From: a virus
Direction: 5' to 3' (one strand)
Virus record (IMG/VR): IMGVR_UViG_3300045581_000040
Span: 1 to 36,220 of that record
Length of the DNA: 36,220 bases
A program made the translations under genes and the position numbers. This document shows, piece after piece, positions 1-36,220 of this stretch. Every line of letters begins with the position of its first letter. Position 1 is the first letter of the stretch. The notes under the pieces are model-generated. The model had not been told where the DNA came from and searched no databases. It saw only the letters and a list, made by a program, of their open reading frames with translations.

Positions 1-161
1 TTGGAGATATCTGCGTGTGTGGTTGTGATTTGTTTGTAATGATTGGTGGATTTTTAGACGGAGAGATAGCCTACTACTTTACAGATGGTGAGTGTGCTAG
101 TTGTGGCAGTATGGTCACACTACCTACACCTATAGATGGAGACCCAGATGCCGACTTATGA
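1..161 (+). CDS. Partial zinc-ribbon protein (N-terminus cut by window edge)
   Basis: An open frame enters from the left edge (first full codon at base 3) and ends with TGA at 159-161. The visible 52 residues hold a CVCGC cluster near the start and a CASCG pair about 30 residues later, ending in an acidic, Pro-rich tail (TPIDGDPDADL). Paired Cys knuckles about 30 residues apart are typical of small zinc-ribbon proteins in actinophage early operons. The stop overlaps the start of the FmdB-like gene by 14 bases, so the two are probably translationally coupled. The true start lies outside the window and no specific function can be given. Confidence 0.6.
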   Translation, partial: GDICVCGCDLFVMIGGFLDGEIAYYFTDGECASCGSMVTLPTPIDGDPDADL

Positions 162-321
162 ATACCTATGCCCTATCTGCAATACAAGAGAAGAACATCA
201 GTTTTCAGTTTACTCTAACCACACAATTTTTTGTAAGACTTGTCAGGTAGAAATGGATAAACAATTTATAGCAGCACCAGTACACTTCAAAGCCAAAGGC
301 TTTTACAAAACAGGAGACTAG
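148..321 (+). CDS. FmdB-type zinc-ribbon protein
   Basis: A 57-residue protein that begins MPTYEYLCPIC, the hallmark opening of the FmdB/CxxC_CXXC_SSSS zinc-ribbon family. Cysteines at 8, 11, 29 and 32 form two CxxC knuckles, and the end (FKAKGFYKTGD) matches the family's usual FKGxGFYxTD close. I chose the ATG at 148 over an in-frame ATG at 136 because it gives the canonical N-terminus and has GGAGAC a few bases upstream. FmdB proteins are called putative regulators in bacteria, but their biochemical role is poorly defined. The stop codon directly abuts the WhiB start, so the two potential regulators are co-expressed. Confidence 0.8.
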   Translation: MPTYEYLCPICNTREEHQFSVYSNHTIFCKTCQVEMDKQFIAAPVHFKAKGFYKTGD

Positions 322-588
322 ATGATACCTAAGTTTAAGAACAGAGCAGCCTGCGATGGCACAGATTTAGATATGTGGTTTCTAGAGAGAGACTTTAGTT
401 ATAACCACCTACTAAAAAGAATATGCAATGGCTGCCCAGCAAAAGCAGAATGTTTTGAGTATGCTTTATATAATAATGTTATAGGGTTTTGGGCAGGCAC
501 TACTTATCAACAGCGTAAGTTAATACGCAAACGAAACAATATAATTGCAAAAGCAATTACACCAGAGATGGAGTTCAAACGTGCTTGA
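322..588 (+). CDS. whiB-like: WhiB-family iron-sulfur transcription regulator
   Basis: An 88-residue protein with the complete WhiB signature: C11, then C35-x2-C38-x5-C44 for a [4Fe-4S] cluster, followed by the turn GFWAG at 55-59 (family consensus G[VI]WGG) and a basic tail (RKLIRKRN) for DNA contact. WhiB-like proteins bind the primary sigma factor of actinobacteria and redirect transcription. Phage copies, such as TM4 WhiBTM4, are known to interfere with host WhiB proteins. The GGAGACTAG sequence immediately upstream serves as both Shine-Dalgarno and stop of the FmdB gene. This gene is the strongest host indicator in the window. The second glycine of the turn (WGG) is replaced here by alanine (WAG), a mild deviation. 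Confidence 0.92.
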   Translation: MIPKFKNRAACDGTDLDMWFLERDFSYNHLLKRICNGCPAKAECFEYALYNNVIGFWAGTTYQQRKLIRKRNNIIAKAITPEMEFKRA

Positions 589-1039
589 ACCTATACGGCA
601 AGTAGCAGGGGATGGTAAACGAGAGAAAATAGCAGCAGTAGCATTAGAGGATTACTTCAAGGGCTGGAAGTTATACGGCACGCCTCGCTTTTATTTTTCA
701 GACTTTCATATTTGCTTACAGTGGGGCAATGGCAGAGAAAATTACATAGGCGACTTAGAAGTTAAATGGCTAAAGACAAACAGCAGCAAGCCTGCTATCT
801 TCCCATTCAATAAACTACAACAGATGTTAATAGCGCCACCATATACAGACAATGAACATTCATATCACCGTATCTGCTTTAGATTTGCAGACGGCATAGC
901 AATGGTGCCAGCCAGAGAGTTAGCCCATCTAGAGCCAGTCTTTCATACTAGATGGGACACAAAGGAAAGAGACCTAGTAGTCTTTTATGACCCACTTAGT
1001 AGACCAGAATACTGGCATAACTTAGTGATAAACGAATGA
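581..1039 (+). CDS. Conserved-looking protein of unknown function
   Basis: A 152-residue protein I do not recognise. I chose GTG at 581 over a TTG at 545. It overlaps the end of whiB by 8 bases and has a GAGATGGAG ribosome-binding stretch just upstream, whereas the TTG would bury 44 bases in whiB. The middle is rich in aromatic residues and looks beta-stranded (DFHICLQW, YIGDLEVKW, YHRICFRFADG). No signal peptide, membrane segment or metal motif is visible. It ends in an ATGA overlap with the next, nuclease-like gene, which suggests a shared pathway or at least coupled translation. Confidence 0.65.
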   Translation: MLEPIRQVAGDGKREKIAAVALEDYFKGWKLYGTPRFYFSDFHICLQWGNGRENYIGDLEVKWLKTNSSKPAIFPFNKLQQMLIAPPYTDNEHSYHRICFRFADGIAMVPARELAHLEPVFHTRWDTKERDLVVFYDPLSRPEYWHNLVINE

Positions 1040-1419
1040 AAGAACAGGATTTATTTGAGTATCTTAAACTAAATAAGTTTGTAGATTTAGTTAAGAGTGA
1101 AGGTACCTTTGATAGTTTTGATTGTCTATCATACAAATATAATTTATATATAGAGTTAAAGTGTAGATATAAACACTATCCAGATTTATTAATAGAAAAA
1201 AGCAAGTATGACAGGCTAGTCACAGAGGCTACAGCCAGAGGTATGCAGCCTTGGTATATTAATTCTACGCCTGAAGGGCGTTGGTCATTTGATTTAACAG
1301 ATGTACCTGAACCTAGTTGGCACAGTAGACCTATGCCAGCAACTACGGAGTTTGCTAATACCAAAAAGATTCTAAAGGTTGTAGGATTCCTAGACTTATC
1401 GGTAGGTAAACCTATCTAG
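1036..1419 (+). CDS. PD-(D/E)XK nuclease-like protein
   Basis: A 127-residue protein whose first half fits a minimal PD-(D/E)XK fold: a helix, then FD29 on a strand, then YIELK with E40-x-K42 on the next strand, followed by a helix (KYDRLVTEATARG) and a final strand (PWYIN). The D-x10-E-x-K spacing and the helix after it are typical of small Hjc-like, VRR-NUC-like or restriction-type nucleases in phages. The family assignment comes from the motif only. Against it, the aspartate lacks a preceding proline, though that residue is often lost. This is the last gene of its operon and runs into the terminator at 1461. It overlaps its upstream neighbour by ATGA. Confidence 0.5.
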   Translation: MKEQDLFEYLKLNKFVDLVKSEGTFDSFDCLSYKYNLYIELKCRYKHYPDLLIEKSKYDRLVTEATARGMQPWYINSTPEGRWSFDLTDVPEPSWHSRPMPATTEFANTKKILKVVGFLDLSVGKPI

Positions 1420-1460
1420 ATTTCTACCAGTTAGGGGAAGACTGGATAGAAAACAAAAAA

Positions 1461-1498
1461 GAACCCCCAGCCTAGGGATTACCCTAAGTTGGGGGTCT
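1461..1498. terminator. Bidirectional intrinsic terminator between convergent operons
   Basis: ACCCCCA (1463-1469) pairs with TGGGGGT (1490-1496), and TAGGG (1473-1477) pairs with CCCTA (1482-1486) around a four-base loop. Read leftward, the hairpin is followed by a long T-rich tract (complement of the A run at 1451-1460). Read rightward, it is followed by a short TCTTT. It lies in the 115-base gap between the plus-strand early operon (stop 1419) and the minus-strand late operon (stop 1535), exactly where a shared terminator is expected. Confidence 0.85.
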
Positions 1499-1534
1499 TT
1501 GTGTCTATAAACAGCCTTAGAAGGCGTTTAAAGG

Positions 1535-1741
1535 CTACTTTAAGCCGAACTCCTGCTCAGCACGGTCAGCCCATTTGACAACAGGAGCAGTCAAACCACC
1601 GATAAGGATGGCATATTCAGGTGCCATATCAGTCAGCAGGGCAATGCCCATAGTTGCAGCGGAAGCCAAGACAGCACGGAGATAAGACTTAAATGCAGCC
1701 TTAAACTCTTTGCTCTTTAACTTCTTGATTAGTTTATCCAT
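1535..1741 (-). CDS. Small two-helix membrane protein, holin candidate
   Basis: A 68-residue protein with a Lys-rich amphipathic N-terminus (residues 1-20), a hydrophobic stretch at about 21-37 (LRAVLASAATMGIALLT) and a second at about 42-55, then a short charged tail. Size, topology and position support a class II-like holin or a related lysis membrane protein: it is the last gene of the late operon and overlaps the endolysin stop by one base (TAATG). Holins have no conserved sequence, so this call rests on topology and synteny. The protein from 2402-2605 is a rival holin candidate. Confidence 0.6.
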   Translation of the reverse strand: MDKLIKKLKSKEFKAAFKSYLRAVLASAATMGIALLTDMAPEYAILIGGLTAPVVKWADRAEQEFGLK

Positions 1742-2220
1742 TATGCCTCCTTGGGGCTAGGGATATCTTTCTTCTTTGGTTTCTTAGAAACCGTAGCCAA
1801 TACCTTACCAGCAAGACTAGGATTTAGGTTTAAGAAACCGAACCAGTTAGAAGTGTCGCGACTATGACTACTCCTAATAGAAATATGAAGGTGCTTATCG
1901 TGGCGATTAGTACCATTGTAAACTCGGTTGCCATCTTGTCGTCTATCTCTTGACCAGATTTTGCCTTTGAAGATGAGGTAGTTAACCCGTTCATCTTGCT
2001 TAAGCATTTCAAAAATAAACGCACAATCAATTCCATTCTTAGGGTCGTGAGTTAAATCAACTGCAAGACCTGTATTGTGGTCAGAGTTAGGACTGGCTTT
2101 TAGGTGCGCAGCAGAAGGAAGCAGTCCATCGCTCGCCTTCATACGCTTGGGAGCAAGAGCAGTTGCCTGTCGCAACACTGCGATGGCAGCAGGACTTGCC
2201 ACTTTTACTACCTTCTTCAT
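1741..2220 (-). CDS. Endolysin, M15-family zinc peptidase
   Basis: A 159-residue enzyme with the M15 (VanY/D-Ala-D-Ala carboxypeptidase or L-Ala-D-Glu endopeptidase) motif SDHNTGLAVD, giving zinc ligands H48 and D55, and a later RHDKHLHIS segment where H110/H112 supply the third ligand and a catalytic neighbour. It should cut peptide stems of the host cell wall at lysis. The N-terminus has no signal peptide, so export through a holin is expected. After the catalytic domain only a short Lys/Pro-rich tail follows, with no recognisable wall-binding domain. I chose the ATG at 2220 over 2232: it makes an ATGA overlap with the upstream gene and has GGTGGT at good spacing. Confidence 0.85.
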   Translation of the reverse strand: MKKVVKVASPAAIAVLRQATALAPKRMKASDGLLPSAAHLKASPNSDHNTGLAVDLTHDPKNGIDCAFIFEMLKQDERVNYLIFKGKIWSRDRRQDGNRVYNGTNRHDKHLHISIRSSHSRDTSNWFGFLNLNPSLAGKVLATVSKKPKKKDIPSPKEA

Positions 2221-2405
2221 ATTGACCACCATATTCTGATTGTTCCGTTACATTCTCCACACACATAAGGCAAGTCGTCCCCATTCTTGTAGTGATTTCT
2301 GATTATCTCTGCAGTAGTTTCAAAGTCTGCTTCGTGGGTATCTCTCCCACAATGAGGACATACCTCTGCTCCTACGTATTGATATACGTGGATGCAGTTA
2401 GTCAT
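2217..2405 (-). CDS. Small zinc-ribbon protein in the lysis module
   Basis: A 62-residue protein with C16-x2-C19 (CPHCG) and C49-x2-C52 (CGEC), spaced like a treble-clef or zinc ribbon, plus C4, H6 and H24 nearby. It ends in a hydrophobic RIWWSI tail. It is locked between two neighbours by ATGA overlaps at both ends, so it is certainly translated with the lysis genes. Function is unknown. Small zinc proteins between tail and lysin genes occur in other actinophages, but no role has been assigned that I can name. Confidence 0.7.
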   Translation of the reverse strand: MTNCIHVYQYVGAEVCPHCGRDTHEADFETTAEIIRNHYKNGDDLPYVCGECNGTIRIWWSI

Positions 2406-2605
2406 CTGCTAAGTGCCTGCCTAATTAAGTCGGATAGTACTTCTACCTTTAACTCTAGTTTATCAACTTTATCTTTAAGACTGCCACCACCATTTGGTTT
2501 TAGTTCAGAAAGATAATGTTTAACTAGCCATCTCACTGCTCCAGCAAATGCAGCGACAATAGTAGTTACGGCAACGGCTAATCCAGCCCAATCAGCAGGT
2601 GACAT
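2402..2605 (-). CDS. Single-pass membrane protein with coiled coil, holin or lysis accessory candidate
   Basis: A 67-residue protein with one hydrophobic helix at about 6-28 (WAGLAVAVTTIVAAFAGAVRWL), a short basic turn, a Gly-rich hinge and a predicted coiled coil from about 44 to the end (KDKVDKLELKVEVLSDLI). One membrane helix followed by a cytoplasmic or extracellular coil is common among small phage proteins near endolysins. It could be a holin, an antiholin or a release factor. It starts one base after the large tail gene ends and overlaps the zinc-ribbon gene by ATGA. Confidence 0.65.
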   Translation of the reverse strand: MSPADWAGLAVAVTTIVAAFAGAVRWLVKHYLSELKPNGGGSLKDKVDKLELKVEVLSDLIRQALSR

Positions 2606-2606
2606 T

Positions 2607-4805
2607 TTATACGGTCCTTAAAGTAATCTCAATGATTCCACCAAAGCCAGAAAATCTTTTATCTGGTGGAGTCAGACGGGTAAATGACAGTTGTTCAATT
2701 GTGACCTGACGGGACTCACCTGTTGCGGTTGTTAGGTCCTGCCAGTTAAGCACGTCACCATTAGCCTCGGCTTCTTCTAATGCCTTAAGACGTTCTAGTG
2801 CTCGGTTGCTATAACCTGTTACGACATTGAATCTATCTGTCTCTACGTCGTAGCAGAATACTGGGAAGCGTAATACACGCTGGCGTGGAGTAGCAATGGT
2901 TGACTTAACCTGATAGCCCTTGAATGTAGGACCAGCAGATGCAGTTGTACCATCTCTTGTTAGGGTAAATCTAAATGCTACAAACTCTTGTGCATCTTCT
3001 GGCTGAGTTGTAGATACTTCTTGAGATGAAATAGTTGAGTCATAGGTAATGTGTTCATACTCAGTGCCATCTTCAACAACTGTCGCTACTGTTAGTGAAC
3101 CATCTTCAAACTCACCTCGGGCAATAATACGGCGGAAATTCTTAGGCTCTAGTGTGTTATATCGGATATTACCTGTCTTAATGTAGCCAGAAGCAATCAA
3201 GTCAGAATCATCTTCTAGATAAGAATAGCCAGGCTTGCCTACAAATCCTGCTGTTACTGCTGTTGAAGCAATAGTTCCAGATGTAGTAGTTGTGTAAGTG
3301 ATTGTATTAGTTGTGACTGAGGTTATAGTCCAACTTCCATCAAGGGCAGCATCTACGCCAATTACATAGATAACATCACCAGCAACATATCCGTGTGCTG
3401 CTGAAGTAATTGTGGCTGTAGTTCCTGTACGCTCTTTATTGGTAACTGACTTCTGGTCTACTGCTTCTGTACAGAAAGCAAGTCGGTCTGTCTCACCAAG
3501 GAAAGCACAAGATGTGGTCTCTACTCCTGAGACTCCTGAGTAATAAATATCATTTGCGTATGCAAAGCGTAGGGTTTCTACTTCATTACCTAGGTCAATG
3601 CGAATAACGCCAGGTTCACCAGCAACGCTAGTAGCACACCAAACAAATCTATCTCTGGCAGCAAAGTCATAACAAGGTTGAGTTGTTCTAACAATAAGTG
3701 GACCATATTGGATAGAGCCATCTTGGTCTGATACAAGTGCTGCTCGGATGCCTTTGCTAGTTCCAATCATCATATAACCAAGGTAATAATAAATCTTATG
3801 TATCTTTTCGCCTACTGGCATTTCTGCTGCGGTAATAGCAGTAGTCAAAGTAGGCATAGCACCAGCAGTGCTAAGAGTAAACTTATAAATAAATGACTGG
3901 ATACCACTAAAGCCTGCTACATAAATAGCAGGACCAGAGGCTGTAATAGATGTAAAGATAATATCTGAATCAGAGTGTGTATATAAAGCGGTAGGCAGTG
4001 ATGATGCTGACGTAGAGAATTCATATATCTTATTATTAGCAGCCATTACAATACGGTCTTTAATATATTCCATAGTTGCATTGGTTACTGTAATACCAGC
4101 AGCAGTAAACAGTACTGTCTTAGATGTAGATGCATCTCCAACTAAAGGCTTTGTGTTTACCTCTAGTTTTCCAGATGGACCAGTATCATTAGTCACCCAA
4201 TAGGCAGCAGTACCATCATCACAGATTGCATAAACCTTATCATCAGAGCCTGCGTTATAGTCAATAAAGTGAGTCTCAGCACCAGTTGAGTCAATCTTAT
4301 CTACATCATATCCGTCGTGAAGAAGGACGCCATTGGTGGTTCCCCACTTAATAGAACGAAGTTGTTGGAAAGAACGACCATTAGATTCAACTGGACCAGT
4401 TGTTATATGACCAACTGATGTATCTTTAAGTAAAGTTACCTGTCCCTTTGTCCAGACATCAACACCTTTAGAATCATTGAATCTATACAATACAGTCTCA
4501 CCTGCAGATGGGTCATAAAAGTTAATGCCTGAGCCATTGTGGAAAGAAGATTGAGAGCGTAACCACCAACCTGTTAGCGACTGTTCTCCTGGCTCTGAAC
4601 CATTATCAAACTGTTCTTTACGAAATGGTGCAGTCTGTCTAATATATGGTCTTTGGTCAGAGATGGCATAAAAGAAAGGCAAACCACCAATAGCAGTGTC
4701 ATAAGAAACATCTGTATTTTCCCAGACTGCTGATGAAGAAACGATACCAAGGTCTACTGCAATCGCTCGCTCAGAGCGACCTTCGGTAATATCACGACCT
4801 GCCAT
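2607..4805 (-). CDS. Large tail protein, beta-propeller-like
   Basis: A 732-residue virion protein by position and composition: almost all beta strand, with repeated short blades such as GPAIYVAGFSG, YLGYMMIGTSKGIRAAL and RDRFVWCATSVAGEPGVIRID. The pattern resembles a beta-propeller of the kind used in podoviral tail nozzle or stabilisation proteins. Roughly residues 490-545 hold an inserted strand-rich module with the text AAHGYVAGDVIYVIGVD, a small domain reused in many phage structural proteins. The opening residues (AGRDITEGRSERA) precede a long unique N-terminal region. The start has AAAGGAG upstream. A tail nozzle (T7 gp12-like) or host-contact role is inference; sequence alone does not decide. 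Confidence 0.65.
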   Translation of the reverse strand: MAGRDITEGRSERAIAVDLGIVSSSAVWENTDVSYDTAIGGLPFFYAISDQRPYIRQTAPFRKEQFDNGSEPGEQSLTGWWLRSQSSFHNGSGINFYDPSAGETVLYRFNDSKGVDVWTKGQVTLLKDTSVGHITTGPVESNGRSFQQLRSIKWGTTNGVLLHDGYDVDKIDSTGAETHFIDYNAGSDDKVYAICDDGTAAYWVTNDTGPSGKLEVNTKPLVGDASTSKTVLFTAAGITVTNATMEYIKDRIVMAANNKIYEFSTSASSLPTALYTHSDSDIIFTSITASGPAIYVAGFSGIQSFIYKFTLSTAGAMPTLTTAITAAEMPVGEKIHKIYYYLGYMMIGTSKGIRAALVSDQDGSIQYGPLIVRTTQPCYDFAARDRFVWCATSVAGEPGVIRIDLGNEVETLRFAYANDIYYSGVSGVETTSCAFLGETDRLAFCTEAVDQKSVTNKERTGTTATITSAAHGYVAGDVIYVIGVDAALDGSWTITSVTTNTITYTTTTSGTIASTAVTAGFVGKPGYSYLEDDSDLIASGYIKTGNIRYNTLEPKNFRRIIARGEFEDGSLTVATVVEDGTEYEHITYDSTISSQEVSTTQPEDAQEFVAFRFTLTRDGTTASAGPTFKGYQVKSTIATPRQRVLRFPVFCYDVETDRFNVVTGYSNRALERLKALEEAEANGDVLNWQDLTTATGESRQVTIEQLSFTRLTPPDKRFSGFGGIIEITLRTV

Positions 4806-4908
4806 TATGCTCCTTTAAGAATATGCCAGTTGCTTCAAAGTCATCTATATGGTCATCTATGCTTCGTTTAACGGGGAAGATAGAGTCCGCTTCTTGTTTT
4901 ATTCCCAT
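4792..4908 (-). CDS. Candidate 38-residue micro-ORF bridging the glycosyltransferase and tail genes
   Basis: A frame opens with ATG at 4908 inside the last 41 bases of the glycosyltransferase, runs through the 62-base gap and ends with TGA 14 bases inside the following tail gene. The predicted peptide starts MGIKQEADSIFPVKRS and continues with an acidic IDDHIDDFEATG segment and a KEHNGRS end, which looks protein-like and soluble. There is only an A/G-rich stretch (AGAAAAGAAAA) as ribosome-binding site. Without it the gap would hold nothing except the next gene's Shine-Dalgarno. Coding is plausible but unproven. Confidence 0.35.
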   Translation of the reverse strand: MGIKQEADSIFPVKRSIDDHIDDFEATGIFLKEHNGRS

Positions 4909-5638
4909 TTTTCTTTTCTGCTTGTTCTTTCATCTGGTCTTTAATATGCTCCATAGACCAGTAAAGTGCATAGTATCCAAAGTCAAGTGAGAATCTTTTC
5001 ATATGCTTGACTAGTGCACCAGTGTGTGCTTTAAGTTGTATGCCTGTCTTCTTCATCTTACGAAAGAAGATTATGTCTTCGCCTACAAACTCATCATCTT
5101 TACCAGAACCAACTTCTTCATTAAAGAATCCTTGGTCAGGCAATGCTTCACGCATCTTCTCAACTACACTTCGGTGCATCATCAAGATACCAAAGCCAGC
5201 CAAGTCACAGTCAACCAGTTCCATCTCAGGTAGCGGATGTAGATACTGAATCTCGTGGTTACCTAAATCCTTAAAGATACAAGGGAATGGGCGCATTGTT
5301 GTGCCCTCTGGTTCTTTAGAGATGAAGTAAACACCGCTTACTATTGGTGCTGTCTCAGAGTCTGCTGCGTGCCATAGTAAATACAAAGCATCTATGTTTA
5401 GAACTATATCGCTATCTATCCAGAGCAACCAGTCAGATAGGTTCTTGTCATACCAATGGTCTAGTAGCCTTTGACGTTGACGGCTAATCTGATTACCAGC
5501 CACACGAACACTATGGCTAATCTTCATACCATTGTTAGGGGCTGCAAGAGTTACACCTAGCAATCCCTCTGCAAACTTACCATCGGCTAGTCCGTTATCG
5601 CACCAGCCGATAGTTACAGTTTCAGTTTCTTTTATCAT
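4868..5638 (-). CDS. GT-A-type glycosyltransferase
   Basis: A 256-residue protein with the layout of a GT2-like, nucleotide-sugar-dependent transferase: an N-terminal Rossmann-like half, a DxD-type motif LLWIDSDIV (D75 and D77) for metal and sugar nucleotide, and a later GED motif (E187, D188) as the expected catalytic or acceptor-side acid. An AHTGALVKH stretch with H205 and H212 follows. The tail is Lys/Glu-rich. The gene sits inside the tail cluster between a fibre and the large tail protein, so glycosylation of a tail or fibre protein is the natural inference; modifying host surface glycans is the alternative. The donor sugar cannot be read from sequence. Confidence 0.75.
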   Translation of the reverse strand: MIKETETVTIGWCDNGLADGKFAEGLLGVTLAAPNNGMKISHSVRVAGNQISRQRQRLLDHWYDKNLSDWLLWIDSDIVLNIDALYLLWHAADSETAPIVSGVYFISKEPEGTTMRPFPCIFKDLGNHEIQYLHPLPEMELVDCDLAGFGILMMHRSVVEKMREALPDQGFFNEEVGSGKDDEFVGEDIIFFRKMKKTGIQLKAHTGALVKHMKRFSLDFGYYALYWSMEHIKDQMKEQAEKKNGNKTRSGLYLPR

Positions 5639-5663
5639 ATCATCCCCTTACTGTTAGTTCTCC

Positions 5664-6869
5664 TTAAAATGAGGTAAAAATTCCACCATATAAATCAAAA
5701 ACTATATATCCAGTTGCGCCAACCCAAACTGAATTTGACCTATTGCTCAACGCACCATTCGTTAAGTTTCCGGTGTTTGGTGCTAATTCGGTTTTAATAC
5801 CCTGCACACCATTGTTAGCCGCTGGAGTAGTAGAGAAATGATAAAAAGTTGAACCGACTGTGTAAAATCTGCCGCCATAATAAAAGTTTTTTTCTTGATT
5901 ATCATCTACAAACGCTGCGTAAAGTTGTGTTCTTGTTGATAAATTTGTATCAGTTGAAAACCAAACAGAACCAGCATCATCGGAGTATAAAGTCCTAGTC
6001 CCATCATAACTCAGATTTTGAACCAATGAACTGGCTGATGCGTTTGCGGCTGTCCAAGTTCCCGATGGAGTTGAAGCATACAAATAATTGCTAGAACTGC
6101 CACTATATGCACCGACAATCCAATTTGTTCCATTATACATAACAGATAGATATCCGCTATCTATTGTAGAAATAGTTTGCGATTTTCTTGTCCAAGTAAT
6201 ACCATCGCTTGAATATGTTATACCGCCGGTGTTGGTTGAACCTCCTCCATTACCTACGGCAACCCATAAAGAGTTTGCATAATGAACATCATTTATATAA
6301 TTTGTTCCCATATTTGCTGTTCTTGCTGTCCAAGTTATTCCGTCAGTTGAAGTTGTGATTGTTCCATTTGCACCAACGGCAACAAATAAACCATTGCCGT
6401 AGTTGACCTTGCTTATATTATTTGACCCAAAACCCGAAGTCCTACTAGTCCAAGTAATACCATCGCTTGAACTCACCAATTTCCCAGAATTACCAACTGC
6501 TACATATAAATTGCTTCCATTATAAGCACAAGAATTATAAGCATAACCATCGCCTGACCTTCTTTGAGTCCAAGTAGTTGGTAAATTAACAGTACCCCAA
6601 GACTCAGTAGTGCCATTAGTAGTCAAATACTTGCCTGAATTACCAGTCTGTGAAGGAAGGGAATACTGAGATACTGTTCCCCAAGATTTAGTAGAACCGT
6701 CAGTAGTTAAGTACTTACCTGAGTTACCAGTTTGAGAAGGTAGCGTTGGTTCTTTGCTATCAATCTGTGTTTGGACAGCAGAAGTTACTCCGTCAAGGTA
6801 GCCAATCTCTGTTGCTGATACCGTAGACGGTGCGGGAGCAGCGCTTGCTATATCTCTGGCTTTTGTCAT
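5664..6869 (-). CDS. Tail fibre / receptor-binding protein with propeller-like repeats
   Basis: A 401-residue modular protein. The N-terminus (MTKARDIASAAPAP, then TEIGYLDGVTSAVQTQID) is a widespread phage fibre attachment module. Next come two tandem copies of a roughly 27-residue unit, LPSQTGNSGKYLTTDGST and LPSQTGNSGKYLTTNGTT, each ending SWGTV. From about residue 95 the chain turns into repeats with VAVGNSGKLVSSSDGITW, VAVGANGTITTSTDGITW and a GGITYSSDGITW variant. These are BNR/Asp-box-like and suggest a beta-propeller that binds glycans. It is probably a distal receptor-binding protein. The ribosome-binding site AAGGATAATA precedes the ATG. Confidence 0.75.
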   Translation of the reverse strand: MTKARDIASAAPAPSTVSATEIGYLDGVTSAVQTQIDSKEPTLPSQTGNSGKYLTTDGSTKSWGTVSQYSLPSQTGNSGKYLTTNGTTESWGTVNLPTTWTQRRSGDGYAYNSCAYNGSNLYVAVGNSGKLVSSSDGITWTSRTSGFGSNNISKVNYGNGLFVAVGANGTITTSTDGITWTARTANMGTNYINDVHYANSLWVAVGNGGGSTNTGGITYSSDGITWTRKSQTISTIDSGYLSVMYNGTNWIVGAYSGSSSNYLYASTPSGTWTAANASASSLVQNLSYDGTRTLYSDDAGSVWFSTDTNLSTRTQLYAAFVDDNQEKNFYYGGRFYTVGSTFYHFSTTPAANNGVQGIKTELAPNTGNLTNGALSNRSNSVWVGATGYIVFDLYGGIFTSF

Positions 6870-6878
6870 TATTATCCT

Positions 6879-7103
6879 TTACTTTGTTAGTGCTGCGATT
6901 TCTTCTGCGGTTAAACCAAGTGCTTTTAGTTTATTTTGAGCAGCCTGTTTAGCAGCAGCCTTTGCTGCGCCTTCTGCTTCACGTTGTGCTTTCTCCGCAG
7001 CAAAAACTGCAGCATCTGCTTCACGCTGTGCAATTTCCTCAGCGGTAAGTTCTACCTCTGTGGCTACCCCAGTTGAGCAATCAACTACGATTTTGGTTGG
7101 CAT
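6879..7103 (-). CDS. Small alpha-helical tail-associated protein
   Basis: A 74-residue protein with a short beta start (MPTKIVVDCSTGVATEVEL) followed by one long Ala/Glu/Lys helix (about 20-65) and a second TAEEIAAL helix at the end. The phrase LTAEEIAxREA/L occurs at both ends, so the protein may have arisen from a short internal duplication. Such small helical proteins commonly sit between fibre genes and are suspected fibre chaperones or assembly factors. That role is inferred from synteny only. Confidence 0.65.
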   Translation of the reverse strand: MPTKIVVDCSTGVATEVELTAEEIAQREADAAVFAAEKAQREAEGAAKAAAKQAAQNKLKALGLTAEEIAALTK

Positions 7104-7115
7104 TGTTTTCCTTTC

Positions 7116-7634
7116 CTAGGAGTTCTTGATTCCGTAAAGTGTTGCAGTTGAATATTGGACAAATTTAGAACCTACTTCACTGCCGACTATAGATATAGAT
7201 GTGATTGCTGCAGTATTGGACCAAAGGGCACCGTGAAAAAACATTTCATTTGTTGACCCATTTGTATCATTTACTGCATCACTATACCAAGGCTTGTTTG
7301 TAGAGTTTGCATAGTTTGGTATATAAACCATTATGTTAGCAAAAGCAGATGCAGTCTGTGAAGCATTGTTTGCTCTACCAAATCTAGCATCAGTTTCGCT
7401 AGAACCCGTAACAGTTGTTCCATATCCTTCTAATCTTTTAAGACTAAAATTAGAAGTAGAACCATTAAATTTTAAATAAACCATTTCACCATAACTGCTA
7501 GCACTACTATCAGTTCTTAAAGAACAAAGAATTTTTAAATCAGTATATGTTCCTGGAATAGAAGTAAAGTCTATACTACTTGTACCGCTAGCACCAACGG
7601 ATACTGTTGCTATTTTTATAAATGTATTTGGCAT
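7116..7634 (-). CDS. Beta-sandwich tail protein, paralogue A
   Basis: A 172-residue protein with no helices visible. It carries the family motif SIDFTSIPGTYTDLKIL near residue 20-35, aromatic/Gly-rich strands, and the close TATLYGIKNS. The same frame-shaped motif (TFSSIxxxYxxL near the start, YGI at the end) occurs in the next two genes, so the three are tandem paralogues. The motif pattern resembles jelly-roll or galactose-binding-like folds used in phage tail tips, but I cannot name the family with certainty. It is probably a virion surface or receptor-contact protein. Confidence 0.65.
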   Translation of the reverse strand: MPNTFIKIATVSVGASGTSSIDFTSIPGTYTDLKILCSLRTDSSASSYGEMVYLKFNGSTSNFSLKRLEGYGTTVTGSSETDARFGRANNASQTASAFANIMVYIPNYANSTNKPWYSDAVNDTNGSTNEMFFHGALWSNTAAITSISIVGSEVGSKFVQYSTATLYGIKNS

Positions 7635-7642
7635 ATTTGCTC

Positions 7643-8137
7643 CTAAGCAGTTGCAATTCCATAGAGGGTAAATGTAGAACCAATACCAAAAGCACTTGTA
7701 TTTGCTACTATATCAATTCTATTAACAGCACTAGTTGAACGCCAAGTGGCTGCTATCATTTCAGTTCCCTGGCTTGCTCTATTTGCCCTAGTTATCCAAG
7801 TAGTGTATTCAGCAGCATTGCTATAACTTAAAATATGAGTAACAGAATGATATTCTACATCAGTTGTTGGAATTGCATAATAACCCATACGAACATTAGC
7901 CGTTGTATTTACCGTACCAGTTGCTGGGGTGCCAGTGTAAGACGACATCCAGTTATATGAGTAATTGGTTCCTGTATCGTTATTTATACGTAAAAACGTA
8001 TCAACACCACCACCTGTATTGGTAGCAGAAATTACTAAGACTAAATCTGTATATGCCGAAGTTATGCTTGAAAATGTAATAAGCGCAGAAGTACTTGCTA
8101 AAGTCGTAGTTGCAATTGGGTCGTATGTAATAGCCAT
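7643..8137 (-). CDS. Beta-sandwich tail protein, paralogue B
   Basis: A 164-residue paralogue of its two neighbours, with ITFSSITSAYTDLVLVI near the start, a central block (FLRINNDTGTNYSYNW) and the same end (FTLYGIATA). The middle is clearly diverged from paralogue A, while the two terminal motifs are kept. This is the pattern expected when surface loops diversify on one scaffold. The 8-base gaps on either side show tight packing within the fibre operon. Confidence 0.65.
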   Translation of the reverse strand: MAITYDPIATTTLASTSALITFSSITSAYTDLVLVISATNTGGGVDTFLRINNDTGTNYSYNWMSSYTGTPATGTVNTTANVRMGYYAIPTTDVEYHSVTHILSYSNAAEYTTWITRANRASQGTEMIAATWRSTSAVNRIDIVANTSAFGIGSTFTLYGIATA

Positions 8138-8138
8138 A

Positions 8139-8741
8139 TTATGCCTTTATCCCGTATAGTCCAAATCTAGCATTAGAACCAAAATTAGTAGAACCACTTA
8201 ATATAATTGAAATAGTATTTATAACACTATTATTAAGCCATAGACCGCTTGACATACCAACGCTACCAAGAGAAGCATTGTTATCTTGACCAGAAAGGGC
8301 TCTTATAGTTTTATATTTATTTCCATTTGAATAGTCTAATATATCTACAATAGAAACAGCAGGGTATGTTGTTTGAATACCGTGCCAAAAACCACCAATA
8401 TTTATATAAGGTTGCGCTGTAGCGCTTTGAGCCAATGGAGTACTCTGACCAGATGCACCAAGCATAGTATGAACAGTATAGTTATTTCCACTATCAGAAT
8501 TAAATCTAATATATGGAGCATTATTATTAGATGTTACAGGCATAAATGCTCTAACCTGTAGATGTGAATATGTAGATGGAATACTTGAAAATGTAATAGT
8601 TCCACTAGAGCCAGTACCACTTACAGATGCGATTGATTCAAAAGCCGCTTCTGTGAAGGCAGTATTGCCAGCCAACATACTCCCATATACAGTTCTACCA
8701 TTCTTTACAGAATTAGCAGATAGTTTGTATACTGGCGTCAT
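8139..8741 (-). CDS. Beta-sandwich tail protein, paralogue C with N-terminal extension
   Basis: A 200-residue member of the trio, with GTITFSSIPSTYSHLQVR at about residues 47-65, a central block YIRFNSDSGNNYTVH that aligns with the FLRINNDTGTNYSYN block of paralogue B, and the close RFGLYGIKA. It carries about 35 extra N-terminal residues (VYKLSANSVKNGRTVYGSM) not present in A or B, perhaps an attachment region to the fibre or tail. Its start shares a base with the stop of the 104-residue gene upstream. Confidence 0.65.
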   Translation of the reverse strand: MTPVYKLSANSVKNGRTVYGSMLAGNTAFTEAAFESIASVSGTGSSGTITFSSIPSTYSHLQVRAFMPVTSNNNAPYIRFNSDSGNNYTVHTMLGASGQSTPLAQSATAQPYINIGGFWHGIQTTYPAVSIVDILDYSNGNKYKTIRALSGQDNNASLGSVGMSSGLWLNNSVINTISIILSGSTNFGSNARFGLYGIKA

Positions 8742-9055
8742 TAGGCTATCTCCACTCCTGAAATATGAAAGTTTACGCCAGTTGTAGAAGCGCTGCCAGT
8801 AATTGTAGCAGCAGGATTAGTTGCAGGAATCACTTGCTTCATATCAATAACTGTAGTGTCATAAGCGCCTACAGATACTGATGAAGCAGATGTTACTCCA
8901 GCAAAAGATAAAGTGAAGTTAGCAGCGCTACCTGTTGTATTTGCTACCAACACGCTTGTTACTACTGTAATAGTAGATGTGTTAGGTTGTGTATATAGGG
9001 TTGTGCTTGATGTCGCTGCTGCTGTGCGAGCAAGGACTTTGGATGTTACAGCCAT
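8741..9055 (-). CDS. Small beta-rich tail or decoration protein
   Basis: A 104-residue Thr/Ser/Val-rich protein with alternating strand patterns (TITVVTSVLVANTTG, ANFTLSFAGVTSASSVSV) and no charged helices. The pattern is a compact immunoglobulin-like or jelly-roll beta sandwich. The family cannot be named from sequence. It lies between the long fibre and the paralogue trio, so a structural role at the tail tip is the best inference. It overlaps the next gene's start by one base. Confidence 0.6.
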   Translation of the reverse strand: MAVTSKVLARTAAATSSTTLYTQPNTSTITVVTSVLVANTTGSAANFTLSFAGVTSASSVSVGAYDTTVIDMKQVIPATNPAATITGSASTTGVNFHISGVEIA

Positions 9056-9073
9056 TAGTTACTGTACCTTTCT

Positions 9074-11197
9074 TTAGATATATGCGCCCATCAAGGTCAT
9101 TACCTCAACGGATTGCGTGTCTACTGTTGCCCAAGAAGCAGTGCTTCCATCGGTTGTTAAGTATTTGCCAGCGTTGCTTGTCTGGCTCGGTAAAGCATCA
9201 ACGGCTGCCCACTCAACACCAAGGGCTGCGCCCGAGTTAGCCTTGAGATAGTAACCATTTGTACCTACCGAAAGTTTACCAATTGTATCTGCAGTGCTAC
9301 CAACCAGTATGTCGCCTTTTGCGTCAATTACAGTATTAGGGATAGCAGTTGCTAAATCAAATGCAGTAAATGTAATAATCTCTAGAACATCACTAGCAGC
9401 CAAAGCAGCAAGAGATGTAATGCTTGTTCCATTGGATGCTGTGTAATCTGAACCACGTACTAGCAGTACACCGTTTAGGTATACCTGCTCTTTACCAGCA
9501 AGATATGAAAGTGTTAGACCGTTAGCATCAGTTCCTGATACTGAAGTTTCTCCGCCAGTTGCTACGAACTTATAACGGTAGATAGCAGCAGTAGATGAAA
9601 TGCTACCCCACTCAGTTCCAGTCCAAGCGTACATAGCATTGTCTACTGAGTTCCAGTACAAGGCACCTTCAACAAGTGCATCTCCATCATTATCAACAGA
9701 AGGAGCAGATGACTTAGAACCTAAATATCGGTCATCAAAAGAATCATAAGATGCTGCAGCAGCAGTTGCGCTAGAAGCAGCAGCGGTAGCAGAACCAGCA
9801 ACAGCATCTACATACTGCTTAGTAGCGGCGTGTAAGTTGCTAGATGGGTCTGCATTAAGAGTCAAGGCACCAGTCATTGTGGAGCCAGACTTAAATACTA
9901 CTGAGTCATAGAAAGTACCACCAGCCTGAATCTGGTCAGCAATCTCTTTAAGAGTATCTAGTGTGCCAGGAGCACCATTGATTAGGTCAGTAATCTCAGT
10001 GTCAATATAACCTTTAGTTGCTGCATCACCTGAATCTGTAGGTGTAGCAAGGTTAGTAATCTTTTGGCTATTCATTGAGAATGAGCCAGTAGGAGCAGCA
10101 AGGTCTGTTACCTTAGAAGTTCTTACCTGTGTATCAAAATCAGAGATAGTGCTTGCAGCCTGAGTGCCAGTGTGATTAGCACGGGCTAATGGGTCAGTTG
10201 CTAACTTGCTAAGAGCAATAGCAGCCGAAGCATTAATGTCAGCATTTACGATAGTTCCATCTACTATATCCGCAGAAGTAATAGAACTGTTAAGGCTTAG
10301 TTTGCTATAAGCAATACCAGCAGATGCTGAGATATCTCCGTTGACGATAGTACCATCAGCAATCATTGTGCTAGTTACTGTGCCAGTATCACCAGCAGTA
10401 ATAGCAGTACCTGAAATCTTTGTCTTATCAATTGCAGCAGTAGAACTGATATCTGCGTTTACGATAGTGCCATCGGCAATCTTAGCCGAGGTAATAGCAG
10501 AGTCGGCAATATCTCCAGTAGCAATTGTTCCATCAGCAATCTTGGCTGAAGTAACTGCTCCATCTGCAATATCGCCAGTTGCGATAGTGCCATCTGCTAT
10601 CTTGGCAGAGGTAACAGCACCATCATTAATCTTGGCGGTAGTTACAGCACTATCTGCAATCTTTGCAGTAGTAACATTAGAGTCAGCAATCTTTGCTGTA
10701 GTTACTGCGCTGTTATTAATCTTGGCTGTAGTTACTGCAGTATCATCAATCTTAGCGGTACCAATTGCACCATCTACAATCATTCCGCTTGAGACAACGC
10801 TAGTTTCAGTAGTTAGAACCACATCAGCAAGAGTAAGTCCGTGAGCGGTAGTTGTATCTTCGGAGTGGTCATTAGCCTCTTGAAGGTCACGACCTACAAC
10901 CATATGTCTTACAACAGCACCTGCGGAGTGGGCGACACCAACACCAGCGCTAGGTCCTGAACCATCAATACCACGAGTAATAGTTAATGTATTGCCAGAC
11001 GAGTAGAGCGTTACATCTACAATTTCTTCAAGCGATGTATCTGGGTCAATGACAACGGTATAGGTTTGGCTACCAGTTAGGGTCTTTCCACCCATCAAGG
11101 CTGAACCAGACACTACTGTCATAGATGTGGCTGTTGACGTTATTGCAGCAGCAAGGGTCGTCTGCTGAGCACGAGAGGAGTATTTGCGTACTGTCAT
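9074..11197 (-). CDS. Long tail fibre with decapeptide repeats
   Basis: A 707-residue fibre. Residues 1-100 form a beta domain that starts QQTTLAAAITSTATSMTVVS and ends RGIDGSG...GAVVRH, which resembles the N-terminal part of the adaptor-like protein upstream. Residues 141-250 are eleven exact-length decapeptides of the type ADSAVTTAKI / ADGTIATGDI, a likely beta-helix shaft. A collar-like region follows with DAATKGYIDTEI and HAATKQYVDAV elements, both typical of phage fibre shafts. The C-terminus carries one copy of the LPSQTSNAGKYLTTDGST module shared with the second fibre. It is probably the main shaft of a tail spike or fibre. Confidence 0.8.
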   Translation of the reverse strand: MTVRKYSSRAQQTTLAAAITSTATSMTVVSGSALMGGKTLTGSQTYTVVIDPDTSLEEIVDVTLYSSGNTLTITRGIDGSGPSAGVGVAHSAGAVVRHMVVGRDLQEANDHSEDTTTAHGLTLADVVLTTETSVVSSGMIVDGAIGTAKIDDTAVTTAKINNSAVTTAKIADSNVTTAKIADSAVTTAKINDGAVTSAKIADGTIATGDIADGAVTSAKIADGTIATGDIADSAITSAKIADGTIVNADISSTAAIDKTKISGTAITAGDTGTVTSTMIADGTIVNGDISASAGIAYSKLSLNSSITSADIVDGTIVNADINASAAIALSKLATDPLARANHTGTQAASTISDFDTQVRTSKVTDLAAPTGSFSMNSQKITNLATPTDSGDAATKGYIDTEITDLINGAPGTLDTLKEIADQIQAGGTFYDSVVFKSGSTMTGALTLNADPSSNLHAATKQYVDAVAGSATAAASSATAAAASYDSFDDRYLGSKSSAPSVDNDGDALVEGALYWNSVDNAMYAWTGTEWGSISSTAAIYRYKFVATGGETSVSGTDANGLTLSYLAGKEQVYLNGVLLVRGSDYTASNGTSITSLAALAASDVLEIITFTAFDLATAIPNTVIDAKGDILVGSTADTIGKLSVGTNGYYLKANSGAALGVEWAAVDALPSQTSNAGKYLTTDGSTASWATVDTQSVEVMTLMGAYI
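10448..10777 (-). repeat. Eleven tandem 30-base units encoding decapeptides
   Basis: In-frame repeat inside the long fibre. Units include DDTAVTTAKI, NNSAVTTAKI, ADSNVTTAKI, ADSAVTTAKI, NDGAVTSAKI and ADGTIATGDI, with two types (xxAKI and xxGDI) alternating in the downstream half. The period is exactly ten residues. Synonymous sites differ between units, so the array is old enough to have drifted but keeps its length phase. Confidence 0.9.
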
Positions 11198-11204
11198 TGT
11201 TTAC

Positions 11205-12134
11205 CTATCGGACGTATTGGACTCGGACTGGGAATTGTTGCTGTTGAGATTTAACTTCTTCAGCAAGTCTTTGTGTATATAGTGCATAAATCTGTCGCAT
11301 AATTGTTGAGGTGCTACCAAATGTTCTCTTGGTATCAATCTCATCAGCCTGTGGGCTGGTCTGTGTTGCACGTGCTGGGTCAAGAAATGTTAGCAATCTA
11401 TATGTTGCACCAAGAACTACTACATCTTTACAAGATTCAGGTAGTCCTGTTGCAGTTGTAAAAACATCTGAGTCAGAACTAAATGTTCCAGGGTTAGCGC
11501 CATAAAGAACTTTTACAGTTCTGCCAGGAGTAATATAGTCGTGAATAGTTACTGTTTGTGCAGGTGATGCAGCACTACCACCCCAAGTACTAATATCAGC
11601 AAATGGTTCTAGTTTGATTCTACGAACAGGTATCCATTCTTTAGATGGTCCTACTTCCTGCCAGTGGGCTGCAATAATAAACTGAGCAGTAACATTACTT
11701 GCACCATCTAGTAATTCATAGGTAGTTACTGCTGGGTTAAATGTAAATGTTGTTTGCTTTACAGCAAAGATAGATGCAGCCATTGCTTGCAAGGTGTCAT
11801 TGATTGCTCTCTTAACAACCTTCTTAGGGAAGGTGGGGCTAATAGTTACTTTGCTACTTGTAGCAGCGGTAGAAGCAGTAGTGCCTAGGTATCCTCTACC
11901 CCAAGGTGCAACCGTCAGTGTATTGGCTACTCGGTCAAAGTTATCAATCCACATCAACTCTTCGCCAACTTCAATAATACCTTTACCAATATCAGAGGTA
12001 GATGTAACAGAAATGCTGGTTGTAGTTGTGCTGCTAATTGCAGCAGCAAGAGTTGTAGCCCTATCTTGCTGCATAGTATAGCCAGCCATACTAATTAAAA
12101 TCTCATTAACAATATCAGAGTATGTGGTTGTCAC
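11205..12134 (-). CDS. Head-tail adaptor / tail-tube-like protein
   Basis: A 309-residue protein. It opens with a helix (TYSDIVNEILISM), contains an inserted beta domain (about 28-105, TTLAAAISSTTTTSISVTS through PWGRGYLGTT), then returns to a helical core (KKVVKRAINDTLQAMAA) and ends with a long helix (STIMRQIYALYTQRLAEEVK). The helical N- and C-terminal parts with a beta insertion resemble podoviral adaptor proteins of the T7 gp11 / P22 gp4 kind, and the gene lies between head and fibre genes. Assignment is by architecture and position, not by a diagnostic motif. Confidence 0.6.
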   Translation of the reverse strand: MTTTYSDIVNEILISMAGYTMQQDRATTLAAAISSTTTTSISVTSTSDIGKGIIEVGEELMWIDNFDRVANTLTVAPWGRGYLGTTASTAATSSKVTISPTFPKKVVKRAINDTLQAMAASIFAVKQTTFTFNPAVTTYELLDGASNVTAQFIIAAHWQEVGPSKEWIPVRRIKLEPFADISTWGGSAASPAQTVTIHDYITPGRTVKVLYGANPGTFSSDSDVFTTATGLPESCKDVVVLGATYRLLTFLDPARATQTSPQADEIDTKRTFGSTSTIMRQIYALYTQRLAEEVKSQQQQFPVRVQYVR

Positions 12135-12401
12135 TTAGATAGTCCTTAATGCATCTACTGCTGACTTGCCAGTAGTGCCTGCTAGTTCATTACAGATTGC
12201 ATTTAAATCTTTATAATCATCTGGTTGACGGGTTGGGTCTGCTTCATAATTAAGAGCACCAATAATTCCTTTGCCAGTAGTACCAGCCCAAGCATTAGCA
12301 GCACCTTGCTCATCTAAGAAAGATGTCATAGCAGGATAGGTACCGCCATTAGCCAAACGATTTAACTCTGCACAAAATGTGCTACCTGCTATCCCTGCCA
12401 T
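12135..12401 (-). CDS. Small structural protein with an internal duplication
   Basis: An 88-residue protein of unknown function, placed directly before the adaptor-like gene with no gap. Two segments, AWAGTTGKGIIGALN and ELAGTTGKSAVDALR, share the core AGTTGK and are each preceded by a Leu-Asn helix (ELNRLA, DLNAIC). The chain therefore looks like two related half-domains joined by an acidic linker. Comparable small proteins are found near tail fibres of other environmental phages. A virion role is inferred from position. Confidence 0.6.
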   Translation of the reverse strand: MAGIAGSTFCAELNRLANGGTYPAMTSFLDEQGAANAWAGTTGKGIIGALNYEADPTRQPDDYKDLNAICNELAGTTGKSAVDALRTI

Positions 12402-12565
12402 TACTTACCTTTCTTCTTTAGTACTGCAGCATTGTCTACTAGATTCGGATACTTCCGTCCTGCAGCCTTTGCACGTTTCTTGGCAGCAGCCTTCTGAGCA
12501 GGAGTCAGTTTTGTAGATGTACGCTTTGGATTCTTCTTGTCCCAAAATGCTTTACCTTTCGCCAT
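12401..12565 (-). CDS. Lysine-rich mini-protein 1 (54 residues)
   Basis: Found by reading the gap. ATG at 12565, stop TAA sharing one base with the next ATG (TAATG at 12401). The peptide begins MAKGKAFWDKKNPKRTSTKL and continues with an AAAKKRAKAAGRKYP helix and a KKKGK end, so about a third of it is Lys/Arg. It resembles the flexible basic tails of histone-like proteins. The function is unknown. DNA or RNA binding inside the capsid, or charge balance during assembly, are possibilities raised by composition only. Confidence 0.65.
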   Translation of the reverse strand: MAKGKAFWDKKNPKRTSTKLTPAQKAAAKKRAKAAGRKYPNLVDNAAVLKKKGK

Positions 12566-12574
12566 TTTATTTCC

Positions 12575-12685
12575 TTACTTCTTTTCTATCCAAGTATTAA
12601 TATCAAAATGTTCTGGTGAACAAAAGCCAAGGAAGTATGACTTTTTATTACAGTCTGACTTCAAGCAAATATGGTCTACTACCAT
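12575..12685 (-). CDS. 36-residue Cys-rich mini-protein
   Basis: ATG at 12685 overlaps the end of the DUF6321-like gene (AAATGGTAG) and the frame ends with TAA at 12575. The peptide starts MVVDHICLKSDCNKKSYFLG and contains C7, C12 and an FCSPEH segment (C22, H26). A C-x4-C followed by FCSxxH is the shape of a minimal FCS/MYM-like zinc finger. A ribosome-binding site is not obvious, so translation is probably coupled to the gene before it. The zinc-finger assignment is inference from four possible ligands. Confidence 0.5.
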   Translation of the reverse strand: MVVDHICLKSDCNKKSYFLGFCSPEHFDINTWIEKK

Positions 12686-12975
12686 TTAACTTTATCTGCC
12701 CAATATGCTGCAGACATCTTGCCTTTAGCAATATTCTTAGAATGTCTAGCCTTAAAAGATTCTCTACGTTTGCGGTAAGAAGCAGATTCACCTGACTTCT
12801 TAGGACTACCAGATACACCTTGCTGTCCAAACCGAATAGTCTTTACCTGACTACCCTCTTTAGCCACAACAACGTGTGACTTAGTCGGATGATTAGGTGT
12901 TCTCTTAGGCTTATTAAAGCCTGATACCCCAGCCCTTTTAAGCCGTGGGTCTGGTTTGTTTGCCATATTCCCCAT
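12679..12975 (-). CDS. DUF6321-like basic phage protein
   Basis: A 98-residue basic protein with the recognisable core HPTKSHVVVAKEGSQVKTIR, FGQQGVSGSPKK, then YRKRRESFKARHSKNIAKGK and the end AAYWADKVKW. This matches the phage family I know as DUF6321, seen in cyanophages and other aquatic phages, with no defined function. I start it at 12975 because AGGAAAGT precedes that ATG; an in-frame ATG three codons later (12966) is the alternative. Its beginning overlaps the previous micro-gene by 38 bases. Confidence 0.75.
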   Translation of the reverse strand: MGNMANKPDPRLKRAGVSGFNKPKRTPNHPTKSHVVVAKEGSQVKTIRFGQQGVSGSPKKSGESASYRKRRESFKARHSKNIAKGKMSAAYWADKVKW

Positions 12976-13087
12976 ACTTTCCTAGTACTGTTCTAACAGT
13001 TCCATCTTTACGTAACCGCACTACCATCCCGTTTTTAATTTGGACTGAATTAAATCCGTAGTGCGGTTTGTATTTACCTGATGACAT
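12938..13087 (-). CDS. 49-residue small protein, KOW/SH3-like
   Basis: ATG at 13087 shares a base with the upstream stop (TAATG) and the frame ends with TAA at 12938, inside the next gene. The peptide begins MSSGKYKPHYGFNSVQIKNG and continues MVVRLRKDGTVRTVLGKYGE, a run of short strands separated by turns. The strand pattern with a K/R-D-G-T turn is like a small SH3 or KOW barrel. I do not recognise the family. The long overlap (38 bases) with the DUF6321-like gene argues for coupled translation. Confidence 0.6.
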   Translation of the reverse strand: MSSGKYKPHYGFNSVQIKNGMVVRLRKDGTVRTVLGKYGEYGKQTRPTA

Positions 13088-13263
13088 TACTTTTTAGCCT
13101 TACCCTTAACCTTCTTAAGATTAGGGTTTTTCTTCTTAGCAGCAGCAGAGGCTTTGCGAGCACCACTGGCTAGAATTGCACCAGCAGATTCCATACTAAT
13201 ACCTTGCTTCTTGGCAATAGATTTTTGGGCTGCTTTAAAGCCCATACCCTTTTTAGCCTTCAT
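13087..13263 (-). CDS. Lysine-rich mini-protein 2 (58 residues)
   Basis: ATG at 13263 and TAA at 13087, with TAATG overlaps at both ends. The peptide starts MKAKKGMGFKAAQKSIAKKQ, has a middle helix (GISMESAGAILASGARKAS) and ends in a Lys-rich tail (AAAKKKNPNLKKVKGKAKK). Similar peptides sit beside DUF6321 genes in aquatic phages as far as I recall. No function is established. The Lys/Ala/Pro-rich tail resembles linker histone H1, which suggests nucleic acid binding, but this is composition-based inference. Confidence 0.7.
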   Translation of the reverse strand: MKAKKGMGFKAAQKSIAKKQGISMESAGAILASGARKASAAAKKKNPNLKKVKGKAKK

Positions 13264-13469
13264 TAGTCTGCATCCGTTGTTACATAGACGCCAGTCTTTC
13301 TGGCGATTTTTTCTTTGATTTGTCTGCGGTTAGCAGGAGTTACTTTGCCTTGATTAATTAACTTTTCATACATAGCCTCAGCCTTAATAATTGCCCTATC
13401 TTCTTTCTTGGCAAGTTGCTGATTATATTTTGCTATAGCCTCATCTGGCGATTTAGAAACTCTAGGCAT
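13263..13469 (-). CDS. Small basic helical protein of unknown function
   Basis: A 68-residue protein, mostly helical, with alternating Lys/Glu/Ala (DEAIAKYNQQLAKKEDRAII, then ANRRQIKEKIARKTG) and a short strand at the end (VYVTTDAD). It shares TAATG with the next gene and has only two bases between its ATG and the stop of the upstream Lys-rich gene. I see no catalytic or metal-binding motif. It belongs to the chain of small head-region genes between the capsid and adaptor genes. Confidence 0.65.
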   Translation of the reverse strand: MPRVSKSPDEAIAKYNQQLAKKEDRAIIKAEAMYEKLINQGKVTPANRRQIKEKIARKTGVYVTTDAD

Positions 13470-13471
13470 AA

Positions 13472-13630
13472 TTATTTCTTCTTCTTCTTGGTAGCCATCT
13501 TCTTCATAGCCTTTTTCATTTCCATTTTCTTTTCAGATTTGGATTCCATCTTCTCAGCCATTGCATAAGCCTTGGCTGCTTTCTTGCCCTTGGCTGTATA
13601 AGGGAACTTCTTGTTTCCTACCTTTGGCAT
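13472..13630 (-). CDS. Lysine-rich mini-protein 3 (52 residues)
   Basis: Found in the gap: ATG at 13630, TAA at 13472. The peptide begins MPKVGNKKFPYTAKGKKAAK and ends in a nearly uninterrupted Lys/Met helix (KMEMKKAMKKMATKKKKK). The opening VGNKKFPYTAKGKKAA is a small phage motif I have seen in other environmental phage genomes without a function. The upstream stop directly abuts the ATG, and GGAGCATAA supplies the ribosome-binding site. It is one of three highly basic micro-proteins in this cluster. Confidence 0.7.
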   Translation of the reverse strand: MPKVGNKKFPYTAKGKKAAKAYAMAEKMESKSEKKMEMKKAMKKMATKKKKK

Positions 13631-13936
13631 TTATGCTCCTATTTCTTTCATAACTTGGGCTACGCCCTTGTTGATTTTATGTGCTTTAGGCATTTTGTCA
13701 CCATCATAGGCTTTGCCCATAACCTCTGATGCTTTATGTGCTGCGACAATATCTCTCATATTTGTGCTATTAGGCTGTATACCTTGTGCCCTAGCATCTC
13801 TGTATGCCTGTAGTTCTGCATTCCATTTCTTATCAGGAATGTCCCTCTTTGCGTCCCCTGAATTCATCTGAAGGCTTAGACCTTTACAGCCAAAACATCC
13901 TTCAATTGGTTCGGGATGGTGCTCCCAATGTTTCAT
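13631..13936 (-). CDS. Phage protein with HPEP-EGCFGCK motif
   Basis: A 101-residue protein that starts MKHWEHHPEPIEGCFGCKGL: a His-rich opening followed by a C14-x2-C17 pair, so H and C residues could bind one zinc. The rest is helical and charged (KKWNAELQAYRDARAQGIQP). The HPEPIxGCFGCK opening recurs in many tailed phages, usually just after the capsid gene, without known function. It has an ATGA overlap with the gene upstream and abuts the Lys-rich gene downstream. Confidence 0.7.
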   Translation of the reverse strand: MKHWEHHPEPIEGCFGCKGLSLQMNSGDAKRDIPDKKWNAELQAYRDARAQGIQPNSTNMRDIVAAHKASEVMGKAYDGDKMPKAHKINKGVAQVMKEIGA

Positions 13937-14202
13937 ATTGCAGTAAAGTTACTTTCTGTTATCCCCACGCCACCAGCAATAAGTTCTGCTTTAGTGGCTT
14001 CATCTACTGTATATTCATAACCACCACGATATACAGCATCATAGTTAGCCAAATCAGAATCAACTAAATATCTAGCCTGTGAATATGTAGCACCAGATTT
14101 AACAATAGTTATTCCACGTTCTAATGTGTAAAAGTAGAATAATCTGTGCCCTCCAGCAGGACCTTCAGACACCGTTGGTGTCTTAAAGCGATATTCTGTC
14201 AT
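13933..14202 (-). CDS. Small head-region protein of unknown function
   Basis: An 89-residue protein with an open aromatic N-terminal half (GHRLFYFYTLERGITIVKSG) and an acidic second half (YEYTVDEATKAELIAGGVGI). It is the first gene after the major capsid protein and a 31-base hairpin, and it has the strongest Shine-Dalgarno seen here (GGAGGAC). It may be a decoration, head-completion or neck protein, as expected from its place, but no motif supports one choice over another. Confidence 0.6.
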   Translation of the reverse strand: MTEYRFKTPTVSEGPAGGHRLFYFYTLERGITIVKSGATYSQARYLVDSDLANYDAVYRGGYEYTVDEATKAELIAGGVGITESNFTAI

Positions 14203-14228
14203 TAGTCCTCCTTAACGGACTCATCCCA

Positions 14229-14259
14229 AAGGGTAGACTTTTCAAATATGCCTACCCTT
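14229..14259 (-). terminator. Hairpin after the major capsid gene (attenuator or mRNA stabiliser)
   Basis: AAGGGTAG (14229-14236) pairs perfectly with CTACCCTT (14252-14259) around a 15-base A/T-rich loop. It lies 14 bases after the capsid stop. The downstream side lacks a U tract on the minus strand (TTTGGG), so full termination is unlikely. A partial terminator or a 3' stabilising structure that raises capsid mRNA relative to downstream genes would fit. Confidence 0.5.
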
Positions 14260-14272
14260 CAGAATCAATCAA

Positions 14273-15226
14273 CTAAGCGATTGAAGAACCGCTTTCAATG
14301 CGGTACAAAGCCTCTTCGCGGTAGCGAGCAAAGCCAAGTACGCCGTACCAACCCATTGGGCGGTGACGCATCAACTTGTCAACTACTGGTCCAACGACTA
14401 CGTGTGGCTCTTCAGCAACTGCTTCAGCAAGAGCCTGCTGTCCCGCTACGATTGTGCGGTAAACCTTAGCGCTTGAAGCACCATCGGTTGCAGTGTACAT
14501 ACGGTTTGTCTCAACGAAGTAAGCACCTTCATATGTGCCAATTTCGCCTGCCCAGATTTCATTCTGGCTTGAACCGTATTGGTGTGGAATCAACCAACCA
14601 GCAGAACCTGTTTCTGCACGAAGGTCGTGAGAAACTTCTGGATGTAGACCAACCCAATATAGGTTGCCCTTACGTCCCTTTGCATTGTTACCACGTAACT
14701 TAGCAACAGCCTTACGGATGTTTGCAGAAGCAAGGGTAGCAGCAGCGGTAATTGTTGCTGTTGATGTTGCGGTTGAACCTGCGTAAATTACGTTGGTTCC
14801 TTGACGCAATGTGTTCATTGCAACCTTGTCAATAGAATCAGCAAGGTTGAATGCAATAATGTTAGCAATGGCTGGGTCTACATCAGCAAGACTGAAGAGT
14901 TCCAACGCACGGGTAACAAGTACTGAATTACCATACTCAGCAAGAGTAATGGTTACAGATGTTGGAGTAGACAGTGCTACTGCATCTGGGTCAGCATCTT
15001 CAGTTAGTGTTGAAGTTGCTGCGGTTAGGTCAACATAACGTTGTAGAACAACTGTTGAGCCTGGAATAGCCTGGCGTGCAGGACGCTTATCTGCGACAGA
15101 ACGAATTAGTGGTTCTGAGCGGAGAGCGAACTCTAGAAGGCGGTCATATGCCTTCTGGACTAGACCTGCTGCACCAGCGGTTCCTCCGAGTGAGGACGAA
15201 CCTGTAGTGGTATAGGCGTCTGCCAT
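14273..15226 (-). CDS. Major capsid protein, N4-gp56 family
   Basis: A 317-residue HK97-fold capsid protein of the N4-gp56 type. It has a helical N-terminal region (about 20-50, VQKAYDRLLEFALRSEPLI), the family's core GSTVVLQRYVDLTAA, an LTED segment (74-77), the signature TLAEYGNSVLVTRALEL (94-110), a long spine-like helix region (about 115-140), and the motif YWVGLHPEVSHDLR in the second half. The C-terminus (YGVLGFARYREEALYRIESG) is also typical. It follows the scaffold gene with a good GGAGA site. This family is found in podoviruses and some siphoviruses, so it does not by itself fix the tail type. Confidence 0.85.
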   Translation of the reverse strand: MADAYTTTGSSSLGGTAGAAGLVQKAYDRLLEFALRSEPLIRSVADKRPARQAIPGSTVVLQRYVDLTAATSTLTEDADPDAVALSTPTSVTITLAEYGNSVLVTRALELFSLADVDPAIANIIAFNLADSIDKVAMNTLRQGTNVIYAGSTATSTATITAAATLASANIRKAVAKLRGNNAKGRKGNLYWVGLHPEVSHDLRAETGSAGWLIPHQYGSSQNEIWAGEIGTYEGAYFVETNRMYTATDGASSAKVYRTIVAGQQALAEAVAEEPHVVVGPVVDKLMRHRPMGWYGVLGFARYREEALYRIESGSSIA

Positions 15227-15231
15227 TTGTT

Positions 15232-15246
15232 TAGTCTCCTAGACTA
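15232..15246 (-). promoter_or_regulatory. Palindrome overlapping the capsid ribosome-binding site
   Basis: On the minus strand TAGTCT-AGG-AGACTA forms a perfect 6-base stem with a 3-base loop. It holds the AGGAGA Shine-Dalgarno of the capsid gene, whose ATG is 6 bases further on. If it forms in RNA it could partly mask the ribosome-binding site; as DNA it is simply a dyad. A three-base loop is tight, so the effect may be small. Confidence 0.4.
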
Positions 15247-15255
15247 TGAACGGAA

Positions 15256-15729
15256 TTAGGACTGAGAGCGTAGGAAAGCCAACAATTCATCTGCACTTTG
15301 CGCATTGTCCAGTTTCATTGCTAACTCATCTGCTCTATCTGGCATTATTCCGCCTTGCGTAATAACATCTTGCTGGCGTAGTGCTGCAAGATTTTGTTTT
15401 TTCTGCTCATCTACGACTTGTTCTTGATAGCCAATTAGGTCTCCATTTTCAGAGAGCCATCCATTCAGAGATTCCTCTGAGACATCATCCAAGTCTTTAA
15501 GAATAAGCCTTGCCGCTTTAGCGTTAATGCCTTTCTTTTCTAGGACTTCTTTAACGGTACGCTCACGACGCTCCTTGTTAAAATTCTCAAGTTGCTCAGT
15601 AAGTTCTTTGATGCGCTTTTCGTCTGCTCGTTTTGCCTTGCGAAGTTTTTTCACAAGGTCATCACCAGTCACAACCTCTTGCACATCTTGGTCGTCATCG
15701 TCTTCTTCATCCCAGTAGTTGTTGCTCAT
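15256..15729 (-). CDS. Scaffold protein
   Basis: A 157-residue protein with a strongly acidic start (YWDEEDDDDQD), a long charged coiled coil at about 24-70 (DLVKKLRKAKRADEKRIKEL), a middle DLDDVSEES region and a C-terminal helix (ADELLAFLRSQS). Acidic N-terminus, coiled coil and a place immediately before the major capsid gene are the standard signs of a capsid scaffold. I chose the ATG at 15729 over an in-frame GTG at 15738 because AAAGGGTGG sits at the right distance from the ATG but runs into the GTG. Confidence 0.75.
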   Translation of the reverse strand: MSNNYWDEEDDDDQDVQEVVTGDDLVKKLRKAKRADEKRIKELTEQLENFNKERRERTVKEVLEKKGINAKAARLILKDLDDVSEESLNGWLSENGDLIGYQEQVVDEQKKQNLAALRQQDVITQGGIMPDRADELAMKLDNAQSADELLAFLRSQS

Positions 15730-15850
15730 AGCAACCACCCTTTCTGTCGTTAGTTAGTCGTAAGCCACAGAGTCACTCAGGGGCAAGTGGTCTGGCTCTT
15801 ACTACCAGTCTTATACACTGCGTGGGGCTGGTCGGTCCACGTCAGGATTC
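15730..15850 (-). promoter_or_regulatory. Intergenic gap before the scaffold-capsid pair, possible internal promoter
   Basis: This is one of the few real gaps in the late operon (121 bases). On the minus strand it contains TGTATAAG, a fair -10-like element at about 15811-15818, and CTGAGTGACTCTG, a short dyad. No good -35 is visible at 17 bases. A local promoter for the highly expressed scaffold and capsid genes would make sense, but the evidence is weak. No open frame of note lies here. Confidence 0.25.
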
Positions 15851-17326
15851 TTAGAAGGTACCCGCCATACCTTGTCTACCAAGTCTTGCTACGCCACTCT
15901 GTCCAGAGAATGAACCTAGTTCAAGTTGCTTGAGTTGTTCACGGGCACGCTTAGCAGAAGCAGTTCCTTTGAACTCTTCTTCTTCAGCGCTTGTTTGCGT
16001 ATAGTTAATTCCAGTTTGTGAATAAAACTTTCCTAGTTCTTGTGTTCTAGGTAGATACTCTGCAATCTGCTCATATCCTGCTCTTGCTTTTGTTAGGTCT
16101 ACACCAGCGGCTCTTAAGCCTTCTGCTCTAGCCCTATCTGTAGCAAATCCAAATGACGCAGCAGTTGCACCAATTTCAGCAGCAGTAGTTCTGGCTTCTA
16201 GTTCTGGTAGTACTTCTTTAGGATTTAGGTAGTAAGCAACCATATCTGTATCAGTAATATTATAAAAATCTCTTAGTTGTTTTTTAACCAAAGGATTACC
16301 ATATTCAACTCTTTGAACTGCATAATCAGTTCTTTTACCTAACTCATAGTTAGATATATCATTACCAATTAATGTAGCAAACTGAGCACGGTTAATAAAT
16401 CTTTGTAGACCTTTTTGGGTAAGAGTAGCGGAGTAATCTTCTTCTTGTGATAGATACTCAGCCTCAGAAAGAACATTAAGTCCTTTTGCTCTGCGGTCTT
16501 CATTACCTTTAAATCTTGCCTTATAAGCATTTAAACCACGTATATCAATCAATACTTGATTAGCACCAATTCTAGGATTAGTTAAAGCACCTTTTACATA
16601 CCCTAAAATTTCATTTAATTCAACATCAGTAAAACCATAACTACGCATAGTTTGTTCTACTAAAGCAAAAGCATCACGTTTTTCCTGAGATACATTATCT
16701 GTACCAGCACCAGGGCTAGAGCCAGGAGCAGAAGCACCTACAAATTTACCAGTAGAATCATACTGTCCACCAGGGGTAGGATTTCCATTAGCATCAAAAC
16801 CACCAGTTTGACCTAATGCTGTATATAGTTGTCCCCATTCTTCATTTAATTTTTTTTCTATTTCAGCATCTGATAAACCTTGTCCTTTTAATTCTTGTCT
16901 TTTTTTATCTTGAAGAATTTTAGCCATACCAATAGTATCAATTGTTCCATCTGGTTTGGTTACAGATTTATATTCAGCAGCAGATAATTGCCCAGACAAA
17001 GGAGTATCATTAAAATAACCTTGTGAGTTAATACCGCCACGAGAGGCAATATATTCCTTAGTCATACCAAGATTCATAGCCTCGCGCTCTTTAGCCATAT
17101 TACGCTCAGTGCCAGTAATAACCAATCCTGAAGAAGGAGAAACCATTCCAATTTCTGTAGCAGCAGGTGGTTTTGTTGAACCTACGTCAATACCTGTATA
17201 TGACTTACCATTAATTGTTACTGTTTTAGTTTTACCAGTTGAATGATAAAATGGGTCTTGAGGAGAACCAGGTACTACCCCAGCATTTTTTATAGCCCTA
17301 TCTTCTCTATCGTTTGGTGTAGCCAC
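15851..17326 (-). CDS. Putative virion-internal protein (491 residues)
   Basis: I do not recognise a named family. The first 190 residues are low-complexity and Gly/Thr-rich. A Gly/Pro/Ser linker (GASAPGSSPGAGTDN) leads to a helical second half with LSEAEYLSQEEDYSATL, IGNDISNYELGKRTD and a long Ala-rich helix pair (TTAAEIGATAASFGFATD, AEGLRAAGVDLTKARAGYEQ). The last part ends RLGRQGMAGTF. I use GTG at 17326 (TAGTG overlap with the upstream stop); the longer TTG start at 17344 is possible. The flexible N-terminus, helical C-terminus and place between portal and scaffold fit an ejected or internal head protein. Confidence 0.65.
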   Translation of the reverse strand: MATPNDREDRAIKNAGVVPGSPQDPFYHSTGKTKTVTINGKSYTGIDVGSTKPPAATEIGMVSPSSGLVITGTERNMAKEREAMNLGMTKEYIASRGGINSQGYFNDTPLSGQLSAAEYKSVTKPDGTIDTIGMAKILQDKKRQELKGQGLSDAEIEKKLNEEWGQLYTALGQTGGFDANGNPTPGGQYDSTGKFVGASAPGSSPGAGTDNVSQEKRDAFALVEQTMRSYGFTDVELNEILGYVKGALTNPRIGANQVLIDIRGLNAYKARFKGNEDRRAKGLNVLSEAEYLSQEEDYSATLTQKGLQRFINRAQFATLIGNDISNYELGKRTDYAVQRVEYGNPLVKKQLRDFYNITDTDMVAYYLNPKEVLPELEARTTAAEIGATAASFGFATDRARAEGLRAAGVDLTKARAGYEQIAEYLPRTQELGKFYSQTGINYTQTSAEEEEFKGTASAKRAREQLKQLELGSFSGQSGVARLGRQGMAGTF

Positions 17327-18810
17327 TATCCTACATACCCCCAAGTCTTAGTTATAGTATCAACAAAACCTGCTGCTGCTTCATTAGCAGCCTTTGTATA
17401 TTTCCAATTAGGATTTTGTCTTATTAAAGCAGTGTAATCATTAGGTGATAATAACTTATCTGCTTTAAGTGCAGACTGAACATCTACATCAAAGATATCT
17501 ACAGAGCCATCTGCTAGTTCTAATTCGTTTACTTTAATCTTCCTATACTGGTCGCTTATATCTGATATCTTCATACCAGCCTCAATATAAGAACTTAAGT
17601 TTGGATATAAGGCTCTAGATGCTAACTGAATACTTCTCTTTTGTTCTTCAATAGAGCCACCTGCTATAGAGGCTTCTGCAGCCTTCTGACGCAATTGAGC
17701 ATCTGTTAAAGGAACACCAAAGTCATAGGAATAACTCTTTAACTTAGTATAGTTATCACCTAAGTCTCCACCAGCATCCTGTAAATCTTCTGGGTCTACA
17801 TTTGCAATACCAGTGCTAATGACTTTCTTTTTCTTGGTAGCACCATTAACAATAAAACCAATTCGCCACTCTTTAAGTAACTGAGCCGATGGCATTTGGA
17901 ATCCAGTACTAACGCTAACCTGCTTACCAGTAATGGGGTCATAAGTAGAACTACTTCTACCCATACGCTTGCGCTCTTCAGCCTGTACTTTCTCCCAGTA
18001 GGCTTCAGCCAAAGCATCTACATTATCTACAAGTGCTGGGTCTCCAACCTGCTGTTGGACCTCACGCATAAAGTCAGCAATAGCATCTTCTCTAAGGGTA
18101 AAGTTTCTTGTAGTGCTGCTTTCGCTTTGACGACCTGGAACTGGAGTTCTGCTCTGAATCCAAGTGTTTATATCATAAAATCCATTTGTGTTGAGAGTAT
18201 TATTATTTACATTCTCAGCACCTGCGCTAAAGTTATTAGAAGATATTTCGCTAAGCGCTCTACGTAAAGCAAATACAAACTCTGTATCTTTATCAGATAC
18301 TGGACCACCACGAAGTGATGTTGTAAAAGCATCTTGGCTGCGATAGTAATTCTGTAGTTGTGTTTTCCAAGTATAAGCATTGTTTGGATTTCGCTTTATA
18401 TCAGTAACAATTTTCTGCAATAATTCTTCTCTGGCTTGTACTATAAAGCCCCTACCATTTGGGTCTGGAAGAATAACTACTGGTGTTGGTTTCTTTTCAC
18501 CATATCCTTCTATAATTGCAGTAACAAACGGGGTTGACTGAGTAGTAGCATCACCTTCTTGTAGATTAAAGGTACCATCAACAAAAGATTGCCAATCAGT
18601 TCTTACGCCAGTTTGACTTCTATACTTAGACTCTACATCCTTTGTATCTACAACACCTTGGTTGGTTACAGAAGGACCACTAGTGGTAGAAGAAGTAGCA
18701 CCTGGACCATTTAAAGAAACCCACTTATCTACTGCTTTTTGATAAGCGGTATCGTTATTATAGTCTTTTCGCTTTGGCTTAGGACCGCCTTTAGTTACTT
18801 TCGGTGGCAT
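17326..18810 (-). CDS. Putative virion-internal protein (494 residues)
   Basis: An unrecognised protein that starts MPPKVTKGGPKPKRKDYNND, a basic low-complexity arm, and has two helical regions. One is around EAYWEKVQAEERKRMG. The other near the end reads LRQKAAEASIAGGSIEEQK, YIEAGMKISDISDQYRKI and LIRQNPNWKYTKAANEAAAG. The last part resembles a helical domain I have seen in large structural or tail-associated actinophage proteins. It is tightly coupled to its neighbours (TAATG upstream, TAGTG downstream). Its role is probably as a partner of the giant 1860-residue protein in the head or at the portal. Confidence 0.65.
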   Translation of the reverse strand: MPPKVTKGGPKPKRKDYNNDTAYQKAVDKWVSLNGPGATSSTTSGPSVTNQGVVDTKDVESKYRSQTGVRTDWQSFVDGTFNLQEGDATTQSTPFVTAIIEGYGEKKPTPVVILPDPNGRGFIVQAREELLQKIVTDIKRNPNNAYTWKTQLQNYYRSQDAFTTSLRGGPVSDKDTEFVFALRRALSEISSNNFSAGAENVNNNTLNTNGFYDINTWIQSRTPVPGRQSESSTTRNFTLREDAIADFMREVQQQVGDPALVDNVDALAEAYWEKVQAEERKRMGRSSSTYDPITGKQVSVSTGFQMPSAQLLKEWRIGFIVNGATKKKKVISTGIANVDPEDLQDAGGDLGDNYTKLKSYSYDFGVPLTDAQLRQKAAEASIAGGSIEEQKRSIQLASRALYPNLSSYIEAGMKISDISDQYRKIKVNELELADGSVDIFDVDVQSALKADKLLSPNDYTALIRQNPNWKYTKAANEAAAGFVDTITKTWGYVG

Positions 18811-21800
18811 TAATCACCAGGCTTTCTGACTACCCTAAACGGTATATCATAGACTTTATCTAATAGTGGTTGAATAACACCAGACCAGGCTTCACCCAAT
18901 ATGGCATTGGTACCAGCAATCTTTTTATATTCTGAATACATAGCAGTTACTTGACGTTCTAGTTCTGTATCTCCCATATATTGTCCAGATACAGTCTTAG
19001 TCTCTGCAACTATTAATAGTTCAGATGCTGAACGAACCATTGTCTTGAGAAGTTTCTTAGTCTCAGGGGTTACACCCTTTGGATAGTTCTCGTCACTAAC
19101 AATAGTTCTTAGTTCGTTAAAGTGACTTCTAAGTTCTTCTACAGTCTGGAAGTTCTCACGTCCTTGCACCGCCTTAAACAAAGGGTTGCTATTTAGTAAG
19201 GCTTCCTTCTGAGCAGCAGCATTGGCTTTAACTTCTTGACGGTAGTTAGAGAAGTTTCTATTTGGGTTATTAGGGTCATTAAGTAGATTCTCAGCATCTC
19301 TATCATATTGATAGTATTCTGATATCAACTTAGCAACTGTAGTCTTTTCTATATACTGTCTAAGAGCCTTATTGTTCCAGTCAAACGGGTCTTTATCTGG
19401 TGGCAATAGGTCTGCTGCCTGCATATAACTGATGACCTTTGGGTCATATTCACCGATGTTAGGTGCAAATATCCACCCAGCATTAGGGAACTTCTCCACA
19501 AACTTTCTATTAGCAATAGCCCAAGTCAAAGTTTCTTGGGTATAGTTTATTGCTACTTTACTTTCTTTTAGGTCTTTATTGACTTGAAAGATTAGTTTAT
19601 CTGGTCGTTCCTGTGCGTGCAAAGCAACTGCAACAGTATATGGGTCTCCCAATGGGAACCCATTTTCCTGATTAAACTGTAGTACACCTCTAAGAATATC
19701 TCCGTATTCCTTAGTAAAGGTAACGGTTCCATTCTTGCGTAGATAATTAGGAATATCTGGAGAACCTAGTTGCAAAGGAGCACCAAAGATTGTATTGGCT
19801 GCAGCCTTATTACCTAAGATATTAGCAGTTTGAATTCTCCAACTATTTAAGAACTCTTGCGCCTTAGATGCGTCATATACGCCTTCTTTATTTAAGAAAT
19901 CTTCTGGGCGTTTTCTTGTCTTATCATTGTACTGTATCATAGAGATAGCCTGATATGCAGCAATTGCACCCTGATTATCTTTATAATCCCCAGTTAAGAA
20001 CTTATAGTAGTTGCTAATTGCAGGTGGAATAGTAGACCTTAGTAGATTTGTATTATCTGCTACTTGTCCAAGTAGAATATTATCTAGCGACAATCCAAAG
20101 TTATATAGATTTGGTGCTTCATTTTTTGTCGCTACACCTACTAAGAAGTCTCTAATGCCAGCAATAGGTACGGACATATTAGGTCCAGTAAAGGTATAAG
20201 TACCTGCATCTTCAGAATATGAAGGGTTCAATAAAGATACTTTAAGAGTATATTGATTCCATTCAGCCTGCTTAAAGAAACCCCAATACGGACTATCTTT
20301 AATACTAGTGCCATTTAGAACTTTATCTGCACCCATCTTGCCGAGGGCAGTGATGCTATAAAGTGGATTAGCAAGCATAACAATTGCAGGTGCTATATCT
20401 TGCCAGAATAATCCATCATTAGGAATAACTACATACTTATTACCATCTTGGTCATCATAAGTAATTCCAGAACCATCCGCTGCGTGACCTAGGTGACCTA
20501 TTCTATAAGGAATAGATTCTGGATGACGCAACATCCAACGTAAAGTTCTCTTGCTATAGTCTTCAGCAGCACGAATAAAGCGACCAATAACCCGCATATT
20601 AAATGCTAACTGTGACCTAAGTGCAGGATTATCTACATACTTAAGCATTTCATCTGCAGCATTATGCATAGCCTGATTAGCCATCATTGTAGAAGCCTGA
20701 ACCGCAGCGTTATCAGGAGTTGCACCCTCTGATATCAGATGCTTTACAAGTAGTTCTTCATTAGCCTCAAGAAGGCTACGCTGTTCTAACATCTTAAGCA
20801 TAAAGATATCTGAACGAACAACATCATTAACCTGACGGTCCATCCAGTCCCAACCCTTAGACATTACCTTATCTATAAAGTTAGGTTGATTCTTATCAAA
20901 GGCTGCAATTGCATCAAAATCTATATCTGTCTTGATAGGACCTGTTAATTCAAATCCCTTAATTGCTTCATAAAACTCTTCATCAGTTATCTTATCAATT
21001 GCTTTAGTATAGGTAATGCTTTCACGGTAGTACTTTTCACGCTTAAGCAATTCCTGGGCGCTTAATACTTCACCAACACCAGCAGCCTCACGCTGCAGCA
21101 TTCGCTTCTCAGCAAAAGCCTGAGACTTATTTACCTTTTCTTTAGCAGCCCAGACTTTATCCTGGATTAACTTTAATAGATTTTCATTAAAACCAGAACC
21201 GCCGTGGAATACGTGACGCATTTCCTTGGCTGCATTAAGAATAATAATCTTGCTGATTTCTTCTTCTGTCTTTCCAGCATTTCTAAGAATGCTGCTCTGA
21301 CCAAAGGTATCATTTATCTTCTTAGCCAAATCTGGTTTAGGCTTTAACTTATTCCAGCCAAAAGAACTCATAGCATACTGAACAAAAGTATCTACATCTT
21401 TTTCTGTCTTTAGGGCATTAGTCTGGAAGAATAGTTCTGGTAGATTAACACCATACTTTTTATTCTTAGAGAATAATAAATAGAAATATTTAAAGTGGGC
21501 TAGATTCTTCTCTGCTTGAGTTAACTGATTATACTTATCTAGATATGGCTTTGATAAAATCTTTCTGCCATTCTTTTCAAGAGCCTGAGTTAGTACGCTT
21601 TTGCCATACATTTCTTTAGCAAGACCCGTACTAAGAGCCATTGAGTCACCAAATGTAGCACCAATAATTGAACCAAAGATACTATCGCTTACATTATCTC
21701 CAGTTAGTAGGAAATAATCCTGTAGCCATTTTGCATCTTTATCTGAAATACCTTTACCATATTTAGCAACGGCATCCTGAACTAAGATTTCTTCTGGGCT

Positions 21801-24392
21801 TTTGCCAAAGTATTCTTCAGCAGTAACAATTTCTTTTTGTTTTACAAGTCTGCCAGATTCATCTACAAACTCTATTTCAACTTCCTTCATACCCTGAAGG
21901 TATTTACGTTCAGCAGCAGTTCTAAACTTGGCAGGGTTTCTTCCGACCAAATTTAAGAAGGCTTCTTTTACTAAGCCCTGTGATGTGTTATTACCAGTAA
22001 TAGCAGTCTGAATATTGCTTATCTTTCTACCTTTACCTGATAGAAAGTCAAAAAGCATTCCAGGGCTAGAGACGTTAGCCAAAATTGTAGCCTCATCAGC
22101 GGCTGCTTTAATACCTAACTTAGGAAATAGCAACATAAATACTATGCCACGGTTGATAGCCTTAGATAAAGCGGTATTAGTACTACCTGAGTAGTACATA
22201 TACCCAATTTTCTTGATTAAATTCTTAGTACCTTTACCATACTTAAACTCAGCAGCACGACCCGCACCTTTAATACCGCCACCCATACTGTTATAGATAT
22301 CTTTAAGGGTGTTATCAAAAGGCATAAGAGTTATACCTTCTGTGGTGTGGAAGAAAGCAGAAGGTCCAGGTGGTAGTGTCTCTATATCCTGAAACTTATT
22401 AAAAACAGATGGAACATCGGCTGTATAATCTGCAATACTTGCAAGTTCTGTATTGATATATCTGCTTTGTAGTATGGCATCACGCAACTCTATACCTTGC
22501 GGGGTAAATGCAGCACCAGCAGAGTCTAACCATAACTTGTCTAGGTTAAACATCATATTAATTCTGTCGGCTTTAGAAGCCATTTTATATTGTTGAACTA
22601 TAAATTCTGCACGAAGTCTATCTCCAGTTATAAGACGAACATAACTTCTTAATGCATCTATACTTTTATCAACAAGAGATTCAGCCCAGAATATCTGAAT
22701 ACCTTCTGCTGGCATACGGGCTAGTTGTTCACCAAATGCTCTGGCAATATCTTTTCTTGCGTAGTTTTTAGGCTTAACTAAACTATCTAAAACTGAATCA
22801 TTCTTGTTGATTAGGTTTAACATTTCTTCTGGAGTGTTAGCAGCAGATAAATTTGGGCGGGAAAGCATTGCTTTTTCTACATCAGCCCAAGTTTCTACTA
22901 ATTCACCAGGCAAAGGCTTGGCACCAATAACCATATCACGGTCTAAACCGTGAAATACCTTGGCTAGGTTAGCCCTTAAACCATTAACCATCTTCCGAGT
23001 GCGGGTTTGTAGCGCTACAGAACCCTCACGGAAGGTAATAATATTATTTACTTTACCATTGATTAGATAGTTTAGATTTTCCCCAGTCTCAAACCATCTA
23101 AACCAAGTGTCCATATCTGTAACTGGTACTTCTTCGCCTGCTTTTTTAACAGTAGACTGAACAAGTAGACCTAAAAGGTTATCGTCATCATATTCTGGGT
23201 GGTCCAAAGCAATTTTTGTTCTTGCGCGACCAGCATCTAGTACATTATTTTTATTTAATGCATCACGGTATGAGTTTAAATCTGTTAAGAAGGACTCACT
23301 CTTAGCAACAAAGGCTGGTTCTTGAAAAAGTTCTTGGACTCTTTTAACCTTTAACGCACCATCAGTAATTGATTTTAGTTCATCTGCAGTCTTAACAGAC
23401 TGAAATGTAGCCAAACCTCTAGAACCACCAAATGTAACGTATGTAAGTGGGTCTATATAAAAAGTAGCAGCAATATCTAGACCAGTTGAAGGGTCACCGT
23501 ACCCTTGACCAAACAATTTTTCGGTAACAAACTCACCATATTTGTTTCTTTTAACACCACGCATACCACCAATGCTTAGAACGGCAGAGGCAAAGGTATC
23601 TCTAACCATATCACCAGCAGAAGGTTTTTCTTTATATGGTGCAAACTTACCAGCCCAGTCTACAATTCTGGAACCAATGTTAATTTTTTGACGACTATAA
23701 CGGTCTACAATTTCCTGAAACTCTGGAGTACCAACTTTAAAGTAAGCATTAGCCATATCATCATCAATAGTGCCATACTCACGGAATATATCTAGAACAT
23801 TTTTGCCATCTAGTATGCCTCTGACTAAGACACCAGTAGCAGGATTATATTCATTATCTAGTCGTTCAATGCCCTCTTGGTTCCATTTATTGTAACCATT
23901 CCAGCCTTCTGACCAAAAGTTACCGCTAGTTACTTTTTCAATAGCAGCAGCACCAGCAAAAGGTGCTTTAACAGATTCTTTAATTTTATTACCAGCATTA
24001 AGAACATTAAGTGCAGTATTTTCAACAGCACTAATATATGCTTTACCTATCTTCTCAAGAGAACGTAGTGGGTTAGTAACCCAAAGTTTGCTGCTAAATA
24101 AATATTTCTTAATTACATTTTCATTAGGCTTATGATAATCAGCCTCTGGGTTTAAGCCAATAAGGGCTTTTTGAATATTAGGGTCTAAACGTGCAAAGTT
24201 ATCTTTAGCCTGAGCAGGGTCGGAGTCTGTTGATAAAATATAATTAAGGTTAGATAACTTAGCCATACCATCTAGATATGTCTGTTCTTCTAAAGTAAAG
24301 TTACCAGCATTTCTAACCTGAATAAGTTCTGGATTGTTTTTAAGCGTATCCATATTCAGAGATACTGGAATAAAACCCTTATTGTCTGCCAT
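18810..24392 (-). CDS. Giant virion protein (1860 residues), probable internal or ejection protein
   Basis: The largest gene in the window. It is helix-rich with no long repeats. No signal peptide, SLT, NlpC or RNA-polymerase motif is apparent to me. Hydrophobic stretches occur at several points (for example RGIVFMLLFPKLGIKAAA and FWQDIAPAIVMLANPLYS), which could be amphipathic or membrane-interacting. Basic helices such as RFIRAAEDYSKRTLRWMLR stand in the middle of the second half. Its position between portal and capsid genes resembles sites where large ejection proteins or large polyvalent proteins are encoded. It could be an internal core protein delivered into the host on infection. Distinguishing this from a tape-measure role needs structure prediction. 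Confidence 0.7.
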   Translation of the reverse strand: MADNKGFIPVSLNMDTLKNNPELIQVRNAGNFTLEEQTYLDGMAKLSNLNYILSTDSDPAQAKDNFARLDPNIQKALIGLNPEADYHKPNENVIKKYLFSSKLWVTNPLRSLEKIGKAYISAVENTALNVLNAGNKIKESVKAPFAGAAAIEKVTSGNFWSEGWNGYNKWNQEGIERLDNEYNPATGVLVRGILDGKNVLDIFREYGTIDDDMANAYFKVGTPEFQEIVDRYSRQKINIGSRIVDWAGKFAPYKEKPSAGDMVRDTFASAVLSIGGMRGVKRNKYGEFVTEKLFGQGYGDPSTGLDIAATFYIDPLTYVTFGGSRGLATFQSVKTADELKSITDGALKVKRVQELFQEPAFVAKSESFLTDLNSYRDALNKNNVLDAGRARTKIALDHPEYDDDNLLGLLVQSTVKKAGEEVPVTDMDTWFRWFETGENLNYLINGKVNNIITFREGSVALQTRTRKMVNGLRANLAKVFHGLDRDMVIGAKPLPGELVETWADVEKAMLSRPNLSAANTPEEMLNLINKNDSVLDSLVKPKNYARKDIARAFGEQLARMPAEGIQIFWAESLVDKSIDALRSYVRLITGDRLRAEFIVQQYKMASKADRINMMFNLDKLWLDSAGAAFTPQGIELRDAILQSRYINTELASIADYTADVPSVFNKFQDIETLPPGPSAFFHTTEGITLMPFDNTLKDIYNSMGGGIKGAGRAAEFKYGKGTKNLIKKIGYMYYSGSTNTALSKAINRGIVFMLLFPKLGIKAAADEATILANVSSPGMLFDFLSGKGRKISNIQTAITGNNTSQGLVKEAFLNLVGRNPAKFRTAAERKYLQGMKEVEIEFVDESGRLVKQKEIVTAEEYFGKSPEEILVQDAVAKYGKGISDKDAKWLQDYFLLTGDNVSDSIFGSIIGATFGDSMALSTGLAKEMYGKSVLTQALEKNGRKILSKPYLDKYNQLTQAEKNLAHFKYFYLLFSKNKKYGVNLPELFFQTNALKTEKDVDTFVQYAMSSFGWNKLKPKPDLAKKINDTFGQSSILRNAGKTEEEISKIIILNAAKEMRHVFHGGSGFNENLLKLIQDKVWAAKEKVNKSQAFAEKRMLQREAAGVGEVLSAQELLKREKYYRESITYTKAIDKITDEEFYEAIKGFELTGPIKTDIDFDAIAAFDKNQPNFIDKVMSKGWDWMDRQVNDVVRSDIFMLKMLEQRSLLEANEELLVKHLISEGATPDNAAVQASTMMANQAMHNAADEMLKYVDNPALRSQLAFNMRVIGRFIRAAEDYSKRTLRWMLRHPESIPYRIGHLGHAADGSGITYDDQDGNKYVVIPNDGLFWQDIAPAIVMLANPLYSITALGKMGADKVLNGTSIKDSPYWGFFKQAEWNQYTLKVSLLNPSYSEDAGTYTFTGPNMSVPIAGIRDFLVGVATKNEAPNLYNFGLSLDNILLGQVADNTNLLRSTIPPAISNYYKFLTGDYKDNQGAIAAYQAISMIQYNDKTRKRPEDFLNKEGVYDASKAQEFLNSWRIQTANILGNKAAANTIFGAPLQLGSPDIPNYLRKNGTVTFTKEYGDILRGVLQFNQENGFPLGDPYTVAVALHAQERPDKLIFQVNKDLKESKVAINYTQETLTWAIANRKFVEKFPNAGWIFAPNIGEYDPKVISYMQAADLLPPDKDPFDWNNKALRQYIEKTTVAKLISEYYQYDRDAENLLNDPNNPNRNFSNYRQEVKANAAAQKEALLNSNPLFKAVQGRENFQTVEELRSHFNELRTIVSDENYPKGVTPETKKLLKTMVRSASELLIVAETKTVSGQYMGDTELERQVTAMYSEYKKIAGTNAILGEAWSGVIQPLLDKVYDIPFRVVRKPGD

Positions 24393-24395
24393 AGG

Positions 24396-24800
24396 TTATT
24401 TATTCATTCTGTTGTATAAAAACTCTGCTATTCCGCTCTGGTCATACTGAAGTGCTTTTTCTAAAGTTGAACGCATAGATACTGGTTGTGGTGTAACAAT
24501 TGAAGGTCCAGGACCTGCACCCCAACTAGAGCCAAAAGAAATTGGTTGTTCTGTAAATTGTGTAGGTGCTGTAAGGTCAATCATTTCTGGTGCAGGCATT
24601 GCTGGACCAGCAGCCATTTCAGCGCCTTGTTGTTGTTCTACATAACCACCTTCGCCATATGTGGTATCTGGATAACGCATAGGAGTTTGAGCAGGACCGC
24701 CATCTGTTCTAGCAGATAATGCTCCAGGACCAGAAACAGGCGCAGGATTAGACGGTCTACGGTATCCACCTCTGTTGTCACTAGGTTGCATCATTGACAT
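24396..24800 (-). CDS. Disordered Pro/Gly-rich small protein
   Basis: A 134-residue protein with low-complexity sequence for most of its length (RRPSNPAPVSGPGALSART, AAGPAMPAPEMIDL) and a single helix at the C-terminus (RSTLEKALQYDQSGIAEFLY). The pattern of a disordered arm with a terminal helix resembles proteins that bind the portal or clamp to other head proteins. It sits between the giant protein (3-base gap) and the acidic micro-ORF. The family is not recognised. Confidence 0.6.
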   Translation of the reverse strand: MSMMQPSDNRGGYRRPSNPAPVSGPGALSARTDGGPAQTPMRYPDTTYGEGGYVEQQQGAEMAAGPAMPAPEMIDLTAPTQFTEQPISFGSSWGAGPGPSIVTPQPVSMRSTLEKALQYDQSGIAEFLYNRMNK

Positions 24801-24893
24801 TTAATCGTCCTCTTCTTCATAGATATCATCATCTTCAATAGTTGGAGAAGGTAATCCCCATAATGGTTGTGGAACAATCCTGCTAATCGTCAT
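24801..24893 (-). CDS. Acidic 30-residue micro-protein
   Basis: The gap between two annotated-size genes is filled by a frame that starts with ATG at 24893, inside the last 11 bases of the upstream gene. It ends with TAA at 24801, directly before the next gene's ATG. The peptide begins MTISRIVPQPLWGLPSPTIE and ends in DDDIYEEEDD. A Trp/Pro hydrophobic head plus an acidic tail is typical of short linear motifs that dock on another protein. Exact joining to both neighbours makes chance unlikely. I recall similar PQPLWGLPS text from related environmental phages, but cannot confirm it here. Confidence 0.6.
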   Translation of the reverse strand: MTISRIVPQPLWGLPSPTIEDDDIYEEEDD

Positions 24894-25140
24894 CTTCATC
24901 TTCGTCTAGATAACGCTTTAACTCATCTTCACTTGGTGAGCGATAATCAACCCAGTTTGGATATGAAGTTTTATCCATAACAAAACTAAGTGCTAGTTCA
25001 GATTTAAAACCTGCTTTAAGTAAGGCTTTGTAATATTCATTAAGCCAAATACAATACATTTCTAACGCTGTATATTCTTCATTTTCTACAGTTTTAGGTT
25101 TACGTTTACGTGGCTGTGCTTTCTTTTTACGCGGTGGCAT
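24883..25140 (-). CDS. Small basic-acidic phage protein
   Basis: An 85-residue protein with a strongly basic start (MPPRKKKAQPRKRKPKT), a helical middle (TALEMYCIWLNEYYKALLKA) and a strongly acidic end (LKRYLDEDEDDD). This dipolar layout suggests an electrostatic adaptor, for example between DNA and the portal, but no family is recognised. It lies two bases after the portal gene and overlaps the acidic micro-ORF by 11 bases. Confidence 0.65.
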   Translation of the reverse strand: MPPRKKKAQPRKRKPKTVENEEYTALEMYCIWLNEYYKALLKAGFKSELALSFVMDKTSYPNWVDYRSPSEDELKRYLDEDEDDD

Positions 25141-25142
25141 TA

Positions 25143-26891
25143 TTACCTCCGTGCTGTAGTTCTAGCACTGGCGCTACCAGAGCCACTAATTGATAAGTTA
25201 GAAAGTAATGTTTGTAGTGATGGTGGAGCACCTTGAGCGGGAGAGCCTCCTACTGGCGCAGCGGGAGCAGGGGACGGTTGCTCAACCATTTCAGGAGCAC
25301 CAGCAGGAGGTAATTCTTCAGGGGCAAACAAATCTTCTACGGCATCTTCAATCTGAATACCTTTTTGACGTGCCTTAATTACACCAGCAATCTTATTAAT
25401 TACTCCACTAACATCCATACCATTAGATGCTAGTTGTGGAATTGTCTGTGTGTATTGTTGAAGTGAAGCAATTAGCGCTGTGCGCAAATCTTCTACTTCA
25501 ATCTTTTCTTGTTCCTGAGTTACGTTAACTCCAAATGGTAATTCACGCTGTGCTAAATCTTTAGAGATTAACTTGCCGCCAAGGGCTTGTAGCATAAAGA
25601 TAAGACCTTGTGCTGGGTTAAGTCCTGCCAACATTCCATAGCGAACATCGGCTGAGTAATCCATCTTAATATCTTTAGATGGTATGTAATCAATACTATA
25701 AGGGGAACCAGCGTCTACACCACGAATAGTCTTTGTAAAGTTGAAATATCTTTCATCAACTTCAAAACATAAACTAATAACATCGCGTAGTGCTGAAGCA
25801 AAGATAGCCTGAGCAGACTTGACCTGTGTGTCAAATCCTCCCATAAGTGCCTGCACACCTTGTCCAGTGATAATGCTGGCATCAATATTTCCTGTACGTC
25901 CCTCTGGATAGCGTGTTCCAGTTCTAAGTTCTTGCTGTAGCAATTGCTGTTCAGTAAATGCTCCAGCAGGAATGTTTAAGTCAACTCGGCGTACGCCTGC
26001 TGGTTGGGCAGTGCGAATAATCGCATCTGGTCCAACTGACAAATCGTTGACATCTTGAGGCACAACAATTGGTGCTTGTACTGATTTTTCCGCTGCTTCC
26101 ATTGCAAGTAATGCAAACCTATTGCGAAGCAACTGAATACCAAGTACATCATCAAACTGTCCACGCATCTCGCCATCTAGAGAAGGTCGTTTAGCAATAA
26201 CAACCATCATCTTGTTTAGCGGATTAAGTGCCTGTGATAGTACTAGATTATTTCTAGACGGAACATACACAATAGATTGTTCCGAATCGTAATATCGGAT
26301 AACTTCTATTTGTGCATTTAAGTCTTGGTTATAACCTTCTCTCCCAAGAAGAGCCATCTCAAACTCAGGAAAGTTCGCTACTAATTCTCCAATGGACATA
26401 TAGTAACGTTTTGCGAAGGCAATACAGCGCCCATAGCGGTCAAACTCTGGGTAAGCGCCCACGGGGTTTTCTATTCGTATGCGCGGTAGCCCTGCTTCTT
26501 CGTCAAGTTCTACAACGAACGGGACGAAACCAAATGTGATGTACATATCGGCACCTGTGTACATCTGGACTTGTAAGTCCGAGTGAGCAAAATAATTAGC
26601 GGCAATCCGAGTACGCTTGTCAGCAAAAGCCCTAGCACGGTCAGATGCTTGATTTGCTGCCGAACAGTTAACGGATGGTAGTGGTGCCATAACTTCGGAT
26701 AGGTCACGGGCAACAATGTCAATAAAATTCGCAACGACATTTGTATCTACGCCTTCAGGAAAAAAGTCTGGGTATACAGAAGAAATCTCACCTTTACGTA
26801 CAGCAAGAACATCTTGTTGTCTGGCATCTCTGCCAGCAGCACGTTGACGTAGTGAATCTACACGTGCATTGATTTGCTCTATAGATAGCAT
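25143..26891 (-). CDS. Portal protein
   Basis: A 582-residue protein in the expected position after the terminase. It opens with SIEQINARVDSLRQRAAGRD, and has an N-terminal helical/beta body with VDTNVVANFIDIVARDLSEV and GADMYITFGFVPFVVELDEE, followed by a long helical stem region. The last 60 residues are a Pro/Ala/Gly tail (GAPEMVEQPSPAPAAPVGG). These are consistent with a podovirus-type portal ring at the unique vertex. I start it at ATG 26891, which makes a TGATG overlap with the upstream stop; the TTG one codon earlier is less likely. No motif by itself proves the family, so the assignment is partly positional. Confidence 0.75.
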   Translation of the reverse strand: MLSIEQINARVDSLRQRAAGRDARQQDVLAVRKGEISSVYPDFFPEGVDTNVVANFIDIVARDLSEVMAPLPSVNCSAANQASDRARAFADKRTRIAANYFAHSDLQVQMYTGADMYITFGFVPFVVELDEEAGLPRIRIENPVGAYPEFDRYGRCIAFAKRYYMSIGELVANFPEFEMALLGREGYNQDLNAQIEVIRYYDSEQSIVYVPSRNNLVLSQALNPLNKMMVVIAKRPSLDGEMRGQFDDVLGIQLLRNRFALLAMEAAEKSVQAPIVVPQDVNDLSVGPDAIIRTAQPAGVRRVDLNIPAGAFTEQQLLQQELRTGTRYPEGRTGNIDASIITGQGVQALMGGFDTQVKSAQAIFASALRDVISLCFEVDERYFNFTKTIRGVDAGSPYSIDYIPSKDIKMDYSADVRYGMLAGLNPAQGLIFMLQALGGKLISKDLAQRELPFGVNVTQEQEKIEVEDLRTALIASLQQYTQTIPQLASNGMDVSGVINKIAGVIKARQKGIQIEDAVEDLFAPEELPPAGAPEMVEQPSPAPAAPVGGSPAQGAPPSLQTLLSNLSISGSGSASARTTARR

Positions 26892-27898
26892 CAAGTTATC
26901 TCTCTCTTACGACGTTCTTGTTCAGCCAACATTTGTTTATATGAGAACATACCTTCTAAAACAACTCCTGCAAAACCAAGTACTCCGCCACCGTTAAACT
27001 TGGGTAGATTAACAGTAGGTGGTTTATAACTACCACGAGTTACACCTTTACCAACTTTAGGTGTTTGAGCCTTAGCAGCATTTCTTGCTTCTTGTTCAAT
27101 AATCATTTGTATTGCTTTGCGTTCTTTAGGTGTTAACTCTTTAAACGTTCTTTGATAAAGACGCTCAGCATAGGCTTCTGATTTAGCAGAAGCAGGACTT
27201 GCTTTGCCAATTGCTTCAGCAGGTTTTCTAACTCTTGGGTTAGTCTCTGCTGCTTTAGCCTGAGTCTCCCAATCCTTTATCGCTTCAGACCTTAAACGCT
27301 CTGCTTCAGCAGCAGCCTTGCGGTCTTGAACAGCACGGGCTTCTGGACTTAATCCAGTAATTTTTTCATATTGGCTTTTACCAGTAGGACTTTCGCCAAA
27401 CAAATTACTAGAGCCATCTTTGAACTCTACTTTAATACCTAAATCTTTTGCTACTTGTTTTACCTGTGCAGGTGAAAGATAAATTGTTTTACCTTGGTAT
27501 TGCACAGCACGATAGCCAGTTGCCTCAAATTGTTCTCTTGTTGGAATTGCTTTAGCCAACATAGTGCCAGGTTGCTTTACATCTTTAGAAATTGGCGCTT
27601 TAGATAGTTCTTCCCAGAGCAACTCTTTAGCCTGATTATAAGCAATACCGCGTTCTCTAGAAATACGCTTAGCAATATTATCTATCTGCTTAGCAGTTAA
27701 TTTCTGTCCCTCACGCTTTACAAACAGAGGCGGCTTCTTAGTTTCTCTAGCCTTTAACTCTTCTGCTTCTGCAGTAGTTAGTTGCGGAAAGTTGGTCACC
27801 TTGCCAGGTCTACCAAATGGAGCCTTTGACATTTCACGAATAGCCTCACGGACATCTGATGTCAGACGTGGGGTTATCTTCTTAGGTGACTTTGCCAT
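26891..27898 (-). CDS. Helical Ala/Lys-rich protein between terminase and portal
   Basis: A 335-residue protein of unknown family. It is rich in charged helices (AAAEAERLRSEAIKDWETQ, IEQEARNAAKAQTPKVGKG) with a small beta segment (YRAVQYQGKTIYLSPAQ). The C-terminus has a hydrophobic GGVLGFAGVVLEGMFSYKQ segment that may insert in a membrane or pack in the head. I use the ATG at 27898, which leaves 5 bases after the terminase stop with GGATAGGAACA as ribosome-binding site. The longer frame would overlap the terminase. It may be a terminase accessory, an internal protein or a protease-like factor; I see no protease motif. Confidence 0.6.
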   Translation of the reverse strand: MAKSPKKITPRLTSDVREAIREMSKAPFGRPGKVTNFPQLTTAEAEELKARETKKPPLFVKREGQKLTAKQIDNIAKRISRERGIAYNQAKELLWEELSKAPISKDVKQPGTMLAKAIPTREQFEATGYRAVQYQGKTIYLSPAQVKQVAKDLGIKVEFKDGSSNLFGESPTGKSQYEKITGLSPEARAVQDRKAAAEAERLRSEAIKDWETQAKAAETNPRVRKPAEAIGKASPASAKSEAYAERLYQRTFKELTPKERKAIQMIIEQEARNAAKAQTPKVGKGVTRGSYKPPTVNLPKFNGGGVLGFAGVVLEGMFSYKQMLAEQERRKREIT

Positions 27899-27903
27899 TG
27901 TTC

Positions 27904-29790
27904 CTATCCGTAATTCTCTTGCCATTGCGCTGCAAAGGCATCATCCAGATTAATAGTCAAACGCTTTTCTCGTTGCGCTCTGGTTGCCCATCTATTATTG
28001 GCATACCGTTGCATCTGAGCATTCTGTTGCATAAACTCACGACATCTTAAAACAGCAAACCATAAAGCCATCACACAGTCGGTCTTGCCTCTGGTATCAG
28101 GTTTCCAAGTTAGTAATTGTTGAACTAAAGCCTTAAGCCCTTCAGAGCCTTCAGTGCTTGGTAACTCAATAAGGTTGTCTCTCTGGAACTTGCCATCTCT
28201 GATTGTTCCAAAGAGCGTAGACATTCCTGCGACTCCAAAGTTGGTGTCCCACTTGTTCTTGCCTGTGAAATGCGAATTAAGTCTGACACCATACCCAGCA
28301 AGCCATTGCTGTAAATCGGAGTCAAGTGAATACGCCTTCTGGTGTGCGTTAATCTCAACTCGTAGTTCTTGCGGGCGATACCTTTGAACAAACTCTTCAA
28401 TTGCTTCCCTAATCTTTTGTGGTGTAGGTTCTGCCATATTCAGAACATCTAACACATAAATCTTACCGTCATCACGATTATAGGTTGCAACAACAAAAGC
28501 AGCATTACCTGCCATAGCAGGGTCAAATCCAATAACGGTATAACCCTCAACTTGACTTGGGTGTCCTGCTGCGCCTGGTCTCAAAGGACCACGCTTTCTC
28601 ATCCCATTTATAGAACCCTGAACAAGTTCAGCGGGAAAAATGGAATCTTCTGTTACATCTTCCTGCTGGTAAACTAATGCCCAGGTGGACGGGGTTACTT
28701 CTCCGCGTCTTCTGTGTAATGTCTTTCCATCCCATTTAGGATACAGTCCGTCAGCGTCTGGCGTATCGTCATCGCCATCCCAAGGAACGTCACTTTTAGC
28801 CCAAAGCGTTTCCCAGTCTTCGGGTTTTTCAGCGTACTTAAGAACCGCAGGCATACCCATATAAGTAAAAGGAGACTTACCCCCCGACCAATGCTTCGGG
28901 TCACGGAGTTCTTTGTATAAGTCTGTCGGCGCAATTCTCGTCCCTACTACTAGCAACTTACCATTTTTGCCAAGACGAGTGATAACTTCTTTTTGTAGCC
29001 AGTTGATTTGCTTCTCATACTCGTGAGCATTGGCTGTAGTTATACAGTCGTCCAAAATTATTAGGTCGGCACGGGCACCGTAAATTTGACCACCCATACC
29101 GAGTGCCTGAATAGTCGGGTCCTTCTCGGATGAATTACGGGCATCGCTTCCCAAGTAGACGGTATCAACACGCCAGGTGTCGGAGTCTTCTTTCCATCCC
29201 CCTTCTGGTCCAAATGTTGTTTGCAACTTTAACCAGCGCGGGTGGCTTAACCTTTGTTTGATTGCGTACACGAACTCTCGTGCTTTGATTAACGTCTTAG
29301 AAACTACGATGATTCTAACGTTGGGATTTAACGCGATGCGGTAGGTAGAGTAGTTCACCGTGATAACGGTGGACTTAGCGTGCTCAGGCGGCACATTCAC
29401 AAGAAGGCGGTTAGGGTCGCCTTTCTCGTAAATCATACTAGGGTGGAGCCAACTAGGCTCCCGTCCCTCTAACAGGTCAATCCAATCTTGGTGATGGGGA
29501 AAGACCTTCTGTTCTAAAAACATCTCACTAAACTGTGGAAAACTAATTTCGTCCCTAGAAATACCCAAAGCGGTCAAGGACCGCTCTTTAGCGTCTTCCT
29601 TGGCTTGGGCTAGGTCAACGGCAAACTTCTTATCCCTCATCATCCAAATACGGATAGTGTCGGGTTGCTTGCCCACCTCAGCCATCGCTTTGTGGGGCGT
29701 CCAACCTTCAGAGACAAGGGCTATTACTTTAGCCTTTGCTGCTGCCATAGCCTCGGTCCGAGGGTTGTTATTGCCCTTCTGAAAAGTCAC
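27904..29790 (-). CDS. terL: Large terminase subunit (ATPase and nuclease)
   Basis: A 628-residue motor. The N-terminus (about 20-60) looks like a helix-turn-helix of the phage small-terminase kind (SEGWTPHKAMAEVGKQPDTI). The ATPase has a Walker A-like PPEHAKST (134-141), a Walker B LIILDD (243-248) and a coupling VGTR (282-285). The RNase H-like nuclease has GFDPAMAG with D423, VEIN with E479 and D571 in DCVMALW. All acidic residues expected for activity are present. I keep GTG at 29790 with weak GGGA spacing; ATG at residue 15 is possible. Fusion of the HTH to the large subunit may explain the missing separate small terminase. Confidence 0.9.
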   Translation of the reverse strand: MTFQKGNNNPRTEAMAAAKAKVIALVSEGWTPHKAMAEVGKQPDTIRIWMMRDKKFAVDLAQAKEDAKERSLTALGISRDEISFPQFSEMFLEQKVFPHHQDWIDLLEGREPSWLHPSMIYEKGDPNRLLVNVPPEHAKSTVITVNYSTYRIALNPNVRIIVVSKTLIKAREFVYAIKQRLSHPRWLKLQTTFGPEGGWKEDSDTWRVDTVYLGSDARNSSEKDPTIQALGMGGQIYGARADLIILDDCITTANAHEYEKQINWLQKEVITRLGKNGKLLVVGTRIAPTDLYKELRDPKHWSGGKSPFTYMGMPAVLKYAEKPEDWETLWAKSDVPWDGDDDTPDADGLYPKWDGKTLHRRRGEVTPSTWALVYQQEDVTEDSIFPAELVQGSINGMRKRGPLRPGAAGHPSQVEGYTVIGFDPAMAGNAAFVVATYNRDDGKIYVLDVLNMAEPTPQKIREAIEEFVQRYRPQELRVEINAHQKAYSLDSDLQQWLAGYGVRLNSHFTGKNKWDTNFGVAGMSTLFGTIRDGKFQRDNLIELPSTEGSEGLKALVQQLLTWKPDTRGKTDCVMALWFAVLRCREFMQQNAQMQRYANNRWATRAQREKRLTINLDDAFAAQWQENYG

Positions 29791-29798
29791 AGAACTGT
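29789..29798. promoter_or_regulatory. Operator-like dyad 1
   Basis: ACAGAACTGT is a palindrome except for its two central bases. It spans the GTG start of the terminase and lies just downstream of a TATAGT -10-like element on the minus strand (29810-29815). The same 10-base dyad returns in reverse complement at 29854-29863, and with one mismatch at 30139-30148. Confidence 0.45.
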
Positions 29799-29853
29799 CC
29801 CATCTACAAACTATACTGATAGTTATTACAGACAGTTAGAAACAGACAGCAAT

Positions 29854-29863
29854 ACAGTTCTGT
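29854..29863. promoter_or_regulatory. Operator-like dyad 2
   Basis: ACAGTTCTGT is the exact reverse complement of dyad 1, 65 bases away (start to start). It lies between the candidate late promoter's hairpins and the terminase. Two identical dyads at this spacing are typical of a repressor that binds cooperatively. Confidence 0.45.
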
Positions 29864-29912
29864 AACGCAAGCCTTAAAAGGCTTGCTACTATCAGTGGGC
29901 ACTTTGTGCCCC

Positions 29913-29942
29913 TATATAGTATTAATCCGTTCAAACAGCCAA
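29913..29942 (-). promoter_or_regulatory. Candidate sigma70-type promoter for the late operon
   Basis: On the minus strand TTGGCT (29942-29937) and TATATA (29918-29913) are separated by 18 bases, four of six matches each to -35 and -10. A transcript starting near 29906 would begin at the GGGCAC hairpin (29911-29897) and then pass the GCAAGCC hairpin and two dyads before the terminase. A second -10-like TATAGT at 29815-29810 has no matching -35. Confidence 0.35.
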
Positions 29943-30138
29943 TCCGAACGGTTTATAACCAAACTGTTATGTAAATCACAGAATAGACTATACCAAAATA
30001 GGACATAATAGGACAGGGCATAGGGGCTGTTTAGTTTGTACGGGAAAATCTTTTTCAGAGATACTCATACAGTTTAGCCCGCCATTAATCAGTGGCGGGT
30101 CAAAGTAGACTCAGTTCTATCAGTCACAGGCTACAGAT

Positions 30139-30148
30139 ACAGTTCTGA
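30139..30148. promoter_or_regulatory. Operator-like dyad 3 (one mismatch)
   Basis: ACAGTTCTGA differs from dyad 2 only in its last base. It is on the early side of the control region, 156 bases before the first plus-strand gene. A weaker relative, TCAGTTCTAT, is at 30111-30120. Confidence 0.35.
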
Positions 30149-30210
30149 GGGGACTGATACAGGAGTCAGTCTGCCTCGCTTCTAATAACACAGATTCTGG
30201 GCGCTCGGTC

Positions 30211-30216
30211 TATAAA
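30211..30216 (+). promoter_or_regulatory. Weak -10-like element for the rightward operon
   Basis: TATAAA (within TATAAATAAT) lies about 90 bases before the first rightward gene, and the resulting leader would contain the TGCGAACC hairpin at 30241-30259. No good -35 hexamer is seen at 17 bases upstream. If it is a promoter it may need an activator, and the phage WhiB is one candidate. Confidence 0.25.
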
Positions 30217-30304
30217 TAATGTTCTATATCTGGGTGGCTATGCGAACCGAAGGTTCGCAGGTCTGAGTAGTGTAGATAGAAATCCTATCTGCAGAAAGGT
30301 TCCT

Positions 30305-30709
30305 ATGTCAGAGAGCAATGGCATCTCCGTAACAAATATGTGCTACCAATGCCAAGCACTTTATGACCTTTGTCCCGACTGCCTTGAACTCAAGGATGCT
30401 AGGGATATAGATATTGCCCATCAGATAGTTGATGAGGGCAATCTCCAATACCGTTTTGTCTGGTCCCAAACAGAGACTACGGTGTCCAATCACGACTGGG
30501 TTGGTTCAATCACCAAACTTCGCCGTCCTGCCATCCTCGCAGATGGTAGTAAGGTTGAAGAGCGGTATGAATTCCTTGACCCAATCTCACTACTTGCAGA
30601 CCGCATCATTGACCTTGAGACTAGTCTCACCGTCACCGATAATGAGACAGTCTGCGAGCAGTGCCACTATCTTCACAACAAGGCAATTGCCTGCCCAAAC
30701 TGCAACTAG
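30305..30709 (+). CDS. Double zinc-knuckle protein
   Basis: A 134-residue protein with CxxC pairs at both ends: C13/C16 and C23/C26 (CYQC...CPDC), and C117/C120 and C130/C133 (CEQC...CPNC). The middle 80 residues look beta-rich and basic in part (DWVGSITKLRRPAILADGSK). Two zinc ribbons bracketing a beta body suggest a nucleic-acid or protein-binding factor, possibly regulatory, as this is the first gene of the rightward operon. AGAAAGGTTCCT precedes the ATG. I do not recognise a family. Confidence 0.7.
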   Translation: MSESNGISVTNMCYQCQALYDLCPDCLELKDARDIDIAHQIVDEGNLQYRFVWSQTETTVSNHDWVGSITKLRRPAILADGSKVEERYEFLDPISLLADRIIDLETSLTVTDNETVCEQCHYLHNKAIACPNCN

Positions 30710-30718
30710 TTCACACAA

Positions 30719-30753
30719 CGGCGACCCCCGACAGGGTGTCGGGGGCTTCGCCG
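30719..30753 (+). terminator. Very stable GC-rich stem-loop without U tract
   Basis: CCCCCGACA (30725-30733) pairs with TGTCGGGGG (30737-30745) around GGG. An outer stem, CGGCGA (30719-30724) with TCGCCG (30748-30753), extends it across a two-base bulge, for 15 pairs in all. It lies directly after the zinc-knuckle gene. The downstream ACAACAACTC lacks the run of T expected of an intrinsic terminator, so it may be a partial terminator, an RNase-resistant 3' end or a site for a host factor. Confidence 0.6.
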
Positions 30754-30782
30754 ACAACAACTCTAAGTAGAAAGGCTTAACC

Positions 30783-31100
30783 GTGAACGCATTTTCGTTT
30801 CATAATGCAACGCTAAAGTCAGTCAATGACTACGGCAACATTGCAAAAGGTATCGTTCAATCTCGCCAAGCATCCATCAACCCAGATGGCACAGTTCGTG
30901 AGAAGTTCGTCGCATCTCGTCAGGTAACCTTCCAAGACCCAGCAATCTTGGCAGAACTTCGCAAGCGCCTCGCAAGCAATTCGGAGTTCAAAGTAACCCT
31001 CTCAGGTTATATGACCACCACAGTTCGTGAAGATAAGTCCACCAAGAAATCCACTTGGTATGACAATCAGATAGTCACAGAACTAGAGTTCCTAGATTAG
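30783..31100 (+). CDS. SSB-like OB-fold protein (tentative)
   Basis: A 105-residue protein from a GTG start with AGAAAGG upstream. Strands alternate with turns (NAFSFHNATLKSVNDYGNI, FVASRQVTFQDP, FKVTLSGYMTTTVRED) and the chain ends WYDNQIVTELEFLD. The pattern resembles a single-stranded DNA-binding OB fold, with a helix between strands 3 and 4 (DPAILAELRKRLASN). There is no acidic SSB tail except the final ELEFLD. The gene is flanked by a strong hairpin and a true terminator, so it is almost monocistronic, as highly expressed SSB genes often are. Confidence 0.45.
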   Translation: MNAFSFHNATLKSVNDYGNIAKGIVQSRQASINPDGTVREKFVASRQVTFQDPAILAELRKRLASNSEFKVTLSGYMTTTVREDKSTKKSTWYDNQIVTELEFLD

Positions 31101-31110
31101 GAACCACCGC

Positions 31111-31148
31111 GCAGGGCAGGGGCTTCGGTCTCTGCCCTGCTTTCCTTT
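31111..31148 (+). terminator. Strong intrinsic terminator with TTCG tetraloop
   Basis: GCAGGGCAG (31111-31119) pairs with CTGCCCTGC (31132-31140). The inner bases continue the stem with wobbles to a UUCG loop (31124-31127), and TTTCCTTT follows. It is a textbook intrinsic terminator placed 10 bases after the SSB-like stop. Confidence 0.9.
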
Positions 31149-31195
31149 AATGCAAAGGCAGTCAGGTACCACAAAGAGTAAAGCGAGCAGATTAT

Positions 31196-31381
31196 ATGTA
31201 TCTATCAGAATTAGACCTCATCGCAGTATCCATAGCACTCGTAGCACTGATGGCTACGACTGCTATATCTAGTTACTACCACATCAGATATCGCCAAGCC
31301 TATGAGAACACAGTAAGGATGTTAAAAATAGAACGCTCAGCCAGAGCGTATTGGGATGAGCACAAAGGAGCAAGCCTATGA
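31196..31381 (+). CDS. Small single-pass membrane protein
   Basis: A 61-residue protein with one hydrophobic helix at about 6-26 (LDLIAVSIALVALMATTAIS) and a charged helical tail with many Arg/Glu/Lys (RMLKIERSARAYWDEHKG). The N-terminus is short and acidic and the tail is basic, so the tail should face the cytoplasm. It lies after the terminator and overlaps the following zinc protein by ATGA. Function is not recognised; superinfection exclusion or membrane anchoring are options. Confidence 0.6.
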   Translation: MYLSELDLIAVSIALVALMATTAISSYYHIRYRQAYENTVRMLKIERSARAYWDEHKGASL

Positions 31382-31620
31382 TGACCGTGTATGCCACAAG
31401 ACGGTGCCCAGTCTGCCTAAAGACAGGCACCATTATGGTAGACGAAGACGAGTTATTCACCTATCTCAGAGGTGAGTATGTTCAGACTGCATTTAAATCC
31501 TTGACTATTCCACTGCGAGAGCAGATAATTAGTGGCGTCCATCCAGACTGCTGGCAACAGTTATGGGGACAAGAGCGAGTTAATGAGAACGAAGGGGACT
31601 ATTCAGATGTCAACGACTGA
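31378..31620 (+). CDS. Actinophage-type zinc-binding mini-protein
   Basis: An 80-residue protein beginning MMTVYATRRCPVCLKTG, with C10 and C13, and a distant HPDC pair (H55, C58) which would complete a four-ligand zinc site. The middle is a helical bundle segment (LREQIISGVHPDCWQQLW). The layout CPxC - helix - ISG(I/V)xPxCW recurs in actinobacteriophage early genes as far as I recall, without known function. The tail is acidic. Confidence 0.65.
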   Translation: MMTVYATRRCPVCLKTGTIMVDEDELFTYLRGEYVQTAFKSLTIPLREQIISGVHPDCWQQLWGQERVNENEGDYSDVND

Positions 31621-31741
31621 TAAGTATTTCAAAGCCGAGTGCCAAAAATGTGGCTGGGATTTAGTAGTCCCAACCAAAGACCGCAATGAGCACGAGTATT
31701 ATCTCTGCCAAAACTGCGCCTTCAGCAAGGTCGGTGCATAA
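31607..31741 (+). CDS. 44-residue zinc-ribbon protein
   Basis: I use the ATG at 31607, not an in-frame start at 31532, because GAAGGGGAC stands 8 bases ahead and the overlap with the previous gene falls to 14 bases. The peptide begins MSTTDKYFKAECQKCGWDLV and has C12-x2-C15 and C34-x2-C37 (CQNC), a classic two-knuckle zinc ribbon. It ends in a TAATG junction with the next gene. Role unknown; DNA or protein contacts are typical for zinc ribbons of this size. Confidence 0.75.
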   Translation: MSTTDKYFKAECQKCGWDLVVPTKDRNEHEYYLCQNCAFSKVGA

Positions 31742-31908
31742 TGAGAGACGAAAACATCCTACTAAACCTAGCCGAGATAGCATCTTGGCTAGACAGTCTT
31801 ATTGTAGAAGTCAATAAGATTAATGAAGTAGTAGAAGACCTAATAGCCGAAGCACCAGTATCACTGGCTGCTTGGGATAAGGTAGGAGAACAGGTGTGGA
31901 ACAAGTAA
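31741..31908 (+). CDS. 55-residue acidic helical protein
   Basis: Found by extending from the TAATG junction. ATG at 31741 and TAA at 31906-31908. The peptide starts MRDENILLNLAEIASWLDSL and continues with IVEVNKINEVVEDLIAEAP, an amphipathic helix with regular Leu/Ile spacing, and ends AWDKVGEQVWNK. It is probably a small coiled-coil partner protein. The next gene's GTG lies inside its last codons, so the two are translated as a pair. Confidence 0.65.
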   Translation: MRDENILLNLAEIASWLDSLIVEVNKINEVVEDLIAEAPVSLAAWDKVGEQVWNK

Positions 31909-32000
31909 ATGAAGTTATCTTTCCACACATCCCAACAGGAATCACCTGGCTATACCTCATTGCAATTGGATATTGCATATACAGATGGGCTACTAAATGA
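31896..32000 (+). CDS. 34-residue membrane peptide preceding the secreted transglycosylase
   Basis: A GTG at 31896 with AGGAG 8 bases upstream opens a frame to TGA at 31998-32000. It overlaps the upstream gene by 13 bases and joins the transglycosylase by ATGA. The peptide begins MEQVNEVIFPHIPTGITW and ends LYLIAIGYCIYRWATK, a single hydrophobic helix with a basic end. This would be a tiny inner-membrane peptide. Its position suits a holin-like, pinholin-like or signal-assisting role for the enzyme, which is inference. Confidence 0.55.
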   Translation: MEQVNEVIFPHIPTGITWLYLIAIGYCIYRWATK

Positions 32001-32431
32001 AAAAGAAATTAGCAGCGCTTGTCAGTTGGCTATTGACACTTTCGTCAGCCATATTTCCCATACAATCGTGGGCAGATACGGTCAAGCACAAGTGGATAGA
32101 CGGCGACGAGTCAGTGCAGAAGCACCGCAAGGAAATCAGATGGACGAAATCCTTGAGCAGATACTATGCGAAGGCTCTAATCTCAGCACAGTATGAGCAA
32201 TGGGATAACTCAGAATTCCGTGCGCTTAAAAAACTATGGGGTAAAGAATCTGCTTGGGACCATACAGCAGACAACCCTAAGTCATCAGCCTTCGGCATAC
32301 CACAGTTGTTAGGACTAGCACCTAACACGCCTGCGCCCGAGCAGATTGCTCGTGGCTTGGCTTATATTGAACATCGCTATGGCAAACCATCAGTTGCTTG
32401 GGCACACTGGCGCAAGCATAAATGGTATTAG
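31997..32431 (+). CDS. Secreted SLT-type lytic transglycosylase
   Basis: A 144-residue protein with a signal peptide at 1-26 (MKKKLAALVSWLLTLSSAIF, then PIQSWA and a likely cut after SWA). The C-terminal catalytic domain has the SLT-like motif WGKESAWDH with catalytic E84, and the NPKSSAFGIPQLL motif (93-105), followed by GLAYIEHRYGKPSVAWAHW. It should cut glycan strands outside the membrane. It belongs to the rightward operon, not the late lysis module, so its job may be distinct: wall remodelling during infection, a second lysis path or superinfection exclusion. The ATGA link to a tiny membrane peptide is notable. Confidence 0.85.
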   Translation: MKKKLAALVSWLLTLSSAIFPIQSWADTVKHKWIDGDESVQKHRKEIRWTKSLSRYYAKALISAQYEQWDNSEFRALKKLWGKESAWDHTADNPKSSAFGIPQLLGLAPNTPAPEQIARGLAYIEHRYGKPSVAWAHWRKHKWY

Positions 32432-32433
32432 AT

Positions 32434-32519
32434 TTCTTTATGCCTGACATATGCATAAAGAAGTGTTGGGTTCGCAATGATACCCGAGTAAGAGTGTCGT
32501 AGTCGGCACCACCCAACAC
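32434..32519 (+). ncRNA. Tandem stem-loops, candidate structured RNA or terminator array
   Basis: TTCTTTATGC (32434-32443) pairs perfectly with GCATAAAGAA (32453-32462), and directly after it GTGTTGGGT (32463-32471) pairs perfectly with ACCCAACAC (32511-32519). The inner part of the second element can form CCGA/TCGG or GGGT/ACCC alternatives. It is 109 bases from one gene to the next, nearly all structured. No U tract follows. It could be a 3' UTR structure, a small RNA or a processing site. Confidence 0.45.
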
Positions 32520-32540
32520 AACAAACAAAGGAGACTATCA

Positions 32541-32939
32541 ATGGCAAGACGCGGACAGACCGTGAATGTCAAGGTGCCACGCAAGAAAGTAATTGCAGCC
32601 CTTGAAAAGTCGCTCAAGAAACTTGAGGAAGACTACAAGAACCAAGATAAACTAGAAAAAGAATACTCGGTTAAGTATGACAAGTGGCTTAAACTTGTGT
32701 ATTCAAAAGTGAAATCTGCTACACCAACAAATATTGAAGTAAGATATGGTGCCGTGCAAGTTTCATTTGCCAAACCAAGTTCTTTACCTAAAGAACCAAG
32801 CAAAGACTATAATGTAGTTCACGATTGGCAATACAAAGATAACAAAGAAGAGATAGAGAATGCTATCCGCCTTCTTAATATGTGCGAAGATGAACACATC
32901 AGCACTGCAACCTACGGCAGCATCAGCAAATATCTATGA
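32541..32939 (+). CDS. Basic protein of unknown function
   Basis: A 132-residue protein that opens MARRGQTVNVKVPRKKVIAA, then a charged helix (LEKSLKKLEEDYKNQDKLEK) and a mixed strand/helix end. The sequence is rich in Lys/Glu with no Cys clusters and no membrane segment. The early coiled coil may serve oligomerisation. The start has AAAGGAGAC upstream and the end joins the next gene by ATGA. I do not recognise a family; related proteins occur in actinophage early regions. Confidence 0.65.
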   Translation: MARRGQTVNVKVPRKKVIAALEKSLKKLEEDYKNQDKLEKEYSVKYDKWLKLVYSKVKSATPTNIEVRYGAVQVSFAKPSSLPKEPSKDYNVVHDWQYKDNKEEIENAIRLLNMCEDEHISTATYGSISKYL

Positions 32940-33109
32940 GTCAATACAAAGTAACAGCAGAAGTTGACTACATAGTAACTGCTATGTCTATGTCAGAGGC
33001 TATGACTATAGTAGAGCAACACTCAGAACACCCACTCGTCGGACAAGGTGCCGACTCGTGGTGTGATGATGTAAGAGTAATATCGGCAGCAATTAACAAA
33101 GGAGACTAG
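32936..33109 (+). CDS. 57-residue small beta-alpha protein
   Basis: Found in the gap: ATG at 32936 overlaps the previous stop by ATGA, and the frame ends with TAG at 33107-33109. The peptide starts MSQYKVTAEVDYIVTAMSMS and continues EAMTIVEQHSEHPLVG, a beta strand followed by a helix, then a second strand pair. The layout resembles the C-terminal domain of the 144-residue protein at 34646-35080 (TGRIEFTITDIEADSEEEAR), so these may share a small ferredoxin-like fold. The stop TAG forms part of the GGAGACTAG ribosome-binding site of the next gene. Confidence 0.65.
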   Translation: MSQYKVTAEVDYIVTAMSMSEAMTIVEQHSEHPLVGQGADSWCDDVRVISAAINKGD

Positions 33110-33110
33110 C

Positions 33111-33671
33111 GTGTCATTAATACAAGAACTACGGGTAGATGTAGATACAGAACTACTAGCCCAATCTGGGTTATATAATCCAGAAGATAAAGAAACTAAT
33201 GTTCGTATCATCAATGATATCCGAGCATCGCTATGTAATATGCGTGCAAACATAGCACCAGAGGCTAAGCACATTGCAGAAGTAGCAATTGCTACCAATG
33301 AAAATCTTCAGATAAGAGACTTCTTAATGGGGATTAATACAGAAGCATCTGATACTACATTCTCACCAGAGGATGTATATGATTATCTATTGTTAATTGG
33401 AACAACAGTTAACAAACAAATAGCAGTGCCAATTGCTACCGTCTTTGCCGCGCATCTTTACGAGCGCGACAAAGCCGATGCCAAAAATGCTATTCAAGAA
33501 GTGCTAGCAATCAATCCAGAATATAGTCTTGCAAATCTACTCAACAGAGTATTTACTGCAGACATAGACGCAGACTTCTTAAAAGTAATGGCGTCTGATT
33601 TGCATAGCCAAGTGCTGAATGTCATTTATGAAAAGGAGACAGATGACAACGACAACAGCAGTGCCGAGTAA
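33111..33671 (+). CDS. DUF4192-like protein
   Basis: A 186-residue protein from a GTG start one base after the preceding stop. The second half carries PIATVFAAHLYERDKADAKN and AIQEVLAINPEYSLANLLNR. This is the pattern of the C-terminal region of DUF4192 proteins of actinobacteria, where a helix pair is followed by an AL-A-DP-LA-LL segment. DUF4192 has no known activity. The N-terminal half (LIQELRVDVDTELLAQ) is not diagnostic. It overlaps the DUF932 gene by 29 bases. The family match is from memory of the pattern and should be treated as tentative. Confidence 0.5.
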   Translation: MSLIQELRVDVDTELLAQSGLYNPEDKETNVRIINDIRASLCNMRANIAPEAKHIAEVAIATNENLQIRDFLMGINTEASDTTFSPEDVYDYLLLIGTTVNKQIAVPIATVFAAHLYERDKADAKNAIQEVLAINPEYSLANLLNRVFTADIDADFLKVMASDLHSQVLNVIYEKETDDNDNSSAE

Positions 33672-34632
33672 GAACCTATCTAACTGGGTCAAGTCTGGTG
33701 TTGCAGTAACAGCAACATCAGCCAGTGATGTAGCCAGACAAGCAGGTCTTGACTGGTCAGTATCATTACACCCAATGACAGCCTCCTATACAATTCCAGG
33801 AGCAGGTCAGCCAATATCAATACCAGTTAGAAACAAGCAAGCAGTCATCAAGACAACACCGTTCGGTAAAGTAGATAACATCGGTGTAGTCGGCAACAAG
33901 TATCAGATATTCCAGAACGCAGATATCTTCTCTGCATTAGATAGCCTTATTGATTCAGGTGAGGCTCGTTATGCAGCAGCAGGTGAGTATGACGGAGGAG
34001 CAAAGGTATGGATGTTGCTCTCTCTGCCATATGAAATCAATGTGGCTAACGACCCACACGCAGCCTTCATACTAGCCAAGACTAGCCACGATGGCAGCAG
34101 TTCAGTTGTTATCAAGCCAATCATTGAGCGTTTGTTCTGCGCAAATCAGATAAATAAACTATATAGAAATACAAATAAGTTTACTTATACATTGCGCCAT
34201 ACCAGCAACAGCAAACTAGAAGTCAGTCAGATAAGTCATATCCTTAACTTGTCTTATAGTAATGCTGAAGAATACAGCCAGATTGCTGGCAAACTATTGA
34301 CTAAAGATGTAGCAAGAGAGCAGGCTCTGGATTACTTTAAGAAAGTATTTCCTCTGCCATCTGCTATTGAGAATACCCCAGTCAATCTACTTAGCCAAGG
34401 TGAGAAGGCTCAGCGTAGCCGTGCTATGACAGCACGACATATAGCCAGCCAGATTTACTTCAACAGTGAGACACAAGAGAACATCAGAGGTACTGAGTTT
34501 GGCTTGTGGCAATCCATCATTGAGTATGCAGACCACGGCAAGCAAGACAAAGGTACTAAGACAGGCATCAGAGCGATGTCTGGTGGCTCTGATGCTCTGA
34601 AAATCAGGGCACTTGAGTTACTAACAGTCTAA
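33643..34632 (+). CDS. DUF932 phage/plasmid-like protein
   Basis: A 329-residue protein with the DUF932 (TIGR03299) signature: TIPGAGQPISIPVRNKQAV, the segment VVGNKYQIFQNADIFSALDS (84-102), then AAAGEYDGGAKVWMLLSLP and later VIKPIIERLFCANQINKL. DUF932 proteins are widely carried by phages and plasmids next to recombination genes; their function is unresolved. I start at ATG 33643, not 33619, because AAAAGGAGACAG is placed correctly and the opening MTTTTAVPSKNL is typical. The next gene lies 13 bases further with another GGAGAC site. Confidence 0.75.
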   Translation: MTTTTAVPSKNLSNWVKSGVAVTATSASDVARQAGLDWSVSLHPMTASYTIPGAGQPISIPVRNKQAVIKTTPFGKVDNIGVVGNKYQIFQNADIFSALDSLIDSGEARYAAAGEYDGGAKVWMLLSLPYEINVANDPHAAFILAKTSHDGSSSVVIKPIIERLFCANQINKLYRNTNKFTYTLRHTSNSKLEVSQISHILNLSYSNAEEYSQIAGKLLTKDVAREQALDYFKKVFPLPSAIENTPVNLLSQGEKAQRSRAMTARHIASQIYFNSETQENIRGTEFGLWQSIIEYADHGKQDKGTKTGIRAMSGGSDALKIRALELLTV

Positions 34633-34645
34633 GAAGGAGACTAAA

Positions 34646-35080
34646 GTGGAATACTTATATACAGATAGCGACGGTAATACAATCAAGTTTACCGACGATA
34701 TGATTAAGGCTGCGCTAGATGAGCGTGCTCAACTACGCAAGGATTTAAATAGCCACATTGAACTTGCTCAGTCAAGACATAGCAAAATTGTAGATATACG
34801 CAGTAATGTCTATGACTTCTTTAATGAACGCTATGATTCAGGCAGCGATGATATTACCTGCACAGTTGATGACATCAATGAGTTGCTGGAGTACATTGGC
34901 GCCGACAAACTTAAGAGACTATTCACAGTCACAGGTCGTATAGAGTTTACTATCACAGACATTGAGGCAGACTCAGAGGAAGAAGCCCGTGATATGGTAG
35001 AGAATAATCTCAGCGTAGAGTTTGATGGCAACTTAGTGGACGACTACAACATAGATGTCCACGATGTTGAACAGCAATAA
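34646..35080 (+). CDS. Acidic two-domain protein of unknown function
   Basis: A 144-residue protein from GTG with AAGAAGGAGACTAAA upstream. The first half is helical (MIKAALDERAQLRKDLNSHI, VYDFFNERYDSG). The second half is a strand-helix-strand unit (FTVTGRIEFTITDIEADSEE, EARDMVENNLSVEFDGN) that recalls the 57-residue protein at 32936-33109. The chain is acidic overall and ends DVHDVEQQ. No family is recognised. It could be a DNA mimic or a modulator of the adjacent nuclease, but nothing in the sequence proves it. Confidence 0.65.
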   Translation: MEYLYTDSDGNTIKFTDDMIKAALDERAQLRKDLNSHIELAQSRHSKIVDIRSNVYDFFNERYDSGSDDITCTVDDINELLEYIGADKLKRLFTVTGRIEFTITDIEADSEEEARDMVENNLSVEFDGNLVDDYNIDVHDVEQQ

Positions 35081-35084
35081 CTAA

Positions 35085-35258
35085 ATGTCAGAAGTAACAG
35101 GTCATAATTATTTTAAGACACTGTTATCTGGTAGTTGTATGGTAGGCAATCATACGGAATGTGATGGTGTCTCTTGGGTTGGCATCAAAGCATTAAGGAG
35201 ACCGTGTGATTGTCAATGCCACGCCGATGCAGAACAGTATCAAATCCCTTCCGTCTGA
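35085..35258 (+). CDS. 57-residue Cys/His-rich protein
   Basis: Found in the 256-base gap before the nuclease. ATG at 35085, TGA at 35256-35258. The peptide begins MSEVTGHNYFKTLLSGSCMV, has a GNHTECDG motif (H23, C26) and a PCDCQCH cluster (C41, C43, C45, H46). The pattern NHxxCDG...CxCxCH is a zinc-binding layout seen in small actinophage proteins as far as I recall. The ribosome-binding site is weak, so coupling to the gene 4 bases upstream is likely. The last nine codons lie inside a perfect 12-base stem-loop (35231-35267). Confidence 0.6.
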   Translation: MSEVTGHNYFKTLLSGSCMVGNHTECDGVSWVGIKALRRPCDCQCHADAEQYQIPSV

Positions 35259-35267
35259 TACTGTTCT
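35231..35267 (+). terminator. 12-base perfect stem-loop over the stop of the Cys/His-rich gene
   Basis: AGAACAGTATCA (35231-35242) pairs with TGATACTGTTCT (35256-35267) around a 13-base loop; the right arm begins with the gene's own TGA. CCTTAG follows, with no real U tract. It could be an attenuator before the nuclease gene or a translation-coupled structure that the ribosome unfolds up to the stop codon. Confidence 0.55.
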
Positions 35268-35274
35268 CCTTAGA

Positions 35275-35316
35275 GAGCAGACTGGTTTCTGATTAGTCTC
35301 CTTTATCAGTCTGCTC
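35275..35316 (+). terminator. Second stem-loop upstream of the nuclease gene
   Basis: GAGCAGACTG (35275-35284) pairs perfectly with CAGTCTGCTC (35307-35316), loop 22 bases, 20 bases before the start codon of the RecB-like gene and next to its AAAGGAG site. Together with the stem-loop before it, it makes a two-hairpin leader. Confidence 0.55.
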
Positions 35317-35336
35317 CCTATTAAAGGAGATGTTAA

Positions 35337-36104
35337 ATGTCACGCGTAGAAATAGAGCGAGATAGATACGGGCGTCCAATGGTACGCCCAGCCAAAGGCG
35401 GTAAGGCAGAAGCCTATACACGGGCTACTACAATAGCCAACAGTCTTGATGACCCGTCAGCATTAACTGCTTGGAAGATGCGTATGGCAGCCATTGGCTT
35501 GTCAGTCAGAAGCGATTTGCTATTAGCAATTAACGCAGCACAAGATGACAAAATGGCTATCAATAAGTTTATTGATGATGCTATGGAAGTAGCAGGCGCT
35601 AGCAAGGCAGCGACTATTGGTACAGCACTGCATACATTTGCAGAGAAACTAGATTTGGGACAGGAAATCCACGTCCCGAACGAGTGGGCAGGGGACTTAA
35701 TTGCCTACGAGCAAGCAACAAAACAACTAAATAAAATCTTTATAGAACAATTCTGCGTGCTAGATAAATATAAAATTGCTGGCACACCAGACAGAGTTGT
35801 TGAATATAAAGGTGAAAGATTCATTGCAGATATAAAGACAGGTCGGATAGACCATCCCAATAACATAGCAATTCAGTTAGCAATCTATGCTAACGGGTTG
35901 CCTTATGATATTGAGACGGCAACCCGTGGTAAATGGGGAGACGTTAACAAAGAAAAAGCAATCATCATTCATCTACCTGCAGGTACAGGCTTGTGCAAAC
36001 TAGTCTGGATTGACATAGCAGAGGGATGGAAGGGTGTACAATTTGCAATGAAGGTCAGACAGTGGCGAGACAAGAAAGGTCTAGTCACTCCATTCACAGA
36101 GTAA
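35337..36104 (+). CDS. RecB/Cas4-like PD-(D/E)XK exonuclease
   Basis: A 255-residue protein with the full RecB-family nuclease signature: G95-T-A-L-H99 (motif I histidine), IAGTPDRV with D152 (motif II), IADIKTG with D165 and K167 (motif III), and IQLAIYANG with Q180 and Y184 (QxxxY motif). It lacks the four Cys of Cas4 iron-sulfur nucleases, so a plain RecB-like exonuclease is more likely. It may process DNA ends for recombination-dependent replication or degrade host DNA. Strong AAAGGAG site and a two-hairpin leader precede it; the next gene starts after AAGGAGAA. Confidence 0.8.
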   Translation: MSRVEIERDRYGRPMVRPAKGGKAEAYTRATTIANSLDDPSALTAWKMRMAAIGLSVRSDLLLAINAAQDDKMAINKFIDDAMEVAGASKAATIGTALHTFAEKLDLGQEIHVPNEWAGDLIAYEQATKQLNKIFIEQFCVLDKYKIAGTPDRVVEYKGERFIADIKTGRIDHPNNIAIQLAIYANGLPYDIETATRGKWGDVNKEKAIIIHLPAGTGLCKLVWIDIAEGWKGVQFAMKVRQWRDKKGLVTPFTE

Positions 36105-36113
36105 GGAGAAGAT

Positions 36114-36220
36114 GTGTCTTCAAGCGAAGCACCAATCAGTATCACAGTTAAATCACCAGCAGGTAGTTTGATTACAGTCCGTGCCGAAACAGGAAACCAA
36201 CTTGATAACCTAGTAGTTGA
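36114..36220 (+). CDS. Partial gene at the right edge, unknown
   Basis: A GTG at 36114 with AAGGAGAA at ideal spacing opens a frame that runs off the window. The 35 visible residues begin MSSSEAPISITVKSPAGSLI and continue TVRAETGNQLDNLVV, a strand-turn-strand pattern with no diagnostic motif. A competing ATG at 36112 stops after 19 codons. It belongs to the nuclease operon, so a role in DNA metabolism is possible; the rest of the gene is needed. Confidence 0.55.
   Translation, partial: MSSSEAPISITVKSPAGSLITVRAETGNQLDNLVV

Follow-up and report, generated by a model that had tools for sequence, protein, structure and literature searches.

A candidate late-gene switch in a phage of lake actinobacteria, with a conserved promoter box and a leader kept as structure

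In phages of the T4 and SPO1 type, a phage-encoded sigma factor directs transcription from middle or late promoters with a non-host consensus. The locus described here resembles them by analogy only, as it has a single promoter with dyad half-sites and a different sigma-like protein. For two cultured phages of “Ca. Planktophila,” LanE43-AprE7 and LanE43-AprF5, sigma and WhiB genes were reported, WhiB being an actinophage marker, and the part of that article drawn on here makes no mention of a promoter or a leader (PMC10202952). At the RNA level, the put RNAs of HK022 are ca. 70 nt long and form two stem-loops; putL comes just after the promoter, with its first paired base at nucleotide 3 (PMC9378689). 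The ompA and papA mRNAs carry 5′-terminal stem-loops; pyrophosphohydrolase and RNase E need a single-stranded 5′ end, and mRNA is stabilized by secondary structure there (PMC3997798). We found no account in the literature of early-to-late gene switching in phages of the acI actinobacteria, the hosts in this case, which are numerically dominant in freshwaters.

The whole stretch of DNA analyzed (the window) is a virus contig of 36,220 bases. The virus is related to the two cultured “Ca. Planktophila” phages and, more distantly, to the Streptomyces podoviruses of the Beephvirinae; within the phage collection, the former are its nearest cultured relatives, matching at 68% identity along one third of a 7-kb query. 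The structural genes run leftward from TerL down to ca. position 1535, while the early genes start at 30305, point rightward, and resume at the left end of the record. The two main units diverge where the earlier note had placed their division, with TerL starting at 29790. Since relatives of near-complete length measure 37.5 to 42 kb, the record is probably missing a piece between 36220 and 1. For comparison, we used 289 loci with a TerL start, retrieved from IMG/VR by TerL searches and one pattern search; the latter selects for the promoter box described below, and the former select on protein only, yet the box was seen there too. No prophage or host genome with this TerL was found, nor was any tRNA found in the window, and ARAGORN did not confirm a tRNA-like segment that two relatives (L201 and L381) have upstream of TerL. 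No separate small terminase subunit was identified among the families searched. Residues 14 to 50 of TerL show a weak helix-turn-helix likeness (HTH_23, E 0.003, below the cut-off) that recalls small terminase subunits. The early unit encodes a RecB/Cas4-like exonuclease (35337-36104) and a transglycosylase-like protein (31997-32431), both on the plus strand.

Between the two units (29791-30304), we counted eight non-overlapping perfect inverted repeats (arms of at least 6 bp, loops of 3 to 14), against a mean of 1.2 (SD 1.0) in dinucleotide shuffles, none of 500 reaching eight. Two of them had arms of at least 8 bp, which was equaled in 2 of the 500 shuffles, and no other 514-bp segment of the record held as many repeats. 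The clustering of hairpins is genuine, and the region has a function. The five perfect inverted repeats listed in the earlier note (29867-29886, 29897-29911, 29927-29951, 30078-30099, and 30241-30259) were all recovered, together with its tandem copies (ATAGGACA at 29998-30005 and 30008-30015). Comparison of relatives indicates that the repeats are of differing kinds, i.e., a DNA dyad, hairpins downstream of it, a lineage-specific early-side stem, and a non-conserved hairpin. The last of these was kept nowhere beyond the loci given in Table 1. Of the two further roles allowed for, a packaging site gained real support from the terminal repeats of Streptomyces relatives, located in the same region, and a replication origin found no separate evidence. 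The cumulative GC skew has its minimum at ca. 31 kb, but it tracks gene orientation, and for this reason it was dropped as evidence for an origin.

Table 1. Features of the window, with positions, strand, and basis
Feature	Position	Strand	Basis or remark
WhiB-like regulator, end of the early unit	322-588	+	Pfam Whib, E 2e-12
TerL, first gene of the late unit	27904-29790	-	PHROG 38, E 3e-68; Terminase_6C, E 4e-6
Distal late leader, CTGT/CTAT/ACAG word array	29791-29866	-	Little structure
SL2, GCAAGCCTTTTAAGGCTTGC	29867-29886	-	Best stem takes 69 distinct forms over 138 leaders
SL1, GGGCACAAAGTGCCC, predicted 5′ end	29897-29911	-	Unrelated stems substitute in relatives
Predicted late start, +1 (within ca. 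2 nt)	29912	-	Inferred from place relative to box and SL1
Late promoter box core, TTTGAACGGATTAATA	29920-29935	-	One copy in the record
Promoter dyad, CCGTTC-N13-GAACGG	29927-29951	-	Half-sites co-vary (GTTC/GAAC or GTCC/GGAC)
CRP/GlxR-like dyad, TGTGATTTACATAACA	29965-29980	-	9/10 matches, center at ca. -60
Tandem TGTCCTA repeats, 10-bp register	29999-30015	-	Conserved in close relatives
Conserved block, GATTTTCCCGTACA	30037-30050	-	Comparison of relatives
Zone inferred to contain the physical genome terminus	30050-30190	.	Beephvirinae homology and contig-end peak
Early-side hairpin, CCCGCC...GGCGGG	30078-30099	+	Lineage-specific version of the early-side stem
Terminus-associated element, GACCC...TTAA	30084-30101	-	89/110 relatives, 279 to 316 nt from TerL
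Hairpin TGCGAACCGAAGGTTCGCA, not conserved	30241-30259	+	Among the fetched loci, matched in just three besides the window's own locus copy

Upstream of TerL, the relatives share a box with the consensus GTYC-N13-GRAC-[GA]G[GA]TTA (138 distinct leaders), found within 260 nt of the gene in 268 of the 289 TerL-bearing loci; several of the 21 loci that lack it are contig ends or carry insertions. Over 90 distinct sequences, GTTCG followed by TTGAAC, G, and [AG]TTA is near invariant. The half-sites were concordant in all 138 distinct leaders (GTTC/GAAC in 125 and GTCC/GGAC in 13), and the spacer of the GTTC/GAAC leaders is 13, or 14 in a single case, a cultured isolate. Switching between both types needs seven changes on the TerL tree, a number that recombination of the region could reduce to fewer true events. 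There is about one copy per genome, second matches mostly having three mismatches. The inverted repeat at 29927-29951 is the dyad of this promoter, upstream of the predicted start site, and not a hairpin of the transcript. The actinobacterial LexA consensus is GAAC-N4-GTTC, and a LexA/SOS box was rejected, given that the halves of the dyad come in reverse order with a spacer of 13. A late promoter at the box, and the structured leader that follows it, are well supported by comparison among relatives. The first step of the switch would be this one highly conserved box per genome, directly upstream of TerL and with no consensus sigma-70 promoter at its position, and the 28-kb late operon would be transcribed leftward from this single promoter, with a start near 29912.

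The box is probably read by the virus's own sigma-like protein, as suggested by the co-occurrence of gene and box, which extends to the Streptomyces phages. In the relatives, this protein has 207 to 228 residues and a weak similarity to sigma region 4. Because TIGR02943 matched no genome, the gene was searched with a profile built from the phage proteins themselves, and it appeared in 29 of 31 near-complete relatives, missing only from this truncated record and G017. It usually precedes WhiB by some hundreds of bases, and WhiB was found in 27 of the 31 as its neighbor; judging from most relatives, the expected place of the sigma-like gene in the window is just upstream of WhiB, beyond the left end of the record. 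The region 4 helix-turn-helix was recognized by Sigma70_r4 in two of six members (best E, 6e-7) and by Foldseek, which aligned the model to region 4 of 3hug (TM by target, 0.71). The top PDB matches of the AlphaFold2 model (mean pLDDT, 79; pTM, 0.55) were whole sigma factors with a probability of 0.99, but with an E of 0.02 and a TM of ca. 0.3, and there was no Pfam region 2 match in the protein. A homologue was present in four of four Streptomyces Beephvirinae phages (E 1e-19 to 1e-22), and the same four have TGTCC-N13-NGAC[AG]GGTATA upstream of TerL. In a second step, the sigma-like protein, expressed from the early operon, would bring RNA polymerase to the box, possibly helped by WhiB and by a CRP-family activator of the host at a phased dyad. 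A dyad such as that of the box is atypical of sites that a sigma factor recognizes directly, and its partner may be a dimeric activator.

Dyads matching the CRP/GlxR operator TGTGA-N6-TCACA lie upstream of the box, with 10/10 matches in several relatives and at least 8/10 in 62 of 135 leaders. Relative to the inferred start, they are centered at -60.5 (42 leaders), -56.5 (11), -49.5 (7), and -70.5 (2), so that three of the four positions are about one helical turn apart. These sites, together with a dyad symmetry whose co-varying halves suit a dimer, would fit a scheme in which a host sigma factor serves the box, assisted by a host CRP-family protein and by a dimeric phage activator at GTYC-N13-GRAC, while the sigma-like protein has a different role. 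We consider this rather unlikely, given that the box has no consensus -35/-10, that about half of the leaders have no CRP-like dyad whereas the box is near universal, and that the Streptomyces phages, too, have the sigma-like gene together with the box. In three loci (L107, L111, and L166), the place of the missing CRP-like dyad upstream of the late box can be taken by an A-tract palindrome, for example GGCAAAAAGATTTTTTGCC.

Downstream of the box, the comparative data agree with the earlier proposal that the GGGCAC hairpin (SL1) coincides with the 5′ end predicted for the leftward late transcript and that a second hairpin (SL2) comes after it. Both stems, 29897-29911 and 29867-29886, have conserved counterparts in relatives with the compensatory changes that had been suggested as a check. 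In place of SL1, relatives carry stems such as GGGACTA/TAGTCCC, GGCAA/TTGCC, and TAAAGATTA/TAATCTTTA. The 69 distinct SL2 and 55 SL1 candidates obtained from 138 leaders illustrate this diversity and do not test it, as they were chosen by best complementarity. Folding of the 70 nt that directly follow the box in relatives gave a mean z of -2.9 in sense and -3.5 in antisense against shuffles, compared with -0.9 for the distal half of the leader and -0.6 for the 60 nt upstream of the box. With the antisense z as strong, the sense RNA is favored only by position and by a slight excess of G-U at the stem edges (28 G-U versus 14 A-C).

Covariation was assessed in alignments not built from structure. 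Among class B leaders, both sides changed in 8/8 pairs (62 cells, 90% paired), with the outer-pair columns picked by eye; their covariation score was 0.475, against 0.154 in shuffles that ignore relatedness and at most 0.136 when slid. For class A, the arms of SL2, placed by flanking anchors, were 96% paired, against 76% in shuffles that likewise ignore relatedness and <50% when slid. RNAalifold found no consensus structure and no pairs in the MAFFT alignment of class A because the 3′ arms were misaligned, and for this reason class A is based on the anchored comparison of arms. The topology also varies, from two separate hairpins in class A to one nested hairpin in class B, where the pairing partner of the 5′ end lies 3′ of SL2 (the observed score was reached in 1/1,000 permutations). 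The first paired base of SL1 in class A is usually 16 to 18 nt after the GAAC half-site, which is the predicted +1, and some class B leaders have no stable SL1. The two cultured “Ca. Planktophila” phages share the order of late elements, the sigma-like protein, WhiB, and the layout with two leader hairpins; they differ in a GTTC-N14-GAAC dyad (spacer longer by one base), in unrelated stems, and in CRP-like sites located far upstream. Comparison indicates that SL1 and SL2 are kept as structures through wholesale compensatory change, with the predicted 5′ end usually paired. No intrinsic terminator (a stem followed by a T run) was found at SL1 or SL2, and the Rfam curated covariance models gave no match at gathering or at E values up to 1. 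In the leaders of L119, L122, and L189, the internal loop is GA/GA rather than the TC/TC of other class B leaders, as if inverted.

Protection of the late mRNA would be the simplest function of such a leader, considering the need of pyrophosphohydrolase and RNase E for single-stranded 5′ ends, the stabilizing effect of 5′ structure, and the finding that in the different clades the first paired base falls close to the predicted +1. In this third step, the RNA would open with a helix in which its first bases are buried, ahead of the second hairpin, and the sealed 5′ end would block pyrophosphohydrolase and 5′-dependent nucleases, resulting in a stable long late mRNA. What is shared with ompA and papA is the helix at the very 5′ end; unlike in those mRNAs, the leader is phage-wide, conserved by compensatory change, and provided with a second hairpin, and its stabilizing effect is putative. 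The layout alone, in which a phage promoter is followed at once by two stem-loops within ca. 70 nt, is also that of put, and the leader could be an antitermination RNA, one that modifies RNA polymerase and lets it read through the 28-kb late operon. The presence of two helices within the initial 50 to 60 nt, ahead of a very long operon, and a conserved hairpin that also opens the early side would agree with it. However, put needs specific contacts, whereas here the stem sequences, loops, and topology vary freely between clades, and no conserved unpaired motif was found in the leaders, which makes this role quite unlikely. Although the hairpins fall within the predicted 122-nt leader of TerL, it is highly improbable that they chiefly control its translation, as they are at the 5′ end and 76 nt of weakly structured sequence precede the GTG start.

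The four Beephvirinae (FlowerPower, Manuel, Stella, and Immanuel3) resemble the window in having a divergent region before TerL, CRP-like dyads, a GTCC-N13-NGAC box, an SL2-like hairpin downstream, an element like GACCC...TTAA, and the homologous sigma-like gene. They differ in a TATA-rich box, GC-rich stems, and a weaker leader z (-0.9 to -1.8). Terminal repeats are established in them, unlike in the family of the window: their exact repeats measure 253, 276, 263, and 275 bp, with the TerL-side boundary 371 to 404 nt upstream of TerL, and a 253-bp terminal repeat has been reported (PMC9753666). Ca. 40 bp inside this boundary they have [GT]ACCC[CG][AG]GGGTTGTTAA, which resembles the GACCC...TTAA of the window's family. 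The contig ends of relatives peak 330 to 400 nt upstream of TerL (30120-30190), with 12 found versus ca. 3 expected. Part of this peak may be assembly breakage, because two circular complete assemblies cut in the region (G030 and G031) have overlaps of exactly 127 bp, an assembler word length; breaks between co-occurring strains may be what it reflects. No direct terminal repeats were seen in the window's family or at the ends of this truncated record, and the repeated ends of G012 were rejected as such, a closed-circle assembly like those with the 127-bp overlap fitting best. By homology, the physical genome terminus likely adjoins the late promoter. The fourth step would place the terminase cut site and the end of the direct terminal repeat in the same intergenic block, so that the packaging signal, early start, and late start come together.

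The palindromes themselves could be a packaging or terminase-binding site, conserved as DNA and not as RNA. They adjoin TerL, their fold strength is equal on both strands, and the contig-end peak and the 253- to 276-bp repeats of the Streptomyces relatives belong to the same intergenic region. We regard this as very unlikely, considering that the Beephvirinae repeat boundary is across the promoter from SL1 and SL2, that the stems keep no sequence, as a protein reading duplex DNA would need, and that the peak is open to the assembly artifact described above.

In our best reading, this is the late-gene switch of an actinophage, the place from which a virus of lake actinobacteria chiefly turns on its structural genes. 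We give a probability of roughly two in three to a single late promoter served by a phage sigma factor, with a 5′-sealed leader that protects a 28-kb mRNA, beside the genome terminus; of its inferred parts, the sigma link has the most support, followed by mRNA protection and then by the terminus. It is possible, if doubtful, that this represents a promoter class widespread in actinophages, combining two co-varying half-sites 13 bp apart that a divergent phage sigma-like protein would recognize, a sequence-free structured leader that would act on RNA polymerase or on mRNA decay, and the end of a terminal repeat. The promoter, the likely sigma factor, and the covariation-supported leader open two cultured systems, the Planktophila and Streptomyces phages, to experiment, and the box can be used as a marker of late operons in unannotated viral contigs. 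With a 5′-sealed leader retained despite repeated rewriting of its sequence, nature offers an uncommonly clear test of how 5′ ends bear on the survival of mRNA in Actinobacteria.

Short repeated words were also found around the promoter. The intergenic region shows a 4.3-fold enrichment of CTGT/ACAG words, with the genome maximum at 29778-30027, and a CTGT/CTAT/ACAG array (29791-30170), conserved in relatives, flanks the promoter on both sides. TGTCC repeats are common to the window, as tandem TGTCCTA, and to the terminal repeat of FlowerPower (L333, positions 1 to 253), which has seven TGTCC on one strand and zero GGACA; the late promoter of FlowerPower has TGTCC as its left half as well. On the early side, the counterpart of 30078-30099 in relatives is GGGGTC-N5-GACCCC, with a mean MFE z of -2.3 over 74 relatives.
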